Below, one piece after another: positions 1 to 64,000 of a stretch of DNA of 64,000 bases. Source of the stretch: Deltaproteobacteria bacterium (GTDB lineage Bacteria > Myxococcota > Myxococcia > Myxococcales > 40CM-4-68-19); assembly GCA_005879315.1 (NCBI GenBank), contig VBLC01000034.1, forward strand, positions 1 to 64,000, read 5' to 3'. A program made the position numbers and the translations under genes. The stretch's first letter is position 1. Each line of letters begins with the position of its first letter. The notes under the pieces were generated by a model. The model ran no database searches and was not told where the DNA came from. It was given only the letters and a program-made list of their open reading frames with translations.

Positions 1-177
1 CGGGGCCGCGAGCCCGACCTGCCCCAAAGCGACGTGGAGATGGGCGAGTGCTGGTTCTTCATCGACTCGAGCAAAGCCGAGGGGCTGCTCGGCTTCCGCC
101 CGCGCGATCCGCTGGAGACCCTCGCCGACACGGTTCGCTATGTGCGCGAGAACTTCACTGCGGCAAGGCTGGCCTGA
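1..177 (+). CDS. NAD(P)-dependent sugar epimerase/dehydratase, C-terminal end (5' partial)
   Basis: These are the last 58 codons of a gene that enters from the left edge; the frame is open from base 1 to a TGA at 175-177. The peptide WFFIDSSKAEGLLGFRPRDP followed by LADTVRYVREN is the usual tail of extended short-chain dehydrogenases of the epimerase/dihydroflavonol-reductase type, where a D-x-S-K-A-x-x-x-L-G motif precedes the last helix. The nucleotide-binding and catalytic parts lie outside the window, so the substrate cannot be told. The stop shares one base with the next start (TGATG), which suggests translational coupling to the phosphatase that follows. Confidence 0.72.
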   Translation, partial: RGREPDLPQSDVEMGECWFFIDSSKAEGLLGFRPRDPLETLADTVRYVRENFTAARLA

Positions 178-818
178 TGTTGCTCTACCTGGTCCGCCAC
201 GCGCAGACGGCATCGTCGGCGGTCGATGCCTTCAATGGCCAGCGCGAGCTGCCGCTGACCGATCCCGGTCGCGAGCAGGCGCGCAAGCTGGGAGCGCGGC
301 TCGCCTCGGTGCGCTGGGCGGCGGTCTATCGCTCGCCGCTCGGACGGACGGCGGAGACAGCCGCGCTGATCGCGCCAGGCAGTCCGGCGCAAATTCTTCC
401 CGGCCTGATCGAGATCGATTTCGGCTCCTGGGAAGGCCTCTCGCCGGCGCAGGCGCGCGATCGCGACAAGGAACGCTTCGAGGCATGGACGGCAGACCCC
501 GTCGCGGTGTCGCCTCCGGAAGGCGAGACGGCCGATCAGGTCGCGCGGCGCGCGCTCGGAGCTCTGGAAGAGATCCGCGCTCGCCACGAGGACGGCGGCG
601 ACCCCGTGCTGGCCGTCTCGCACAAGGCGACGCTGCGCATCCTCGGCGCGGCGCTCACCGGCGCGCCCATCCGGTTCTATCGGGCGCGCTGGTCGCAGGA
701 CGAATGCGCGCTCAACCTCGTCGAGCTGCGCAAAGGCGCGGAGCCGTTCCTGCGGCTGTGGAACGACACCGCGCATCTCGGTCCCATCCCGGGCGCGACG
801 ACCCGCGGGGGCAAGTGA
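177..818 (+). CDS. Histidine phosphatase superfamily protein (phosphoglycerate mutase-like)
   Basis: This 213-residue protein belongs to the histidine phosphatase superfamily, whose members move or remove phosphate through a phospho-histidine. The signature LVRHAQT sits at the N-terminus with His8 as the likely nucleophile; a second conserved stretch (SPLGRTAET, near 53-61), an acidic residue around Glu79 and the second catalytic histidine in VSHKAT (His149) complete the site. Length fits cobC/gpmB-like phosphatases, but the substrate is not evident. The ATG at 177 was chosen because the RHA motif normally lies within ten residues of the N-terminus and because it overlaps the upstream stop codon. 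It may act on a sugar phosphate or polyprenyl-type substrate together with the upstream epimerase; that is inference. Confidence 0.88.
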   Translation: MLLYLVRHAQTASSAVDAFNGQRELPLTDPGREQARKLGARLASVRWAAVYRSPLGRTAETAALIAPGSPAQILPGLIEIDFGSWEGLSPAQARDRDKERFEAWTADPVAVSPPEGETADQVARRALGALEEIRARHEDGGDPVLAVSHKATLRILGAALTGAPIRFYRARWSQDECALNLVELRKGAEPFLRLWNDTAHLGPIPGATTRGGK

Positions 819-1895
819 TCAGGACGGCCGCTCGAAGAGAAAGAGGCAGTCTTCCCTGCGCGCGCCGGAAGCGTCGGCGACGGCGAACTGCGCCCGCTTG
901 CCGCTGCTGGAGAAGGCGTACATCGAGGCGCTGCCGTAGTCGCCGCGCTTGTTCACCGCATAGAAGCGGATGCCGAAGTTCGGCCGGCCCTTGGCGTCGA
1001 GCAGGCGCTTCTCCCTTGTCGTCTTGGCGATCCGCTCCAGCGTCATCAGGCACGCCTCGCGCGGATGCTTGCCCTGGCGCATCAGCTCGACGGTCAGGTG
1101 GCCGCCGGAGACGAGAATGTTCGCCTCGCCCCGGCCCGTCGAGCCGGCCGAACCGACCTCGTTGTCGGTGAAGCAGCCCGCGCCGATGATCGGCGAGTCG
1201 CCCACCCGGCCCGGCATCTTGAAGAACAGCCCGGAGGTGCTGGTGCAGCCGGCCAGGTCGCCGCGCGCATCGAGAGCGCTCAAGTGGATGGTGCCGCCTG
1301 TCTTGGGCTTGCGGAATTCGTCCCAGCCGAATTCTTCGATGAAGGCCTTCAACTCCGGGTCGTAATGCTCCGCGTCCGGCTCGAGCCATTTGTCCTTCTC
1401 CGAGAGGTTCTGCTTCCAGAAGAGCCACACCTTGCGCGCCTTCTCGGTCAGCAGATTCTCCACCGCAAATCCGTTCATGCTTGCGAAATGGCGCGCGCCC
1501 GGCCCGACCAGGAGCACGTGGTCGGTCGTCTCCATCACCAGCTTCGCCACCTTGGTGGGATTGCGCACGCCTTCGAGCGAAGCTACCGCGCCGGCTCGCG
1601 CGGTCGGCCCGTGCATCACGCAGGCGTCGAGCTGCACGACGCATTCCTCGTTGGGCACGCCGCCGTAGCCGACGGTCATGTCGTTGGGATCGTCCTCGAC
1701 GAGATTGACGCCGGCGATGGCAGCGTCGAGGGGGTCGATGCCTTGCTGCATCCGCCGCACGGCCAGCTCGACGGCCTTCAATCCATTCGCCGAGGAGACG
1801 GCCAAGGGCGCCGGACGCTTCTGCGCGCCCGCCGCCTTGACGACGGCGGTTGCCGCAGCCGCCGTGCCCAGCAGCTGGCGACGGGAGATGGTCAT
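819..1895 (-). CDS. Tat-exported isoaspartyl peptidase/asparaginase family (Ntn hydrolase)
   Basis: A 358-residue member of the N-terminal-nucleophile hydrolases of the glycosylasparaginase / type 2 asparaginase family, which cleave themselves to expose a catalytic threonine. The start of the mature beta chain appears at GGTIHLSALDARG, with Thr202 as predicted nucleophile, followed by the expected glycine-rich stretch (GAGCFTDNEVGSAGSTG). The N-terminus MTISRRQLLGTAAAATA is a twin-arginine signal, so the enzyme is exported folded. Substrate is either an N-glycosyl-asparagine, L-asparagine or isoaspartyl dipeptides. It lies 8 bp behind mscL on the same strand with an AAGAGG ribosome site just after the mscL stop, so the two are probably co-transcribed. 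Confidence 0.87.
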   Translation of the reverse strand: MTISRRQLLGTAAAATAVVKAAGAQKRPAPLAVSSANGLKAVELAVRRMQQGIDPLDAAIAGVNLVEDDPNDMTVGYGGVPNEECVVQLDACVMHGPTARAGAVASLEGVRNPTKVAKLVMETTDHVLLVGPGARHFASMNGFAVENLLTEKARKVWLFWKQNLSEKDKWLEPDAEHYDPELKAFIEEFGWDEFRKPKTGGTIHLSALDARGDLAGCTSTSGLFFKMPGRVGDSPIIGAGCFTDNEVGSAGSTGRGEANILVSGGHLTVELMRQGKHPREACLMTLERIAKTTREKRLLDAKGRPNFGIRFYAVNKRGDYGSASMYAFSSSGKRAQFAVADASGARREDCLFLFERPS

Positions 1896-1903
1896 GGCCT
1901 CTT

Positions 1904-2308
1904 CTACCCCGGGACGCCTCCAGCCGCAGCGACCGGCTGGCCACACGCTTTGCACCGCCGCGCAGCGATCGGAATCGCTTCCAGGCACTGGGGGCAGGGC
2001 CGCGTCGTCGGCACCGCTTCGCGCAAGAGCGTCTTCACCAGCACGAATACCACCAGCGCAATGAACAAGAAATCGATCAGGCGCCCGATCAGGTCGCCAT
2101 ACTTGATCGCGTTCGCGCCCGAGAGCTGAAGCTGCGCGTTGCGCCACTCGCCACCGGGCAGGACCACGCCGACGATCGGCATCAGCACATCATCGACGAT
2201 TCCCGAGACCACCTTGCTCACTGCTGCGCCGATGATGACTCCGACGGCGAGCGCGAGGGCATTTTGCTTGAAGAGGAAATCGCGGAATTCTTTTGCGTAG
2301 GCTTTCAC
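1904..2308 (-). CDS. mscL: Large-conductance mechanosensitive channel MscL with C-terminal zinc ribbon
   Basis: MscL opens under membrane tension to release solutes during hypo-osmotic shock. The 134-residue protein starts with the amphipathic MKAYAKEFRDFLFKQNALAL segment and has the two expected membrane helices (about 17-50 and 77-95), with the glycine/alanine-rich pore helix containing NALALAVGVIIGAAV. The cytoplasmic end is unusual: instead of the short charged helix of E. coli MscL it carries two CxxC pairs (Cys105, 108, 119, 122) that look like a zinc ribbon. Such tails occur in some other bacterial MscL proteins, and their role is not established. It heads a two-gene unit with the exported asparaginase-like hydrolase. 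Confidence 0.95.
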   Translation of the reverse strand: MKAYAKEFRDFLFKQNALALAVGVIIGAAVSKVVSGIVDDVLMPIVGVVLPGGEWRNAQLQLSGANAIKYGDLIGRLIDFLFIALVVFVLVKTLLREAVPTTRPCPQCLEAIPIAARRCKACGQPVAAAGGVPG

Positions 2309-2341
2309 GGCGTCTCCTTGGCGTGGCCGGGTACCCCATGC

Positions 2342-2347
2342 TATCCA
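2342..2347 (+). promoter_or_regulatory. Predicted -10 box (TATCCA) of the GT2 gene, leaderless type
   Basis: TATCCA lies 8 bases before the ATG at 2356. No Shine-Dalgarno sequence is visible before this ATG, so transcription would begin at or next to the start codon. Confidence 0.35.
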
Positions 2348-2355
2348 GCCCGCGG

Positions 2356-3354
2356 ATGGACCGACCTCAGCTCTCCGTCATCATCCCTCTATTCAACGAG
2401 GAGGAGAACGTCCAGCCGCTTCTGGACGAGCTCTTCGGCGAGCTGGCGAAGCTGGGCCGCTCGCACGAGGTCATCTGTGTCGACGACGGCAGCAGCGACG
2501 GCACTTTCGCGGTGCTCTCGCGCATCGCCGCGCAGCGGCCCGAGCTGCACGTCATCCGCTTCCGCCTCAACTTCGGACAGACGGCGGCGATGAGCGCCGG
2601 CATCGAAGCCGCGCGCGGCGAAGTGATCGTACCGATGGACGGCGATCTGCAGAACGACCCCGCCGACATCGGCAAGCTGCTCGGCCGGCTGGACGCAGGC
2701 TACGACGTGGTCTCCGGCTGGCGGCGCGATCGCCGGGACCGCGAATTCGGCCGCAAGCTTCCCAGCCGGATCGCGAACCTCCTCATCTCCGCCATCTCCG
2801 GAGTGCGGCTGCACGATTATGGCTGTTCCTTGAAAGCCTACCGCCGCGAAGTGCTGCGCGACGTGAAGCTCTATGGGGAAATGCATCGCTTCATCCCCAT
2901 CTATGCATCCTGGCAAGGGGCGCGCGTCACCGAGATGGTGGTCAATCACCGCCCGCGCCGGGCCGGCCGCTCGAAATATGGCCTCTCGCGCACCTTCAAG
3001 GTCGTGCTCGATCTCCTGGTGGTGAAGTTTCTCGCCAGCTACGCGACCAAGCCCATCTACCTCTTCGGCGGCTTCGGTCTTTTCTCCTGGCTGTGCGCCC
3101 TGGGGGCGTTCGTCTGGGCGCTCTATTACAAGCTGGCCGGATTGAAGGACTTCGTGGAGACGCCGCTGCCGCTGGTGACGGTGATGTTCACGCTGATCGG
3201 CGCGCTCTCTCTCTTGATGGGCCTGCTCGCCGAGCTGGTCATCCGCACCTATTACGAGTCGCAGAACAAGCGGCCCTATCTCGTCGCCGAGGAGCTGAAC
3301 GGAGCTCGCCCGGCCGATGTCCGGAGCCTTCCGCCCGGCGCACGGGGCCTGTAG
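2356..3354 (+). CDS. GT2 glycosyltransferase, dolichol-phosphate mannosyltransferase/ArnC-like
   Basis: A 332-residue family 2 glycosyltransferase of the type that moves a sugar from a nucleotide sugar to a polyprenyl phosphate on the inner face of the membrane. The N-terminal GT-A domain has SVIIPLFNEEENV, the nucleotide-binding VDDGSSDGT (Asp43-Asp44) and the metal-binding MDGDLQNDP (Asp95, Asp97); two membrane helices follow near 235-260 and 272-295. The start at 2356 was chosen over an in-frame ATG at 2338 because the fold begins directly at MDRPQLSVII and a -10-like box lies 8 bp upstream. Its stop is directly followed by the asnB start. With the PMT-like gene further on, it may supply a polyprenyl-linked sugar donor. 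Confidence 0.9.
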   Translation: MDRPQLSVIIPLFNEEENVQPLLDELFGELAKLGRSHEVICVDDGSSDGTFAVLSRIAAQRPELHVIRFRLNFGQTAAMSAGIEAARGEVIVPMDGDLQNDPADIGKLLGRLDAGYDVVSGWRRDRRDREFGRKLPSRIANLLISAISGVRLHDYGCSLKAYRREVLRDVKLYGEMHRFIPIYASWQGARVTEMVVNHRPRRAGRSKYGLSRTFKVVLDLLVVKFLASYATKPIYLFGGFGLFSWLCALGAFVWALYYKLAGLKDFVETPLPLVTVMFTLIGALSLLMGLLAELVIRTYYESQNKRPYLVAEELNGARPADVRSLPPGARGL

Positions 3355-5238
3355 ATGTGCGGCATCTGCGGCGACGTCGATCTCTCCGGCGCGCCCGACG
3401 CCGAAGGAGTGCGCCGCGCCGCCAGGGCGCTGCAGCATCGCGGGCCCGACGCCGAAGGATTCTTCGACGAAGGCCCGGCGGCGCTGGGGCATCGGCGGCT
3501 GGCGATCCTCGACCTGAAGTCGGGCGACCAGCCGATGACCCGCGAAGGGGTGACGCTCGTCTTCAACGGCGAGGCCTACGACTTCGCCGAGCTCCGCGAG
3601 GAGCTGCGCGGCAAGGGCCATCCTTTCACCAGCCGCAGCGATACCGAAGTGGTGTTGCGCGCCTATCTCGAATGGGGCGAGTCTTTCGCCGAGCACGTCC
3701 AGGGGATGTTCGCGCTCGCTCTCTGGGATTCGCGCTCGCGGAAGCTTTTGCTCGCGCGCGACCGGCTGGGAAAGAAGCCGCTCTACTATTTCGTGCGGGG
3801 CGCGCGCTGCGTCTTCGCCTCGGAGCTGAAGGCGCTGGCCGCGCACGGAGCGGCGCCGCGCGAGATCGATCCCGACGCGCTCGTCCAGTATCTCGCTTGC
3901 GAATACGTGCCGGCACCGGCGAGCATCTATCGATCGATCCGCAAGCTGCCGGCCGCGCACGTGGCGGTGTTCGATTCTTCCGGCCTGCGTGTCCGCCGCT
4001 ACTGGGAGCTGCCCGCGCCGGCGCAGACCGCCCCCGAAGATGCCGCGGCAGAGCTGGTGCGGCTGCTCGACCAGGCGGTGGCGAAGCGGCTCGTGGCCGA
4101 CGTGCCGGTGGGCGTCTTTCTCTCCGGCGGCATCGATTCCACTTCGATCGCTGCGCTCGCGGCGCGGCACAAGAAGCCGCTGCGCACTTTCTCCATCGGC
4201 TTTGTCGAGGAGAGCTTCGACGAGTCTCCCTGGGCGTCGCTCGCGGCAAAGCGGCTCGGCACCGAGCATTCGTCGCAGAAGTTCTCCGGCCAGGACTGCC
4301 TCGACCTCTTGCCCGCGGCGGTGGCGCAACTCGACGAGCCCTTCGCCGATCCCAGCGTCCTTCCCACGCTCCTGCTCTCGCGATTCACTCGCCAGCAGGT
4401 CAAGGTCGCCCTCGCCGGCGACGGCGGGGATGAGCTCTTCGCCGGCTACGATCCCTTCCTCGCGCACCGCCCCGCGGCGCTGCTCGCGCGCTTGCCGCGG
4501 CCCTTGCGAGCGCTGGTCGAAGCGGCCGTCTCGCGGCTGCCCTCCTCGTCGAGGAACATGAGCTTCGATTTCCGCCTCAAGCAATTCTTCCGCGGCCTGG
4601 AAGCGAAGCCCAGCCTGCGCCACCAGGCCTGGATCGCTTCCTTCCTGCCCGGCGAGATCGCGCCGCTCCTGCAGCCTGAGCTGCGCGCGCGCGCCACCGA
4701 GGAGGTCGCTTTCCACCAGGTGCTGGAGGACGTGTCCGGCCTCGCGCCCGGGTCGATGGACGAGGCGCTCCGCTTCTATCTCTCGCGCTACCTGGCCGAC
4801 GACATCCTGGTCAAGGCCGACCGCGCCTCGATGGCGGCCTCGCTGGAATTGCGCGCGCCCTATCTCGACACCAAGGTGGTGGAGTTCGCCGCCCGGCTGC
4901 CGTGGCGCATGAAGGTCTCCCTGACGCGCACCAAGGTGCTGCTGAAAAAAGCGCTGCGCGGCATCGTGCCTGACGAGATCCTCCGGCGGCCCAAGAAAGG
5001 ATTCGGCATCCCGGTCGCGGCCTGGATCCGCGGGCCGCTGCGGCCCTTGTTCGAGGAGATGCTCTCCGAGCGCGCCCTGCGGGAAGGCGGCGTGTTCGAG
5101 CCGCCGGCGGTCCGCGAGCTCTTGCAAAAGCACCTGGCGGGGCGCGCCGATCTGCGCAAGCCGCTCTGGACGCTGCTCATGTTCCAGCTCTGGCAGCGCA
5201 ATCATGCCCAGCCGGCTGCGCTCAAGAGGGTGGCGTGA
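3355..5238 (+). CDS. asnB: Asparagine synthetase (glutamine-hydrolysing)
   Basis: The 627-residue enzyme makes asparagine from aspartate, ATP and glutamine-derived ammonia, or transfers an amide to a related carboxylate in surface-polysaccharide pathways. It begins MCGICGDVDL, so Cys2 is the glutaminase nucleophile after removal of Met1; the N-terminal glutamine amidotransferase domain spans about 1-200 and the synthetase domain has the PP-loop LSGGIDSTS near 256-264. The full length is intact. It lies between a GT2 enzyme and a sugar epimerase with no spacing, an arrangement common in exopolysaccharide and modified-glycan clusters, so it may amidate a sugar acid rather than serve general asparagine supply. 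Confidence 0.95.
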   Translation: MCGICGDVDLSGAPDAEGVRRAARALQHRGPDAEGFFDEGPAALGHRRLAILDLKSGDQPMTREGVTLVFNGEAYDFAELREELRGKGHPFTSRSDTEVVLRAYLEWGESFAEHVQGMFALALWDSRSRKLLLARDRLGKKPLYYFVRGARCVFASELKALAAHGAAPREIDPDALVQYLACEYVPAPASIYRSIRKLPAAHVAVFDSSGLRVRRYWELPAPAQTAPEDAAAELVRLLDQAVAKRLVADVPVGVFLSGGIDSTSIAALAARHKKPLRTFSIGFVEESFDESPWASLAAKRLGTEHSSQKFSGQDCLDLLPAAVAQLDEPFADPSVLPTLLLSRFTRQQVKVALAGDGGDELFAGYDPFLAHRPAALLARLPRPLRALVEAAVSRLPSSSRNMSFDFRLKQFFRGLEAKPSLRHQAWIASFLPGEIAPLLQPELRARATEEVAFHQVLEDVSGLAPGSMDEALRFYLSRYLADDILVKADRASMAASLELRAPYLDTKVVEFAARLPWRMKVSLTRTKVLLKKALRGIVPDEILRRPKKGFGIPVAAWIRGPLRPLFEEMLSERALREGGVFEPPAVRELLQKHLAGRADLRKPLWTLLMFQLWQRNHAQPAALKRVA

Positions 5239-6182
5239 AGCGCGTCCTGGTGACGGGTGGCGCAGGATTCATCGGCTCGCATCTGGTCAGGGCGCTGCTC
5301 GATCGCGGCGACGAAGTCTCGATCGTCGACAATTTCGATCCTTTCTACCCCGAGCGGCTGAAGCGGCGCGGATTGGCGAAAGGCGCGCGCCTCTTCGAGA
5401 GCGACATCCGCGACCAGGAGGCGATGGGGAGGACCTTCGCGCAGGCGCGGCCGGACGTAGTCGTCCACCTGGCTGCGCTCGCCGGCGTGCGACCCTCGCT
5501 GCAGCGGCCGGCGGCGTACATGGACGTCAACGTCGTCGGCACCGCCGTGCTCCTCGAGGCGGCGCGCGCAGCCGGCGTGCGCCGCTTCCTTCTCGGCAGC
5601 AGCTCTTCCGTCTACGGCGCCCATGCGCAGTCGCCTTTCAAGGAAAGCGCGCGCATCGAGGCGCCCGAGTCTCCTTACGCCGCCTCGAAAGTCGCGAGCG
5701 AAGTCCTGGCGCGCACCTTCCACAATCTCTACGGCCTGGAAATCGCCGCGCTGCGCTTCTTCACCGTCTACGGCCCGCGCCAGCGCCCCGACCTCGCCAT
5801 CCACAAATTCTCCCGCCTGATGCTCGCGGGAAAGGCGCTGCCTTTCTACGGCGACGGCTCCTCTCGCCGCGACTACACCTGGGTGGACGACATCGTCGCT
5901 GGCGTCCTCGCCGCCGGCGACGCGAACCTGAAATGGGACATCCTCAATCTGGGCGGCGCGCACACCACCTCGCTCGCCGAGCTCGTCGCGCTCCTGGAAG
6001 AGACGCTGGGCAAGAAAGCCATTCTCGACCGCCAGCCGGCGCAGCCCGGAGACGTCCCGCTCACCAGCGCGGACGTGACTCATTCGGGAGAGGTGCTCGG
6101 CTATTCGCCCAGGACTTCGATCCGCGATGGGCTGAAGAAGTTCGCCGGATGGATTCTCGGCGAGGGCCGCGACTGGGTCTGA
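5235..6182 (+). CDS. NAD-dependent epimerase, UDP-glucuronate 4-epimerase-like
   Basis: A 315-residue extended short-chain dehydrogenase that interconverts nucleotide sugars. The Rossmann motif GGAGFIG is at 8-14 and the catalytic Tyr148 and Lys152 are in SPYAASKVASE; the segment LRFFTVYGPRQRPDLAI is typical of UDP-glucuronate and UDP-galactose-type 4-epimerases. The start is a GTG overlapping the asnB TGA (GTGA), showing translational coupling in the GT2-asnB-epimerase operon. The exact sugar is uncertain: UDP-glucuronate/galacturonate is the best guess from the YGPRQRPDLAI stretch, and a uronic acid product would give asnB a carboxylate to amidate (inference). Confidence 0.92.
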   Translation: MKRVLVTGGAGFIGSHLVRALLDRGDEVSIVDNFDPFYPERLKRRGLAKGARLFESDIRDQEAMGRTFAQARPDVVVHLAALAGVRPSLQRPAAYMDVNVVGTAVLLEAARAAGVRRFLLGSSSSVYGAHAQSPFKESARIEAPESPYAASKVASEVLARTFHNLYGLEIAALRFFTVYGPRQRPDLAIHKFSRLMLAGKALPFYGDGSSRRDYTWVDDIVAGVLAAGDANLKWDILNLGGAHTTSLAELVALLEETLGKKAILDRQPAQPGDVPLTSADVTHSGEVLGYSPRTSIRDGLKKFAGWILGEGRDWV

Positions 6183-6185
6183 ACC

Positions 6186-7769
6186 TCACTCGTGCTGGAC
6201 GAGCGCTTCCTCGCCGGGGAAGGGCGACTCGCCCGGCAAGAGGCGATAGACCTTCACCACTTCCTGCCCCTCGATGCTCTCCACATGCCAGGGTGGCCGG
6301 TGCGCGAGGTTCTCGACCGCTTCCTGGTTGAAGAAGTAGAGCCGCCCCACTTGCACGAACGCGTAGCAGACGTGGCCCGAGCGGCAGGCGCGGCCGCGCC
6401 GCACGAGTGACTGGGAGAGATCGCTGCGGCCGGCGCGCTCGGAGTAGAGGCGCGCCGTCCAGTCGATCTCGCTGGAGATCTCCGCTTGCGGCTCGGCGTG
6501 CTCGGCCACGTACTGCACCGCCTCGCGGAAGCCGGCGTCGAAATAATCGCAGTGGGGGAAAAAGAACTGCGCCTGCGCATCGCCGCCGCCCAAGGGAGAG
6601 ATGTAGAGGCGGTAGTGGGGCGAGTGCAGCGCGGCCGCCAAGGCCTCACCGCCCGGCAAGAGGAGCACGAGCGCAGCGGCCATCGCCCACCGCGGCGTGC
6701 GCACGGCGTCGACGACCACCGCGGCGGCATGCCCGGCCAAGAGCAAGAAGCCGGGCAGCACCGCGACGAAGAAGCGACCCCACTTCGAGCCCGAGAGCGA
6801 GAGGACGAGGAACCAGACGCCCAACCAGCTGAGGATCAACTTGTGCGCGTCCTTGCGCTGGACGACGGCGAGAAAGAGCCCGCCCACGGCGAAGACGAAG
6901 GTGGCGGGGGCGAGCTTGACGGCCGCGAAGACCGCGTAGAACCACGGCGGCGTGCCGGCGAGGCCGTACTCGACGAGGTTGTGGTAGATGCGGCCCATGA
7001 AGAAGAGCGAGCCGTGCACCGTCTGCTTCCCGGTGAGGTAGGTCCTGGCGTATTCCCAGGTCGAGGGCAAGAAGGGCGACCAGTTGACCGCCGCCCAGAG
7101 CAGAGCGGCGATGCCGATCAGCTGCAGCCAGCGCCGAAGCGGCACGCGCCAGCCCGATTGCCAGAGATAGAAGACGACCGGAATCGGGGCGAGGAAGAAG
7201 AAGTACTTCGAGGCGAACAGGCCGGCGAGCGACGCAGCCGCCCCGACCTCCCAGCGGCGCGCCTCGTAGGGCGGAGCTGCTTTTGCCTCCGCCATGCACC
7301 AGAGCAGGAGCATGAGGAAGAGGCCGAGCAGGGCGTCTTCCTTGGCCACGCGCTGGTACCCGATCAGCGTCACGGAGAAAGCGGTGAGCGCCGCGGCGAA
7401 CAGTCCCGCCATCCGCCCGAACAACCGGCGGCCGAGCTGCGCGACCACCCAGATGGAAAGACCGCCCACCAGCGCGTTCGGCAGGCGGGTGATGGTCTCG
7501 GGGTCGAGAAAGCGCGAGCCGAGCAGCAGGGTGAAGCTGATCAGCCACTTCATCAGCATCGGGTGCTCGACGTCGTCGCCGCCGAAGTCGCCCTGCAGGT
7601 AGCGGTTTGCCGCCAGCCACTTGTGCACTTCGTCGTCGCCGAACCCCTCGGCAGAGAGGCCGCGCAGGCGCAGCCAGAGCCCGGCGGCGATCAGGATCAG
7701 AAGGCCGATCTTCGCCGCCGTCCCCCACGGCGCGGTCGGGCCGCGCAGCTCTGTCTGGGAAAGCTCCAT
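6186..7769 (-). CDS. PMT/ArnT-type membrane glycosyltransferase (GT39/GT83-like)
   Basis: A 527-residue integral membrane protein with about 11-13 hydrophobic helices, resembling dolichyl-phosphate-mannose-protein mannosyltransferases and ArnT. Such enzymes transfer sugars from polyprenyl phosphate donors outside the inner membrane. The first periplasmic loop has the expected acidic pair in GFGDDEVHKWLAANRYLQGD (about residues 43-62), and EHPMLMKW follows. The ATG at 7769 was chosen; an upstream in-frame ATG would add 13 residues of Arg/Pro-rich sequence. The gene converges on the epimerase 3 bp away. Its donor could be the product of the GT2 enzyme (inference); the acceptor, protein or lipid, is unknown. 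Confidence 0.85.
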   Translation of the reverse strand: MELSQTELRGPTAPWGTAAKIGLLILIAAGLWLRLRGLSAEGFGDDEVHKWLAANRYLQGDFGGDDVEHPMLMKWLISFTLLLGSRFLDPETITRLPNALVGGLSIWVVAQLGRRLFGRMAGLFAAALTAFSVTLIGYQRVAKEDALLGLFLMLLLWCMAEAKAAPPYEARRWEVGAAASLAGLFASKYFFFLAPIPVVFYLWQSGWRVPLRRWLQLIGIAALLWAAVNWSPFLPSTWEYARTYLTGKQTVHGSLFFMGRIYHNLVEYGLAGTPPWFYAVFAAVKLAPATFVFAVGGLFLAVVQRKDAHKLILSWLGVWFLVLSLSGSKWGRFFVAVLPGFLLLAGHAAAVVVDAVRTPRWAMAAALVLLLPGGEALAAALHSPHYRLYISPLGGGDAQAQFFFPHCDYFDAGFREAVQYVAEHAEPQAEISSEIDWTARLYSERAGRSDLSQSLVRRGRACRSGHVCYAFVQVGRLYFFNQEAVENLAHRPPWHVESIEGQEVVKVYRLLPGESPFPGEEALVQHE

Positions 7770-7803
7770 GGAGCGCCGCCTTCTACCCGCTGGCGGGGGC
7801 GAA

Positions 7804-7835
7804 GCCAAGTTTCCTGCATCCCAGGAAACACTGGC
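7804..7835. promoter_or_regulatory. Interrupted palindrome, possible operator in divergent promoter region
   Basis: GTTTCCTG at 7809-7816 and its exact complement CAGGAAAC at 7822-7829 flank CATCC; short outer arms GCCA and TGGC extend it with a one-base offset. It sits between the divergent PMT-like and DUF3047 genes and has the size of a dimeric repressor site. No cognate regulator is adjacent. Confidence 0.4.
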
Positions 7836-7870
7836 GCAAATTGCCCCAGCCGGTAAGCTGCCACCTCAGC

Positions 7871-8527
7871 GTGCGCGGCGCCCTCTTCATCATCGTCGCG
7901 GTTCTCCTCCCCGCGGGGACCGCAGGCGAAGAGGCGCGGCCACAAGAAACCCCGATCCCGGTGAGCACCTTCCAGGTGGTGGAGAGCTATTCCGGGCCGG
8001 TCAGCTACTACAAGATCATCCAGGACCCCGAGCAGCCCTTCATCCGGGCGGTCTACCGTCCCCCGCTGGAGACGGTGACGCTGGGCGCGCCCGTGCCGGA
8101 GTCGCTGCGGCAGAAGGTGAAGAGGCTGCGCTGGCGATGGCGGGCGCAGGTGATGCCCAAGGGCGGCAACGAATGCAAGGCGGGCTTCGGCGATTCCGTC
8201 GCCAGCGTCTACATCAACTGGAAGCGCGGATTCAAATGGTACTCGATCAAGTACGTCTGGAGCACCGAGGCCGACAAGGGCCAGGTCTGCGATCAGAAGC
8301 GCAACATCTTCGTGGTGCAGGACACGGTCATCCTCGAGTCGAACGGGCCGGTCGGGGTGTGGAAGGACGAGGAGATCGATCCCTCGGCGGAATTCCGCGC
8401 GCATTTCGAAGGCGGCGATCCCAAGGCGGACGTGCCCGATCTCCTCGGCGTGGGCCTGATGAGCGACGGCGACCAGACGAACAGCATCTCAGCCGCCGAC
8501 TACGCCGGGTTCGTCTTGATCCACTGA
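7871..8527 (+). CDS. Exported DUF3047-like protein
   Basis: A 218-residue protein with an N-terminal hydrophobic signal (about residues 4-20, ending near PAGTAGEE) and a beta-rich domain that resembles DUF3047. Seen landmarks are LRWRWRAQVMPKGG, GDSVASVYINWKRG, and near the end GVGLMSDGDQTNSISAADYAG, matching the way DUF3047 proteins finish with a D-x-D-N-T-motif and a tyrosine-glycine pair. The biochemical role of the family is unknown; export to the periplasm is predicted. The GTG start was chosen because it opens the signal peptide directly; a TAAGCT box lies 11 bases upstream and there is no Shine-Dalgarno site. It is divergent from the PMT-like gene. Confidence 0.72.
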   Translation: MRGALFIIVAVLLPAGTAGEEARPQETPIPVSTFQVVESYSGPVSYYKIIQDPEQPFIRAVYRPPLETVTLGAPVPESLRQKVKRLRWRWRAQVMPKGGNECKAGFGDSVASVYINWKRGFKWYSIKYVWSTEADKGQVCDQKRNIFVVQDTVILESNGPVGVWKDEEIDPSAEFRAHFEGGDPKADVPDLLGVGLMSDGDQTNSISAADYAGFVLIH

Positions 8528-8532
8528 GCTGC

Positions 8533-9510
8533 TCAGGCCTCGGGCAGCTCCTGCGGCGTGAAAGCCGGGGCGGGCGGCCAGTGGAAGACGCTCTTCTTGC
8601 CGAAGAGCGTCTCGCCCTCCATCACCAGGACGAGGACGCCGCCGACGAAGCCCGGCACCACCTGCGTCAGGTGGTAGAGGAAGATGAAAGCGAGCGCGAT
8701 CTCCTTGGGGATGCCGAAGGCGATCAGCGCCAGCGTGCCGCCCGCCTCGAACGATCCGGCGTTGCCGGGCGAAGGGACAGTGGTCGCGATGTTGAAGGCG
8801 GTGAGCGCGGCGAAAGCCTGCATCGGCGTCAGCTCGAGCCCGAGCGCGTGTCCGGCCATGGCGATGACGAAGGTCTCCCAAAGCCAGGGCAAAGGCGCGA
8901 TCACCGTCTCGATGACCAGCAGACGCTTCCAGTGGTTGGCGGCGAAACCATCGCGCAGGTTGGTGAGCCAGCGGGGGCCGCGGCGCAACAGGCCGCTCGC
9001 CATCAGGAAGAGCAGGATTCCCACGCCGAGGACGAGCCCGCCCATCAGCGTCACCGCCCGGAACAGCCAGGAGGGCGGCGAGCCGAGCAGACAAAGCAGT
9101 GGAAACGACGCCACCCAGCCCCACTTGTCGCTCCAGAAATCGACGATCTCGGTGCCGAGCAGCTTCGCGCGCGAAATTCCGGTGCGCTTTCCCAGATACT
9201 GGACCCGCAACAAATCGCCGCCGCGCGCCGGCAAGAGCACATTGAAGGTGAACCCCACCATCATCGCGCGGAAGGCCTGCCCGTAGCTGAGCGGCAGGAG
9301 CGGGCGCATCACGATCCACCAGCGCAGCGCCTGCAGCCCCATCAGCACCAGCCCGCCGGCCGCCGCGAAGAAGAGCGGCTCCCGCGAGACATTGTGCAGC
9401 GAAGCCACCAACTCCTGCTGGGAGATGCCGAGGTAGACGACCACGCCCGCGGCGGCGACCATTCCTGCGAGAAGACCGAGCACCGTGCGGAGCCAGAGCC
9501 GTTGGATCAC
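8533..9510 (-). CDS. Flippase-like integral membrane protein (LPG synthase TM region / UPF0104)
   Basis: A 325-residue protein with about eight membrane helices that matches the lysylphosphatidylglycerol synthase transmembrane-region family (MprF N-terminal half, AglD). Members are implicated in flipping or transferring glycolipids and aminoacyl lipids. Family features seen are the polar FNVLLPARGGDLLRVQYLGK stretch near 85-105 and TVPSPGNAGSFEAG near 250. There is no soluble aminoacyl-transferase domain, so it is not a complete MprF. The start is a GTG overlapping the stop of the radical SAM gene (GTGA), so the two are translated together and probably act in the same lipid or glycan pathway. 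Confidence 0.85.
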   Translation of the reverse strand: MIQRLWLRTVLGLLAGMVAAAGVVVYLGISQQELVASLHNVSREPLFFAAAGGLVLMGLQALRWWIVMRPLLPLSYGQAFRAMMVGFTFNVLLPARGGDLLRVQYLGKRTGISRAKLLGTEIVDFWSDKWGWVASFPLLCLLGSPPSWLFRAVTLMGGLVLGVGILLFLMASGLLRRGPRWLTNLRDGFAANHWKRLLVIETVIAPLPWLWETFVIAMAGHALGLELTPMQAFAALTAFNIATTVPSPGNAGSFEAGGTLALIAFGIPKEIALAFIFLYHLTQVVPGFVGGVLVLVMEGETLFGKKSVFHWPPAPAFTPQELPEA

Positions 9511-10475
9511 AAGATTCCCGTCAGCTCGCCGATGCGCCGCAGCGTGAGGGGCGCCTGCGGCTCGGAGCGGCAGGCGTCGAAGCACGAGCCGCAGTTCGGC
9601 CCTTGATAGGCCGCCGGGAGGAAGTCGGTGTAGTGGGCCACCGGCTGCAGCTCCGCGCAGGGCTGCACCATGCCTTTGGGGCTGACGTGGATCATGATCT
9701 TGCCCGCGCGGCAGCCGTCGATGTGCCGCTTCTCGTAGAACTCGGGCAGCATCTCGAAGAAGTAGTCCGAGGTCATCACGTTGCCGAGCTCCCGCTTGAG
9801 GCGGACGACGCGGGCGCAGACCTTGCGGAACTCGTCCATCTTCTCGTCCGAGACGAAGTGCGCCTGGTTGCCGTTCTTCAGATCGTTGTAGCCGGAGAAG
9901 GCGATGTTGATGCCCCACTTGTGCGCCAGCCGGATGAGCGGCTCGGCGTCGTGCATGTTGTCGACCATCAGCATCGAGGCGAAGGTGAAGACGTTGTAGC
10001 CCTCGGCCACCATCTTCGGCACGGTGCTCTCCAGCCGCTCGAAGAGGCCGGGGATGCCCCGCTCCTGGTCCTGCCGCGCGTCGGGATAGTTCATCGAGAT
10101 GTTGATCTGGTTGACGCCCGCCGCGACCAGCTCCTTGATCTTCGCCTCGGAGAGGAAGCCGCCGTGGGTGAGGACGGTGAGGTAGCGGAAGCCGGGCAGG
10201 GTCTTGATCGACTTGACGATCGCCGGCAGGTCGCGGCGCAACATCGGCTCGCCGCCGGTGAAGACCACGATGAGAGGATCGAAGCGGCGGACGACGTCGG
10301 TGAAGTCGGTCATCTCGTCGCGGTCGCTGATCTTCCAGTAGTCGCAGAAATCGCAGCGCGCGTTGCAGCGCTTGGTGACCTCGATGCTGACGGTGATGGG
10401 TCGCTTGTTGAAGGTGACGTCCAGGAACTTGCCCGCGGCGCGCAACTTTTCCAGCGGGCTGAGGGCGATCTTCAT
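9507..10475 (-). CDS. Radical SAM protein with SPASM-like C-terminus
   Basis: A 322-residue radical S-adenosylmethionine enzyme. The cluster-binding motif is CNARCDFC (Cys37, Cys41, Cys44), followed by the SAM-contacting GGEP at 74-77. The last third has five further cysteines (in GCRAGK, QPCAEL and NCGSCFDAC), resembling a SPASM or twitch auxiliary-cluster region. Substrate is unknown; this subgroup includes peptide-modifying and lipid-modifying enzymes. The ATG at 10475 is preceded by GGGAG with good spacing. Coupling to a flippase-type membrane protein and proximity to glycan genes suggest lipid or glycolipid modification, which is inference only. A radical SAM peptide maturase is less likely because no short precursor gene is visible nearby. 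Confidence 0.85.
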   Translation of the reverse strand: MKIALSPLEKLRAAGKFLDVTFNKRPITVSIEVTKRCNARCDFCDYWKISDRDEMTDFTDVVRRFDPLIVVFTGGEPMLRRDLPAIVKSIKTLPGFRYLTVLTHGGFLSEAKIKELVAAGVNQINISMNYPDARQDQERGIPGLFERLESTVPKMVAEGYNVFTFASMLMVDNMHDAEPLIRLAHKWGINIAFSGYNDLKNGNQAHFVSDEKMDEFRKVCARVVRLKRELGNVMTSDYFFEMLPEFYEKRHIDGCRAGKIMIHVSPKGMVQPCAELQPVAHYTDFLPAAYQGPNCGSCFDACRSEPQAPLTLRRIGELTGIL

Positions 10476-10500
10476 GCGCGACTCCCGTCGAGAGCGCGCA

Positions 10501-10529
10501 CGGATAGCATCAGCCTGCGCGTCTTGCAA
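10501..10529 (-). promoter_or_regulatory. Possible sigma-70 type promoter of the radical SAM gene
   Basis: On the minus strand TTGCAA (10529-10524) and TATCCG (10506-10501) are 17 bases apart, 25 bases before the radical SAM start. Weak matches to consensus. Confidence 0.3.
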
Positions 10530-10579
10530 TCTATCGGCATCCCCTCAAGACTCGCCTTTTACCCGTGCGGACACAAGAA

Positions 10580-11824
10580 TTACGCCGTCTTCAATCGATC
10601 GAGCAAGAGACGGGCTACGCCGCGCCACTGCGCCGGCTGTTTTTCGTCCTGCGCGATGGCGCGCAGCCGCTCGAGCTGCTCGCGAGGGGCGCGCGCCTCG
10701 TGCCATCGCTTGTGTGAGAGCTCGCGGGAAACCTCGGCGAGAAGCTGGTTCTCGCCGGCCACCGCAGCGCGCGCGTCGGCGGCAGCGCAGAGCCGATCGA
10801 TCGCCTCCGGCCGGTTGTCGAAGAGCGACCGCAGCCGCTGCGCGAAGGGCCCCGGCGCAACCGCGGCTTTCATCGGAGGCGGCAGCTCGGAGGAAGGCAG
10901 AGGCAACGGTCGGCCGATGAGCGGCTCCATCGGCTTGCGCGGGGCCTTGGCCGGCACCTCGACGACCACGCCCGTGGGCCGGCGAAACTGCGATCGCTTG
11001 ATGGGAGGCGCAAGCTTCTTCTGGCCGACGACTTCCGTCGTTGCGGGCGGCCGTTTCGGTTCGGCTGCCGGCTTGGTCGGCGAGGGCGCCTTCGCAGCCG
11101 CGACGGCGGCCGGGGGCTGAACCGCAGCCATCTTCTTTTCCGCCTCCTGGACCAAGGGCGCGAAGGCGTCGGGCAAGTTCGGCGGCCAGGCGGGGACGAG
11201 CCCCATCCGCTTGGCAGCGTCCGGCGCGCGCCGCCAGGCGGTGCAGACCGCCTCGAGCAGCTTTTCCCAGGCCTCCCTCTGATCCTGGGACAGCTCGCCC
11301 TGGCCGAGGGCGAAGAGACCCGCGGCGGTGCCGGCATGGCCTTGGGGGGCCGAAGCCAGCATCTCCTTGACCTTCGGCTGCCCCACCGCGGAGGAGGCGG
11401 CGTGCACGGCTCGCGCGAAGGCACCGGCAGCAAGCGACACTTGGCCCAGCTCGCCGTCGCTCTTGAGCGCCGCGGGAAGGCCCTTCTCGACGAGCTTGCG
11501 GGCCGAGCCGCCCAGGCGCGGATCGGTGAGCAAGTCGCCCGCTCCTGCGAAGAGCTTGCCGGCATCGCCCGCCTCCGTCTCCACCAGGCAGCGCGCCGCC
11601 GCCAGCCGGGCGGCTTTGGCCGCCCGCAGATCGCAGGCGAGCTCGAGCAGGACAGCGGCGCCGTCGCCCTGCGCCAGCTCCTTCTGCTCCGCCGGAGGAG
11701 CGCCCAGCGCCGCTCCCAGCGCGGCCAACGCCGAGCTGTCGCGGCGCCGCGCGGCGCGGAGGAACTCCCCCAGGCTGGGCCAGTCGCCGACGCCCTCGCC
11801 CTTGAGCCTCTGGAGGATGGCCAT
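10580..11824 (-). CDS. Hypothetical protein with HEAT-like helical N-terminus and disordered middle
   Basis: I do not recognise this 414-residue protein. The first 210 residues are alanine/leucine-rich helices with no signal peptide (for example AAVLLELACDLRAAKAARLAAARC), which could form a helical-repeat scaffold. Residues about 230-330 are rich in Pro, Ala and Lys (AAAKAPSPTKPAAEPKRPPA) and look disordered; a final helical region with many charged residues covers about 345-414. It is predicted to be cytoplasmic. The start abuts the stop of the small 2TM protein, so it closes a three-gene unit of unknown function that begins at 12964. Confidence 0.7.
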   Translation of the reverse strand: MAILQRLKGEGVGDWPSLGEFLRAARRRDSSALAALGAALGAPPAEQKELAQGDGAAVLLELACDLRAAKAARLAAARCLVETEAGDAGKLFAGAGDLLTDPRLGGSARKLVEKGLPAALKSDGELGQVSLAAGAFARAVHAASSAVGQPKVKEMLASAPQGHAGTAAGLFALGQGELSQDQREAWEKLLEAVCTAWRRAPDAAKRMGLVPAWPPNLPDAFAPLVQEAEKKMAAVQPPAAVAAAKAPSPTKPAAEPKRPPATTEVVGQKKLAPPIKRSQFRRPTGVVVEVPAKAPRKPMEPLIGRPLPLPSSELPPPMKAAVAPGPFAQRLRSLFDNRPEAIDRLCAAADARAAVAGENQLLAEVSRELSHKRWHEARAPREQLERLRAIAQDEKQPAQWRGVARLLLDRLKTA

Positions 11825-12061
11825 CTATCTCTTCTTCCCCATGGTGGCGAGCGTGCCGCGGGAGAAGGAGATGAGGTGCGCAACAAAGAGCGCTCCCCAG
11901 GCGATCGCCACCCACTGCACCCAGAAGCGCTCGGGCGAGAAGCGCCGGTTGAGCACGGCGCAGATGAGCAGGCCGGAGATCATCAACAGCGCGTGGGCCG
12001 TGAGCAGCGCGCGATGCTGCTCGCGGGCGATGAATCCCTTGCTCGGACCGCTCCTCGGCAC
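11825..12061 (-). CDS. Small 2TM-domain membrane protein
   Basis: A 78-residue protein with two membrane helices (about 20-39 and 48-65). The pattern REQHRALLTAHALLM ... FWVQWVAIAWGALFVAHLISF resembles the 2TM domain found alone or fused to histidine kinases, where a tryptophan- and glycine-containing second helix ends in a histidine. Function of stand-alone forms is unknown. It starts with GTG six bases after the stop codon of the upstream membrane gene, and its own stop directly precedes the ATG of the 414-residue protein. Confidence 0.65.
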   Translation of the reverse strand: MPRSGPSKGFIAREQHRALLTAHALLMISGLLICAVLNRRFSPERFWVQWVAIAWGALFVAHLISFSRGTLATMGKKR

Positions 12062-12070
12062 GGCCGATTT

Positions 12071-12964
12071 CTACCGCGAATGCGGCCCCGCGGAGTAGGA
12101 GATCACCGTCTGCGCCCGCGTGGCGCGATCGACCGCGAGGTGCACTGCGACCACCGCGAGCAGCGCCGCCACGCCTCGCACGCCTCGCAGCTGTGGCCGG
12201 AGTCGATCGAGCAGCGCCAGCGCGGCGCCTGCCTCGAGGAGGAAGGGGAGATAGCCGAGATATCCCAGAAGCGGCATCTCGAAGAGCTTGGGACGCTCGA
12301 CGAAGGGCACGGTGTAGATCCAGCCGCGCGCCGAGCCGTAGTTGAATGCCTCCCAGAGGAATCCGAGCGGCAACGCGAGCAGCAAGAGCGGCCGCAAGCG
12401 CCGCGGATCTTCCAGCGGCGAGCGCAGCCCACTGCCGGGCGGCAGCACCGCTGCCAGGGCTTCGCAGATCGGCCAGAGAAAGATCCAGGCGAGCGGAAAG
12501 GCAAAGCGCGGAAACGCCAGCGCGAGAGCGAGCGCCGCCAGCCCCAGAGCGAAGACTGGAAACGGCCGCACCGATCGCGCAGGCGCGCTCTCTTCCCCGG
12601 CGAGCACGAACGTACCGAGCCGCACCGCGGGCAGCACGGTGGCGAACGAGACCGCAGCGAAGAGGGCTCCTCCCCACGGATCGGGCGACACGCCCCTGTA
12701 CCACCAGTTTTTCAGGCGCAGATCGACCAGCTCGAAGATGTCCCAGAAGACGACGCTGGCGGCGGCGCAAGCGAGCCAGTCGGAGGGCCGCGCCAGAGGC
12801 GACCTGCCGCGGCTCAAGCGGGCCGCGCCGTCCAGCGCGAAGAGCACGCCGGCCCAGCAGAGCGGAAAGCGGAACAGGTCGAGCTCCTGCGAGAGGCGCG
12901 ATCCGATCAGTGCGCCGGCGATGAGCGCGATGCCGAAGACGATCCCGATCACGGCGGAAAGCAA
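12071..12964 (-). CDS. Hypothetical polytopic membrane protein
   Basis: A 297-residue protein with about eight to nine hydrophobic helices and no family I can name. Distinctive conserved-looking polar segments are VVFWDIFELVDLRLKNWWYR near 72-91 and GFLWEAFNYGSARGWIYTVPF near 210-230, then FEMPLLGYLGYLPF; this aromatic and acidic pattern suggests a membrane-embedded active or binding site. The longest frame begins with TTG; a GTG four codons later is equally possible. A 10-bp-stem hairpin lies directly upstream. It heads a compact unit with the 2TM protein and the 414-residue protein. Confidence 0.7.
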   Translation of the reverse strand: MLSAVIGIVFGIALIAGALIGSRLSQELDLFRFPLCWAGVLFALDGAARLSRGRSPLARPSDWLACAAASVVFWDIFELVDLRLKNWWYRGVSPDPWGGALFAAVSFATVLPAVRLGTFVLAGEESAPARSVRPFPVFALGLAALALALAFPRFAFPLAWIFLWPICEALAAVLPPGSGLRSPLEDPRRLRPLLLLALPLGFLWEAFNYGSARGWIYTVPFVERPKLFEMPLLGYLGYLPFLLEAGAALALLDRLRPQLRGVRGVAALLAVVAVHLAVDRATRAQTVISYSAGPHSR

Positions 12965-12966
12965 GA

Positions 12967-12996
12967 GCGCCGGGCCTCGAAGAGACGGCCCGGCGC
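12967..12996 (-). terminator. GC-rich hairpin, probable terminator after the repeat-rich lipoprotein
   Basis: GCGCCGGGCC at 12967-12976 pairs perfectly with GGCCCGGCGC at 12987-12996 around a 10-base loop. On the minus strand the stem is followed by TCTTGCTTTCC, a weak U-rich tract. It lies between the lipoprotein stop and the next minus-strand start. Confidence 0.5.
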
Positions 12997-13045
12997 CCCT
13001 GTCGCGCGGCCCGCTCCCGGAGAGGCAGGCCGCGATCCTCGTCAG

Positions 13046-13921
13046 CTAGCGCCGATCCGGAGTGGTCGAGGGCTGCTGCGAGCCACTCGGGTTGTTCATG
13101 CCGGTGTCGCCCTTGTGGTGCTTGCCCATCTTCGCCTTGCCCATCACTTCGATCTTCTCGGCCCGGTTCGAGGCCGGATCGAAGCTGGCGCGCACCTGCT
13201 CGCCCTCGCGGATGCTGGAGATGCCGGCCGCCGGCTTGCCGCGCCGGATCACCTGGGTCTGCGAGTCCACCGTCAGCGTCACGCCGCCCGCCGCCTGGTC
13301 CAAGGTGATGCTGTTCTCGTCGACCTTGGCAACCGAGCCCGTCACGGTGCGGAGATTGCTGGTGTCGCTGCTGGTGCCGACGCTACCTGCGCCGCCGATC
13401 GCCGTCGACGAGCTGCTGCTGCCCTGGGGCAAGCTCGAGCCGCTCACGCTGCCGGAGGTGCCGGTGTTGCCCTGGCCGTAGGTGGCCGTGCCGCCCACCG
13501 TCCCGCTCGGAGCGTTGCTCGTGCCCGAGGTTCCGTAGGTCGACCCAGTGCCTTGCGCCGAGCCCTGCGCAGTGCTCGAGCCCTGGCCCTGGGTGCTGGT
13601 CGAGCCGCTCGCGCTGCCCTGCGTGCCCATGGACCCCTGGGTGGTACTGCCCTGCGTGCCCATGGACCCCTGGGTGTTCGTGTCGGGCGTGGTCGAGCCC
13701 TGCGCCGTGGCGCTGCTCGCGTTCGAAGTATTGCTCGTGCCCGCAGTCGCGCTGCCCTGCGCGCCGTTCGCGCCGGCCGCCGTGCCCTGCGTGCCCGAGA
13801 CGGAGCCTGATTGCGTCGTGCCGGTGTCGTTGCCTGCCGTCGTCGTTCGCGTGCTCTTGCTGCCCGAGCTGCAGCCGAACATCACCGCAGCGGCGAGCGC
13901 CAATCCGTAACCGATCTTCAT
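13046..13921 (-). CDS. Low-complexity Gly/Ser/Thr/Gln-rich lipoprotein with C-terminal DUF5666-like domain
   Basis: A 291-residue predicted lipoprotein. The N-terminus MKIGYGLALAAAVMFGCSS is a signal peptide ending in a lipobox-like FGC (Cys17). Residues about 20-195 are a repetitive Gly/Ser/Thr/Gln-rich region with TQGSMGTQGS-type units, likely an extended, flexible spacer. Residues about 200-265 (VTGSVAKVDENSITLD, then LTVDSQTQVIRRG) resemble a small beta domain of the DUF5666 kind. A strong AAGGAGG ribosome site lies six bases before the ATG, supporting this start. Role unknown; a surface-displayed domain on a flexible stalk is the simplest reading. Confidence 0.75.
   Translation of the reverse strand: MKIGYGLALAAAVMFGCSSGSKSTRTTTAGNDTGTTQSGSVSGTQGTAAGANGAQGSATAGTSNTSNASSATAQGSTTPDTNTQGSMGTQGSTTQGSMGTQGSASGSTSTQGQGSSTAQGSAQGTGSTYGTSGTSNAPSGTVGGTATYGQGNTGTSGSVSGSSLPQGSSSSSTAIGGAGSVGTSSDTSNLRTVTGSVAKVDENSITLDQAAGGVTLTVDSQTQVIRRGKPAAGISSIREGEQVRASFDPASNRAEKIEVMGKAKMGKHHKGDTGMNNPSGSQQPSTTPDRR
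13614..13676. repeat. Tandem 30-bp direct repeats inside the lipoprotein gene
   Basis: Two identical 30-bp units occupy 13614-13643 and 13647-13676, offset by 33 bp, so the reading frame is kept. They encode consecutive copies of the TQGSMGTQGS unit and could change copy number by slippage or recombination. Confidence 0.8.
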
Positions 13922-13941
13922 GTGCGCCTCCTTAAGGGGTC

Positions 13942-14049
13942 GCGGCGCTTGAGGTGGGCGCCGCACGAAGCGCCGGGAACTGCCCCGGCTGCCCGATGAG
14001 AAGTAGGCATCGGGTTTCCCCCAGGGAAGCAGGACACGCGCTCGTCCTG
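13942..14049. promoter_or_regulatory. Three short hairpins in a divergent intergenic region
   Basis: Between the lipoprotein and the Yip1-type gene lie GCGGCGC/GCGCCGC (13942-13964), CCCGATG/CATCGGG (13992-14014) and CAGGAC/GTCCTG (14030-14049), each with an 8-9 base loop. They may be regulator sites or leader structures; with short arms in GC-rich DNA some could be chance. Confidence 0.3.
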
Positions 14050-14077
14050 TCCACCAGCGGACGTGCTAGAAGGCGGC

Positions 14078-14902
14078 GTGCTCGCACGCTGTCCGAGCTG
14101 CCGGAACACGTTCAGCACCGAGCGCGCCGGCCGCCAGAATTGTCCGGTCTGCGGCAAGCCGCTCGTGGTGCCTGAACAGACGGGCGCGCCGCCCGCCGCT
14201 CCGCAAGGCGAGGCGCCTGACGCTGACGAATCGGGGACGCCTTGGGAGCGCCGCGAAGAGCTCGGTCTCGTGGCTGCCTGGGCGCAGACCGTGCAGCAAG
14301 CGCTCTTCGAGCCCGGCCGCCTCTTCCGCTCGGCGCGGCTCGACCGCGGTGCGGCGCAGCTCGGGTTCGCGCTGCTCACCTCCTCGATCTTCTGGGCGCT
14401 GGGGCAGTTGCTGGAGAGGCTCCTCCTGGCGGGACAGCGCGAGCAGATGCGCCGGCTGATCGAATCGATGTCCGGAGCGCAGCTTCCGCCGGTGGCGCGC
14501 AGGCTGCTCGAGACCCAGACCCTCAGCTCGCCCGGCGCCGTCCTTGCTTTCACGCTGCTCACGCCGGTGATCAGCTTCTTGCTCATCTACCTGAACGCAG
14601 CGGTGACTCACGGCTTTGCGCTCCTGCTCGGCCAGGCGAAGCGCGGCTTCGCGGCGACGTTCGCCGCCTGCGCATATGCCTGCGCCCCCCTGGTGCTCCT
14701 GGCCGTCCCTGGCTGCGGCAGCTTCATCGCCGCGGTGTGGCTCATCGTGCTGACCGGGATCGGCCTGAAAGAGACGCATCGCATCTCGGCGGGGGGCGCG
14801 GTAGCCTCGGTGCTCGCTCCCTACTTGCTCTTCTGCTGCCTCGGCATCGTCGCTTCCTTCGGCCTGGCCATGACCCTCCGCCAGGCCCTGGGGCAGCATT
14901 GA
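14078..14902 (+). CDS. Yip1-type membrane protein with N-terminal zinc ribbon
   Basis: A 274-residue protein. Residues 1-31 form a zinc ribbon with two CxxC pairs (ARCPSCRNTF and NCPVCGKPL), followed by an acidic linker to about 60 and five membrane helices from about residue 95 on, arranged as in the Yip1 family (LFEPGRLFRSARLDRGAAQL before the first helix). Bacterial Yip1-domain proteins have no settled function. The GTG at 14078 was chosen over a GTG five codons upstream since it opens directly at the zinc ribbon; a TAGAAG box lies 5 bases before it. The stop overlaps the likely start of the DUF2752 gene. Confidence 0.78.
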   Translation: MLARCPSCRNTFSTERAGRQNCPVCGKPLVVPEQTGAPPAAPQGEAPDADESGTPWERREELGLVAAWAQTVQQALFEPGRLFRSARLDRGAAQLGFALLTSSIFWALGQLLERLLLAGQREQMRRLIESMSGAQLPPVARRLLETQTLSSPGAVLAFTLLTPVISFLLIYLNAAVTHGFALLLGQAKRGFAATFAACAYACAPLVLLAVPGCGSFIAAVWLIVLTGIGLKETHRISAGGAVASVLAPYLLFCCLGIVASFGLAMTLRQALGQH

Positions 14903-15312
14903 GCGCGCCGAAAAAAAATAATTATTTTTTTTCGCGCGCCGGACCCCCCTCGGTCCATGCGCTCGGGCTGGGGGCAGTGGCGGCGGCGTTGCTGGCTGGG
15001 GCAGCGGTGCTACCGCTCGAGGCGCCTCCCTTGTCGTTTTTCATCTGTCCGCTGCGGGCGGCGACTGGAATTCCTTGTCTTTCCTGTGGTTGCACCCACG
15101 CCTTTCATTTCGCGGTGCGCGGCCAGCTCCTCGCTGCGGTCGATGCCAGCCCGCTTGGGACGCTGCTCGCGATGCTCTGTGCTGCCCACGTCGTCTGGAC
15201 GTTGCTCCGGCTCCTGGGGCTGCCTTGGGCGCCGCTGATTCCGCCCCGGACCGCCCGATGGGCGGCTGCCTTCGCCGTCGCCGCCAACTGGCTCTTCCTG
15301 GTGGCGCGATGA
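14899..15312 (+). CDS. DUF2752 membrane protein
   Basis: A protein of up to 137 residues with the DUF2752 signature: CPLRAATGIPCLSCGCTHAF, where the conserved pattern is C-P-(x)n-G-x-P-C-x-x-C-G-x-T-(H/R)-A. Three membrane helices are predicted; function is unknown. Its start is uncertain. A TTG at 14899 overlaps the previous stop (TTGA) and keeps the first helix whole, but it would translate an AT-rich palindrome into KKNNYFF; a GTG at 14977 avoids the palindrome but trims the first helix. The stop overlaps the plsY ATG (ATGA), so the two are coupled. Confidence 0.72.
   Translation: MSAPKKNNYFFSRAGPPSVHALGLGAVAAALLAGAAVLPLEAPPLSFFICPLRAATGIPCLSCGCTHAFHFAVRGQLLAAVDASPLGTLLAMLCAAHVVWTLLRLLGLPWAPLIPPRTARWAAAFAVAANWLFLVAR
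14905..14939. repeat. AT-core palindrome with GC-rich base
   Basis: A perfect 26-bp palindrome at 14909-14934 has the form CG-A8-TAATTA-T8-CG; beyond one bulged base at 14935 four more GC pairs form. It is by far the most AT-rich stretch in its neighbourhood. It begins three bases after the Yip1 gene stop. See findings. Confidence 0.85.
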
Positions 15313-15863
15313 TCTGGCTCCTTTTCGCGTACCTGTGCGGATCGATCCCGTTCGGTCTGCTCATCGCCCGCGCCACCTCCGGTAAAGACGTGCGCACCGT
15401 CGGCTCGGGAAACATCGGCGCCACCAACGTCGCCCGAGCTGCGGGGAAAAGCGCCGCCGCCGCCACGCTCGCCCTCGATGCCCTGAAGGGTTTCGTTCCC
15501 GTCGCCCTGGCGCGCGGCGACTCGGCCTGGCTTCCAACGGCCTGCGCCGTCGGCGCCGTCCTGGGACACTGCTTTCCGGTCTGGCTCAAGTTCCGGGGCG
15601 GCAAAGGCGTCGCGACGGGCTTCGGCGTCTCGCTCGCGCTCGCACCCTGGGCCGCCCTGGCCGGAGCGGCCACCTGGGGCGTTTTGTACAAAATGTACAA
15701 AATCTCCAGCGTGGGCTCCCTCGCTGCGGTGGCGGTCTCGCTGGTGGTCGCCGCCGCCACGGCCGATCGATTCGCCATCGCAGGCCTGGCAGGAGTCTCC
15801 GTCCTGATCGTCGTCCGCCACTCCGCCAACATCCGCCGCCTGCTTCACAAGCAGGAGAGCTGA
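15309..15863 (+). CDS. plsY: Glycerol-3-phosphate acyltransferase PlsY
   Basis: PlsY transfers an acyl group from acyl-phosphate to glycerol 3-phosphate, the first acylation in phospholipid synthesis. The 184-residue membrane protein has all three family motifs: GSIPFGLLIAR near the start, TVGSGNIGATNVARAAGK (about 33-50) and the glycine-rich KFRGGKGVATGFG (about 96-108), with five predicted membrane helices. Length is slightly shorter than many homologues. It starts by an ATGA overlap with the DUF2752 gene. PlsX, the acyl-phosphate producer, is not in the window. Confidence 0.95.
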   Translation: MIWLLFAYLCGSIPFGLLIARATSGKDVRTVGSGNIGATNVARAAGKSAAAATLALDALKGFVPVALARGDSAWLPTACAVGAVLGHCFPVWLKFRGGKGVATGFGVSLALAPWAALAGAATWGVLYKMYKISSVGSLAAVAVSLVVAAATADRFAIAGLAGVSVLIVVRHSANIRRLLHKQES

Positions 15864-15927
15864 GGGCCGCCCGTGGCTTGTGACGCGGCGATCGCCGCCC
15901 CAAGCTCCTCTACGGAGAAGCCCTGAC

Positions 15928-16599
15928 ATGGCCATCGATCGCACTTACGGAACCACGAGCGCTCCGAGCGCAACCGACTCGCGCCTGGAGCGGTCGCTGC
16001 GCCTCGACTGGAGCGCGATCATCGGCGGCTCGCTCATCGGCTGGGGAGCGCTGCTCTTTCTCTCGCTCATCGGCATGATCCTGGGGCTGTCGGTCCTCGA
16101 CCCCTTCGCAGCGCGGCCGGCGCGATCGAACCTGGGCGCCGGACTTTGGGGCGCGGGGGCCGCCGTCGTCGCCTCGTTCATCGGCGCATACTTCGTCGTC
16201 CGGCTGGCTGGCGAACGGCGCCGGGCCGAGAGCCTGATGCACGGCGCAGTGGCCTGGGGCTTGTCGATGCTCTGCGCGGGACTGATCGCGCTCTTCTCCT
16301 CCGGCGCCGCGCCTTCGACTCGTGCGCCCGCGTCGCGGACGAGTCACGCGCCTCGGGGCGCGAAGAGCGCTCTGATCGAGACCAGCGGCAACGGCATCGG
16401 GCTCGCCGCGCTTTCCACCGGCGGTGCGGTGCTGGCGCTCGTCGGCTCGCTGCTCGGCGCTCTGGCCGCCGCCAGCCGCGCCTCCGGCGTGTCGTTCGTC
16501 CATGAATTGCGCCGCGGTCCCCGCGTCAATGGCGGATCGAGCGTCGTGCAGGGCGAGATCAATCGCGAGCAGACGACCATCCTGCCCCCGATCCACTGA
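15928..16599 (+). CDS. Hypothetical membrane protein (four predicted helices)
   Basis: A 223-residue protein with a short soluble N-terminus ending at RLDWSAIIGGSLIGWG, then hydrophobic segments near 30-55, 68-90, 100-120 and 160-185, and a polar C-terminus rich in Arg and Gly. The opening layout (positively charged residue, W-S/A-A-I-I-G-G-x-L/x-x-W/G) resembles the broad YrzE/PhnA-like family of bacterial membrane proteins, none with a firm role. A GGAG site lies 9-10 bases before the ATG. It is convergent with the PTS operon. Confidence 0.68.
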   Translation: MAIDRTYGTTSAPSATDSRLERSLRLDWSAIIGGSLIGWGALLFLSLIGMILGLSVLDPFAARPARSNLGAGLWGAGAAVVASFIGAYFVVRLAGERRRAESLMHGAVAWGLSMLCAGLIALFSSGAAPSTRAPASRTSHAPRGAKSALIETSGNGIGLAALSTGGAVLALVGSLLGALAAASRASGVSFVHELRRGPRVNGGSSVVQGEINREQTTILPPIH

Positions 16600-16607
16600 T
16601 CGCGGCC

Positions 16608-16892
16608 CTACCCCAAGGGCTCATTGAAGCCCTTCTCGAACAGCTCGGCGATGGCGTCGGCGCACTCGCGCGCCTGCTCGCCCTCCGTCTTGACGGTCAC
16701 GGTCGTCCCGAGCGCCGCCGCCAGCATGAGCACTCCCATGATGCTCTTGCCGTTCACGCTCTGGCCGTCTTTCTCGAGCAGCACCTCGCAGGGAAACTTG
16801 TTCGCAGTCTGCACGATCAGCGCAGCAGGACGGGCGTGGAGGCCCATCTTGTTGCGCACCTTGCATTCCTTGACGACGGTTTCCTCGGCCAT
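16608..16892 (-). CDS. ptsH: PTS phosphocarrier protein HPr
   Basis: HPr relays phosphate from enzyme I to IIA components. The 94-residue protein has the phosphorylatable histidine in GLHARPAA (His19) and the regulatory serine region in NGKSIMGVLML (Ser50), so both EI-dependent and HPr-kinase-dependent phosphorylation remain possible. An AAGGAG site lies 5 bases before the ATG. It is the last gene of the IIA-IIB-IIC-IID-HPr series and no enzyme I gene follows, because the next gene to the left is on the other strand. Confidence 0.95.
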   Translation of the reverse strand: MAEETVVKECKVRNKMGLHARPAALIVQTANKFPCEVLLEKDGQSVNGKSIMGVLMLAAALGTTVTVKTEGEQARECADAIAELFEKGFNEPLG

Positions 16893-16907
16893 CGGTCTCC
16901 TTGAGAG

Positions 16908-17678
16908 CTAGAAGAAGCGCGCTCCGAGCGCAAGACCGAGTAAAGCGGCGATGTACGTGACCCGGGTTACGCCCAGCCCCGGCAGGAATGCGTAGGCTAC
17001 GACGATGGTCGAGGCCACGAGGAGGACGTGGAAGGGGCGATGCGGCAGGCCTGCCTCGAGAAGCGAGCGGGCAACCAGCGCGCCGGCCAAGAGAGCCCCG
17101 CAAGCCTTGAGGAGCGGCGTCCCGCTGGCGAAGTGGGCACGAGCGACGGCGTCGACCACTCCTTCCCCCCGCGAGTAGCCGGTGGCGAAAAGCCAGACGC
17201 GCACCGGCAGATGGACGGCGTTGTAGAGGCCGAGGAAGACGAGCACGCAACCGAGACCCAGGAACGGCTCCGTCACCGCTGCTGCCAGCGCTGCCACGGG
17301 CCGCAGCGCGAGCCAGAAGAAGCCATCGCCCAGCGCGGCGAAGGGCGGCCCCAGGGTGGTCTTGAAGCGCGAGACGCTCTCGGGCGGCGCCTCGCCCGCC
17401 GCCACTCGCTCCTCGAGCCGGATCGCACCGCCAAGGATGGCCGCGGCCAGGTAGGGATGGCAGTTGAAGAACTCGAGATGGCGGGCTGCAGCCTTCGCCC
17501 GCTCGGCCGGGTCGGGATAGAGCTCCTCCAGCGCCGGCGCGATCGCGTCGGCGAACCCGACGTTCTGCATGCCGCGCGGATTCCAGGCAGCCTGGAGAAA
17601 GAGCGAGCGAAAGAAGGCGCGGGCCAGCGTCCCGGTGGAGACGCGGCGGACCGCGCGGGCGGCGGCGGTCGCTTCCAT
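16908..17678 (-). CDS. PTS mannose-family IID component
   Basis: A 256-residue membrane component of a mannose/fructose/sorbose-type permease. The N-terminal soluble part has the family pattern FFRSLFLQAAWNPRGMQNVG followed by LEFFNCHPYLAAAILG, matching the F-N-T-H-P motif of IID proteins; four hydrophobic segments follow. It is a little shorter than typical IID proteins. The ATG overlaps the IIC stop (ATGA). With IIC it would form the sugar channel, though several delta-type bacteria appear to use such systems mainly for regulation. Confidence 0.93.
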   Translation of the reverse strand: MEATAAARAVRRVSTGTLARAFFRSLFLQAAWNPRGMQNVGFADAIAPALEELYPDPAERAKAAARHLEFFNCHPYLAAAILGGAIRLEERVAAGEAPPESVSRFKTTLGPPFAALGDGFFWLALRPVAALAAAVTEPFLGLGCVLVFLGLYNAVHLPVRVWLFATGYSRGEGVVDAVARAHFASGTPLLKACGALLAGALVARSLLEAGLPHRPFHVLLVASTIVVAYAFLPGLGVTRVTYIAALLGLALGARFF

Positions 17679-18385
17679 CAGAGAAGCCCTCGCGCCGTCA
17701 CGATGAGGGCGATGATCGCCGCGGCGGAGACTGCCGCGATGGCGGCGGCGCGCTCGTCGCGGATGGCGCGCATGGCGCTCGCCGCCCCCACGGCCCAGAT
17801 GGCGTGCCACGACCCCTCGAGGGCCGAGAGTGTCCCTGGCGCGCAGATGCTCCGCACCCAGGCAAGAAGCGGCGAGACGAGAACGCCCAGTGCACAGATC
17901 CCCGCGGCGGCCCCGAACGGCAAGAGCAGCCCGCGCAGGTTGACGCGCGCCGCGGCCGCATCGCCTTGGGCTGCGCGCGCGAGCGCCGCGTCGAGAAGCT
18001 GCTGGTTGCGCGCCTCCGAGGCGCGCTCCAGACGCCGGCCGTAGAGCGCCAAAGGGAAGAGCAGCGTCAGGCCGAGCGCCGCGAGCGGCGCGTCGACGCC
18101 CGTTCCGGCCGCCATTCCGGCAGGGATCACCATCGAGGTCAGCGCGGCGGCGAGCAGCGTCTCGTTGTCGGGCAGGCTTCCGCCCAGATTGACGCCGCCG
18201 AGGAAGAGCAGCTCGAGCGGCACGCCCAGCATCAGCCCACCCTCGACATCGCCGAGCAACCAGCCCATCAGAGGCGCGAGCACGATCGGCCGGCTGAGCA
18301 TGAGCTGCAGCGCGCCCTTTCGCTCGACGGACGCCACGCCTCCCGCGAGCGCCGCCAGCGCAGCCAGGCCGAAGAGCCGCAGCAT
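17678..18385 (-). CDS. PTS mannose-family IIC component
   Basis: The 235-residue membrane channel subunit of a mannose-type PTS permease. It has about seven hydrophobic segments and family features such as LSRPIVLAPLMGWLLGDVEG (about 30-49) and ELLFLGGVNLGGSLPDN (about 58-74). AAGAG precedes its ATG, nine bases after the IIB stop. It is coupled to IID downstream. Sugar specificity cannot be read from the sequence. Confidence 0.93.
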   Translation of the reverse strand: MLRLFGLAALAALAGGVASVERKGALQLMLSRPIVLAPLMGWLLGDVEGGLMLGVPLELLFLGGVNLGGSLPDNETLLAAALTSMVIPAGMAAGTGVDAPLAALGLTLLFPLALYGRRLERASEARNQQLLDAALARAAQGDAAAARVNLRGLLLPFGAAAGICALGVLVSPLLAWVRSICAPGTLSALEGSWHAIWAVGAASAMRAIRDERAAAIAAVSAAAIIALIVTARGLL

Positions 18386-18393
18386 GGACTCTT

Positions 18394-18900
18394 CTATACC
18401 CGGAAACGCTGCTTGATCTCGGCGAGCGGAAGGGCGGGCTCGCCCGGCACTGCGCGCACTTCGACTTCCGTGCCTTCCGACGCCAGCCGTTCCAGCGCAG
18501 CCAGCTCGTCGCCGCCGAGAAAGACCGAGGGCGCCACCTGCTTGCGACCCGCGCGGAAATGGATGTTGCCCAGATTGAGCTTTGGCATCGGCACGCCCTG
18601 CTCGTGCAGCGCCACGGCGTCGCGCACGTCGCGCAGGAGCAACAGGGTGCGCGCGGCCTGCGGGCCTTTGCCGCCTGGCTTGAGCAGCTCAGCCGCCGCG
18701 TCGACGCGCACGACCTGGAAGCTCACCTTGGGCGGAATGGCGAGCGCCATGGCCGATCGCGCGAGCACGTTGCCCGCCGCCTCGTCATCGGCGACGAGGA
18801 TGCCATGGGCCCCCAGCGCGGGCAGCCACGCCTCGAGCACCTGACCGTGGACGAGGCGGTTGTCGACGCGCACCAGCGCGACGCCCGCGCTCTCTTTCAC
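18394..18900 (-). CDS. PTS mannose-family IIB component
   Basis: The 168-residue cytoplasmic domain that passes phosphate from IIA to the incoming sugar. The active-site histidine is in VRVDNRLVHGQV (His18), as in mannose-family IIB proteins, and the fold continues with ILVADDEAAGN and a conserved KLNLGNIHF region. The start is GTG, overlapping the IIA stop (GTGA). Length is normal for a free-standing IIB. Confidence 0.93.
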   Translation of the reverse strand: MKESAGVALVRVDNRLVHGQVLEAWLPALGAHGILVADDEAAGNVLARSAMALAIPPKVSFQVVRVDAAAELLKPGGKGPQAARTLLLLRDVRDAVALHEQGVPMPKLNLGNIHFRAGRKQVAPSVFLGGDELAALERLASEGTEVEVRAVPGEPALPLAEIKQRFRV

Positions 18901-19298
18901 CCCATCCTCCGCAAGCGCTCGCTGGCGTGGCCGATCGACTGCTGGCCCGCCTCGACCAACGCGCTCGCGACCTCCAGGATGGGCTTGCCCGAGGCGCGCA
19001 AACCCGAGAGCTTGATCAGCATGGCGAGGTTCACGCCCGTGACGACCTCGACCCGGCGCTCGGTCAGGAAGGAGAGGCAGAGGTTGGTCGACGATCCGCC
19101 CAACAGATCGGTGAGCAGCAGCACGCCCTCTCCGCTGTCGACGCGCTGGATGGCGGCCTTGAGGTCGCCGCGCACGTCGGGCGCAGTGGCGACGATGCTG
19201 ACCGGCTCGACTTTCTCGAGCTTCCCCACCACCGTCTCGGCGGTGCGGATCATCTCCTCGGCCAGCTTGCCGTGGGTGGCGACGACCGCTCCGATCAT
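18897..19298 (-). CDS. PTS mannose-family IIA component
   Basis: A 133-residue cytoplasmic IIA of the mannose family; it accepts phosphate from HPr on His9 in VVATHGKLAEE. Family features LLLTDLLGGSSTNLCL and VVTGVNLAMLIKL are present. The ATG at 19298 was preferred over an upstream TTG because mannose-type IIA proteins begin MIG-x-V-x-x-T/S-H and because a TACATT box ends 7 bases before this ATG. It opens the operon with IIB, IIC, IID and HPr. The hprK and rapZ genes that often precede this IIA in related bacteria are not adjacent. Confidence 0.94.
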   Translation of the reverse strand: MIGAVVATHGKLAEEMIRTAETVVGKLEKVEPVSIVATAPDVRGDLKAAIQRVDSGEGVLLLTDLLGGSSTNLCLSFLTERRVEVVTGVNLAMLIKLSGLRASGKPILEVASALVEAGQQSIGHASERLRRMG

Positions 19299-19305
19299 GA
19301 GACGC

Positions 19306-19311
19306 AATGTA
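19306..19311 (-). promoter_or_regulatory. Predicted -10 box (TACATT) of the PTS operon, leaderless type
   Basis: TACATT lies 7 bases before the IIA ATG, with TTTACC 16 bases further upstream as a possible -35. No Shine-Dalgarno site is visible. Confidence 0.5.
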
Positions 19312-19334
19312 ACGCAGCCCGGCAGCAGGTAAAG

Positions 19335-19802
19335 CTACTTCGGCAACCCGATCTGGATGGGTAAGGCCGGCGGGTCGGCGGGGCGCGACGGATCGCCGCG
19401 GATGCCGGGGGCGGCCGCGCGGTAGATGAGGAGGGTAAGGAAGAAAAGCGGCAGGTCGATGAGGAGGATGCCGACCAGGGCGCGTCCGGGCAGATGCAGG
19501 GCCGCCATCAGGCTGGTGGCGAGCTGGGCGCCGAGCACCGGCAGGAGAGCTTGCCGCAGCTCGCGCGGCCGCTGCGCCACGACTGCGCAGGCGAGCGCGA
19601 CGGCGACCATCATCGCCACCGCGAGCGTATTCCAGAAAGCGGCCTCCGCGCCGAAGCTCGAAGGCTCGCCCAAGGCGGCGAGGCGAAAGGTCAGCCCAGG
19701 GAAGCCGGCAAAGAGCGCCGCGCCGACCCCGTAGAAGAGGGCGAAGAGCTTGCAAAAGGTCGCCAGGAGGCGCTCCTGCGCCGCGAGAGGCGGGGCCGGC
19801 AT
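19335..19802 (-). CDS. Hypothetical four-helix membrane protein
   Basis: A 155-residue integral membrane protein with helices at about 15-33, 53-75, 85-105 and 110-130 and a proline-rich C-terminal tail. I do not recognise a family. The motif YGVGAALFAGFPGLTFRLAAL followed by FWNTLAVAMMVAVALAC is reminiscent of small DoxX-like or DUF-type membrane proteins but is not enough to assign. A TAGAGA box lies 7 bases before the ATG. It precedes the PTS operon on the same strand, but that operon seems to have its own promoter. Confidence 0.62.
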   Translation of the reverse strand: MPAPPLAAQERLLATFCKLFALFYGVGAALFAGFPGLTFRLAALGEPSSFGAEAAFWNTLAVAMMVAVALACAVVAQRPRELRQALLPVLGAQLATSLMAALHLPGRALVGILLIDLPLFFLTLLIYRAAAPGIRGDPSRPADPPALPIQIGLPK

Positions 19803-19820
19803 CCGCCGGTCTCTAGCACA

Positions 19821-20288
19821 CTAAGCGGCGGGACGGCGCAGCCGCTGCAGCAGGCGGTCGAAGTCCTTGCTGTGCGCGCGGGCCACCACCAGCGAGAGCC
19901 GCAGCGACCGGCCCAGCCGCACCGACCGCTCCTTGCCGTAGGAGACGCCGATGCGGCCCGAATGAGCGAAGCCGTCGTCGATGGAGAGCCGATATCCGAG
20001 GCAGATGTTGTCGCCGCCCTGCGAGCGCGGGTCGAGATCGAGCGACATCTGCAGAGGATCGCTGTGCTCCTCCGCGAGCATGTTCAGGTGCACCGGCCGC
20101 CCTTCCTCGCCGACCAGCATCGGGCTGGCGAGAAGGTCTCCTGAGGCGTTGCGCAGCTCGATGGAGTAGAGGACTGCCGCGGCGCCCCCGCGTTCCGGCC
20201 GCAGCTGCCCGAAGGTCATCTCCGAACCGAGAAGGCCGAAGGCAAGTCCCGCGAGCGCGGCGAACCCTGTCGCAAAGCGGCGCGGCAT
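19821..20288 (-). CDS. Hypothetical exported protein
   Basis: A 155-residue protein with an N-terminal signal-like segment (MPRRFATGFAALAGLAFGLLG) and a soluble beta-rich remainder with no family I recognise. Landmarks are VLYSIELRNASGDLLASPML and GGDNICLGYRLSIDDGF. The ATG at 20288 follows GGGAGGG-type sequence and opens the signal peptide directly. Its content suggests a small periplasmic or secreted protein; function unknown. Confidence 0.6.
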   Translation of the reverse strand: MPRRFATGFAALAGLAFGLLGSEMTFGQLRPERGGAAAVLYSIELRNASGDLLASPMLVGEEGRPVHLNMLAEEHSDPLQMSLDLDPRSQGGDNICLGYRLSIDDGFAHSGRIGVSYGKERSVRLGRSLRLSLVVARAHSKDFDRLLQRLRRPAA

Positions 20289-20354
20289 GCTCCGACGCCT
20301 CCCTCCCCGAGAGGCTGGTACCTTCGCAGGCGGCTCTTGCCGCGTCAAGCCAGG

Positions 20355-21854
20355 TCAGTAGATGTTGGTGGTGCGCCGGGCGCCCGTGTAGTCGAGCCAG
20401 ACGGTCTTGAGATGGGTGAAGAAATTCGCGCCTTCCTCGGCCATCTCTTTCTCGCCGACTCCGGTCGCCTTGATCCCCCCGAACGGCAGTTGAGCCTCGC
20501 CGCCGACGGTGGGCTGGTTGACGTGGACCATTCCGACTTCGGCTTTCTCCACGAATCGGAGCGCGGCGAAGAAGTCGCGGGTGTAGATGCTCGCAGTCAA
20601 GCCGTACTGGACGTCGTTGGCCAGCGCGAGGGCCTCCTCGAAGTCGCGCGCGCTCTGGATGGCGAGCACCGGTCCGAAGACCTCGTCGCGCGCCAGCCGG
20701 GTCCCGGGCTCGACCTCGTCGAACACGGTCGGGGCGCAGAAGAAGCCGTTTCTGTGCTCCTCGGAGGAGAGCCGCTCGCCGCCGCACAAGAGCCGCGCCC
20801 CTTCCGACCTTGCCGCAGCGATGGCCTCGAGGTCGGTCTCGAGCTGTGACTGATCGACCGCAGGGCCCATCTGCACGTCCTTGGACATGCCGTTGCCGAC
20901 GCGGATCTTGCGCGCCTTCTCGACCAGCGCCTCCGTCAGCTTGGGAACGATGGCGGGCGTCGCCACCACGCGAGAGGTCGCGGTGCAGCGCTGGCCGGTC
21001 GACCCGAACGCGCCTTGCAGGATGCCTTCCGCGGCGAGGTCGAGGTCGGCGTCGTCGAGCACCACCACCGGGTTCTTGCCGCCCATCTCCAGCGTCACTT
21101 TCACGCCGCGTCCGGCCGCCCGCTGGTAGAGACGGAGGCCGACTTCGTTGCTGCCGGTGAAGCTGATGGCGCGGATGCGCGGGTCGTCGACGAGCGCGTC
21201 GCCCACGGACCCGCCCGCGCCGGTGACGATGTTGAGCACGCCCGGCGGCAGGCCGGCCTCGATGAGCGCCTCGGCGAACAGGTGCGTGCAGACGGGAGTC
21301 AACGAGGCTGGCTTGAGAACCGCCGTGCATCCCGCCACCAGCGCCGGGGCCGTCTTCCAGACGGGGATGGCGAAGGGAAAGTTCCACGGCGTGATGAGCG
21401 CCACCGGCCCGACCGGCTGGCGCAAGGTCATCGTCAGCGTCGAGCGCGCCTCGCTCGGCAGCGTCTTGCCGTGGGTGCGGAAGCCCTCGCCGGCGTAATA
21501 CTCGAGGAGATTGAGCCCCTTGAGGATCTCGCCGCGCGCCTCCCCGAAGACTTTCCCTTCCTCGCGGCAGAGCGCCTCGGCAAGGAGGTCGACCTTGCCC
21601 TTGAGAAGGGCGTGGGCACGGCCGAGGACGCGGCCCCGCTCCGGCGGGGGTGTCGCCGCCCATCCAGCAAATGCCTTGGCAGCCGCGTCGACGGCGGCCT
21701 TGGCGTCGGCCGCGCCGCTGCGGGGGAAATGACCCAGCACCTCGCGCGTGTCGGCGGGGTTGAGACAGGGCTCGTACTTTTCCGTCGAGGGCGCTACCCA
21801 CTGGCCGCCGATGAGGTTCTGCCTGCGCTCGTCGCCTCTGGGAATCTGCAGCAT
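20355..21854 (-). CDS. Aldehyde dehydrogenase family protein
   Basis: A 499-residue NAD(P)-dependent aldehyde dehydrogenase that oxidises an aldehyde to a carboxylate. Key residues are present: [13 protein letters not shown] (Asn158), KPAS (Lys181), LEMGGKNP (general base Glu256) and [12 protein letters not shown] (nucleophile Cys290). The layout and ending resemble 2,5-dioxovalerate (alpha-ketoglutaric semialdehyde) and related dehydrogenases, but substrate is not certain. A TAGGTT box lies 8 bases before the ATG and no Shine-Dalgarno is visible. It is divergent from mreB. Confidence 0.93.
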
Positions 21855-21862
21855 GGCGCGGA

Positions 21863-21868
21863 AACCTA
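21863..21868 (-). promoter_or_regulatory. Predicted -10 box (TAGGTT) of the aldehyde dehydrogenase gene, leaderless type
   Basis: TAGGTT ends 8 bases before the ATG in the 63-bp gap shared with mreB; no Shine-Dalgarno site is visible. Confidence 0.4.
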
Positions 21869-21899
21869 GATCGCTATGGTGGCGGGCACAATGCTCTAG

Positions 21900-22952
<1,053 letters not shown>

Positions 22953-22981
22953 ACGGCTCTGCCTGGCCTGCGAAGGCGCGT

Positions 22982-22987
22982 TAAGAT
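22982..22987 (+). promoter_or_regulatory. Predicted -10 box (TAAGAT) of the EcsC-like gene, leaderless type
   Basis: TAAGAT ends 6 bases before the GTG start, and no Shine-Dalgarno site is present. Confidence 0.45.
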
Positions 22988-22993
22988 GCCTTC

Positions 22994-23569
22994 GTGCTCA
23001 GCCTCGCCAAGGAACGCTTCTGGGGCGTCTATGTGGGCGAGATCGCCCGCTGCCGAAGGCGCGTGGACGATGTCCGCGGCAAGTACCCGAGCGCCGGCCC
23101 GGCCGAGCTGGCGCAGCGGCTGACCGACACCAAGAAGATGTGGGCAGCCACCGGCGGCGCGGTCTCCGGCCTCTTCGGGCTCGCGCTGGTGCCGGCCGAT
23201 CTCGCCTTCGTCACCGCGCTGCAGCTCACGCTGATCATGGAGATCGCGCTTTTGCACAAGGTGAACCTCAAGTCCGACCGCGCTCGCGGCGAGGTCTTCG
23301 AGGTGCTCGGCTACTCCAACGGCGCGGACACGGTGAACCTCGCCGGGCGGGCGGGGCCGAAGCTGATCGCGCGCATCGCCGAGAAGGCGCTCACCAAGCG
23401 CGGGCTGGCGAACCTGGGGCGCGCCGTTCCGGTGATCGCCTCGCCGGTCGTGGCGTGGCTCAACAACCGCGACCTGCAGCGCGCCGGCGAGGCCGCGCTC
23501 CGCTTCTACGGCACCATCCGCCAGCTGCCGCGCCGCGCCGCTACGGCCGGCGGCGCCGAAGGCGTCTAG
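22994..23569 (+). CDS. EcsC-like membrane-associated protein
   Basis: A 191-residue protein resembling the EcsC family. A glycine-rich hydrophobic segment (AATGGAVSGLFGLALVPADLAFVTALQLTL, split around a proline-aspartate turn near 65-70) is followed by VFEVLGYSNGADTVN and a second hydrophobic region AVPVIASPVVAWLNNRDL; EcsC proteins end with a similar P-V-(I/V)-G segment and an R-x-A-x-x-x-(F/Y) helix. The molecular function of EcsC is not established. The GTG start fits the TAAGAT box placed just before it. It follows mreB by 41 bp but may be transcribed on its own. Confidence 0.65.
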   Translation: MLSLAKERFWGVYVGEIARCRRRVDDVRGKYPSAGPAELAQRLTDTKKMWAATGGAVSGLFGLALVPADLAFVTALQLTLIMEIALLHKVNLKSDRARGEVFEVLGYSNGADTVNLAGRAGPKLIARIAEKALTKRGLANLGRAVPVIASPVVAWLNNRDLQRAGEAALRFYGTIRQLPRRAATAGGAEGV

Positions 23570-23572
23570 CGG

Positions 23573-24355
23573 TCAGCTTTTCAGGTTCTCGGCGAGGAAC
23601 TTCTTCGTCTTCTCCCACGCGTCCTTGGCCGCCTCGGGGTTGTAGCGGCCGCCGCTGGGATTCGCGAAGGCGTGGTCGGCGTCGTAGGCGTGGAACTCGT
23701 GCTTCACGCCGGCGGCGGTGAGCGCTTTGTCGAAGGCAGCCACCTTGTCGGGAGTGATCCAGCCGTCCTTGTTGGCCCAGAAGCCGAGGACCGGCCCGCG
23801 CAGGGTCTTGAGCTTCTCGACGTCGGCCACCGGCATCCCGTAGTAGATGACGGTCGCGACGACGTCCTTGGGGTCGTTGAGCGAAGCCTTGAGCGACTCG
23901 CCCCCGCCCATGCACCATCCGATCGTCGCCAACTTGCCCGCCTTCTGCGCTTTGAGCCATCCGACGCCGGCGTGCTCCACCTGGTCGCCCCACTTCTCGT
24001 CCTTCTTGCCCATCAGCTCGGCCGCCTCTTTCGGATCGGTGGCTACTTTCCCCTTGTAGAGATCGACGGCGAGCGCCAGGTACCCCTCGTTGGCGAGCAG
24101 GTCGGCCTGATGCTTCACCCAGTCGTTGAGGCCCCAGTATTCGTGCAGCACCAGCACCGCCCCCTGCGGCTTTCCTTTGGGCTTCGCCACGTACGCCTTG
24201 GAAACCTGTCCGGCTACGTCGAGATCGATCATCTGTCCCATCGGCTTGGGCGCGTCCTTGTCGTAGGGGTGGTTCTGATGGCTGGGCACCTGGCTCTTGG
24301 AATCGTCGTGCTGGTGCGTCTGGGCGAGGAGCAGGGCGGCGAAGAGAGCGATCAT
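23573..24355 (-). CDS. Exported dienelactone hydrolase family protein
   Basis: A 260-residue alpha/beta hydrolase of the dienelactone hydrolase family. The catalytic triad is visible: Cys148 in GWCMGGG, Asp197 in ANKDGWI and His228 in DADHAF; HEYWGLND supplies the conserved glutamate near the active site. Natural substrates of the broad family are often unknown. An N-terminal hydrophobic stretch MIALFAALLLAQ followed by a His/Asp/Ser-rich linker suggests export. The ATG at 24355 was preferred (GAGGT five bases upstream); a GTG two codons earlier overlaps the queC stop. It forms a unit with queC. Confidence 0.88.
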   Translation of the reverse strand: MIALFAALLLAQTHQHDDSKSQVPSHQNHPYDKDAPKPMGQMIDLDVAGQVSKAYVAKPKGKPQGAVLVLHEYWGLNDWVKHQADLLANEGYLALAVDLYKGKVATDPKEAAELMGKKDEKWGDQVEHAGVGWLKAQKAGKLATIGWCMGGGESLKASLNDPKDVVATVIYYGMPVADVEKLKTLRGPVLGFWANKDGWITPDKVAAFDKALTAAGVKHEFHAYDADHAFANPSGGRYNPEAAKDAWEKTKKFLAENLKS

Positions 24356-24357
24356 GT

Positions 24358-25035
24358 TCACCTCGGCGAGTAGAGAGTCGGGTCGGGCACGCCCGCCTCG
24401 CGAAATCCGGCCGCGCGCAGCCGGCAGGAGTCGCAGCGGCCGCAGGCGCGCCCCGACGCGCTGGGGTCATAGCACGAGTGGGTCAGGCCGTAGGGGACGC
24501 CCAGGCGAGTGCCCAGCCGGACGATCTCCGCCTTGGAGAGCGCGATCAGCGGCGCATGGAGGTGATAGCGCGCGCGCCCCTCGACCGCCGCGGCGGTGGC
24601 GACGTTGGCGAGCTTCTCGAACGCCTCGAGGAAGGCGGGCCGGCAGTCGGGATAGCCGGAGTAGTCGATGGCATTGACGCCCAGGTAGATGTCCTCGGCA
24701 CCCAGCACTTCGGCGTATCCCAACGCAAGCGCGAGCAGGACGGTGTTCCGCGCGGGCACGTAGGTGACGGGGATCCGGCCGCCGATGGGCGCGTCCTTGG
24801 GCACCTCGATGTCCGCCGTCAGCGCCGATCCGCCGATGGCGCGAAGATCGAGCGAGATCATCTTGAGCGGCACGGCCATCGCCTCAGCCACCTCCGCCGC
24901 CGCCTCCAGCTCCCGCTCGTGTCGCTGGCCGTAGCGGACGCAGAGAGCTTGGGGATCGAATCCATCCTCGCGCGCGACGGCCAGGCAGGTGGAGGAGTCG
25001 AGCCCTCCGGAGAAGAGGACCACCGCCGGCCGCAT
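24358..25035 (-). CDS. queC: 7-cyano-7-deazaguanine synthase QueC
   Basis: QueC converts carboxy-deazaguanine to preQ0 using ATP and ammonia, a step towards queuosine in tRNA. The 225-residue protein has the PP-loop SGGLDSST at 9-16 and, near the C-terminus, the four cysteines of the zinc site ([14 protein letters not shown]). Length is normal. It shares a base with the stop of the upstream lipoprotein gene (TGATG). The other queuosine genes (queD, queE, queF) are not in the window. Confidence 0.96.
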
Positions 25036-25592
25036 CAATAGCGCGATCCGGTGACCGTCCAGGTCACCGAGCAAGGCAAATCGCAGAGGCAGCCGGCGTC
25101 CGAGGGCGCGGTGAGGTTCTGGACCAGCGAGCCGCTGAAGCCGGTGACGAGTGGCAGGCCGCCGTCGGGGAGGACGGGAAAGCTGCCGTCCCAGGCGCCG
25201 GTCAAAACGCCGTCGAAAGTGTCGTCGATCGCGACCGCGCAGAGGCAGGCGGTGCCCGGCGTGGGGTCGGCGTGACCGACGAAGCGAAAGCCGCCGTCAC
25301 CGAAGCTGACCGCCGGCCGCTGGCCCCTCCCTGCGATGGAGAGATAGAGCTGGGGGCCACCGTCGTCGCCGCGGGTGGTGCAGAGAACGGCCGGCGAGAC
25401 GCCGCCGTCGTCGGCAGCCAGCGGGAGCTTGCCGCCGTCGGATTGCAGCGACTTGCACTCGCCAGCGAGGTGCTGTCCGGCGAGGCCGTAGGCGTACTGG
25501 CCGATGGCGACGCCGTTGGGCGGGCACTGCTGGCCGAGCTCTTCGGGGCAGCCGGCGAGAAGGAGAAGGAGTGGGAAGAATCGCAGGCGCAT
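25035..25592 (-). CDS. Hypothetical lipoprotein, cysteine-containing
   Basis: A 185-residue predicted lipoprotein: [18 protein letters not shown] has a signal peptide with a good lipobox (LAGC, Cys15). The mature part has several cysteines ([28 protein letters not shown]) that could form disulfides, and repeated DGG turns that are common in myxobacterial lipoproteins. No family is recognised. It is translationally linked on both sides: its ATG shares a base with the LON-gene stop and its stop shares a base with the queC start. Confidence 0.68.
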
Positions 25593-26254
25593 CAGTTGGG
25601 CGCGGCCGGGCGCGGCGCGGCCTGGGCCAGCGCGGAGGCGGCCGCCTTGATCACGAGGTGGAGGCGCTCTTCGCGGTCGAGCTCCTCGAGTACCGCCTGT
25701 CGTTCGGTCGGCGAGGAGAGCAGCACCCCCGCGACGACGTCAGCCAGGTCGCCGGGATCGCGGGCGCGCGCCGAGAGCTGGGCCAGAGCTTGCGTCTCAG
25801 CGGAGCGCTGTGCTGCGGAGAGCGCGAAGATCAGATTCTTGAGCGCGTCGGCCAGCTCCTCTTCGCTTGCGCCCGGCAGCCGGGGCGACTCCAGGAGCCG
25901 CCCGCGCACCAGCCGGTAGGGCTCTCCCGAGGGCAGCTCCTCGGCGATGCGCACCCGCCCCGCGCCGCGCAAGACGATGTTGAAGCGGCCGTCGGCGAGC
26001 GAGTCGACCCGCGCGAGGACTCCGACGCCGACCACCGGCAAGACCCGCGGCGGCGTCTCGGCCGCGGCGACCTCGTCGGGGATGTTGGCCAGCGCCATCA
26101 CCCTCAGCCCATCGATGCAGTCGCGGGTCATCTTCCGGTAGCGCGGCTCGAAGATGTGCAGCGGCACCAGCGAGTGCGGCAAGAGCACCGCACCCGGCAA
26201 GGGAAAGATGGGCAAGTGCGGCAACGCGCGCCGCACGCGCTCCGCGTCGTCCAT
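25592..26254 (-). CDS. LON substrate-binding domain protein (no protease domain)
   Basis: A 220-residue protein made only of the LON N-terminal substrate-binding domain. It begins with the family pattern LPIFPLPGAVLLPHSLVPLHIFEPRYRKM and contains GVGVLARVDSLADGRFNIVLRG, then a helical C-terminal half. Stand-alone LON-domain proteins may bind unfolded or specific proteins, but their role is not well defined. A TATTGT box lies 7 bases before the ATG, and no Shine-Dalgarno site is visible. It heads a chain with the lipoprotein, queC and dienelactone hydrolase genes. Confidence 0.9.
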   Translation of the reverse strand: MDDAERVRRALPHLPIFPLPGAVLLPHSLVPLHIFEPRYRKMTRDCIDGLRVMALANIPDEVAAAETPPRVLPVVGVGVLARVDSLADGRFNIVLRGAGRVRIAEELPSGEPYRLVRGRLLESPRLPGASEEELADALKNLIFALSAAQRSAETQALAQLSARARDPGDLADVVAGVLLSSPTERQAVLEELDREERLHLVIKAAASALAQAAPRPAAPN

Positions 26255-26261
26255 GAAGGGC

Positions 26262-26267
26262 ACAATA
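26262..26267 (-). promoter_or_regulatory. Predicted -10 box (TATTGT) of the LON-domain gene, leaderless type
   Basis: TATTGT ends 7 bases before the ATG; no Shine-Dalgarno site is visible. Confidence 0.45.
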
Positions 26268-26301
26268 GCGGAGATCGGGCGAGGCGGCGATGTGATCGAG
26301 C

Positions 26302-28728
<2,427 letters not shown>

Positions 28729-28798
28729 GGAGCCGTCACTCCGGTTTTTGGGGCGGCGGAGATTAGAGCGCGCGCGCCCTCAAGTAAAGCCCGGAGGG

Positions 28799-29374
28799 TT
28801 AGTTGTTTTGCGCCGTGACGGTCTTCCCCTCGCCCGTCGAGCGGGAGAGCGCCGCGAAGCTGATGTTCCCGAACCCGCTCTGGTTGCAGGCGAACATCAC
28901 CCGTTTGATCACCCTGAAGGGGATGCGGCGGTCCGCCTGCACGTTGACCAGCCCGCGGAAGGGATGGTCGGGATCGTTCTGGTGGATCTGCTCGTAGCGG
29001 CGCTTCTCTTCGCGGAGCGCGTCCTCCAACTCGGGCACGTTGAGCACGTCGCCCTTGGCGAGGTCGGCGCTCTGCAAGATCATCCTGCCGTCGAAGGTGA
29101 CCGCATCGGCCGAGACGGAGATGACCGGCGCCCGCTCGAGCATCGAGCCGTGATAGGCGTCGGGCAGCTTGATGTCCTTGCTCATGTAGAGCACCTCCCC
29201 GTTGGCGGAGAAGTTCATGAGCAGGAAGATCACCATGATCACCATGACGTCGATGAGAGAGGTGAGCGTCAGGCTGGCTTGACCGGTCTTCTTGCCGCGG
29301 ATGAACCGCTTGCCGAAGACCTTGCTCTCCGCGACGCGTTCGCCGGGGCGCTTTCCAGGAGTGACGATGGCCAT
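28799..29374 (-). CDS. ExbD/TolR-type biopolymer transport protein (second copy)
   Basis: A 191-residue ExbD/TolR protein, an inner-membrane partner of a proton-driven TolQ/ExbB motor that energises outer-membrane events. A single membrane helix occurs at about 38-58 (LTLTSLIDVMVIMVIFLLMN) with the essential aspartate in SLIDVM (Asp42). The N-terminal cytoplasmic tail is longer than usual and very basic (GKRPGERVAESKVFGKRFIRGKK). The periplasmic domain has the typical ending with RIPFRVIKRVMFACNQSG. It is the third gene of the ExbB-ExbD-ExbD unit. Confidence 0.9.
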   Translation of the reverse strand: MAIVTPGKRPGERVAESKVFGKRFIRGKKTGQASLTLTSLIDVMVIMVIFLLMNFSANGEVLYMSKDIKLPDAYHGSMLERAPVISVSADAVTFDGRMILQSADLAKGDVLNVPELEDALREEKRRYEQIHQNDPDHPFRGLVNVQADRRIPFRVIKRVMFACNQSGFGNISFAALSRSTGEGKTVTAQNN

Positions 29375-29386
29375 GGTGTTCGCCCC

Positions 29387-29863
29387 CTAGTTGATCGGCG
29401 CAACCGTGACGTTGCGCAGCTGTTCGCCCAGACAGGTGTCGACCGTCTCGACCAGGTCGGCGTAAGCCACCGCGTCCTCGGGCTGTACGGTGATGGCGCT
29501 CTGCTCGGGGAGGCTGATCTTGAGGGTCTTGAGCTTCTCGGCCAGGGCCTTGCGGTCGAAGGCAGTCACTCCGTCCTTGCCCGCGACCTTGGGGATCTCG
29601 ATGGCCGCCCCCGCCATCGAGAGGGAGTAGCCCTTCTCGGTGAGGAGCAGCTTCACGTCGATGGTGCTGTCCACCTTCGGCTGCTCGGGCGGCCCTCCGC
29701 TCGAAGCCACCTGCAGCCCGGCGATCTGCGTCCAGACGGCGGTGATGAGCAGGAAGGCGATGCAGCAGGAGAGCAGGTCGATGAAGGGCACCAGATTGAG
29801 CTCGGCGTCGAGCGGCTTCTTCCCGCTCTTCCCGGTGTGTTCCTGCGGCGATGTACCGGCCAT
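29387..29863 (-). CDS. ExbD/TolR-type biopolymer transport protein (first copy)
   Basis: A 158-residue ExbD/TolR protein with one membrane helix at about 24-45 (NLVPFIDLLSCCIAFLLITA) carrying the proton-path aspartate (Asp29) in VPFIDLL. The periplasmic part contains the conserved pattern AITVQPEDAVAYADLVETVDTC. It probably pairs with the second ExbD copy as a heteromeric complex on the ExbB pentamer, as seen in other myxobacterial and delta-type operons with two ExbD genes. Confidence 0.92.
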   Translation of the reverse strand: MAGTSPQEHTGKSGKKPLDAELNLVPFIDLLSCCIAFLLITAVWTQIAGLQVASSGGPPEQPKVDSTIDVKLLLTEKGYSLSMAGAAIEIPKVAGKDGVTAFDRKALAEKLKTLKISLPEQSAITVQPEDAVAYADLVETVDTCLGEQLRNVTVAPIN

Positions 29864-29875
29864 GATCGGCTCCGG

Positions 29876-30547
29876 TTACTGCTGCGGCAGATTGGCCGGG
29901 ATCCGCATCTTGTCCTTGTTGGCCACGATGAGGTTGAGCACGCCTACCGACGTCTCGTTGATGTCGTCGATCATGTGCTGCGTGCGGCCTTGCAGGAGCG
30001 AGAAGGCCACCAGGGAGGGAATGGCGACGATCAGGCCGAAAGCGGTGCAGTTCATCGCCTCGGCGATGCCGTCGGAAAGGACGCGCGCCTTCTCGGAAGC
30101 GTCCACGCCCGCCACGCCGGCGAAGGCGGTGATCAGCCCGAGGATGGTGCCGAGCAGGCCGACCAGGGTCGCGACGTTGCCGATCATCGCCAGATACCCG
30201 GTCCGCTTCTCGATGCGCGGCATCTCGCGCAGGCTCGCCTCGTCCATCGCCGCCTGCACCTCGTCCTCGCCCTTGGGGACGTTGATCAGGCCGGCCTTGA
30301 CGATGGTGGTGAGCGGCGTCTGCTTCTGGCCGGCCGTGTAGCTGATGGCCTTGTCCAGGTCGCCGTTGAAGATGTGCGACTTCAGCCCGCGGAGGAACTG
30401 CTCCTTGTCCACGCTGGCGGAGAAGAAGAGCACCTGGATGCGGTCGATGATGACCGCGATGGCGAACACCAGGCACAGGGCGATCGGGTACATGCCGTAG
30501 CCTCCGCCCTTCCAGTGCTGTGCGACCGTCTCGAAAAAGGAGCTCAT
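29876..30547 (-). CDS. MotA/TolQ/ExbB proton channel protein
   Basis: A 223-residue motor-channel subunit with three membrane helices: near 17-37, 106-130 (LAMIGNVATLVGLLGTILGL) and 150-172 (CTAFGLIVAIPSLVAFSLL). These match the TolQ/ExbB/MotA family, which forms a pentameric proton channel around ExbD/TolR. The signature G-x-A-T/x-L-x-G-L-L-G-T-(I/V)-x-G is clear. It heads the ExbB-ExbD-ExbD unit and is divergent from the GH42-like gene. No TonB or Pal gene is next to it, so its target process is not known; gliding, outer-membrane transport or division are possible. Confidence 0.93.
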   Translation of the reverse strand: MSSFFETVAQHWKGGGYGMYPIALCLVFAIAVIIDRIQVLFFSASVDKEQFLRGLKSHIFNGDLDKAISYTAGQKQTPLTTIVKAGLINVPKGEDEVQAAMDEASLREMPRIEKRTGYLAMIGNVATLVGLLGTILGLITAFAGVAGVDASEKARVLSDGIAEAMNCTAFGLIVAIPSLVAFSLLQGRTQHMIDDINETSVGVLNLIVANKDKMRIPANLPQQ

Positions 30548-30715
30548 TGTGTCCGTCCCTCTGCTGGTCAAGAGTTCAAAAGCAACCGTGCCGGCGCGGT
30601 GGCACCCGTCCTCCCCCGTCCTGGCTGCGAAGCCACCCCGGCTCGCGCGGGCAATCTGGTGGCACCCCTGCCGGGAGTCAATCGGCTGGCCGCTCGGGCC
30701 TTGAGAAGTTTCACG

Positions 30716-32398
30716 ATGCGCTCTACGGTCCCGCGTCCGATGGCGCGGGCGATCTCTTTTCCCAGGACACGACACGTCGCGCTGTCACAAGCCGAACAGA
30801 TCGACGAGGCCAAGGCGAAGGTGGAAGGGGCCGAGGCGCTGGTCTTGCCCTTCGCGTCAGCCGCGGCGGAGACGCCGGCGGTGGGAATTCCACTTCCCTC
30901 TCCGGCGGAGGCCCGCCTTTTGCCGCGGGTGGTCGCGATCGATGTCTCGATGGCGACATCGGAAGCCGATCGCTGTCGCGCGCTCGACGGTTCGCCAGCG
31001 GAGGTCCGCTGTGCCAGCTCCCTGGAAGGCCGCGCCGCTTCCGGCGAGGCTGCCGCGCGCGCAGCGCAGCTGGGCGAGGCGGTCCTGATCGGCGGGCTCG
31101 ATCGCTGGTACCGCCTCGGCCCCGAGGGCGCCGGCTACTGCCGCTCCTGCGAGCTCGCCCTCATCGAATTCTTGCGCGAGAGCTATGGGGATCACTTCCA
31201 GCCCTTCGATCCGATCGAGCCTCTGCGCTCCTCGGCGCTGCCGCTGCGAGAGCGTCCCTTCGCCAGGCAGAAAGAGGCGCTGCGGCTCTCCGAGACCATC
31301 GAATCGGCGAAGCGCGCCGTGCTGCGGGCGCGCGACGAGGCGCGCCGGTCGCGCGGCCTGGAGATGGCCGTGCTCGGACGCGTCGGCGTGCTCTCGGCGG
31401 CCGCGCTGGAGCTGTGCCGGCACCTCGACGGGCTCCTCTTCGAGCTGCCCTCGCTCGATCCCATGGAGGCGCTCTTGCCCCTGCTCGCCGCTCGGGCAGC
31501 GCTCGGCCAGCGTCCGGCGGTCGCGGTGTTGCCTTCCGGCGCGTCCGCGGAAGAGGTGCAGCTCTTCGCGGCGCTGACCGCCGCCTGCGACGCAGATCTG
31601 CTGCTGCCGGCCGACGCGCCGGAGCAGGCGCGAGAGGCGCTGGCTGTCCACCGGAGCTTCCTTGCGCTCGTGCGCGAGAGGTTCCGGCCGGTCGAGCCGC
31701 TCGCCGATGCCGAGCTCCTCTTCTCGCCGCGCTGCGACCACTGGACCTCGGGAGCGCACCAGCGCGCGACCGCGGCTTGCCTCGTGGCGCTCTTGCGGGC
31801 GCAGCTCCAGCCGGCGCTGCGGCTCGACCTGTCCGGAGGCGTGCGCGCCCCGCTCTTGATCATCGCCGGCGGGGCGGCGCTGAGCGAAGAGGATGCTGCC
31901 GCTGCCCGCCGGCATGTCGAGGGCGGAGGCGATCTGCTTCTCCTCGGTCGCTGCGCGACCATGGACGACGAAGGCCGCTCGGGCGACGCCGTCTTTCCCG
32001 AGGCCAAAGCGGCCCTCGATCAATTGGGCGAGGGCCGCCTGCAGCTTCTGGAGGAGGCCGCGCCCGAGGCCGTCGTCGTCCGCGCGCTGGGCGATCTTTC
32101 GCGCCGCCGCGCCCAGGTGACGCTGGCGGGACGCGGGCGGCTCTTCACCCGAGCCTATCTCGATCCGGAGCGGAAACTCGACGTGCATCTCGTCAATCTC
32201 GAAGGTGCTGCAGCGCAAGGGGTGCAGCTGACCATCGCCGGCCACGCTGCGGGCGGCGGCAGGAGCGGATACTGGTTCGCGCCCGACCGCGACGGCGGCC
32301 GCGACGGCGAGAGGATCACCCTCAGCCCGAGCGGGTTTTCCGTCTCGACCATCCTCCCGAGCATCGCCGGCTACGCGCTTCTGGCAGTGCCTCGATAG
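30716..32398 (+). CDS. Large unknown protein with GH42-like barrel and GATase-like region
   Basis: A 560-residue soluble protein that I cannot place firmly. The first half contains CRSCELALIEFLRESYGDHF (about 145-164), similar to the cysteine-bearing segment before the catalytic glutamate in GH42-type and related (alpha/beta)8 glycosidases. Residues about 375-420 (PLLIIAGGAALSEEDAAAAR, then EGGGDLLLLG) look like the class I glutaminase-like trimerisation domain that follows the barrel in GH42 enzymes. A clear acid/base-nucleophile pair is not evident, so activity is doubtful. The ATG at 30716 has GAGAAG 9 bases upstream. Its 3' end overlaps larC by 28 bp on the opposite strand. Confidence 0.6.
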   Translation: MRSTVPRPMARAISFPRTRHVALSQAEQIDEAKAKVEGAEALVLPFASAAAETPAVGIPLPSPAEARLLPRVVAIDVSMATSEADRCRALDGSPAEVRCASSLEGRAASGEAAARAAQLGEAVLIGGLDRWYRLGPEGAGYCRSCELALIEFLRESYGDHFQPFDPIEPLRSSALPLRERPFARQKEALRLSETIESAKRAVLRARDEARRSRGLEMAVLGRVGVLSAAALELCRHLDGLLFELPSLDPMEALLPLLAARAALGQRPAVAVLPSGASAEEVQLFAALTAACDADLLLPADAPEQAREALAVHRSFLALVRERFRPVEPLADAELLFSPRCDHWTSGAHQRATAACLVALLRAQLQPALRLDLSGGVRAPLLIIAGGAALSEEDAAAARRHVEGGGDLLLLGRCATMDDEGRSGDAVFPEAKAALDQLGEGRLQLLEEAAPEAVVVRALGDLSRRRAQVTLAGRGRLFTRAYLDPERKLDVHLVNLEGAAAQGVQLTIAGHAAGGGRSGYWFAPDRDGGRDGERITLSPSGFSVSTILPSIAGYALLAVPR

Positions 32399-33540
32399 GC
32401 GGCGATGGCCGCGGCCATCACTTCTTTCACCGGCACCCCGTGCTGCTCGGCGGCGCGGCGGCAGTCGTCGAATTCCGGCGCCGCGTTCAAGGTGCGCCCT
32501 TCGAGGCGGCCGACCTTGATGCGGACGGGTCCGTACGCGGTCTGCACCTCGACGAGCTCGCGGTCGAGCACCGTCCGCTCCACGCGCACGCGCCGCACGC
32601 CGAGCGTCGAGGTCTCGCGGAAGATCGCCGCCTCGACCGCGGCCCGCGCGCTCTCGCTCGACAGCGCCCCGAAGAGATGGCCGGGCCGGCCCTTCTTCAT
32701 GGTGACCGGCGCGATCCAGACATCGAGCGCTCCCGCCGCAAGCGCCGCCTCGAGCGCGGCCGCCGCCAGCTGCGGAGAGAGATCGTCGAGGTTCGTCTCC
32801 AGGAGCCAAGCTGTCTCGAGTCGGGCGGCGGCCTTTCCGAGGATGGCGCGAAGCAGGTTCGGCGCATCTTCCCAGCGCGCCGTCCCTGCGCCGTACCCGA
32901 CGGCCTCGATGGTCATCTCCGGAAGCGCCGCCGCCTCCTCCGTCCAGGCGGCCAGCAGCGCCGCGCCGGTCGGCGTCGTCCGCTCACCGGGACCGCTGGG
33001 CCGCAGCGATCGGCCGCGCATCAGCTCGACGGTGGCCGGCGCGGGCAGGGGGATGTTCCCATGCGCAGTCCGCGCGATGCCGCTTCCCGCGGGTGGCGGC
33101 AGGGCGATCACGCGCTCGGGAGCGAGCGCATCGACCAGCAGCGCCGCGCCGACGACGTCGACGATCGAGTCGACGGCGCCCACCTCGTGGAGCTCGACTT
33201 CGTCGGAGGAGATACGGTGGATCCTTCCCTCCGCCTGGGCGAGGAGCGCAAAGGCGCGCTGGGCCAGCTCGGCCGCGCGCGGCGGCAATCGGGCAGCGCC
33301 GATGAGCTCGCGGATGACCCGGTAGGGCCGATGGGGATGCGGCTCGCGCGGCCCGCGCACCTCGGCGTGCAGCGCGGCGATCCCCGACAGATCCACTTCG
33401 CTCAGCTCCAGCTGCGCGCCGAGGCCGAGTCGCCGCAGGCCCTCGTCGAGCGCCGCCCGCGGCGCGCCCAGGTGAAGGAGCGCGGCGATGAGCATGTCGC
33501 CCGCCACGCCCCCGACCGGATCGAGGACCAGCACCTTCAC
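32371..33540 (-). CDS. larC: Nickel pincer cofactor biosynthesis protein LarC
   Basis: LarC inserts nickel into the pyridinium-dithiocarboxylate mononucleotide to give the nickel pincer cofactor first found in lactate racemase. The 389-residue protein starts with the family signature VLVLDPVGGVAGDMLIAALL and has the HRISSDEVELHEVGAVDSIVD-type histidine/glutamate region (about 107-126), GERTTPTGAALL, and the second domain with LLETNLDDLSPQ and VTMKKGRPGHLFG. It is one uninterrupted frame, unlike the frameshift-dependent larC1/larC2 arrangement in lactobacilli. It overlaps larB by ATGA. LarA and LarE are not in the window. Confidence 0.93.
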   Translation of the reverse strand: MKVLVLDPVGGVAGDMLIAALLHLGAPRAALDEGLRRLGLGAQLELSEVDLSGIAALHAEVRGPREPHPHRPYRVIRELIGAARLPPRAAELAQRAFALLAQAEGRIHRISSDEVELHEVGAVDSIVDVVGAALLVDALAPERVIALPPPAGSGIARTAHGNIPLPAPATVELMRGRSLRPSGPGERTTPTGAALLAAWTEEAAALPEMTIEAVGYGAGTARWEDAPNLLRAILGKAAARLETAWLLETNLDDLSPQLAAAALEAALAAGALDVWIAPVTMKKGRPGHLFGALSSESARAAVEAAIFRETSTLGVRRVRVERTVLDRELVEVQTAYGPVRIKVGRLEGRTLNAAPEFDDCRRAAEQHGVPVKEVMAAAIAAYRGTARSA

Positions 33541-34316
33541 GCCGGCGCCCGCAGCTGCCGGTGCGCGTGGCGCGCGATCAGGGCTGCCACGAAGCCTGCG
33601 CCGAAGCCGTTGTCGATGTTGACGACGGAGACGTTGGCGGCGCAGGAGTTGAGCATCGCCAGGAGCGCGGCGATGCCGCCCAGCGAGGCGCCGTAGCCGA
33701 CGCTGGTGGGGACCGCGATGACCGGCCTCGCGACGAGGCCTCCGACGACGGAGGGCAGGGCGCCCTCCATGCCGGCGCAGACCACGAGCGCATCCGCCTC
33801 GCGCAGCGCTGGGGCCTGCCGCAAGAGCCGATGGAGGCCGGAGACCCCGACGTCGTAGAGCCGCTTCACCTCTGCGCCGACCGCGAGCGCGGTCGCGCAG
33901 GCCTCCTCGGCGACGGCGATGTCGGTGGTGCCGGCGCAGACCACGGCCACCAGGCCTTGGCGAGGCTGTTCTCCGCCCGAAGGAGGCGCAGTGAAAGTGC
34001 GCGAGACCGGATCGTAGCGGCCGCGCGGGGCGGCGCCCAGAGCGGCCAGCTCGGCGCTCTTGTCCATCCGCGTGACCAGCACGGCCTGGCCGAGCGCGAC
34101 GAGCTTTTCGATCAGCGCCGTGATCTGCACGGCGGTCTTGCCCTCGCCGAAGATGACCTCGGGGACGCCTTGCCGGAGGGCGCGCTCACCGTCGAGCTGG
34201 GCGAAATCGGCGACGTGCTGGACGGGCAGATCCGCGATGCGCCGCACCGCCGTCTCGATCGGGACCTCGCCCCGCTTGACGTCCTCGAGCAATCTCTGCA
34301 GCGCCCGCGCATCCAT
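33537..34316 (-). CDS. larB: Pyridinium-3,5-biscarboxylic acid mononucleotide synthase LarB
   Basis: LarB carboxylates nicotinic acid adenine dinucleotide and releases AMP, the first step of nickel pincer cofactor synthesis. The 259-residue protein has a PurE-like C-terminal domain with AVVCAGTTDIAVAEEA, LYDVGVSGLHRLL, VVCAGMEGALPSVVGGLV, PTSVGYGASLGG and VVNIDNGFGAG; the N-terminal part has GVPEVIFGEGKT. Length is normal. A TACAGA box lies 6 bases before its ATG, so larBC likely has its own leaderless start despite the chemosensory genes only 46 bp upstream. Confidence 0.95.
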   Translation of the reverse strand: MDARALQRLLEDVKRGEVPIETAVRRIADLPVQHVADFAQLDGERALRQGVPEVIFGEGKTAVQITALIEKLVALGQAVLVTRMDKSAELAALGAAPRGRYDPVSRTFTAPPSGGEQPRQGLVAVVCAGTTDIAVAEEACATALAVGAEVKRLYDVGVSGLHRLLRQAPALREADALVVCAGMEGALPSVVGGLVARPVIAVPTSVGYGASLGGIAALLAMLNSCAANVSVVNIDNGFGAGFVAALIARHAHRQLRAPA

Positions 34317-34322
34317 GGGCGC

Positions 34323-34328
34323 TCTGTA
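34323..34328 (-). promoter_or_regulatory. Predicted -10 box (TACAGA) of larBC, leaderless type
   Basis: TACAGA ends 6 bases before the larB ATG in the 46-bp gap after the CheC-like gene; no Shine-Dalgarno site is seen. Confidence 0.4.
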
Positions 34329-34362
34329 TCAGATCAATCGCTCTCCGGATCAACTGCGGGGT

Positions 34363-34971
34363 TCAGGCCGCGCCCAGCATGGAGAGCAGGCGCGAGAGCG
34401 AGTCGTCCACCGGCGCCGCGACGATGCGCCCGGCCAGCCGCACTCCGGGAAGCCGCAGGTCGGTCACGAGCAGGAGCGCCGAGTCGAGGTCGCCGAAGGC
34501 CGCATCGAGCGTCTCGGACAGGGAACCCTTGCCCACGTAGGGGATCGACGGCACCAGGGTGAGGCCCACCGCCGCCGCGACGCCGCCCACGTAGCTGGAG
34601 ACGACGATGTTGGACATCTCTGCCAGCGCGCTGGTGTACATCGTGCCGCCTTCGATCTCGCCGAGCAGCGGCGCGCCGAGAAGCAGCCCGCCCATCAGCG
34701 TCGCTCCCTCGGTCGAGACGTGCATCATCCAGCGCAGCCGGGCCCCGCCCTCGACGGTGAAGTGGACCGAGAAGGCAGCGCCGTCCGACTGAAGCACCTT
34801 CTCCGCGCCTCCGCGCGGCGAGACCTGCGCGCGCGGCTGCACCGCCTCGACCTGCGTCCCGAGCAGCCGCCCCAGAGAGCGCGCCGCGTCGGCCGAGCCG
34901 AGGTTGGCGAGCTGCCGCATCGCCTCGATCTGCTGGGGCGTCAGCTCGAGCGGCGAGAGCACGCGCATCAC
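34363..34971 (-). CDS. cheC: CheC-family CheY-P phosphatase
   Basis: CheC proteins dephosphorylate CheY-P. The 202-residue protein has the family's two pseudo-repeats. The second active-site motif is intact (LAEMSNIVVSS, with the Glu-x-x-Asn pair), but the first reads RQLANLGSADAARSL, so glutamine replaces the usual glutamate. It may therefore have a single working site. The GTG at 34971 follows AGGAG by 8 bases; the next codon is ATG, an equally good start. It directly follows cheA. No CheD or CheZ gene is visible. Confidence 0.82.
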   Translation of the reverse strand: MMRVLSPLELTPQQIEAMRQLANLGSADAARSLGRLLGTQVEAVQPRAQVSPRGGAEKVLQSDGAAFSVHFTVEGGARLRWMMHVSTEGATLMGGLLLGAPLLGEIEGGTMYTSALAEMSNIVVSSYVGGVAAAVGLTLVPSIPYVGKGSLSETLDAAFGDLDSALLLVTDLRLPGVRLAGRIVAAPVDDSLSRLLSMLGAA

Positions 34972-36954
34972 TTACGCCGCTCCTCTCAGCCGCGGCGACT
35001 CGGCCAGCTCGTGCAGGCCGCGGGGATCGAGCACGAGGAGCGGCCGACCACTGCCCAGCACGGTGGTGCCGGCGAGGCCCTTGATGCGATCGAGCGGCGG
35101 GAAGAGCGGCTTGAGCACCGCCTCCTCCTGCCCGATCAGCCGGTCGACGCTGAGCGCGAAGGTGAGCCCGTCGACTTCCAGCACCGCGAAAGGCCGCGGC
35201 CCGGGCGGCGCCAGCGAAGGCAGCCCGAAGATTTTGGCCAGCGAATAGGCGCGCACCAGCTGGCCCATCACCGCCAGGGAGCGCGCCTCGAACCCCTCGC
35301 CGCCGCGCGCGGAGAGGTCGTACTCGGTGGTCACCACCACCCGATGGAGCGGCAAGCCGTACAGCTCGCCGCCCACCTGCACCACCAGCAGATTCGCCAT
35401 CGAGACGCTGAGCGGCAGCTCGAGCACGAAGCGCGTGCCGGCGCCCTTTTCCGAGCGGAGCGAGAGCTTTCCTCCGAGCGACTCGACAGCGGCCCGGACC
35501 GCATCGAGCCCCACGCCGCGACCCGAGACGTCGGTCGCGTCGGCGCGGGTGGAGACGCCGGGCAGGAGCGCGAGCTCCTGCGACTCCTGCTCGGTCAAGA
35601 GCGCCGCCTTCTCGGCGGAGACGAGGCCCAGCGCGAGCGCGCGCTGGCGCAGCGTCTCGACATCGAAGCCGCGGCCGTCGTCGGCCACCTCCACCAGGAC
35701 CTTGTCGCGCTCGCGCCGCGCCGAGAGCACCAGCTTGCCCCGCTCCGTCTTGCCGGCGGCGCGCCGCTGGGCGATGGGCTCGAGGCCGTGGTCGACGGCG
35801 TTGCGCACCAGATGCGTGAGCGGATCGCCGAGCGCGTCGATCACCGTCCGATCGAGCTCGACCTCGGCGCCCTGGACCTCGAAGTCGACTTCCTTCTCCA
35901 GCCGGCGGGCCAGGTCGCGCACCGCGCGCGGCAGCCGCTCGGTGAGGGCCGAGAATGGAGTGAGCCGCGCGGTCATCACCCGGCCGTGAAGCTCGCGGGC
36001 GATGCGGCGCAGCCGATCGACCTCGGTCTCGAACGCCCCGGCGTGCGTCTCGGGCAGATTGCGGGCGGCGTCGCGCAGCCGGGCCGCACCGTGGAGCAGC
36101 TCGGCCGCCTGGTCGAGCAGCTGATCGAGGGCCTGCGCGCGGACGCGGACGGTGGCATCCAGGCGCGGATCCTCCGGCGGCACGGAATCGGTCACGGTCC
36201 GGAGCGGACCCTGGGGCACAGGCTCGGCCGGCCGTGGCGCCGCGGCGAGCGGGGCGGGACGCACTTCGACGGACTCGACGTCGGGCACGCCGGCGAGGGT
36301 GTCGCGCACCTCTTCGGGCGCCTTGGCAGTTGCCAGGAGCGCTGCGAGCCGCGCTCCGCCCTTCTTCTGCAACAGCTGCTGCGGCGATGGCTCGAGCTCG
36401 AGCAGCGTGCCCAGCCCCTTGAGCTTGCGCTGGACGATGAGCGCGCGCGCCCCCGGCGCCTGGCAGCTCTTGGCGACGGTGACGAAGACGTCGAGGCGCG
36501 GCAGCGCGGGATCGGCAACGACGGGCTCCGCCGCCTTGGGCAGCGCGACCGGCGCGGGCTTCTCCACCACCTCGGCCATCACGCGCGAGGCATCGGAGAG
36601 CCGCGAGACCAGGCCGATGTGCCCGGCCTGCTCCTGCGCCGCGCGCTGCACCTGCTTGCTCAGCGCATCGGCCGCCTCGAAGAGCAGATCGATCTGCGCC
36701 CGCTCCGGTTTCTGCTTCTGCGCCTTGAGCTTGCCGATGAGGGTTTCGGCCGCGTGGGCGATCTCGACGATCGGATTCAAGCCGATCGTGGCCGCGCTTC
36801 CCTTGATGGAATGGACCTTGCGGAAGACCGAGTCCCAGAGCGGGCCGCCGGGGGGCTCCTGCTCGAGCCGCACCAGCTCGGCGTTCAGTTGCGAGAGCGC
36901 CTCGCTGGCTTCGGCAATGAAGAGCGGCAGGTATTTCTGTGAACCCTCACTCAC
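34972..36954 (-). CDS. cheA: Chemotaxis histidine kinase CheA
   Basis: A 660-residue CheA. Domains in order: HPt (1-105) with the phosphorylated His48 in KVHSIKGSA; a Pro/Ala linker and a region around 155-240 that may replace or vary the P2 domain; dimerisation (about 270-340); HATPase with N box HLVRNAVDHGLE, DDGRGFD and GRGVGLD; and a CheW-like domain at the end (from LLVVQVGGELYGLPL). It starts with GTG inside the end of cheY (8-bp overlap). It would phosphorylate the adjacent CheY in response to the operon's receptor through CheW. All catalytic motifs are intact. Confidence 0.96.
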   Translation of the reverse strand: MSEGSQKYLPLFIAEASEALSQLNAELVRLEQEPPGGPLWDSVFRKVHSIKGSAATIGLNPIVEIAHAAETLIGKLKAQKQKPERAQIDLLFEAADALSKQVQRAAQEQAGHIGLVSRLSDASRVMAEVVEKPAPVALPKAAEPVVADPALPRLDVFVTVAKSCQAPGARALIVQRKLKGLGTLLELEPSPQQLLQKKGGARLAALLATAKAPEEVRDTLAGVPDVESVEVRPAPLAAAPRPAEPVPQGPLRTVTDSVPPEDPRLDATVRVRAQALDQLLDQAAELLHGAARLRDAARNLPETHAGAFETEVDRLRRIARELHGRVMTARLTPFSALTERLPRAVRDLARRLEKEVDFEVQGAEVELDRTVIDALGDPLTHLVRNAVDHGLEPIAQRRAAGKTERGKLVLSARRERDKVLVEVADDGRGFDVETLRQRALALGLVSAEKAALLTEQESQELALLPGVSTRADATDVSGRGVGLDAVRAAVESLGGKLSLRSEKGAGTRFVLELPLSVSMANLLVVQVGGELYGLPLHRVVVTTEYDLSARGGEGFEARSLAVMGQLVRAYSLAKIFGLPSLAPPGPRPFAVLEVDGLTFALSVDRLIGQEEAVLKPLFPPLDRIKGLAGTTVLGSGRPLLVLDPRGLHELAESPRLRGAA

Positions 36955-37315
36955 CGAGGACCTTCTTCACGACTGCGAGCACGTCCTCGCCGCGGAAAGG
37001 CTTGACGATGAAGTCGGTGGCGCCGGCCTCGATCGCCTCCATCACCAGCGACTCCTGGCCCAGCGCGGAGCACATGATGACCACCGCCTGCGGGTCGTGC
37101 TGGACGATCTCGCGGGTCGCGTCGATGCCCGACTTGTAAGGCATGACGATGTCCATGGTGACCAGGTCGGGCTTGAGCTCGCGGAATAAATTGACTGCCT
37201 GGACGCCATCATCGGCCTCGCCTGCCACCGCGAAGCCTGCGGTGGTGAAGATGTCCCGCAGCGTATTGCGCATGAAGAGCGCGTCGTCGACGATGAGAAC
37301 TCGCCTTTGAGGCAT
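36947..37315 (-). CDS. cheY: CheY-type single-domain response regulator
   Basis: A 122-residue receiver domain with no output domain. The acidic pocket is Asp10-Asp11 in LIVDDALFMR, the phosphoacceptor is Asp55 in VTMDIVMP, and the switch residues Ser83 and Lys105 (in VKPF) are present. It lies directly upstream of cheA, and its last codons overlap the cheA GTG, so both are made together. A GGAGG site is in the 3' end of cheW. Its target, flagellar motor or another machine, is not shown by this region. Confidence 0.96.
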   Translation of the reverse strand: MPQRRVLIVDDALFMRNTLRDIFTTAGFAVAGEADDGVQAVNLFRELKPDLVTMDIVMPYKSGIDATREIVQHDPQAVVIMCSALGQESLVMEAIEAGATDFIVKPFRGEDVLAVVKKVLGE

Positions 37316-37319
37316 CGCT

Positions 37320-37745
37320 TTACGCCTCCACCAGGTTGTCGATCGCCCGCTGCAACCGTTCCGCGTCGATCAGCTTCACCGGTCCCTCCGCCGAATCCAC
37401 CTGCGCGGTGGCCGCCCCGTGCGCCTCCGCCAGCTCGCGCGCCTCGGCGGGCAGATCATGGATGCCCGCCACCTCGGAAACGTAAAGGCCCACATCGCCC
37501 ACCGGCCGCTGCAGGATGATCACCTTGCCCTCGGGCCGAGCCGGACGGGCCTTGAGCCCCACCAGGGGGCCGAGATCGATCAGGCAGGTGACGCGGCCCT
37601 GCTGGTTCATCACCCCGAGCAAGGCCGGCGGCGCCCGCGGCACCCGGCAGACGAAGCTCATCTCCGTCACCCGCCGCACCGCCGAGAGCGGGATGGCGTA
37701 GCGGTTGCCTCCATGCTGGCAGATGACGGCTCGAGACATGGTCAT
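37320..37745 (-). CDS. cheW: CheW-type adaptor protein
   Basis: A 141-residue CheW adaptor that links receptor to CheA. Features include [19 protein letters not shown], the core [24 protein letters not shown] (split here for length: [14 protein letters not shown] then GRVTCLIDL) and [11 protein letters not shown]. The ATG at 37745 overlaps the receptor stop (ATGA); a second ATG two codons later is also possible. The C-terminal 40 residues extend a little beyond the minimal CheW fold. It lies between the receptor and cheY. Confidence 0.92.
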
Positions 37746-39148
37746 TCCAGCTTGAAGCGCGAAACCACGGTCTGCAACTCGACGGAGAGGTTGGTCAGCT
37801 CCTGCGCGGAGGAGAGCATCGAGGCGGTCACCGCCGCCTGCTCGCGGATGGTGCGCGAGACCTGCTCGGTGCTCTTGGCGTTGCCGCTCGCCACCTCGCG
37901 GATCTCGCGAATGGCCTTGACCATCTCGTCGCTTCCCGCCAGCTGGATGCGCGCGGCGTCGGAGATGGCGGTGACCCGCTCGCTGCCCGCCTGGGTGGCG
38001 TTCACGATCTCTTCCAGCGAGAGGATGATCTGCGCCAGGTCTTCGCGGCCCTGACCGAGCTCGTCGATGCCTTCCTTCATCGCCGCGACCGCGTGCTGGC
38101 TGCGCTGCGAGATCTCCTGCGCCAGCCGGCTGATCTGCTCGGCGGAGCGGCCGGCGCTCTCCGCCAGCTTGCGCACTTCGTCGGCGACGACGGCGAAGCC
38201 GCGGCCGTACTCGCCGGCCCGCGCCGCTTCGATGGCGGCGTTGAGCGCGAGGAGGTTGGTCTGCTGCGCCACGCCGGTGATGGCGACGACGATCTTGCTG
38301 ATCTCCTGCGTCTTCTCGCCGAAATCGAAGACGGTCTCGCTGGCGGCCTCGATCTCGGCGAAGACTTTCTTGATCTTCTCGGCGGCGAGCTGTGCTGCGG
38401 CACCGCCCGCCTGCGCGGCAGTGGAGGTGGCGGTCGCGGCTTCGGAGGCGGCCGCCGCGGTGGCGGCGCTGCGCTTGATCGAGCTGGCGATCTCGACGAT
38501 CAGGCCGCTGGCGCGCTCGACCAGCTGCAGCTGCTCCTCCGCGCCCTTGGCGATGCGGGCCATCGAGGCGGAGATGTCCTCGGCCGAGGCCGTCACGTTG
38601 CCGGTCGAGACCTGCATCTCGTCGGCCGAGTCGGCCACCTGGCGGCTCGTGGTCTGGATGCGGGCGACCAGGTCGCGCAGGTTCTCCTGCATGTGCGAGA
38701 TGGCCACCGACAGCTCGTCGACCTCGTCGGCGCCGAAGACCGAGGAGCGGCTGATGTCGAGCGGCTTGCTCAGATCGCCGCGGCTGATCTCGAGTGCGCT
38801 GCGGTTGAGCCGCACCACGCGGTTGGCGACTTGCTTGAGCCCGATGGAGACGGCGATGGCGACGACGAATCCCGCGGCCGCACCGGCGAGGGCGTGCTGC
38901 GGATCGAGCCCGCGGCGCGCCACTTCGTACGTGAGCACACCGGAGAGCACCGCCCAGATGGTCATGTCGCCGAAGAGGATCTTGAGGAAGAGGCCAACCC
39001 GGCGGGCCGGGGTGCGCGCCGAGTAGATCTGCGAGGGGCGCGCGGGGCGGACCTGGCTGGGTGTGTTCAACGGCGGCGGCAGGCTTCCGACCGGCCTCAG
39101 CGACAGCTCTTCGTCCGGAAGCAGATCCTGATGGGCAGGCGTCGCCAT
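37742..39148 (-). CDS. Methyl-accepting chemotaxis-type protein without periplasmic sensor domain
   Basis: A 468-residue receptor. A Pro-rich cytoplasmic N-terminus (about 1-48) leads to two membrane helices (about 52-75 and 80-103) with only a short loop between them, so there is no room for a periplasmic ligand domain. A HAMP region follows ([13 protein letters not shown]), then a long coiled coil with the signalling tip containing [16 protein letters not shown] and [16 protein letters not shown]. The ATG at 39148 was chosen over a TTG 12 codons upstream; TACAGT lies 8 bases before it. The gene opens the receptor-CheW-CheY-CheA-CheC operon. Confidence 0.93.
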
Positions 39149-39156
39149 TCTGCCCC

Positions 39157-39162
39157 ACTGTA
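39157..39162 (-). promoter_or_regulatory. Predicted -10 box (TACAGT) of the chemosensory operon, leaderless type
   Basis: TACAGT ends 8 bases before the receptor ATG, in the 93-bp region shared with hrcA. Confidence 0.4.
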
Positions 39163-39226
39163 TCCCGAGGCGCGCCAAGGGCAAATGCGCTTTCGCAGCG
39201 ACGTTGCGCCAGGTCGCACTGCCGGC

Positions 39227-39232
39227 TACGGT
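39227..39232 (+). promoter_or_regulatory. Predicted -10 box (TACGGT) of hrcA, leaderless type
   Basis: TACGGT ends 9 bases before the hrcA ATG; no Shine-Dalgarno and no CIRCE element are visible here. Confidence 0.4.
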
Positions 39233-39241
39233 TCCTCACAG

Positions 39242-40300
39242 ATGAGCGCGCGCTCGCAAAGACAGGGGCAGGACGTGCTCGACGATCGCGCTCGCCGCGT
39301 GCTCAGCGCGATCGTCCGCGACCACATCGAGAGCGGCGAGCCGGTGGGCAGCCATGCCATCGCCCGCCGTCCCGAGGTCGACGTCTCCTCGGCGACCGTG
39401 CGAGCGGTGATGGCCGATCTCGAGGATCTCGGTTATCTGTCCAAGCCGCACACCAGCGCGGGGCGCATCCCGACGCAGCGCGGGTATCGTTATTATGTCG
39501 ATGCACTTTTGCGGGTGAAGCAGCCGCTGCCCGAGGAGCGCGAGCAGATCGAGCGGCAGGCCCACCAGGCGGCCGCCCAGGTCGACGGCCTGATGACCGC
39601 CGCCTCTCGTATCCTTCATTCCTTGACCCGGCACGCAGGCGTCGTGGCCTCGCCACGGCCGCAGTCGGAGAGGCTGCAGCGGATCGAGTTCGTCCCGCTG
39701 CGCGAGGGGCGCGTCCTCGCCGTCCTGGTGGCGCGATCGGGAGCGGTCCGCAACCGGCTGCTCACGCTCACCCAGTCAGCCAGCGCCTCCGAGCTGGAGC
39801 GCGCGGCCAATTATCTCAATTCCCTCATCGCCGACCTCACCCTGCCCGAGGCGCAGGCGAGGCTGCGCAAGGAGCTGGAGCGCGATCGGCGCGAGCTGGA
39901 CGAGCTGCGCGCCCGGGCGCTCTCGCTGGGAGCGGAGGCGGTGCACCTGGAGCAGCCGCTGGTGCATATCGAGGGGCAGTCGTCGCTCCTCGAAGAGAAA
40001 GGCCTGGCCGGCGACGTGGCCAAGATCCGCGCACTCTTCAAGGCGCTCGAGGAGAAGGAGAGCCTCTTGCGCGTCCTCGACCGCGCGCTGGAGGCGGAGG
40101 AGTTGCGCATCTTCATCGGCGCCGAAAGCGGCATCGTCGAGCCCGACCTGGCCATCGTGGCAGCCCCCTACCGCCTGAAGGGCGAAGTAGTCGGCGCCTT
40201 GGGAGTGATCGGCCCCACCCGCATGGACTATTCGCGCGTGATTCCGCTCGTCGAGCTGACCGCGCGAACGATCGGCATGACCCTCGATGAGGAGCGCTGA
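39242..40300 (+). CDS. hrcA: Heat-inducible transcription repressor HrcA
   Basis: HrcA represses chaperone operons by binding CIRCE sites. The 352-residue protein has the N-terminal winged helix (LDDRARRVLSAIVRDHI, GEPVGSHAIAR, SSATVRAVMADLEDLGYL, then PHTSAGRIPTQRGYRYYVD) and the C-terminal ligand domain ending YSRVIPLVELTARTIG. Length is normal. It is the first gene of the hrcA-grpE-dnaK-dnaJ region, yet I see no CIRCE sequence before hrcA, grpE, dnaK or dnaJ; its targets may lie elsewhere (for example a groESL operon). Confidence 0.97.
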   Translation: MSARSQRQGQDVLDDRARRVLSAIVRDHIESGEPVGSHAIARRPEVDVSSATVRAVMADLEDLGYLSKPHTSAGRIPTQRGYRYYVDALLRVKQPLPEEREQIERQAHQAAAQVDGLMTAASRILHSLTRHAGVVASPRPQSERLQRIEFVPLREGRVLAVLVARSGAVRNRLLTLTQSASASELERAANYLNSLIADLTLPEAQARLRKELERDRRELDELRARALSLGAEAVHLEQPLVHIEGQSSLLEEKGLAGDVAKIRALFKALEEKESLLRVLDRALEAEELRIFIGAESGIVEPDLAIVAAPYRLKGEVVGALGVIGPTRMDYSRVIPLVELTARTIGMTLDEER

Positions 40301-40336
40301 CACTCGCTCCGCACCCGTCTCCGTCCCCGTCCCCGG

Positions 40337-40366
40337 GCCCGTGTACGAACCCGGGCCCGGCCCCGG
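40337..40366. repeat. 30-bp intergenic element, copy A (upstream of grpE)
   Basis: This 30-bp sequence (from GCCCGTGTACGAAC to GGGCCCGGCCCCGG) recurs exactly at 56786-56815. It contains a GC palindrome and, with the preceding CCGG, can form a hairpin with arms CCGGGCCCG/CGGGCCCGG around TGTACGAAC. CCGTnn hexamer repeats precede it. Confidence 0.9.
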
Positions 40367-40394
40367 TTGTCCTCTTGCTTTGCTGCGCTACATT
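40367..40394 (+). promoter_or_regulatory. Predicted sigma-70 type promoter of grpE
   Basis: TTGTCC (40367-40372) and TACATT (40389-40394) are 16 bases apart and the ATG follows 9 bases after the -10, giving a leaderless or nearly leaderless mRNA. The -35 directly abuts the 30-bp repeat. Confidence 0.5.
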
Positions 40395-40403
40395 ACGCGC
40401 CCC

Positions 40404-41045
40404 ATGGCAATGCCAGACGATGCGCAGGTCCCGCCCGAGGCGGCGGTCGATGAAGTGAAGGGCGTCGAAGAAGAGCTGGACGTCTCCACGCCGCCCGACG
40501 CCGAGGCGATGCAGAAGAAGATCGCCCAGCTCGAGGCACAGCTCGAGGAGTCGTTCAAGCGCGCCCGCGAGACGAACGACCGCCTCAAGGACACGCACGA
40601 GCGCCTGCTGCGCACCGCCGCCGAATTCGACAATTTCAAGAAGCGGGCGCTCAAGGAAAAGGAGGACGTGCAGAAGTTCGGCATCGAGCGGCTGCTCAAG
40701 GATTTCCTGCCGGTGATGGACAATCTCGAGCGCGCGCTCGACCACGCCGAGCAGCACGACCCGAAGCAGGTCATCGAAGGCGTGCGGCTGGTGCAGAAGC
40801 TCTTCGAGACCACCCTCGCCAAGCACGGTGTGACCGCCTTCTCGGCGGTGGGCAAGCCCTTCGATCCCAGCGTGCACGAGGCGCTCATGCAACAGGAGAG
40901 CGACGCGCCTCCGGGCACCGTCGTCTCGGAGATGGCGCGCGGCTACAAATTGAACGATCGGCTGGTGCGTCCGGCCGCTGTGGTTGTAGCGAAACCTCGC
41001 ACTCCGGAATCAGGCGGCGGCGGCGTTCCACCTGCGGGCGCCTGA
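40404..41045 (+). CDS. grpE: Nucleotide exchange factor GrpE
   Basis: GrpE releases ADP from DnaK. The 213-residue protein has an acidic, disordered N-terminus, a long coiled coil (about 35-100) and the C-terminal beta domain with the family pattern GKPFDPSVHEALMQQESDAP and GYKLNDRLVRPAAVVVA. The glycine/proline-rich tail after 195 is lineage-type. The ATG at 40404 was chosen because in-frame codons upstream only translate the intergenic repeat. The gene has its own predicted promoter, so it may not depend on hrcA read-through. Confidence 0.97.
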   Translation: MAMPDDAQVPPEAAVDEVKGVEEELDVSTPPDAEAMQKKIAQLEAQLEESFKRARETNDRLKDTHERLLRTAAEFDNFKKRALKEKEDVQKFGIERLLKDFLPVMDNLERALDHAEQHDPKQVIEGVRLVQKLFETTLAKHGVTAFSAVGKPFDPSVHEALMQQESDAPPGTVVSEMARGYKLNDRLVRPAAVVVAKPRTPESGGGGVPPAGA

Positions 41046-41132
41046 CCAAACCCCTCACGCCGGGTCCTGATCTTTGACCGGGGCGCGCAACTCTGTTGTC
41101 TTTCGACAGCGCGACGTGGGAGAGTTTTCTTC

Positions 41133-43022
<1,890 letters not shown>

Positions 43023-43031
43023 CCCCGCGCG

Positions 43032-43059
43032 TTGACACCGGGCTGGTAAAGCTTACGTT
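43032..43059 (+). promoter_or_regulatory. Predicted sigma-70 type promoter of dnaJ
   Basis: A perfect TTGACA (43032-43037) is 16 bases from TACGTT (43054-43059). The start codon lies 50 bases on, so this transcript would have a leader, unlike many others here. Confidence 0.55.
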
Positions 43060-43109
43060 AGACCGAGGCGGGAGCCGTGCGCCCGCTCGCTTGGCCCGAG
43101 GTGTCAGGA

Positions 43110-44255
43110 GTGCAGCCGTTGAAGCGTGACTACTACGAGATCCTCGGGGTTGCCCGAGCCGCTACGGCGCAGGAGCTGAAGAGCGCCTTTCGCAAGCTCG
43201 CGCTGCAGCACCACCCCGACAAGAACGACGGCGACAAGATCTCCGAGGAGAAGTTCAAGGAGGCGAGCGAGGCGTACGAGGTGCTCTCCGACCCGGACAA
43301 GCGCGCCCGCTACGATCGCTTCGGTCACCAGGCGCCCGGCGGCTTCGGCCCTTCGCCCTTCGAGGCGGGCTTCACCGGCAACATCAACGACATCTTCGGG
43401 GACATCTTCGGCGAGATCTTCGGACAGCGCGGGCGTTCGCGCGGCGGCAAGCAGCGCGGCGCCGACCTGCGCTACAACCTCGAGGTCTCCTTCACCGAGG
43501 CGGCCTTCGGATCCGAGGCGAAGGTCAAGATTCCCCGCCACAAGCAGTGTGGAAGCTGCCACGGCTCGGGAGCGCGCGCCGGCACCGGACCCAAGACCTG
43601 CCCGACCTGTCACGGCGCGGGCGAGCTGCGCATGACCCAGGGGTTCTTCCAGATCTCCCGCACCTGCGGCCACTGCCAGGGCAAAGGATCGGTGATCACC
43701 GATCCGTGCCCCGCCTGCAACGGTGCCGGCAAGGTGGAGAGCGAGAGCGTCCTGTCGGTCAAGGTCCCGCCCGGCGTCGACACCGGGACGCGGCTCAAGC
43801 TGACGGGAGAAGGCGAACCGGGCGAGCGGGGCGGGCCGCCCGGCGACCTCTACGTCGTCGTGCACGTGCAGGAGCACCCCATCTTCATTCGCGAGGACAC
43901 CGAGGTCATCTGCGAGGTGCCGATCAGCTTCACCCAGGCCGCGCTCGGCTCCAGCATCGAGGTGCCCACGCTGGATGGCAAGGTGAAGATGAAGATCCCG
44001 GCCGGCACGCAGAGCGGCAAGGTGTTCCGGCTGCGCGGCAAAGGCATTCCGCACCTCAACGGCTACCAGCGCGGCGACCAGCACGTGCGAGTGACGGTCG
44101 AGGTGCCGGAAAAACTGACCAAGCGGCAGCGCGAGGTGCTGGAGCAGTTCGCCGCGATGTCCGGCGAGGAGTCGCACCCTCAGTCGAAGAGCTTCTTCGC
44201 CAAGGTGCGAGAACTTTTCGGCGACGAAGAGGGTGAAGAAGAAGCCACCGGCTGA
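43110..44255 (+). CDS. dnaJ: Chaperone DnaJ
   Basis: DnaJ delivers clients to DnaK and triggers ATP hydrolysis. The 381-residue protein has a complete J domain ([19 protein letters not shown], then [18 protein letters not shown]), a Gly/Phe region, the zinc-binding domain with all four CxxCxGxG repeats ([32 protein letters not shown]) and the C-terminal client-binding domain. The GTG at 43110 was chosen since GAGG lies 8 bases upstream and DYYEILG then begins at about residue 7; an earlier in-frame GTG at 43077 would add 11 residues. Confidence 0.95.
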
Positions 44256-44302
44256 ATAGGTTTCCCGGACCTCGCGTCGCACACGCGTCAGGAGGTCCTC
44301 TC

Positions 44303-44800
44303 ATGCGCACTCTCGCTGTCTTGCTTCTCGTTGCCTGCGCCAGCACCAGCAGGGCACAGCTGGGCGAAATCCACTTGCGGCCCTATACCGAGCTCGCCCA
44401 ACCGCCGGCCGTCTTCTCGGTGCAGCAGGGCCGTATCTTGAGCCCGCAACTCGACGTCACCGTCGATCCCGACGGCTGCGCGCGCGGCACCGTGGCGATG
44501 TCGTCCGTGCAGCTGTGCAGCAAGGCGGACAAGGCCGCACCGGGGAAGGAAGGCGACGTGGTCGAGCGCTGGGCGGGCCCCAGCGGGGACGTGACCCTCG
44601 AGTTGGAGGAGCAGGGCAAGCAGCTGCGCATGGATGGCTATGTCAACGTGGGCGCGCGGTCGCTGCCGACGCGCGCCACCGTGCCCTTGGGGCAGGGGCC
44701 GCAATGGGAAGAGCTTCGGCGCCATCCCATCCTGCTCGCGCTCGCCGCCGCAGCAGCGGGCGTGCGCGGCGAGCCGACCGAGAACACGAAAGCGGAGTAA
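44303..44800 (+). CDS. Hypothetical exported protein
   Basis: A 165-residue protein with a signal peptide (MRTLAVLLLVACASTSRAQL; cleavage after SRA is plausible, and Cys12 makes a lipoprotein possible but with a poor lipobox). The mature part is beta-rich with two cysteines (DGCARGT and VQLCSKA) that may pair. No family is recognised. A strong AGGAGG lies 8-9 bases before the ATG. It lies 10 bp upstream of the ECF sigma gene and could be sensed by, or co-expressed with, that system. Confidence 0.68.
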   Translation: MRTLAVLLLVACASTSRAQLGEIHLRPYTELAQPPAVFSVQQGRILSPQLDVTVDPDGCARGTVAMSSVQLCSKADKAAPGKEGDVVERWAGPSGDVTLELEEQGKQLRMDGYVNVGARSLPTRATVPLGQGPQWEELRRHPILLALAAAAAGVRGEPTENTKAE

Positions 44801-44810
44801 CCTGCGCCCG

Positions 44811-45362
44811 TTGCCGGGCGTAAGAACGGAAGAGGAGCTGATGGCTGCTTACGTCGCGGGCGATGCCCGCGCCTTCGAGCAGCTGTTCGCGCGGCTGGCG
44901 CCGCGGCTGCACGGATTCTTTCGGCGCTCCTTCGGTGAGCAGGTGGCGGACGATCTGTTGCAGGTGACCTTCATGAAGGTGCACAGGGCGCGTCAGCAGT
45001 ACCAGCAGAGCCTCCGGGTCGCGCCCTGGATCTTCACGGTCGCGGCGCGGGTGCGGCTCGACGAATGGCGCAAGCGGCGGCGGCTGCCCGAAGATGCCGA
45101 TGAGGAGGCGCTGGCCCGAGCCGACGAAGCAGCGGCGCTCTCGGCGGACCCGCCGACCTCCAACGATTTGCAGGAGGCCGTGCGGGCGGCGCTCGAGCGA
45201 CTTCCCGAGAGCCAGCGCGCGGTCATCCATCTCCACCGCTACGAAGGAATGACGTTCGCCGAGATCGCGCAGGTCCTGGGCACGACGCCCGGAGCGGTCA
45301 AGCTGCGCGCGTTCCGCGGCTACGAGCGGCTGCGGCAGATGCTGGATGGGGTCTTGCGATGA
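44811..45362 (+). CDS. ECF-type RNA polymerase sigma factor
   Basis: A 183-residue extracytoplasmic-function sigma factor. Region 2 covers EEELMAAYVAGDARAFEQLF to DDLLQVTFMKVHRARQQY and includes the -10-recognising helix; region 4 has LPESQRAVIHLHRYEGMTFAEIAQVLG followed by the DNA-reading helix TTPGAVKLRAFRGYERLR. The TTG start at 44811 keeps the first helix (RTEEELMAAY) whole; an ATG at 44841 preceded by GAGGAG is the alternative. Its stop overlaps the following zinc-finger membrane protein (ATGA), the usual arrangement for a sigma factor and its anti-sigma. Confidence 0.93.
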   Translation: MPGVRTEEELMAAYVAGDARAFEQLFARLAPRLHGFFRRSFGEQVADDLLQVTFMKVHRARQQYQQSLRVAPWIFTVAARVRLDEWRKRRRLPEDADEEALARADEAAALSADPPTSNDLQEAVRAALERLPESQRAVIHLHRYEGMTFAEIAQVLGTTPGAVKLRAFRGYERLRQMLDGVLR

Positions 45363-46120
45363 CTTGCGCCGAGCTGCGGGCCAAGGCGGCCGGCATCGCG
45401 GCTCTGCCCGAGGGCGATCCCGAGCGCGAGGAGTATCTTGCGCACGCGCGGGAATGTCCCGGATGCGCGGAGGAGCTGCGCAAGAACGAAAAGGTGCTTC
45501 GCGCGCTCGATGCGGCGCGCTTGCCGCCGCCCTCGGCGCAGGCGCTGCGGCGCGCAGCCGCGCCCGTGCTCGCCGAGCTCTTGCCGCCTCTGCCGCGCGG
45601 GGCCTGGGCGGCGCGCGGCGGAGCGGCGATCGCGGCCTTTGCCCTCCTGCTGCTCGTTGCGCGGCATCGCGATGCGGAGGGATGGACTGCTGCCATCCTG
45701 ATCGCGGCGCTCGCCTCGGCGCTGGCGGCGACGGCCGGAGTGCTGCGCGCCGGCGCCCTCGTGGCTGTCGCGGCCGCAGCGGCGTTTGCGTTGGCGGCAG
45801 GAGGCGCGCCCGGATTCGCTCTCGCCGGACAGATGGGCGGACTCGCGCCGCGCGTTGGCGCCGAATGCCTGCTCGCGGAGCTTCTCGCCGCCGGTCTTCC
45901 TTTCGCGGCCGCGGCCTGGACGTTCCGCCGTAGCCCGCGCGCCGGCTCTCTCGCGCAAGCCGCAGCGGCAGGCGCCCTCGCGGGGCAGGCGGCGCTCCAC
46001 CTCGGCTGCCCCGCGCACGCGCAGGCGGCGCATCTCTGGGTCTTCCACGTCGGCGGCGTGGCGCTCGCCGCGCTGGCGGGCTGGATCGCCGAGGGCCGGC
46101 TCGTCAGTGTGAAAGAATAG
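45359..46120 (+). CDS. Putative membrane anti-sigma factor (zinc finger plus NrsF/DUF1109-like)
   Basis: A 253-residue protein. Residues 1-50 have the anti-sigma zinc-finger pattern His29-x3-Cys33-x2-Cys36 (HARECPGC) in a helical context. The rest has six hydrophobic segments and ends with LGCPAHAQAAHLWVFHVGGV, which recalls NrsF/DUF1109 anti-sigma factors where a C-P-x(n)-H-x(3)-H/F-H pattern precedes the last helix. It would hold the ECF sigma at the membrane until a signal arrives. Translation is coupled to the sigma gene. Its 3' end overlaps rimO on the other strand by 17 bp. Confidence 0.8.
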   Translation: MTCAELRAKAAGIAALPEGDPEREEYLAHARECPGCAEELRKNEKVLRALDAARLPPPSAQALRRAAAPVLAELLPPLPRGAWAARGGAAIAAFALLLLVARHRDAEGWTAAILIAALASALAATAGVLRAGALVAVAAAAAFALAAGGAPGFALAGQMGGLAPRVGAECLLAELLAAGLPFAAAAWTFRRSPRAGSLAQAAAAGALAGQAALHLGCPAHAQAAHLWVFHVGGVALAALAGWIAEGRLVSVKE

Positions 46121-47507
46121 GAAAGCGCGGCCGCGGCATCTGCTCTCGCAGCGGTCCGACCAAAGACACGGACGCCTCCGCGCCGGAGATTCCGCCGACC
46201 AGGTCGTAGTCGCCGGCCTGCTCGATCTCGACCGGCACGATCTCGCCTGCCTTTGCCTGGCCGCGGTTGACGTAGACCTTGCCGTCGATCTCCGGCGCCT
46301 GGCCCATCCAGCGGCCCTCGAGAAGCAGCTCGGTTTCTTCCGACACGCCTTCGACGAGGACCTCCAGCGTCTTCCCCACCAGCTTCTCTTGATGCGCGCG
46401 CGAGATCCTCCGCTGGATGCCGAGCAGTTTCTTCTGCCGCATCGCCTTGGTCCGCTGCGGCAGCTGACCGTCGAGGTGGTACGACTCGGTCCCTTCCTCG
46501 CGCGAGAACTGGAAGACCCCGACGCGCTCGAAGCGCATCTCCTCGACGAAGTCGCAGAGCTCTTGAAACTGGGAATCCGTCTCGCCGGGAAATCCGACGA
46601 TGAAACTGGTCCGGAACGTCAGCCTCGGAACGCGCTCGCGCAGCTTTCGCACCAGCCGCCGCACCCAGGCGGAGTCGCGCCCGCGCTTCATGCGCCGCAG
46701 GACGGGGTCGCTGATGTGCTGCAGGGGCATGTCGAGGTAGCGGGCCAGGTTGGGCTGCCGCGCGAGCGCGTCGATCAGCTCATCGGGAAAGTCGCGCGGA
46801 TAGGCATAGTGCAGGCGGATCCAGCGCGCCGGTACCTCGCCGAGCGCGCGCAAGAGCTCGTGCAGGCGCGGCCGGCCGGGGAGATCGTGGCCGTACGCCG
46901 TCAGATCCTGCGCGACCAGGTTCAGCTCGACCGCGCCCTCGGCCACCAGCCGCTGCGCCTCCTCGACGATGTCGGCGATGGGCCGCGACCGCTGCAGCCC
47001 GCGCAGCTTGGGGATGATGCAGAAGGCGCACTTGTTGTCGCAGCCCTCGCTGATCTTCACGTACGCGGTCCAGCGCGGCATCGAGTTGCGGCGTGGAGTT
47101 TTTGCGTCGGCGATGTAGTCCGGGTCGGGAATGACGGCGCGGTCGCGCTCGCCCTTCAAGATGGAAGCGATGCGCGGATAGGCGCTGGTGCCGACGAAGT
47201 AGTCGACCTCGGGCATTTCCGCCGACAGCACGTCGGCGTAGCGCTGCGTGAGGCAGCCGGCGACCACCAGCGCCTTGCAGCGGCCGGTCTCCTTGAGCTG
47301 GGCGTGCTCGAGGATGGCGTCGATCGACTCCTGCTTCGCCTCGCCGATGAAAGCGCAGGAGTTGATGAGGATGACCTCCGCGTCCTTGGGCTCCTCGACC
47401 AGGCGGTATCCCTCCTCGAGCAGGCTGCCGAGCATCACCTCGCTGTCCACCCGGTTCTTGGGGCAGCCGAGCGAAAGGAGATAGAGGGTCGGAGCGGCAG
47501 CAGTCAT
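46104..47507 (-). CDS. rimO: Ribosomal protein S12 methylthiotransferase RimO
   Basis: RimO adds a methylthio group to an aspartate of ribosomal protein S12. The 467-residue protein has the N-terminal MTTase domain with three cysteines (LGCPKNRVDSE, NSCAFIGEAKQE, GCLTQRYAD), the radical SAM motif CDNKCAFCIIPKLRG, and a C-terminal TRAM domain ending near VPVEIEQAGDYDLVGGI. CAFIGEA and the absence of MiaB-type motifs favour RimO. A TATAGA box lies 9 bases before the ATG with no Shine-Dalgarno. An additional 25-residue tail follows TRAM. Confidence 0.96.
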   Translation of the reverse strand: MTAAAPTLYLLSLGCPKNRVDSEVMLGSLLEEGYRLVEEPKDAEVILINSCAFIGEAKQESIDAILEHAQLKETGRCKALVVAGCLTQRYADVLSAEMPEVDYFVGTSAYPRIASILKGERDRAVIPDPDYIADAKTPRRNSMPRWTAYVKISEGCDNKCAFCIIPKLRGLQRSRPIADIVEEAQRLVAEGAVELNLVAQDLTAYGHDLPGRPRLHELLRALGEVPARWIRLHYAYPRDFPDELIDALARQPNLARYLDMPLQHISDPVLRRMKRGRDSAWVRRLVRKLRERVPRLTFRTSFIVGFPGETDSQFQELCDFVEEMRFERVGVFQFSREEGTESYHLDGQLPQRTKAMRQKKLLGIQRRISRAHQEKLVGKTLEVLVEGVSEETELLLEGRWMGQAPEIDGKVYVNRGQAKAGEIVPVEIEQAGDYDLVGGISGAEASVSLVGPLREQMPRPRFPILSH

Positions 47508-47516
47508 GGGCGGCCC

Positions 47517-47522
47517 TCTATA
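47517..47522 (-). promoter_or_regulatory. Predicted -10 box (TATAGA) of rimO, leaderless type
   Basis: TATAGA ends 9 bases before the rimO ATG; no Shine-Dalgarno site is visible. Confidence 0.4.
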
Positions 47523-47541
47523 ACAGCGGAGCGAGGGCCCG

Positions 47542-48408
47542 TCACTCCGCGGGGAACACTTCGTCGAACTTGCTGAAATCGATCATGCTGCGGCCGCCGG
47601 GCAAGTCGACGAGCATGTCGGCGAAGCGCGCGCCGAAGCGGACCTCGTCGTAGACCCAGGACTGCGCGGCGAGGAGCGGCTGGGCGGTGATGCCCTCGAC
47701 GCCGACGACGGTGACGAGGAATTCCGCATCGGCGCGGGCGAGCGACTCCGCGGTGGCGCCGGCGAGCGGGCTCGAGGAGGTGATGGCGTGCAGGCCGAGC
47801 CAGCTTCGCGCCAGGTTCTGCACCCGGCCGCGCTGCAGCTCCAGCTCGCGCACGCGGTAGATCTCGACGCCCTCCTGCGTGCGCTCGTCCAATCCCACCG
47901 AGAGCCGGATGTCGACGTCGAAGACGCGGCCGCCGCGCTCGTTGCCGATGCGGAACATCAGGGTGGGCACGCCGTTCATGCGCGAGATCACCATCTCCTT
48001 GCTGAAGAGCACGCGCGCGCTCGGCAGCGAGAACTTGGAGAAGACGAGCCCGGTGGTGAGCGCGAGCAACAAGAGACCGCAGAGGATCTCCGCGACCGAG
48101 ACGAGGTGCGCCGCCATCGTCGCCGGGTGCATCGCGCCGTAGCCGACGGTGGCGAGGGTTTCGACGCTGAAGAAGAAGGCGTCGGCGAGCGAGTCGGGCC
48201 GCGCTCCCTCGACGCCGCCGAGCGCGAGATAGAGCAGCGCGAAGACGAAATTGACCAGCAGGAAGGCCGCGGCGATGGCAGCGATGGCCAGCGGCCAGCT
48301 GGCGCGGAGGAAGAGGTTGTACGCGTCGCGAAAGGGGCGGGCCTCGAGCCCGCGCACGATCGTCCAGGCGGCTTCTTCGTCGAAGTACGGCGGCCGGGCG
48401 GCGGACAT
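47542..48408 (-). CDS. Inward-rectifier-type (KirBac-like) potassium channel
   Basis: A 288-residue homologue of bacterial Kir channels. It has a slide-helix-like N-terminus (RPFRDAYNLFLRASW), two membrane helices (about 39-63 and 100-122) and the selectivity filter TVGYG at 87-91 after the pore helix DAFFFSVETLA. The cytoplasmic C-terminal half is the beta-sandwich of Kir proteins (LMFRIGNERGGRVFDVDIRL, then YDEVRFGARFADML). The start at 48408 opens at MSAARPPYFDEE; an in-frame upstream start would add 22 residues. It would form a tetrameric inner-membrane channel. Confidence 0.93.
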   Translation of the reverse strand: MSAARPPYFDEEAAWTIVRGLEARPFRDAYNLFLRASWPLAIAAIAAAFLLVNFVFALLYLALGGVEGARPDSLADAFFFSVETLATVGYGAMHPATMAAHLVSVAEILCGLLLLALTTGLVFSKFSLPSARVLFSKEMVISRMNGVPTLMFRIGNERGGRVFDVDIRLSVGLDERTQEGVEIYRVRELELQRGRVQNLARSWLGLHAITSSSPLAGATAESLARADAEFLVTVVGVEGITAQPLLAAQSWVYDEVRFGARFADMLVDLPGGRSMIDFSKFDEVFPAE

Positions 48409-48431
48409 CGCCGAACGCCTATCACACGGCT

Positions 48432-48929
48432 TCAGGGAAGGATCATGCTTCCTTCCGCCGTTGCGGCTGTCCAAGCTGACGCGCTTTCATCCTCTGAAAG
48501 GATTTCGCGCCGAAGCCAGCTGTCTTCGGACATGAGCTCGTAGTAGCTCGTGGAAAGAAGCAGCACCACGGCCGACCGGATTGGGCAGCGGAGCAAATAC
48601 GCGATGACCCCGTCGTTCCTCCCGTCGAATTCATTCATCTTTGAAGCTTCAGCCCAACTCTTGGCGTCCAGGGCCGCCGTCAGTAGCGCCACCCACAAGT
48701 CGGCGCTCCCGGCGTCGTGCGGAACGGCGACCGCCAAGGTACGCAACTCGTGACCGGTGAGACTCGAACGACCACAGGCATCGCAGACACCGATCCTCCC
48801 GGCCATCATCAATCGGTTCTGGACTTCTCGCGCCGCAGGCGACTGCTCTCGCCTCTCCTCGATCAGGCGATGGACGACGAACGCCACGACCAAGGCCGCC
48901 GCCGCGGCGCAAGCGACTACGGTGATCAT
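48432..48929 (-). CDS. Hypothetical membrane-anchored protein with CxxC motif
   Basis: A 165-residue protein with one N-terminal membrane helix (about 2-21), a charged linker, a CxxC in GVCDACGRSSL and a helical soluble part (LWVALLTAALDAKSWAEASK; YLLRCPIRSAVVLLLSTSYY). No family is recognised. Its base composition and codon choice look less GC-rich than neighbours (for example frequent third-position A/T in SKMNEFDGRNDG), which may reflect acquisition or weak selection. The ATG shares a base with the yajQ stop (TGATG), so it is translated after yajQ. Confidence 0.62.
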   Translation of the reverse strand: MITVVACAAAAALVVAFVVHRLIEERREQSPAAREVQNRLMMAGRIGVCDACGRSSLTGHELRTLAVAVPHDAGSADLWVALLTAALDAKSWAEASKMNEFDGRNDGVIAYLLRCPIRSAVVLLLSTSYYELMSEDSWLRREILSEDESASAWTAATAEGSMILP

Positions 48930-49426
48930 CAATCCCTGAAATTCTCGAACATGAGGTCCACGCCGAGCTCGTCCTGCTTGCCGCGCGCGAGCTGGATGAT
49001 GGCCTGCAGATCATCCCTGCTCTTGCCGGAGACGCGCACGCTGTCGCCCTGGATGGCGGCCTGCACCTTGAGCTTGGAGTCCTTGATCGACTTGACGATG
49101 ACCTTGGCCTTCTCGCTCTCGATGCCCTGCACGAAGGTGATGGTCTGCGAGAGGTGCTTGCCGGACTGCTCCAGCTTGCCGTACTTGAGCCCGCGCAAGG
49201 GGACGCCGCGCTTGGCCAGCTTTTCCATCAGCACGCCGCGCGCGGCCTCGAGACGCTGCTCGGTGGTGCTGCGGATTTTGAGGCCCTTCTCCGGCGCAGT
49301 GACCTTCTCCAGCGCCGTCTCGGTGCCCTTGAAGTCGTAGCGCTGGTCGATCTCCTTGCGCGCTTGCTGGAAGGCGTTGTCCACCTCCTGCTCGTTCACC
49401 TTGTTGACGATGTCGAACGACGGCAT
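48929..49426 (-). CDS. YajQ-family nucleotide-binding protein
   Basis: A 165-residue member of the YajQ family, members of which bind cyclic di-GMP in Xanthomonas and relatives. It begins MPSFDIVNKVNEQEVDNAF and has the family's two RRM-like lobes, with RYDFKGTE, KQGGxx-type loops replaced by GLKYGKLEQSGKHLSQT and ending LGVDLMFENFRD. Length is standard. AGGGGGAG lies just before the ATG. It follows RNase J by 14 bp and precedes the 165-residue membrane-anchored protein. Confidence 0.94.
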   Translation of the reverse strand: MPSFDIVNKVNEQEVDNAFQQARKEIDQRYDFKGTETALEKVTAPEKGLKIRSTTEQRLEAARGVLMEKLAKRGVPLRGLKYGKLEQSGKHLSQTITFVQGIESEKAKVIVKSIKDSKLKVQAAIQGDSVRVSGKSRDDLQAIIQLARGKQDELGVDLMFENFRD

Positions 49427-49440
49427 GGCTCCCCCTTGCT

Positions 49441-51105
49441 TCACATCTCGATCACGACCGGCATGACCATCGGCCGCTTCTCCAGGCTCTTGCTCCAGGC
49501 CGAGCGCACCCCGCGCCTCAGCGCCTCCTCGACGAGGCCGTGGTCGGTGCGCTGGGCGGGACTGAGCTCGGCCAGAGCCTCGAGCGAAAGCTGCCGCGCC
49601 CGCGAGAGGCGCGATTCGTCGAGGCCGGCGACGCCCTTGCCGAGAAGCTCCGGCCCGCGCACCACTTCTCCGCTCTTGTGGTCGAGGACGCAGAGGCACA
49701 CCAGCATGCCGGTCTCGGCGAGCAGCTGCCGATCGCGCAGCGCCACTTCGCCGACGTCGGCCAATGCGCCGCGCGCGTCGAGGTAGCGGCGGCCCACGCT
49801 GACTGCCTGCGTCCTGAGCGAGGCCGCCTCGTTCGCGCGCAGCTCCACCGCGTCTCCGTCTTCGGCCACCAACGGCCGCGCTCCGGCCTGCTCGGCGAGA
49901 CGGGCGTGCGCCGCCAGCATGCGGTACTCGCCGTGGATCGGCACGAAGGTCCGCGGCCGGATGAGGTCGATCATCATCCGCTGCTCTCCCTGGCAGGCGT
50001 GGCCGCTGGTGTGGAGCAGCTGCGCGGAGCTCGTCGCCGACAGCACCTGGCAGCCGCGCCGGACCAGGTGATCGATGAGGTTCGCCAGCGCGCGCTCGTT
50101 GCCGGGGATGACGCTGCTGCTGAGGATGACCAGATCGCCCGGCTCGAGTTGCACGGTGGGATGCTCCCCCAAGGCCAGCCTCGCCAGCGCGCTGCGAGGT
50201 TCGCCCTGCGCTCCGGTGCAGAGGATGAGGAGGTCGCGCGGCGGGAAATGCGCGGCCGCCTCGGGATCGACGAAGAGATCGGGGGGAAACTGAAGGTAGC
50301 CGAGATCGAGCGCGAGCCGGACGTTGGTCTCCATCGAGCGGCCCAGCGTGACCACCTTGCGGTTCTGCGCCACCGCCGCCCGCAGCGCGCTCTGCACGCG
50401 GTGGACGTTGGAGGCGAACATCGCCATCACGATGCGGCCGCGGACGCCGGCGCAGATACGCACCAGCGACTCGCCGACTTCGCGCTCGCTGGGAGTCGTC
50501 CCCTCGCGCTCGGCGTTGGTCGAGTCCGAGAGCAGGCAGGCCACGCCCTGCTCGCCCAGCTCCGCGAAGCGGCGCACGTCGAGAAGCTTCCCGTCGACGG
50601 GCGACCAGTCGATCTTGAAGTCGCCGGTGTGGACCACGAGCCCGGCGTCGGTGCTGAGCGCGTACCCCACGGCATCCGGGATGGAGTGGGGAACCTGCAG
50701 CGGCTCGAACTCCAGATGCTCGCCGACCTCGGCCCTGCGGTGCGGCACGACCTCGTTGAAAGAAGCGCCGATGCCGTGCTCGGCGAGCTTCTCCTTCACC
50801 ACCGCGAGCGTGAAGCGCGTCCCGTAGACCGGAGTCTGGGGAAACTCGCGCAAGAGGTACGGCAGCGCGCCGACGTGATCTTCATGACCGTGCGTGAGGA
50901 GCACCGCGTCGAGCCGCCCGGCCTTCTGCAGATAAGAGAAGTCCGGAGTGATCACTTCCACGCCGAGCGCCTGCTCGGCGTTGGGGAACATCAGCCCGCA
51001 GTCGACGAGAATGCGGCTCTTGCCCGACTCGACCACCATGCAGTTCATCCCGATCTCGCCCAGGCCTCCCAGAGGAATGATCCGGACCGGCGCGAGATCA
51101 GGCAC
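49441..51105 (-). CDS. rnj: Ribonuclease J
   Basis: RNase J is a metallo-beta-lactamase/beta-CASP ribonuclease with 5'-to-3' exo- and endonuclease activity in mRNA decay and rRNA processing. The 554-residue protein opens IIPLGGLGEIGMNCMV and has the metal motif THGHEDHVGA (His72, His74, Asp76, His77), HTGDFKID, and beta-CASP motifs including SGHACQGE and PIHGEYRML. The C-terminal domain is complete. The GTG start has a TACAGA box 7 bases upstream and no Shine-Dalgarno. No 5' exonuclease-type residue is missing. Confidence 0.96.
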   Translation of the reverse strand: MPDLAPVRIIPLGGLGEIGMNCMVVESGKSRILVDCGLMFPNAEQALGVEVITPDFSYLQKAGRLDAVLLTHGHEDHVGALPYLLREFPQTPVYGTRFTLAVVKEKLAEHGIGASFNEVVPHRRAEVGEHLEFEPLQVPHSIPDAVGYALSTDAGLVVHTGDFKIDWSPVDGKLLDVRRFAELGEQGVACLLSDSTNAEREGTTPSEREVGESLVRICAGVRGRIVMAMFASNVHRVQSALRAAVAQNRKVVTLGRSMETNVRLALDLGYLQFPPDLFVDPEAAAHFPPRDLLILCTGAQGEPRSALARLALGEHPTVQLEPGDLVILSSSVIPGNERALANLIDHLVRRGCQVLSATSSAQLLHTSGHACQGEQRMMIDLIRPRTFVPIHGEYRMLAAHARLAEQAGARPLVAEDGDAVELRANEAASLRTQAVSVGRRYLDARGALADVGEVALRDRQLLAETGMLVCLCVLDHKSGEVVRGPELLGKGVAGLDESRLSRARQLSLEALAELSPAQRTDHGLVEEALRRGVRSAWSKSLEKRPMVMPVVIEM

Positions 51106-51112
51106 GGCAGCA

Positions 51113-51118
51113 TCTGTA
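51113..51118 (-). promoter_or_regulatory. Predicted -10 box (TACAGA) of the RNase J gene, leaderless type
   Basis: TACAGA ends 7 bases before the GTG start, in the 35-bp gap shared with the divergent helicase gene. Confidence 0.4.
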
Positions 51119-51140
51119 CCACCGTGTTACGAGAGGTGTC

Positions 51141-53648
51141 GTGGACGCGTTCGCCAAGGTCCTCAATCCGCCTCAGCTGGAGGCCGTGCAGCATGGCGAG
51201 GGGCCGCTGCTCATCCTGGCCGGAGCCGGCTCGGGAAAGACGCGCGTGCTCACGCACCGGATCGCTTTTCTTTTGCGCGAGCGGATGGCGCGGGCGGGGG
51301 AGATTCTCGCCGTCACTTTCACCAACAAGGCGGCGGGCGAGCTGCGCCAGCGGGTGGAGAAGCTGGTCGGGCCGGAGGCGGACCGGCTCTGGGTGGCCAC
51401 CTTCCACGCGGCTGGCGCGCGCATCTTGCGCCGTGAAGCCGAGGCCCTGGGGCTGACGCGCAGCTTCGCCATCTACGACGATGCCGACCAGCTGGCCGAA
51501 GCGAAGCGGGCCACCGTCGACTGCGGATTCGACGTCGGCACCGCCAAGCAGCACCTGGCCCGGATCGATCGCTGGAAGAACGCCGGACTTCTCCCCGACG
51601 AGGTGAAGCCCGCCGAGTACGACGTGCCCGGCAAGACGGCGCTCAAGGTCTACGCGCGCTACCAGAAGGCGCTGCAGGCCTCGAACGCGGTCGACTTCGG
51701 CGATCTGATCGTCCGCGTCATCGATCTGTTCCAGAAGCGCGCGGACGTGCTCGCCTACTACTCGGGGCGCTTCCGCTACATCCTGGTGGACGAGTTCCAG
51801 GACACGAATCCGGCGCAGTACCAGCTCTTGCGCCTGCTCGCCGGCGCGCACGGAAACCTCTGCGTGGTGGGCGACGACGATCAGTCCATCTACCGCTGGC
51901 GCGGCGCCGAGGTGGACAACATCCTCGACTTCCCCAAGCACTTCAAAGGCACCCGCGTGGTGCGGCTGGAGCAGAACTACCGCAGCACCCAGCGCATCCT
52001 CTCCGCAGCGCACGCCCTGATCGAAAAGAACCCGCGGCGGAGCGAGAAGAAGCTCTGGACGGCGGCGGGCGATGGCGAAAAGCTGCGGGTCTTCGTCGCC
52101 GACGACGAGCGCGACGAGGCGGCACGCATCGCGCAGGACCTCTACGCCGAAAACGCCCGCGGAACGGCGTATGCCAGCATGGCCATCTTCTACCGGGCGA
52201 ATGCGCAGTCGCGCGCGCTCGAGGATGCGCTGCGGGCCCGGCGCATTCCCTATCGCGTGGTCCGCGGCCGGTCCTTCTACGATCGCGCAGAGGTGAAGGA
52301 CGTAGCGGCCTATCTGCGCCTCTGCCTGAACCCGCGATCGGACGGCGATCTCCTGCGAGTCATCAACACGCCCCCGCGCGGGATCGGCGACACGACCGTC
52401 GAGCATCTGCGCAGCAGCGCTGCGCGACAGGGGCTGTCGCTCTGGGAGGCTTTGAGGTCGAACGATCCGGAGCTGCCCGCGAACGCCCGCGCCAAGCTGT
52501 TGCCGTTCATCTCGCTCATCGAGAAGCTGCGCGCGGGGGTGCAGGGCGATGCGGGAGCAGCCGATGCGATCGAGCGGGTGATCGAGCAAACCGGCTATGC
52601 GGACCGGCTGCGCCTCGAAGGCGAGGAGGGCGAAGACCGGCTGGAAAATCTTCTCGAGCTGGTCGGCGCGGCGCGGGAGTTCGACCGCGCCTGGGCGGAG
52701 GCGAAAGGGCTCGCCGTGGCGGCGCCAGCGATCCCCGAGCCGGTGGCTCCGATGGAGAAGCCGCTCTTGCCCAATCCGCTGACGCAGACGAGGGCGCAAT
52801 ATCTCCGGGCCGTCCGGCAGGCGCCCGGAGCCCTGGGAAGTCCGGTCGGAGGCGATGAACCGCCCGGCGATCGGCCCGATCCGCGCGCCGCCGTCGCCGC
52901 CGCAGCGCCGGACGAGGAGGCCGCCGACACGCCGCTTCTCGGCTTTCTCGAGCAGCTCGCGCTGGTGGGCGACGCCGACGCCGCCGAGAGCGGCGACCGG
53001 GCCGCGCTGATGACCTTGCACGCCGCCAAGGGGCTGGAGTTCGACGCCGTCTGGATGAGCGGAATGGAGGAGCGCGTCTTTCCTTCGTCGCGCTCACTCG
53101 GCCAGAGGGGACCGCTCGCCTCGGGGGAAGAAGATCCCGACGAGCTGGCCGAGGAGCGCCGCCTCTGCTACGTCGGCATGACCCGCGCGCGCCGACGGCT
53201 GACGCTCTCTCTCGCCCGCTGCCGGTCGCTCTTCGGCGAGCTGCGCTTCAATGCGCCCTCGCGCTTCGTGCGCGAGATTCCGCCCGAGCTGGCGGAGGGG
53301 CTGGAGGCGCTCGAACGCGCCGCCGCCTGGATGCCCAAGGGGCCCGAGCGCGCCGACGTCGTCTACGACTACCAGTTCGACCAGCGGCAGCGCTTCGAGA
53401 GGCCGCCGATGTCGCCGCGCAATCGGATGCGGGAAGCGCGCGTCGATCCCTCCGCACGCCCGGCGCTGAAGTTTGCCGCGCCGGGAGTGGACGCGCTCGG
53501 CCCCGGCGCGCGCGTGCGCCATCCCAGCTTCGGCATCGGCACGGTCGAGGACAGCGATGGCATGGGCCAGACCCGCAAGCTGACGGTCCGTTTCGCCCCC
53601 GGCGTCGGTCTCAAGAAAGTGCTGGCCCGCTTCGTGGAACCGGCCTGA
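51141..53648 (+). CDS. UvrD/PcrA-type superfamily 1 DNA helicase
   Basis: An 835-residue 3'-to-5' DNA helicase of the UvrD/Rep/PcrA group. Motifs: LNPPQLEAV (Q motif), AGAGSGKT Walker A (27-34), TFTNKAAGE (Ia), YILVDEFQDTN (II), VVGDDDQSIYRWRGA (III), RLEQNYRST (IV), MTLHAAKGLEFD (V) and YVGMTRARRRLTLSLA (VI). Before motif V there is an Ala/Pro/Asp-rich insertion (about 550-595), and the C-terminus carries a Tudor-like domain (ARVRHPSFGIGTVEDSDG) as in PcrA, which in relatives contacts RNA polymerase. The start is GTG with GAGAGG five bases upstream. It could be PcrA or Rep in role. Confidence 0.94.
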   Translation: MDAFAKVLNPPQLEAVQHGEGPLLILAGAGSGKTRVLTHRIAFLLRERMARAGEILAVTFTNKAAGELRQRVEKLVGPEADRLWVATFHAAGARILRREAEALGLTRSFAIYDDADQLAEAKRATVDCGFDVGTAKQHLARIDRWKNAGLLPDEVKPAEYDVPGKTALKVYARYQKALQASNAVDFGDLIVRVIDLFQKRADVLAYYSGRFRYILVDEFQDTNPAQYQLLRLLAGAHGNLCVVGDDDQSIYRWRGAEVDNILDFPKHFKGTRVVRLEQNYRSTQRILSAAHALIEKNPRRSEKKLWTAAGDGEKLRVFVADDERDEAARIAQDLYAENARGTAYASMAIFYRANAQSRALEDALRARRIPYRVVRGRSFYDRAEVKDVAAYLRLCLNPRSDGDLLRVINTPPRGIGDTTVEHLRSSAARQGLSLWEALRSNDPELPANARAKLLPFISLIEKLRAGVQGDAGAADAIERVIEQTGYADRLRLEGEEGEDRLENLLELVGAAREFDRAWAEAKGLAVAAPAIPEPVAPMEKPLLPNPLTQTRAQYLRAVRQAPGALGSPVGGDEPPGDRPDPRAAVAAAAPDEEAADTPLLGFLEQLALVGDADAAESGDRAALMTLHAAKGLEFDAVWMSGMEERVFPSSRSLGQRGPLASGEEDPDELAEERRLCYVGMTRARRRLTLSLARCRSLFGELRFNAPSRFVREIPPELAEGLEALERAAAWMPKGPERADVVYDYQFDQRQRFERPPMSPRNRMREARVDPSARPALKFAAPGVDALGPGARVRHPSFGIGTVEDSDGMGQTRKLTVRFAPGVGLKKVLARFVEPA

Positions 53649-53720
53649 CTGGCATCCCGACCGGCCAGGAGTTAGGCTCGCCTCTAAGCCCCGTCTCGGC
53701 GAACCCCCAGGAGGCTGTCC

Positions 53721-53891
53721 ATGAAGAAGCTGGTCATCGCTCTCTCGCTGCTCGGATTCTCGTCCGCCGCGCTCGCCTGCCCGGACCACGAGACCACCAC
53801 CGCCAAGAAGGAGCAGAAGGCCCCGGCGGTCGCCAAGGCAGCGAAGAAGGCGCTGAAGAACGGCACCAAGAAGGTCGAGAAGAAGAGCTGA
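53721..53891 (+). CDS. Very small exported lysine/alanine-rich protein
   Basis: A 56-residue gene with a strong ribosome site (AGGAGG, seven bases before ATG). The protein starts with a clear signal peptide (MKKLVIALSLLGFSSAALA) followed by a cysteine and a mature part of 37 residues made mostly of Lys, Ala and Glu (CPDHETTTAKKEQKAP, then AKAAKKALKNGTKKVEKKS). The lipobox is poor, so it may be secreted into the periplasm rather than lipidated. Similar small Lys/Ala-rich exported proteins occur in myxobacteria; function unknown. Confidence 0.68.
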   Translation: MKKLVIALSLLGFSSAALACPDHETTTAKKEQKAPAVAKAAKKALKNGTKKVEKKS

Positions 53892-53927
53892 GGCCGCGCG
53901 TCGGGCCTCCATCGGGCCCGACGCCGC

Positions 53928-54251
53928 TCAGTTCGGCAGCCGGCCTGGCAGGAGCCAGTCGATGAGAAGGCCGAGCGCCATTTGCACGAGGCCGGCGAGG
54001 AAGGCCTGCCCGACGCCGATCTGGTAGGCGAGCGTGTACACCGCAAACCAGGCCACCAGCGCGATCAGCCCCGGAATGAGCAGGAACCAGAAGTAGGCGA
54101 ACGGCGTCACCAGGAGCGCGACCAGGAAAGTGACCAGGAGCGCGCGCGACAGCGTGTTGTTGGGATTGTCCTTGGAGACGACTCCGACCGAAGCCATGAC
54201 GACCAGGGCATGGATCACCCACGACGCGATCTTGAGCGCGAGCCAGGTCAT
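53928..54251 (-). CDS. Small hypothetical membrane protein
   Basis: A 107-residue protein with three or four membrane helices (about 3-24, 38-55, 57-77 and 82-100) and almost no soluble part. Landmarks are SKDNPNNTLSRALLVTFLVALL and a C-terminal helix ending LLPGRLPN. I recognise no family. It lies alone between the tiny exported protein and the adenosine deaminase gene. Confidence 0.65.
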   Translation of the reverse strand: MTWLALKIASWVIHALVVMASVGVVSKDNPNNTLSRALLVTFLVALLVTPFAYFWFLLIPGLIALVAWFAVYTLAYQIGVGQAFLAGLVQMALGLLIDWLLPGRLPN

Positions 54252-54298
54252 GGTGGAAACGTAGCAGCACGGCGCGGGATCGGATAGATCCCAAGGGG

Positions 54299-55450
54299 AT
54301 GACGCCGGACATCCCCATCTCGGCAGAGCTGCTCCACGCGCTGCCGAAGACCGATCTGCACTGCCACCTGGATGGCTCGCTCCGCCTGCGCACGCTCCTC
54401 GAGCTGGCGGAGCAGCAGGGGGTGAAGCTGCCGGCCGACGACGAGGAGGCGCTCGCCAAGGCGATGAAGCTCGGCCAGCGGCACAGGAACCTGGAGGAAT
54501 ACCTCAAGGGTTTCGAGATCACCCTCAGCGTGCTGCAGACCGAGGATGCCCTCTATCGCACCGCTTACGAGCTGGCGATCGATGCGGCCGGGGAGAACTG
54601 CAAGCTGCTCGAAGTGCGCTACTCGCCGGTGCTCCATCTGCAGCAGGGCCTCAAGCCCACCATGGTGGTGGAGAGCGTGCTCGAGGGGCTGCGCGCCGCC
54701 CAGCGCGAGACGGGGATCATCGCCGGCGTCCTGGTGTGCGGCATCCGCAACATGTCGCCCGAGACCTCGCTGCGGCTGGCGGAGCTGTCGGTCGCCTACA
54801 AGAACCGGGGCGTCCTCGGGTTCGATCTGGCCGGCGCCGAGCACGGCAATCCGGCCAAGGATCACCAGGAGGCCTTCCAGCTGATCTTGAACAACAACAT
54901 CAATTGCACGGTGCATGCCGGCGAGGCGTACGGCCCGCCCTCGATCGCCCAGGCGCTCCATTACTGCGGCGCGCACCGCCTCGGCCACGGCGTGCGGCTG
55001 CGCGAGGACGGCGACCTCCTCAATTACGTCAACGACCACCGCATCCCGATCGAGTGCTGCCCTTCCTCGAACGTGCAGACGGGAGCGGTGGAGGACATCG
55101 CCAGCCACCCGTTCAAGTTCTATCTCGACTTCGGACTGCGGGTGACGATCAACACCGACAACCGCTTGATCACCGATACGACGGTGAGCAAAGAGCTGAC
55201 CATCGTGACCGAGCAGTTCGGCCTTACCCTGAGCGACATCCGCAACGTGCTGGTGGCGGGGTTCAAGAGCGCCTTCTTGACCTTCCACGATCGCGCGCAG
55301 CTGGTGCGCAAGGTGCAGAACGAGATGGACGAGATCATCGCCCGCTTCGCCGCGCGCGACCTCGCTCCGCCCAACGGCGCGCCGCGCCCTTCCAAGCCGC
55401 CCGCCGGCAAGCCGCCCGTCTCGAAGCCGCCCTCGACGAAGCGGGCCTGA
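54299..55450 (+). CDS. Adenosine deaminase family protein
   Basis: A 383-residue metal-dependent deaminase of the adenosine/adenine deaminase family, converting (deoxy)adenosine to inosine or a related purine. Zinc ligands and catalytic residues: PKTDLHCHLDGSLR, TVHAGEAYGP (His and Glu), GHGVRLRED and TINTDNRLI (Asp). Length of the core is normal, but the last 30 residues form a Pro/Lys-rich tail with repeated KPP units (PSKPPAGKPPVSKPPSTK), likely disordered. AAGGGG lies just before the ATG. Adenosine is the most likely substrate, but adenine or another analogue is possible. Confidence 0.92.
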   Translation: MTPDIPISAELLHALPKTDLHCHLDGSLRLRTLLELAEQQGVKLPADDEEALAKAMKLGQRHRNLEEYLKGFEITLSVLQTEDALYRTAYELAIDAAGENCKLLEVRYSPVLHLQQGLKPTMVVESVLEGLRAAQRETGIIAGVLVCGIRNMSPETSLRLAELSVAYKNRGVLGFDLAGAEHGNPAKDHQEAFQLILNNNINCTVHAGEAYGPPSIAQALHYCGAHRLGHGVRLREDGDLLNYVNDHRIPIECCPSSNVQTGAVEDIASHPFKFYLDFGLRVTINTDNRLITDTTVSKELTIVTEQFGLTLSDIRNVLVAGFKSAFLTFHDRAQLVRKVQNEMDEIIARFAARDLAPPNGAPRPSKPPAGKPPVSKPPSTKRA

Positions 55451-55505
55451 GCAGGCCCACTGAACAGGCGGGCGCCGCGGCGTTGCGGCAGCGCGCGGTG
55501 GGGTC

Positions 55506-55511
55506 TACCGT
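55506..55511 (+). promoter_or_regulatory. Predicted -10 box (TACCGT) of glgC, leaderless type
   Basis: TACCGT ends 6 bases before the glgC ATG; there is no Shine-Dalgarno site. Confidence 0.4.
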
Positions 55512-55517
55512 GGCGGC

Positions 55518-56756
55518 ATGCCCGTGGAAAAAACGCTCGCCATGATCCTCGCCGGCGGGGAAGGCCGCAGGCTCGCGCCGCTCACCCAGGAGCGGGCCAA
55601 ACCGGCTGTTCCCTTCGGCGGCCGCTACCGCATCATCGACTTCGTCCTCTCCAACTTCGCCAACTCCGGCGTGCTGCGGATGAAGGTCCTGACGCAATAC
55701 AAGTCGGATTCGTTGAACACGCACATCTCGCGCGGCTGGCGGCTCAGCCACATGGTCGGCCAGTTCGTCGAGAGCGTGCCGGCGCAGCAGCGCACCGGCC
55801 CTGAGTGGTACCGCGGCTCGGCAGACGCCATCTACCAGAACCTCAACCTCGTGACCGATGAGGAGCCGGACTACGTCTTCGTCTTCGGCGCCGACCACAT
55901 CTACCGCATGGACGTGCGGCAGATGCTGGACTTCCACGTGGCGCAGAAAGCCGACTGCACGGTGGCGGCCATCCCCGTGGCGCTCGAGGAGGCGAGCGCC
56001 TTCGGCGTCATCACCGCCGACGAGAGCGGGCGGATGGTCGACTTCCAGGAGAAGCCGCGCCATCCCAAGCCGATGATCGGCGAGCCCGGCAAGGCGCTGG
56101 TCTCGATGGGCAACTATCTCTTCACCACCGAGGCGCTGGTGCGCGAGATCGTCGGCGACGCCGGCAAGGAATCGGCGCACGACTTCGGCAAGTCGATCAT
56201 CAGCGAGATGCACAAGCGCAGCAAGGTCGCCGTCTACGACTTCGCCACCAACAAGGTCCCCGGGCAGGGCCCCAACGAGATCGGCTACTGGCGCGACGTG
56301 GGAGACCTCGACACCTACTACGAGGCCAACATGGACCTGGTGGAGGTGGACCCCAAGCTCTCCGTCTACAACGAGCGCTGGCCCATCTACACCGCCCCTT
56401 CCTACACCGCGGCGCCGGCCAAGTTCGTCTTCGCCAACATCGAGGAGGGCCGCGTCGGACAAGCCACCGACTCGCTCGTCTCCGAGGGCTGCATCATCTC
56501 CGGCGGCCGCACCAACCGCTGCATCCTATCGCCGAAGGTGCGCATCAACTCCTACGCAGAGGTCGACGGCTCGATCCTTTTCGAAGCCGTCAACGTCGGC
56601 CGCCGCGCCCGCATCCGGAACGCCATCATCGACAAGAACGTCGACATCCCCGCGGGGCTGGAGATCGGCTACGACGCGGAGGAGGACAAGAAGCGCTTCT
56701 TCGTCAGCCCGAAGGGCATCGTGGTGGTTCCGAAGGGCATGCGCCTCGCAGGATAA
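55518..56756 (+). CDS. glgC: Glucose-1-phosphate adenylyltransferase GlgC
   Basis: GlgC makes ADP-glucose from glucose 1-phosphate and ATP, the committed step of bacterial glycogen synthesis. The 412-residue protein has the nucleotide-binding [20 protein letters not shown] (12-31), the [13 protein letters not shown] stretch, [11 protein letters not shown] and the FQEKP sugar-phosphate site, then the left-handed beta-helix C-terminal domain. All family landmarks are intact. It opens the glucan region and appears to have its own leaderless start; an identical 30-bp repeat lies just after its stop. Confidence 0.97.
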
Positions 56757-56785
56757 ACCGAACCCGTCGGCGTACCCGTCCACGA

Positions 56786-56815
56786 GCCCGTGTACGAACC
56801 CGGGCCCGGCCCCGG
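56786..56815. repeat. 30-bp intergenic element, copy B (upstream of the GH57 gene)
   Basis: An exact copy of the 30 bases at 40337-40366. Here the left flank is CGAG rather than CCGG, so the hairpin is shorter. Both copies are followed within 25 bases by GCGCTACA and then a start codon. Confidence 0.9.
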
Positions 56816-56824
56816 CTTTTGCGC

Positions 56825-56830
56825 TACAAC
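56825..56830 (+). promoter_or_regulatory. Predicted -10 box (TACAAC) of the GH57 gene, leaderless type
   Basis: TACAAC ends 6 bases before the GTG start and lies 9 bases after copy B of the repeat; no Shine-Dalgarno site is visible. Confidence 0.4.
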
Positions 56831-56836
56831 AGCGGC

Positions 56837-58933
56837 GTGGCGCGCGCTGTGTTCCTCTGGCACCTGCACCAGCCCGAATACCGCGATCCGGTCACCGGCC
56901 AGCCGCTCTTGCCCTGGGTCCGACTGCATGCGACGCGCGCCTATACCGACATGGCCGCAGCGCTGGAGAGACACGAGAAGGTGCGCGCCGTCGTCAACTG
57001 GGCGCCCTCGCTCTTGCTCCAGCTCGAGGCTTACGCCAAAGGCTCGAGCATCGACAAGGACGAGGCCATCGCCCGCAAGCCGATCGATGCGCTCGCTCCC
57101 GCCGACCGCGCCCACGTCGTCAAGGAGTCCTTCTCCGTCGACTGGGACCTCTGGGTGAAGCCGGTGCCGCGCTATGCCGAGCTCTTGGCCAAACGCGGGG
57201 CCGACCTGCGCAAGATCGACCTTCTCGAGCAGCAGGAGCTCTTCACCGACCAGGACCTGCTCGACCTGGAGGTGCATTTCATCCTCGCCTGGATGGGGTT
57301 CGCCGTGCGACGCGAGGAGCCGCTCGTCGCCGAGCTCTCGGAGAAAGAGCGCAACTTCAGCGAGAACGAGAAGAACGAGCTGCTCGATCTCTCCCAGAAG
57401 ATCGCCGCGCGCGTCGTGCCGCGCTGGAAGAAGCTGGCCGAGGCCGGGCGCGTCGAGATCACTTGCTCGCCTCTCTACCATCCCATCCTGCCGCTCCTCG
57501 TCGACTCCGATTCCGCGCGACGCGCCATGCCCGACGCGACCTTGCCGCCGCGCTTTCATTATCCGGAGGATGCGCGCGAGCAGGTGCTGCGGGGTCTCGC
57601 CCGCGCCGAGCGCGATTTCGGCGCGCGGCCGGTGGGAATGTGGCCCTCCGAGGGCTCGGTCTCGCCGGAAGTGATCGACATCCTCGCCGCCGCCGGAGTG
57701 AAGTGGTGCGCCACGGACCAGGGCAACCTGGAGCGCAGCGAGCTGGAGAGCAAAGGCGATCACTACGAGCCATGGCTCTGCGGCCAGCTCGCCATCCTCT
57801 TCCGCGACCGCGAGCTCTCCGACGCGATCGGCTTCCGCTATGCGCGCGGCGAGCCGCAGGCGTCGGCCGAGGATCTGCTCCGCCGCATCGCCGCTGCCGG
57901 CAAGGAGAGGACCGTCACCATCGCGCTCGATGGCGAGAATCCCTGGGAGCACTATCCGCAGTCGGGCGAGCTCTTCCTCGAGGCGCTCTACCAGAAGCTC
58001 GGCGGCAGCGAGGTGGTCTGTGTCCTGCCCCGCGAGGAGCTCGCGCAACGGCCGCCGCAGAAGAAGATCAAGCTGCTCCACAGCGGCAGCTGGATCGACT
58101 CCAACTTCCGCATCTGGATCGGCCATCCCGAGGACAACCAGGCCTGGGAGCTGCTCGGACAGGCCCGCGCCGCGCTCGCCCGCAGCGACGCACCGCCCGA
58201 GCAGAAAGAAAAAGCCTACCAGGCCGCGCTCGTCGCCGAGGGCAGCGACTGGTTCTGGTGGTATGGCGACGACTTCACTACCGAGAACGCGCCCGAGTTC
58301 GACGCGCTCTTCCGCCGCAACGTCGAGCAGGTCTTCCGCCATCTGGGCTACACCACGCCCGAGCGGCTGGGCAGGCCGATCATCGCGCCGCACAAGGACC
58401 GCACCCAGGCGCAGGCCGTCACCTCGCCGCCGCGCCGTCTCATTCATCCGCTGATCGACGGCTTCTCGCACGGCTACTACGAATGGTCGGGCGCCGGCTT
58501 CTACCGGCCGGGCCAGAAGGTCAGCGGCTCGATGTACCAGGGCGGCGGCGCCTTCTTGGAGCTCTGGTTCGGCTTCTCGCTGCAGGAGCTCTTTCTCCGC
58601 CTCGACCCGGCGCGCGGCGCCGACCTGCGCGGAGAATTGCGTATCCTGGTCACGCGCGCGGGACAGCAGCGGGCATTGCACATGAAGGTCGATCCGCGCG
58701 ACGAGTGCCCGGTCCTCGATGCCCAGGGCGTCAAGTGCGGCTTCGGCCGCTGCGGTGCCATCCTCGAGTTGTCTCTTTCGCTGGGGGCGCTGGGCCTCTC
58801 GCCCGGCGACAAGGTCAGCATGCTGGTGCGCCTCCTGCGCGACGAGGCGGAGGTGGACCGCCTGCCGCGCTACGGCGAATTGGAGCTCACCGTCCCCGAC
58901 CAGAGCTTCGAGCAGGCGCACTGGCACGTATGA
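56837..58933 (+). CDS. GH57-family glucan-active enzyme with C-terminal extension
   Basis: A 698-residue glycoside hydrolase family 57 protein, a family of alpha-amylases, 4-alpha-glucanotransferases and branching enzymes. It begins VFLWHLHQPEY (His9, His11), has the nucleophile region GMWPSEGSV (Glu272) and the acid/base region LDGENPWEHY (Asp365), with WFWWYGDD and a C-terminal domain of about 200 residues that may bind carbohydrate. The GTG at 56837 was chosen over an upstream TTG, since it opens directly at the conserved strand. It sits in a glycogen cluster; glucan hydrolysis or transfer is likely, exact activity uncertain. Confidence 0.92.
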   Translation: MARAVFLWHLHQPEYRDPVTGQPLLPWVRLHATRAYTDMAAALERHEKVRAVVNWAPSLLLQLEAYAKGSSIDKDEAIARKPIDALAPADRAHVVKESFSVDWDLWVKPVPRYAELLAKRGADLRKIDLLEQQELFTDQDLLDLEVHFILAWMGFAVRREEPLVAELSEKERNFSENEKNELLDLSQKIAARVVPRWKKLAEAGRVEITCSPLYHPILPLLVDSDSARRAMPDATLPPRFHYPEDAREQVLRGLARAERDFGARPVGMWPSEGSVSPEVIDILAAAGVKWCATDQGNLERSELESKGDHYEPWLCGQLAILFRDRELSDAIGFRYARGEPQASAEDLLRRIAAAGKERTVTIALDGENPWEHYPQSGELFLEALYQKLGGSEVVCVLPREELAQRPPQKKIKLLHSGSWIDSNFRIWIGHPEDNQAWELLGQARAALARSDAPPEQKEKAYQAALVAEGSDWFWWYGDDFTTENAPEFDALFRRNVEQVFRHLGYTTPERLGRPIIAPHKDRTQAQAVTSPPRRLIHPLIDGFSHGYYEWSGAGFYRPGQKVSGSMYQGGGAFLELWFGFSLQELFLRLDPARGADLRGELRILVTRAGQQRALHMKVDPRDECPVLDAQGVKCGFGRCGAILELSLSLGALGLSPGDKVSMLVRLLRDEAEVDRLPRYGELELTVPDQSFEQAHWHV

Positions 58934-59781
58934 AGGGCGCGCGGAGCGAAGAAGCCTGCCTCGTGCAGATCTACGGACCCAGTCTGGGCAAGAAGATCGC
59001 GCTCGAGAGCGGGGAGATCACCATCGGCCGCGGCGAGAGTTGCACCATCGCGCTCGAGGGAATCGACAACGTCTCGCGCAAGCATTGCGCGATCCTGCTC
59101 AAGCCCGACGGCGCCTTCCTCAACGACTGCGGCTCGACCAACGGCACCTATCTCAACAACGTCGAGGTGCGCGGCGAGACGCCCTTGCGGTCGGGCGACC
59201 TGATCCAGGTCGGCTCGGCCATCTTCAAATTCCTCCTCGGGGGGAAGCTGGGCTCGATCGAGGCGCAAGTTCACGAAGAGATCTACCGGCTCGCCATCAT
59301 CGACGGCCTCACCCAGGTCCACAACAAGCGCTACCTGCTCGAGTTCCTCGACCGCGAGATGGCGCGCTGCCACCGGCACGGCCGCACCCTTTCGGCGGTG
59401 CTCTTCGACATCGATCATTTCAAGAAGGTCAACGACAGCTACGGCCATCTCGCCGGCGACTACGTGCTGCGCGAGCTGGCCTCCGCGCTCAAATCGCGCG
59501 TCCGCAAGGAGGAGTGTTTCGCCCGCCACGGCGGCGAAGAATTCTGCCTGGTTTTGCCCGAGACGAGCGGGGAGAAGGCCGTCTCCATCGCCGACAAGCT
59601 GCGCAAGATCGTCGAGCAGCACCCCTTCGTCTTCGAGGGCAAGCGCATCCCGGTGACCTTGTCGGCGGGAGTGGCTGACCTCGAGCCGGCCCACGATTCG
59701 CCCACGGCCTTCCTCCAGACGGCCGATGTCCGGCTCTCCGAGGCCAAGCACAGCGGCCGCAACCGAGTCGTGGGCAGCTGA
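58930..59781 (+). CDS. FHA-GGDEF protein, predicted diguanylate cyclase
   Basis: A 283-residue two-domain protein. Residues about 10-105 are an FHA domain, which binds phosphothreonine, with IGRGESC (Gly33-Arg34), VSRKHC (Ser49, His52) and GSTNGTYLNN (Asn71-Gly72). Residues about 120-283 are a GGDEF domain with an intact GGEEF motif (201-205) and FDIDHFKKVNDSYGH, so cyclic di-GMP synthesis is likely. Five residues before GGEEF the inhibitory-site position reads RKEE instead of RxxD, which may weaken product feedback. The ATG overlaps the GH57 stop (ATGA), so it is translationally coupled to a glucan enzyme. Confidence 0.94.
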   Translation: MKGARSEEACLVQIYGPSLGKKIALESGEITIGRGESCTIALEGIDNVSRKHCAILLKPDGAFLNDCGSTNGTYLNNVEVRGETPLRSGDLIQVGSAIFKFLLGGKLGSIEAQVHEEIYRLAIIDGLTQVHNKRYLLEFLDREMARCHRHGRTLSAVLFDIDHFKKVNDSYGHLAGDYVLRELASALKSRVRKEECFARHGGEEFCLVLPETSGEKAVSIADKLRKIVEQHPFVFEGKRIPVTLSAGVADLEPAHDSPTAFLQTADVRLSEAKHSGRNRVVGS

Positions 59782-59798
59782 ATCCCGCCCGGGTTTGA

Positions 59799-59804
59799 TA
59801 TGTT
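59799..59804 (+). promoter_or_regulatory. Predicted -10 box (TATGTT) of galT-like gene and glgA, leaderless type
   Basis: TATGTT ends 9 bases before the ATG; no Shine-Dalgarno site is present. It suggests that this gene and glgA start a new unit after the GGDEF gene. Confidence 0.45.
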
Positions 59805-59813
59805 GCCGCCCTC

Positions 59814-60815
59814 ATGCCCGAGATGCGCAAGGACCCCATCGTCGATCGCTGGGTGATCATCGCCCCCGAGCGCGCCGAGCGGCCCAACGCGATCCTGCGC
59901 AACCGCGCCGAGGTTGACGACGAGCAGGGCTGCCCCTTCTGCCCGGGAAACGAGCGGATGACTCCGCCGGAAGTGCTCTCGCGTCGCCCGCCCGGCTCAC
60001 AGCCCGGCGGCCCCGGCTGGACGCTGCGGGTCGTGCCCAACCGCTACCCGGCGCTGCGCACCGAGACGGTCATGTCCCGCGAAGGCCGCGGCCTCTTCGA
60101 CCTCATCGCGGGCGTGGGCGCGCACGAAGTCATCGTCGAGACTCCCGAGCACCGCGGCACGATGGCGGACCTGCCGGCCGAGCAGATCGAGAGCGTGCTG
60201 CGCGCCTGGCAGGAGCGCATCGTCGATCTCGCGCGCGACGTCCGGCTCAAGTCGATCTTCGCCTTCAAGAACCAGGGCGTGCCGGCGGGGGCAACCCTCT
60301 CCCACGCGCATTCGCAGCTGATCGCGCTGCCGGTGGTGCCGCCCGGGATGCAGGAGGAGCTGAGGGGAGCCAAGCGGCACTTCGGCGAAAAAGAGCGCTG
60401 CGTCTTCTGCGACATCGTCGGCCAGGAGCTGCGCGACAAGGAGCGGCTGGTGCACGAAAGCGAGCGGATGGTGGTCCTCTCGCCCTGGGCGGCGCGCACC
60501 CCTTTCGAGACGTGGATCGTCCCGCGCGAGCACCGCTCCTCCTTCGAGTCCTCCAGCGGACAGGAGCTGCACGCCGCCGCGGACGCGCTGCGCGCGCTCT
60601 TGCGAAAGATCGACGTCGCGCTGGAAAAGCCCGCCTTCAACCTCTACTTGCACACCATGCCGCTTCGCGAGAACAACAACGACTGGTACCACTGGCACCT
60701 CGAGCTCAAGCCCATGCTCCAGCAGCACGCCGGATTCGAATGGGCGAGCGGTTGCACCATCAATCCCACGCCACCCGAGGAGGCCGCGGCCTTCCTCCGG
60801 CAGACCGAGGTGTGA
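59814..60815 (+). CDS. GalT-family nucleotidyltransferase, ADP-glucose phosphorylase-like
   Basis: A 333-residue HIT-superfamily enzyme related to galactose-1-phosphate uridylyltransferase. The active site reads LSHAHSQLIALPVVPP, with His166 as nucleophile; zinc-type cysteine pairs are CPFC (Cys40, Cys43) and CVFC (Cys196, Cys199). Classical GalT has HPHxQ, whereas H-x-H-S-Q followed by ALPVVP is what I recall of plant ADP-glucose phosphorylase. It is translated one base ahead of glgA and no galactokinase or galE is nearby, so turnover of ADP-glucose is at least as likely as galactose metabolism. The family assignment is firm; the nucleotide sugar is inference. Confidence 0.87.
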   Translation: MPEMRKDPIVDRWVIIAPERAERPNAILRNRAEVDDEQGCPFCPGNERMTPPEVLSRRPPGSQPGGPGWTLRVVPNRYPALRTETVMSREGRGLFDLIAGVGAHEVIVETPEHRGTMADLPAEQIESVLRAWQERIVDLARDVRLKSIFAFKNQGVPAGATLSHAHSQLIALPVVPPGMQEELRGAKRHFGEKERCVFCDIVGQELRDKERLVHESERMVVLSPWAARTPFETWIVPREHRSSFESSSGQELHAAADALRALLRKIDVALEKPAFNLYLHTMPLRENNNDWYHWHLELKPMLQQHAGFEWASGCTINPTPPEEAAAFLRQTEV

Positions 60816-60816
60816 G

Positions 60817-62256
60817 GTGAAAATCCTCTTCGTCGCTTCGGAGGCGGCGCCCTACGTCAAGACGGGCGGGCTGGGAGACGTCATCGGCGCCCTCCCGCGG
60901 GCACTGGCCAAGCGCGGGCACGAGCTTCTCTGCGTCATCCCCAAGTACAACGTCGTCGACGCGCAGAAGCACGGCCTGCGCGACACCGGCCGTCGGGTCG
61001 AGGTGCAGTTCCCGACCATGACCGCCGGCGCGCACGTCTTCGTGCACACGCCCGCCGAGCGGCTCCGCTATCTCTTCTTGCAGAATCCCTGGTACGACCG
61101 CCGCGAGCTCTACGGCGAGGGCGGCCGCGACTACCGCGACAACCACAAGCGCTTCGCCTTGCTCTGCGCCGGCTCGCTGGAGGCGGCGCGCCAGCAGAAC
61201 TTCCTTCCCGACGCGGTCCACGCCCACGACTGGCAGGGCGCGCTCGTCCCGCTCATCCTCAAGCGCGGCTGGGCGGGCCGGCCCCCGCCGGTGCGCGCGC
61301 GCTCGGTCTTCACCATCCACAATGTCGCCTACCAGGGCGTCTTCCCCCGCGAGGCGATGAGCGAGCTGAGCCTGCCGGGCGATCTCTTCCATCCCGACGC
61401 GCTCGAATTCTACGGCAGCCTGAATCTAATGAAGTCCGGCCTCGTCTTCGGAGACAAGCTCAGCACCGTCAGCCCAACCTATGCGAAGGAGATCGTCGAG
61501 AGCCCCGAGACGGGCGCCGGCCTGGAGGGCCTCTTGCGCCATCGGCGGAACGATCTCGTCGGCATCATGAATGGCGTCGACTACGAGCGCTGGAGCCCGG
61601 AGAGCGATCCCGACATCGAGCAGCGTTACTCGGCGCAAGACCTCTCCGGCAAGGCGGTGTGCAAGGCGGCGCTCCAGCGCGAGGTGGGGCTGACCGCCGA
61701 TGCGAGCGCGATGCTCTGCGCCGCCATCGGGCGGCTGGTGCACCAGAAGGGCTACGACATCCTCGCCCAGGCGCTGCCGGCGATCTTGTCGCGCAACGTC
61801 CAGATCGCGCTGCTCGGCACCGGCGACGCCGCCCTGGAGGAGGAGTTCACCAACCTGGCACAAAAGTATCCGGGTCGCGTCTCGGTGCAGTTGCGCTTCG
61901 ACGATCGCCTCGCGCACCGGATGGAGGCGGGCGCCGACGCCTTCCTCATGCCCAGCCGCTTCGAGCCTTGCGGGCTGAACCAGCTCTACTCGCTCCGGTA
62001 CGGCACCCTCCCCATCGTCCACGCGGTGGGAGGGCTGGTCGACTCGATCAAGGAAGGGCCGGACGGGTGGGGCTTCGTCTTCACCGAGGAGAGCCCCAAG
62101 GGGCTGGCGGCGGCCGTCGACCGCGCCTTGGCGCTCTTCAAGAACGGCGTGGCCTGGCAAGCGGCGATGCGCCGCGCGATGGGCCGCGACCATTCCTGGG
62201 ACCGCGCCGCCGAGCAGTACGAGGCGCTCTACAAGGGCCAGCCGGCAATCGCGTAG
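60817..62256 (+). CDS. glgA: Glycogen synthase GlgA (GT5)
   Basis: GlgA elongates alpha-1,4-glucan using ADP-glucose (or UDP-glucose). The 479-residue GT5 enzyme has the N-terminal KTGGLGDVIGALPRAL (Lys15) that contacts the nucleotide sugar, HAHDWQ, FTIHNVAYQG, NGVDYERWSP and the C-terminal PSRFEPCGLNQLYSLRYGT signature. The start is GTG one base after the upstream stop, with GAGG overlapping the end of that gene, so it is co-expressed with the GalT-like enzyme. It converges on the ATP synthase genes with a 3-bp gap. Confidence 0.97.
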   Translation: MKILFVASEAAPYVKTGGLGDVIGALPRALAKRGHELLCVIPKYNVVDAQKHGLRDTGRRVEVQFPTMTAGAHVFVHTPAERLRYLFLQNPWYDRRELYGEGGRDYRDNHKRFALLCAGSLEAARQQNFLPDAVHAHDWQGALVPLILKRGWAGRPPPVRARSVFTIHNVAYQGVFPREAMSELSLPGDLFHPDALEFYGSLNLMKSGLVFGDKLSTVSPTYAKEIVESPETGAGLEGLLRHRRNDLVGIMNGVDYERWSPESDPDIEQRYSAQDLSGKAVCKAALQREVGLTADASAMLCAAIGRLVHQKGYDILAQALPAILSRNVQIALLGTGDAALEEEFTNLAQKYPGRVSVQLRFDDRLAHRMEAGADAFLMPSRFEPCGLNQLYSLRYGTLPIVHAVGGLVDSIKEGPDGWGFVFTEESPKGLAAAVDRALALFKNGVAWQAAMRRAMGRDHSWDRAAEQYEALYKGQPAIA

Positions 62257-62259
62257 CGG

Positions 62260-62769
62260 TTAGACGCGCGTCTCTTTCGGCAGCTGGGAGAGATACTCCT
62301 CGACCAGCTGCTTCTGCTTCTGCTGGTCCATGCTGGTCTGGACCAGCCGCCCGGCGGCGAGGATGGCGATGTCCACCGCCTGCCCGCGCAGCTCGGCGAG
62401 CGCCTGCCGCTTCTCCTCGGTGATGGTCTTGCGCGCCGCCTGCAGGAGATCCTCGCTCTCCTTCTTGGCCCGCGCCAGCAGCTCGGCCTTGGCCGCTGCC
62501 ACTTCCTGCTGGTTCTTGCGCACCAACTCCGCCGCCTCGGCCCGCGCCTTTTCCAAGGAGGCCCGCATTTCCGCGGCCGCGGCCTCGGCTGCCGCGCGCT
62601 CGCGCTTGGCCGACTCGATGGCGTCGGCGATGGTCTTCTCGCGCGTCTCGATCATCTGGAGGATCGGCCCCCAGGCGAACTTGCCCAGCACCACCAAGAG
62701 GATGACGAAGGTGACGAAGGTCCAGAAGCTGAGCGCGAAGTTGATGTCGGTGAGGCCGGCGGCGACCAT
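62260..62769 (-). CDS. atpF: ATP synthase subunit b
   Basis: Subunit b forms the peripheral stalk of F-type ATP synthase. The 169-residue protein has one N-terminal membrane helix (about 13-35, FWTFVTFVILLVVLGKFAWG) with the PI-x-x-x-I-E-x-R-E-x-T-I-x-x-A-I pattern after it, then a long Ala/Glu/Lys/Arg-rich coiled coil to the end. GGGAGG lies 6 bases before the ATG, right behind a strong hairpin. It is the last gene of the a-c-b series; no delta subunit gene follows, since glgA comes from the other side. Confidence 0.95.
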   Translation of the reverse strand: MVAAGLTDINFALSFWTFVTFVILLVVLGKFAWGPILQMIETREKTIADAIESAKRERAAAEAAAAEMRASLEKARAEAAELVRKNQQEVAAAKAELLARAKKESEDLLQAARKTITEEKRQALAELRGQAVDIAILAAGRLVQTSMDQQKQKQLVEEYLSQLPKETRV

Positions 62770-62783
62770 CGATTCCTCCCAAA

Positions 62784-62817
62784 GGCGGGGGCCTTGTTAG
62801 CAGAAAAGGCCCCCGCC
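62784..62817 (-). promoter_or_regulatory. Strong hairpin between atpE and atpF
   Basis: A perfect 12-bp stem (GGCGGGGGCCTT with AAGGCCCCCGCC) has a 10-base loop. In the mRNA it lies between the c and b genes and ends only 14 bases before the atpF ATG; only three U follow, so it is at best a partial terminator. It may protect atpE mRNA or reduce read-through into atpF. Confidence 0.75.
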
Positions 62818-62827
62818 CGGTACTGCG

Positions 62828-63058
62828 TCAGGCCTTGACCGCCAGGATGATGCACACCACTTCGGCGAAGAGCGTCACGCCCTCGATGAGCGCGGCTGCG
62901 ATGATCATCGAGGTCCGGATGTCGCCGGTGGCAGCCGGCTGCCGGGCGGTTCCCTCCATCGCGGCAGCGGCCAGCCGGCCGATGCCGAAGCCGGCGCCGA
63001 GCACCGCCAGCCCGGCGCCGAGACCCGCTGCGAGATATCCGAGCGAGAACTGGTTCAT
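62828..63058 (-). CDS. atpE: ATP synthase subunit c
   Basis: Subunit c forms the rotor ring of Fo. The 76-residue hairpin protein has two membrane helices (about 7-33 and 50-73), the conserved polar loop ARQP (38-41) and the ion-binding carboxylate Glu59 in AALIEGVTLFAEV. Gly follows Glu59 and the residues typical of sodium sites are not evident, so proton coupling is likely. It lies between subunits a and b. Confidence 0.96.
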   Translation of the reverse strand: MNQFSLGYLAAGLGAGLAVLGAGFGIGRLAAAAMEGTARQPAATGDIRTSMIIAAALIEGVTLFAEVVCIILAVKA

Positions 63059-63171
63059 TGTCTTTCCCTCCACTCCAAGAATGCCCTCAGGCCCGGCGGC
63101 GAGCTGTGGCATGTTGTCGCGGGGAGTGGACCCGAAGGCCGCCAACGGCCCAGCCCGCGTTCGTACCAACA

Positions 63172-64000
63172 TCAGTGCGCGTGCTGCGTCATCCCGATGA
63201 ACACCGCGCTCAGCATGGTGAAGACGTAGGCCTGCACCAGGCCCACGAACAGCTCGAGCATGAAGATCCCGAGCGCGAAGAGGACCGAGACCGGCGCCAC
63301 ATACACGGAAAGGAAGATGGTCAAGGCGATGAGGAAGAAGATGACGATGTGCCCCGCCACCATGTTGGCGAAGAGGCGCACCGTCAGCGCGAAAGGCTTG
63401 GTGAAGAGCCCGAGGATCTCCACCGGCAGCATGAGCGGCCACAGCCAGGCGGGAACACCAGCCGGCACCAGGTGGATCCAGTAGCCGATCACTCCCTGAG
63501 CGCGCATGCCCGCGATCTGGGTGATGGTGAAGGTGAAGAGGGCCAGCACCATGGTGACGGAGATGTTGCCGGTCGCAGTGGAGATGCCGGGGAATCCGCC
63601 GAAAGAGGGGATGGGCAGAAGTCCGCACAGGTTCATGAAGAGGATGAAGAAGAACGCCGAGCAGAGATAGGGCGTGTAGAGGTTGGCGTGCTCGCCGATG
63701 TTCTTGGCGGAGACCTCGTCGCGCACGAACAGAACGAAGGTTTCGAGCAAATTGTAGCCGCCCTTGGGGATCAGGGCGCGCTTGCGAGTCGCCAGCGCCA
63801 CGACGATGAGCAGGATGCCCGCCGCGATCCACATGTTGATGACGTGCTTGGTGATGGAGATGTCGATGTGCCGGCGGCCCAGGTAGAAATTCCAGGGCAC
63901 CACGACCTCGTCCTCGACGTGATGGAAGATGTGCCCGGCGATGTCGCCGCCCTCGTGCTCGCCCTTCGCCTCGGGCTGCTCGTGGCCGGCGGTCGCGCCG
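63172..64000 (-). CDS. atpB: ATP synthase subunit a (5' partial)
   Basis: Subunit a forms the proton half-channels of Fo. The frame is open to the right edge, so the true start is outside the window; at least 275 residues are visible. An N-terminal region rich in His and Glu (GHEQPEAKGEHEGGD, then HIFHHVEDEVV) precedes the first membrane segment. The essential arginine is in FALTVRLFANMVAGH, and the LFFIL-type helices and C-terminal LVQAYVFTMLSAVFIG match the family. It is the first visible gene of the a-c-b series. Confidence 0.95.
   Translation of the reverse strand, partial: GATAGHEQPEAKGEHEGGDIAGHIFHHVEDEVVVPWNFYLGRRHIDISITKHVINMWIAAGILLIVVALATRKRALIPKGGYNLLETFVLFVRDEVSAKNIGEHANLYTPYLCSAFFFILFMNLCGLLPIPSFGGFPGISTATGNISVTMVLALFTFTITQIAGMRAQGVIGYWIHLVPAGVPAWLWPLMLPVEILGLFTKPFALTVRLFANMVAGHIVIFFLIALTIFLSVYVAPVSVLFALGIFMLELFVGLVQAYVFTMLSAVFIGMTQHAH

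Follow-up and report, generated by a model that had tools for sequence, protein, structure and literature searches.

Within the window, by which we mean the whole stretch of 64,000 nucleotides analysed (positions 1 to 64,000 of contig VBLC01000034.1, assembly GCA_005879315.1, Deltaproteobacteria bacterium 40CM-4-68-19, a relative of the myxobacteria), we studied a locus at positions 1–10,475 that may make an undescribed envelope lipid. We tentatively read this locus as two adjacent modules, in preference to one pathway. Judged from sequence, the most likely role of module A (GT2, asnB, epimerase and PMT genes, listed below) is to form prenyl-phosphate galacturonic acid, to amidate this sugar and to carry out its transfer in the periplasm, whilst module B comprises a radical SAM protein (rSAM), an LPG_synthase_TM protein (LPG_TM) and a DUF3047 protein. 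All six genes named in a preliminary description of this DNA were found to be present, open and assignable by profile search; absent from that description were the DUF3047 gene, whose product has a likely signal peptide, a histidine phosphatase and a family-2 asparaginase. The features are as follows.

177..818, + strand: histidine phosphatase (His_Phos_1; PF00300, 177.7 bits)
819..1895 (start approximate), − strand: family-2 asparaginase with a twin-arginine-like N-terminus (PF01112, 204.4 bits; RRQLLG start in the translation)
2356..3354, + strand: GT2 polyprenyl-phosphate glycosyltransferase, ArnC-like (PF00535, 112.8 bits; gathering score 23.3)
3355..5238, + strand: AsnB-type glutamine amidotransferase, asnB (PF00733, 354.2 bits; TIGR01536, 490.2 bits against a cut-off of 267.1; Cys2 (MCGICG) and SGGIDS loop in the translation)
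5235..6182, + strand: UDP-glucuronate 4-epimerase-like SDR (carboxylate-site residues aligned to 6zl6)
6186..7769 (start approximate), − strand: PMT_2/GT39 GT-C membrane glycosyltransferase, ArnT-type (PMT; PF13231, 63.5 bits; gathering score 26.1)
7871..8527 (start approximate), + strand: DUF3047 protein, probably secreted, beta-sandwich (PF11249, 54.1 bits; predicted model)
8533..9510, − strand: LPG_TM, flippase-like membrane protein (PF03706, 113.2 bits against 33.4; TIGR00374, 49.3 bits against 43.2)
9507..10475, − strand: rSAM (PF04055, 67.6 bits; CxxxCxxC and a C-terminal auxiliary Cys motif)
10580..11824, − strand: hypothetical protein directly upstream of rSAM (no Pfam match at E ≤ 0.001)

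The coupled operon of GT2, asnB and epimerase genes that had been proposed earlier is borne out by tight junctions on the same strand, as the asnB ATG immediately follows the GT2 stop and asnB overlaps the epimerase gene by GTGA. As previously described, the PMT, LPG_TM and rSAM genes are all on the opposite strand; because the DUF3047 gene (+) sits between those for PMT and LPG_TM, a transcript shared by PMT and rSAM is unlikely. The GTGA overlap joining the rSAM and LPG_TM genes, to which the same description gave weight, was found in seven of the 10 loci checked, i.e. in seven of the eight with an adjoining LPG_TM gene; the start codon of LPG_TM is nonetheless unproven, since for three of these seven the matched part starts further in.

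The window begins at a contig end, and contig C109, which shares 64 exact bases with it, extends upstream and carries elbD- and elbE-like genes, the ElbE-like SDR frame ending at window position 177 in an overlap with the histidine phosphatase start. The other upstream protein contains PF07993 (FAR), PF00501 (AMP-binding), PF00550 (PP-binding) and PF01553 (acyltransferase) in that order, each above its cut-off, and the SDR adjoins it. The elb ether-lipid operon of Myxococcus xanthus, as described in PMC9131029, likewise has an SDR after a protein with FAR, AMP-ligase, ACP and acyltransferase parts; the comparison is at the level of domains, and we regard these genes as neighbours of the block that lie directly upstream of it, not as part of it.

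Co-occurrence in relatives, on which the preliminary description had staked its single pathway, was found in part. Within the window's own family, gene order in the block is conserved as far as the contigs reach, save that LPG_TM is missing from the locus, and thus from beside rSAM, in two genomes (G009 and G011); outside the family, the two halves separate. In favour of module B, rSAM is one of the most conserved block proteins of the family (full copies 80–87 %; GT2 78–88 %), and an LPG_TM relative at a level of at least 46 % is present in 12 of 12 genomes. The genes that flank the block (elb-like, phosphatase, asparaginase and hypothetical) are equally syntenic, however, so synteny within the family gives no reason to set these ten kilobases apart as a pathway. 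That it runs on over unrelated genes also suits a reading as ordinary neighbours held together by slow rearrangement, in which asnB would provide asparagine, GT2 and PMT a plain surface sugar, and rSAM would be an unrelated maturase or housekeeping enzyme. We consider this unlikely, as the GTGA coupling argues against it, and so does the recurrence of one gene pair across the phylum: of 44 genomes bearing GT2, 31 have asnB immediately next to it on the same strand, and these include 21 of the 33 outside the family, spread over many families. A similar-type epimerase is near nine of these 21 pairs and a PMT near four.

The same pairs bear on the single-pathway reading, according to which rSAM would modify the uronic sugar of module A (for instance in a BlsE-like manner on lipid-linked galacturonate) and LPG_TM would flip the same intermediate for PMT. 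Synteny of the whole block in the family speaks for it, yet rSAM relatives (E ≤ 1e-25) were found in only 13 of 195 genomes, 11 of them in the family, and none of the 21 outside genomes with the GT2–asnB pair is among these 13. Neighbours without evident relation are also just as syntenic. We give this reading a low probability.

The view, also advanced earlier, that an amidotransferase and an epimerase of uronic type take part in assembling a sugar on a lipid carrier gained support. The epimerase aligns well with MoeE5 and with 6zl6, the numbering of which fits BcUGAepi; S123, S124, S125 and T177 align with T126, S127, S128 and T178 of 6zl6, carboxylate-binding residues of BcUGAepi as named in PMC7984243. 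Its site is therefore Ser-Ser-Ser plus Thr, without the decarboxylase Glu, as expected of a UDP-glucuronate 4-epimerase, and Ser at the first position is also found in MoeE5 and 5u4q. On the other side, the five best PDB matches include one UDP-glucose 4-epimerase (4zrm), and the match 5u4q carries the label dTDP-glucose 4,6-dehydratase. For the other three enzymes the profile scores suggest assignments at the superfamily level, with more specific cut-offs missed. GT2, which has two likely C-terminal transmembrane segments, scored 185.2 bits with its best NCBIfam model, the ArnC equivalog NF007986 (cut-off 529); the AsnB-type enzyme scored 553.9 bits with the XrtA/PEP-CTERM amidotransferase model TIGR03108 (cut-off 816.9); and PMT, for which no PDB relative was found at E ≤ 1, scored 30.1 bits with the Agl23 model (cut-off 126.25).

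We infer the following route for module A. A UDP-glucose dehydrogenase, encoded outside this locus, would supply UDP-glucuronate; the genome does contain a nucleotide-sugar dehydrogenase closest to UDP-glucose 6-dehydrogenase (TIGR03026, 447.1 bits). The epimerase would convert UDP-glucuronate to UDP-galacturonate, from which GT2 would transfer galacturonate to prenyl phosphate. The AsnB-type enzyme is proposed to amidate a uronic acid, turning carboxylate into carboxamide on either the nucleotide sugar or the prenyl-linked sugar; the sugar-bearing carrier would then be flipped, and the PMT/ArnT-type enzyme would act in the periplasm, placing galacturonamide on lipid A or some other lipid, or on a protein. 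In module B, the substrate of rSAM would be the head group of a lipid or a lipid-linked sugar, modified chemically at the cytoplasmic face; LPG_TM, its coupled partner, would carry the product across the inner membrane, and the DUF3047 protein would handle that product in the periplasm. Any hand-over between the modules would be equally conjectural.

Transfer of aminoarabinose to lipid A by ArnC/ArnT and of galacturonate by rhizobial RgtE/RgtA-D both rely on a GT2 prenyl-phosphate sugar synthase and a GT-C membrane transferase. The present locus shares this pairing and a sugar derived from a uronic acid, but differs from both systems in having an AsnB-type amidotransferase directly after GT2, and from ArnC/ArnT in that the block is without ArnA/ArnB-type genes and GT2 misses the ArnC cut-off. 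Moenomycin biosynthesis, in which MoeF5 and MoeH5 have amidotransferase roles, shares with this locus a UDP-glucuronate 4-epimerase (MoeE5 there) linked to an AsnB-like enzyme for galacturonamide formation, a product proposed for the present locus; here, however, the pair belongs to a Gram-negative envelope locus, beside a prenyl-phosphate glycosyltransferase and PMT, and that of moenomycin to an antibiotic cluster. In the open-licence literature we found no paper joining radical SAM, flippase, galacturonic acid, polyprenyl phosphate and asparagine synthase, and the matches listed for galacturonamide with amidotransferase concern asparagine synthetase. In the same literature DUF3047 brought up a single ecogenomic paper, and radical SAM together with CDP-alcohol transferase, HpnN and LPG_TM a single hopanoid paper.

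Turning to module B, seven Cys residues of rSAM are invariant across 50 aligned rows, and its predicted model (pLDDT 92.4) best matched BlsE in VIA-align (Z 23.7, rmsd 3.1 over 281, 19 % identity). BlsE, a uronate decarboxylase, acts on a glucuronic acid, and this match, together with that to DesII (Z 20.6), a sugar-nucleotide enzyme, favours the single-pathway reading. The peptide enzyme SkfB, however, scores close to BlsE (Z 22.7) and comes first in Foldseek, as the ordinary-neighbour reading would have it, so that fold alone does not fix the substrate. No named-family cut-off among the NCBIfam models was reached: the best listed, the PTO1314 family (TIGR03961), gave 80.5 bits (cut-off 306.05), HpnH adenosyl-hopene transferase (TIGR03470) 45.4 bits (cut-off 225.05) and tetraether synthase Tes (NF045702) 41.4 bits (cut-off 450). 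Under our two-module reading, the probable substrate of rSAM is a lipid-linked sugar or the head group of a lipid. LPG_TM gave 38 bits with the MprF model NF033480 (cut-off 600), and has only ~325 aa, whereas the definition of MprF includes a synthase domain. For the DUF3047 model (pLDDT 84.4), VIA-align ranks the beta domain of D-glucuronyl C5-epimerase highest (Z 14.3, rmsd 2.8 over 151), a further point for a single pathway; this epimerase leads in that second look only and is not among the 50 Foldseek rows listed, where GH11/GH12 enzymes come first with TM-scores of ~0.5 or less. A PDB sequence search with the DUF3047 protein gave two matches only, both with E above 0.5.

Module B is nearly confined to the family. 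We also compared 72 more distant rSAM loci, in which contigs are in part short and absence refers to the available sequence. LPG_TM lies ≤3 kb from rSAM in six of the 72, all with PF03706 confirmed, the flippase-like profile having been built partly from rows that it then finds. One of the six, L072, is contig C795 (6561 bases) of family genome G011, where it holds a second rSAM copy, so linkage outside family genomes amounts to five loci. Pfam separately confirmed PF03706 for L068, L072, L113, L125, L129, L130 and L133, and gave no match for the short L139 frame. DUF3047 is ≤3 kb from rSAM in six of the 72, and was also found with the window protein as query. The linkage of both to rSAM is thus seen in other phyla too, contrary to what ordinary neighbours would predict. 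With neighbour profiles built from rows of these same loci, MlaC-like genes were matched in eight of the 72 (seven ≤3 kb), CDP-alcohol phosphotransferases in 12 (one weak; five ≤3 kb) and phosphodiesterases in 20, the last being the union of two profiles that match each other's rows. These linkages favour module B, but lipid-type neighbours besides phosphodiesterases occur in only 15 of the 72 (one a second copy in the family, one weak); none of the profiles used matched in 43, which counts against our reading and fits that of ordinary neighbours. Several of the lipid-linked rSAM rows are near copies. Within the available contig sequence, matches were 0/72 for asnB, 0/72 for the family-type PMT and 1/72 for GT2, the lack of asnB counting against a single pathway. 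In two Desulfobacterales loci rSAM is immediately followed by a PMT-type gene, in keeping with such a pathway, but the family PMT did not match it in phmmer (E ≤ 1e-3). Dadabacteria and Gemmatimonadota rows have mostly housekeeping-looking neighbours, as judged from sequence starts, not a database. The rSAM tree groups the family rows with L068 and L072; long branches make its deeper branching uncertain, and two changes along the tree are required to account for the flippase label.

Rows near MlaC/HpnM, HpnN-like or LPG_TM genes also raise a hopanoid-type pathway, in which rSAM would be HpnH-like and have a polycyclic triterpenoid as its substrate. In its favour, the surroundings of the rSAM relative in L082 include genes for HpnN-like (RND) and HpnM-like proteins and a squalene-hopene cyclase, as well as one for a myo-inositol phosphate synthase; genome G000 itself encodes a squalene-hopene cyclase, and LPG_TM proteins resemble HpnL. 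Nevertheless, rSAM is far under the HpnH cut-off and the cyclase is patchy, being present in three of seven genomes of the genus (unseen in G001, 96 % complete, and G003, 91 %) against seven of seven for rSAM (a piece in G002); we hold this reading to be very improbable and did not keep it as the main one. As to a possible inositol lipid, myo-inositol phosphate synthase was matched in all seven genomes of the genus (weakly in G001), but there is no CDP-alcohol transferase in the family locus, and the single match in G000 is weak and located elsewhere.

If our two-module reading is correct, the GT2–asnB pair would represent a route, recurring in the phylum, by which an amidated uronic sugar is made on a lipid carrier, a modification that would take a negative charge off the envelope. 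Few radical SAM families are known to act on lipids; module B would contribute another, and would assign a specific cargo to a flippase-like LPG_TM protein. It is conceivable, though doubtful, that rSAM represents an undescribed lipid-modifying family in several phyla, acting on head groups or lipid-linked sugars with its own LPG_TM flippase, and that in the window's family it has been brought together with an ether-lipid operon and a new system for galacturonamide transfer, to yield an unknown envelope lipid. Module B is testable, as an rSAM relative is present in a named isolate, Desulfoferrobacter suflitae.

The preliminary description had presented the block at 1-10475 as one possible pathway that could build, amidate, flip and transfer an unusual sugar. 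The genes it named are real, with GT2 (2356-3354), asnB (3355-5238) and the epimerase (5235-6182) on the plus strand and PMT, LPG_synthase_TM and the radical SAM gene on the minus strand; the claim of a single pathway was only partly supported, and the block is best read as two modules, one for galacturonamide transfer and a radical SAM lipid module, sharing one locus in f1 (the window's own family) beside ether-lipid genes. GT2 and asnB abut with zero gap, and asnB and the epimerase gene share a GTGA overlap. The GTGA overlap between the radical SAM and flippase-like LPG_synthase_TM genes, previously taken as a functional hint, is likewise present, and was retained in 7 of 10 loci examined, i.e. 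seven of the eight having an adjacent flippase-like gene; at locus L039 TAG replaces it, and at L043 and L044 the flippase-like gene is not beside the radical SAM gene. As a plus-strand DUF3047 gene sits between PMT and this pair, a common transcript for these minus-strand genes is unlikely.

The radical SAM gene was found in all 12 f1 genomes (60 genomes searched, own included), with full copies 80-87 % identical to that of the window and only contig-cut pieces in G002 and G008. Gene order in f1 (phosphatase, asparaginase, GT2, asnB, epimerase, PMT, DUF3047, flippase-like, radical SAM, hypotheticals) is kept as far as contigs and examined stretches extend. Among the 11 other f1 genomes, the flippase-like gene adjoins the radical SAM gene in eight, is lost to a contig end in G008 and is absent from the locus in G009 and G011. 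These last two carry a relative (46-48 % identical) elsewhere in the genome, which in G011 lies near a second radical SAM gene (41 % identical), with one frame between. The asparaginase (819-1895, minus strand), which f1 loci carry between the phosphatase and GT2 genes, is a family-2 enzyme whose start is twin-arginine-like, and a repetitive Ser/Gly/Thr-rich protein with a lipoprotein-like start (13046-13966, minus strand) has relatives close to the block in f1. The 5' start of contig C52 of genome G000 is also the start of the window; contig C109, which shares 64 exact bases with it, carries on upstream, and there two genes lie directly upstream of the block:

L035 (contig C109) 868-5217, minus strand: ElbD-like FAR/AMP-ligase/ACP/acyltransferase protein
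L035 (contig C109) 2-868, running on to window 177, minus strand: ElbE-like SDR

The four loci extending that far (L040, L044, L057 and L061) all have an ElbE-like gene upstream of the phosphatase, and the three that extend beyond it have an ElbD-like gene as well. On C109 a LarAH-like hydroxyacid isomerase, truncated by the contig end, precedes both.

Across the phylum, Myxococcota, GT2 was found in 44 of 195 genomes (E ≤ 1e-60), and asnB directly adjoins it on the same strand in at least 31 of the 44, counted from coordinates; this is a lower bound, because at most six asnB candidates were scored per genome. Within f1 the two adjoin in 10 of the 11 genomes with GT2 (GT2 is at a contig end in G011), and outside it in 21 of 33. 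The remaining 12 non-f1 genomes showed no asnB beside GT2, which in two of them (G076 and G168) sits close to a contig end. Around the 21 non-f1 pairs, some within short stretches, we found an epimerase at nine (matching that of the window or of loci L049 or L050; a 29 % match at L172 was left out); five of the nine (L158-L162) have it immediately after asnB. A PMT was found at four. These recurrent pairs, some with an epimerase or a PMT nearby, support a putative coupled GT2-amidotransferase step acting on a uronic acid. By analogy with MoeE5 and the MoeF5 amidotransferase, and with ArnC/ArnT/Rgt, we infer that the sugar would be galacturonamide and PMT its transferase. Sequence comparison places the epimerase as a probable UDP-glucuronate 4-epimerase, with 5u4q (labelled dTDP-glucose 4,6-dehydratase), 6zl6, its variant 6zlj, 4zrm (UDP-glucose 4-epimerase) and MoeE5 (6kv9) as the five top PDB matches. 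Residues named for BcUGAepi in PMC7984243 (Thr126, Ser127, Ser128 and Thr178) occur in 6zl6 under the same numbers, and at these places the window epimerase aligns S123, S124, S125 and T177; MoeE5 and 5u4q share its Ser at the first. G000 also encodes a nucleotide-sugar dehydrogenase closest to UDP-glucose 6-dehydrogenase.

The radical SAM protein fell below the cut-off of every NCBIfam model among the 25 listed. Seven Cys (C37, C41, C44, C255, C273, C295 and C298) do not vary across 50 aligned rows, in which C302 is ≥ 90 % conserved, a Cys set that makes a second cluster likely. The AlphaFold model of the protein (pLDDT 92.4) matched BlsE (Z 23.7, 281 residues at rmsd 3.1), SkfB, which is a peptide maturase (Z 22.7), and DesII (Z 20.6), with Foldseek ranking SkfB ahead of BlsE. 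PMC3715490 gives a cytosylglucuronic substrate for BlsE. These matches are compatible with sugar chemistry and would also allow a peptide substrate. DUF3047 is modelled as a beta-sandwich, best matched in VIA-align by the D-glucuronyl C5-epimerase beta domain (Z 14.3), with glycoside hydrolases at about Z 10 there and first in Foldseek; such modelled likeness is no demonstration of function.

Of the 195 genomes of the phylum, 13 gave a radical SAM relative at E ≤ 1e-25; 11 of these belong to f1, and the G002 piece falls below this threshold. Searching named genomes gave 111 confirmed relatives, of which the best 80 were analysed. In seven (L061-L067) the f1 block is present whole or in part; by length these are contigs already matched to members of the phylum, so they give no new evidence; L068 has the radical SAM (76 %) and flippase-like genes without the rest of the block. 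The remaining 72 are more distant loci, among them L072, which is G011's second copy. The frames searched there cover 384 kb up to 3 kb from the gene and 585 kb between 3 and 9 kb from it, less than the full flanks, and Pfam checks covered chosen neighbour matches. Of these 72 of the best 80, six have a flippase-like match no more than 3 kb away (L072, L113, L125, L129, L130 and L133; Pfam did not confirm a seventh, short match at L139) and six have DUF3047 at that range. MlaC-like genes occur in eight (seven within 3 kb), while 12 gave a CDP-alcohol phosphotransferase profile match (weak in L104; five within 3 kb) and 20 a phosphodiesterase match. In the frames searched within 9 kb of the same 72, asnB and f1-type PMT were found at none and GT2 at one. 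Linkage of the radical SAM gene to lipid genes thus occurs in several clades and is not general, since 43 of these 72 gave no match to any neighbour profile used and only 15, near copies included, had a lipid-type neighbour other than a phosphodiesterase. Two Desulfobacterales loci, L113 and L133, share the gene order aminotransferase, Gfo/Idh oxidoreductase, CDP-alcohol transferase, LPG_synthase_TM, radical SAM and a PMT-type gene; L113 alone has a nucleotidyltransferase ahead of the aminotransferase, the L133 contig beginning past that point.

Near the relative in L125, a gene at 6283-7995 (minus strand) fuses an NTP-transferase domain to an LPG_synthase_TM domain, possibly a direct link of head-group activation with flipping. 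In six Latescibacterota/Gemmatimonadota loci (L127, L132, L134, L135, L137 and L138) the radical SAM gene is preceded by a recurrent set of CDP-alcohol transferase, OEP, DUF3047, MlaC and type I phosphodiesterase genes that resembles a cluster for making and exporting a lipid.
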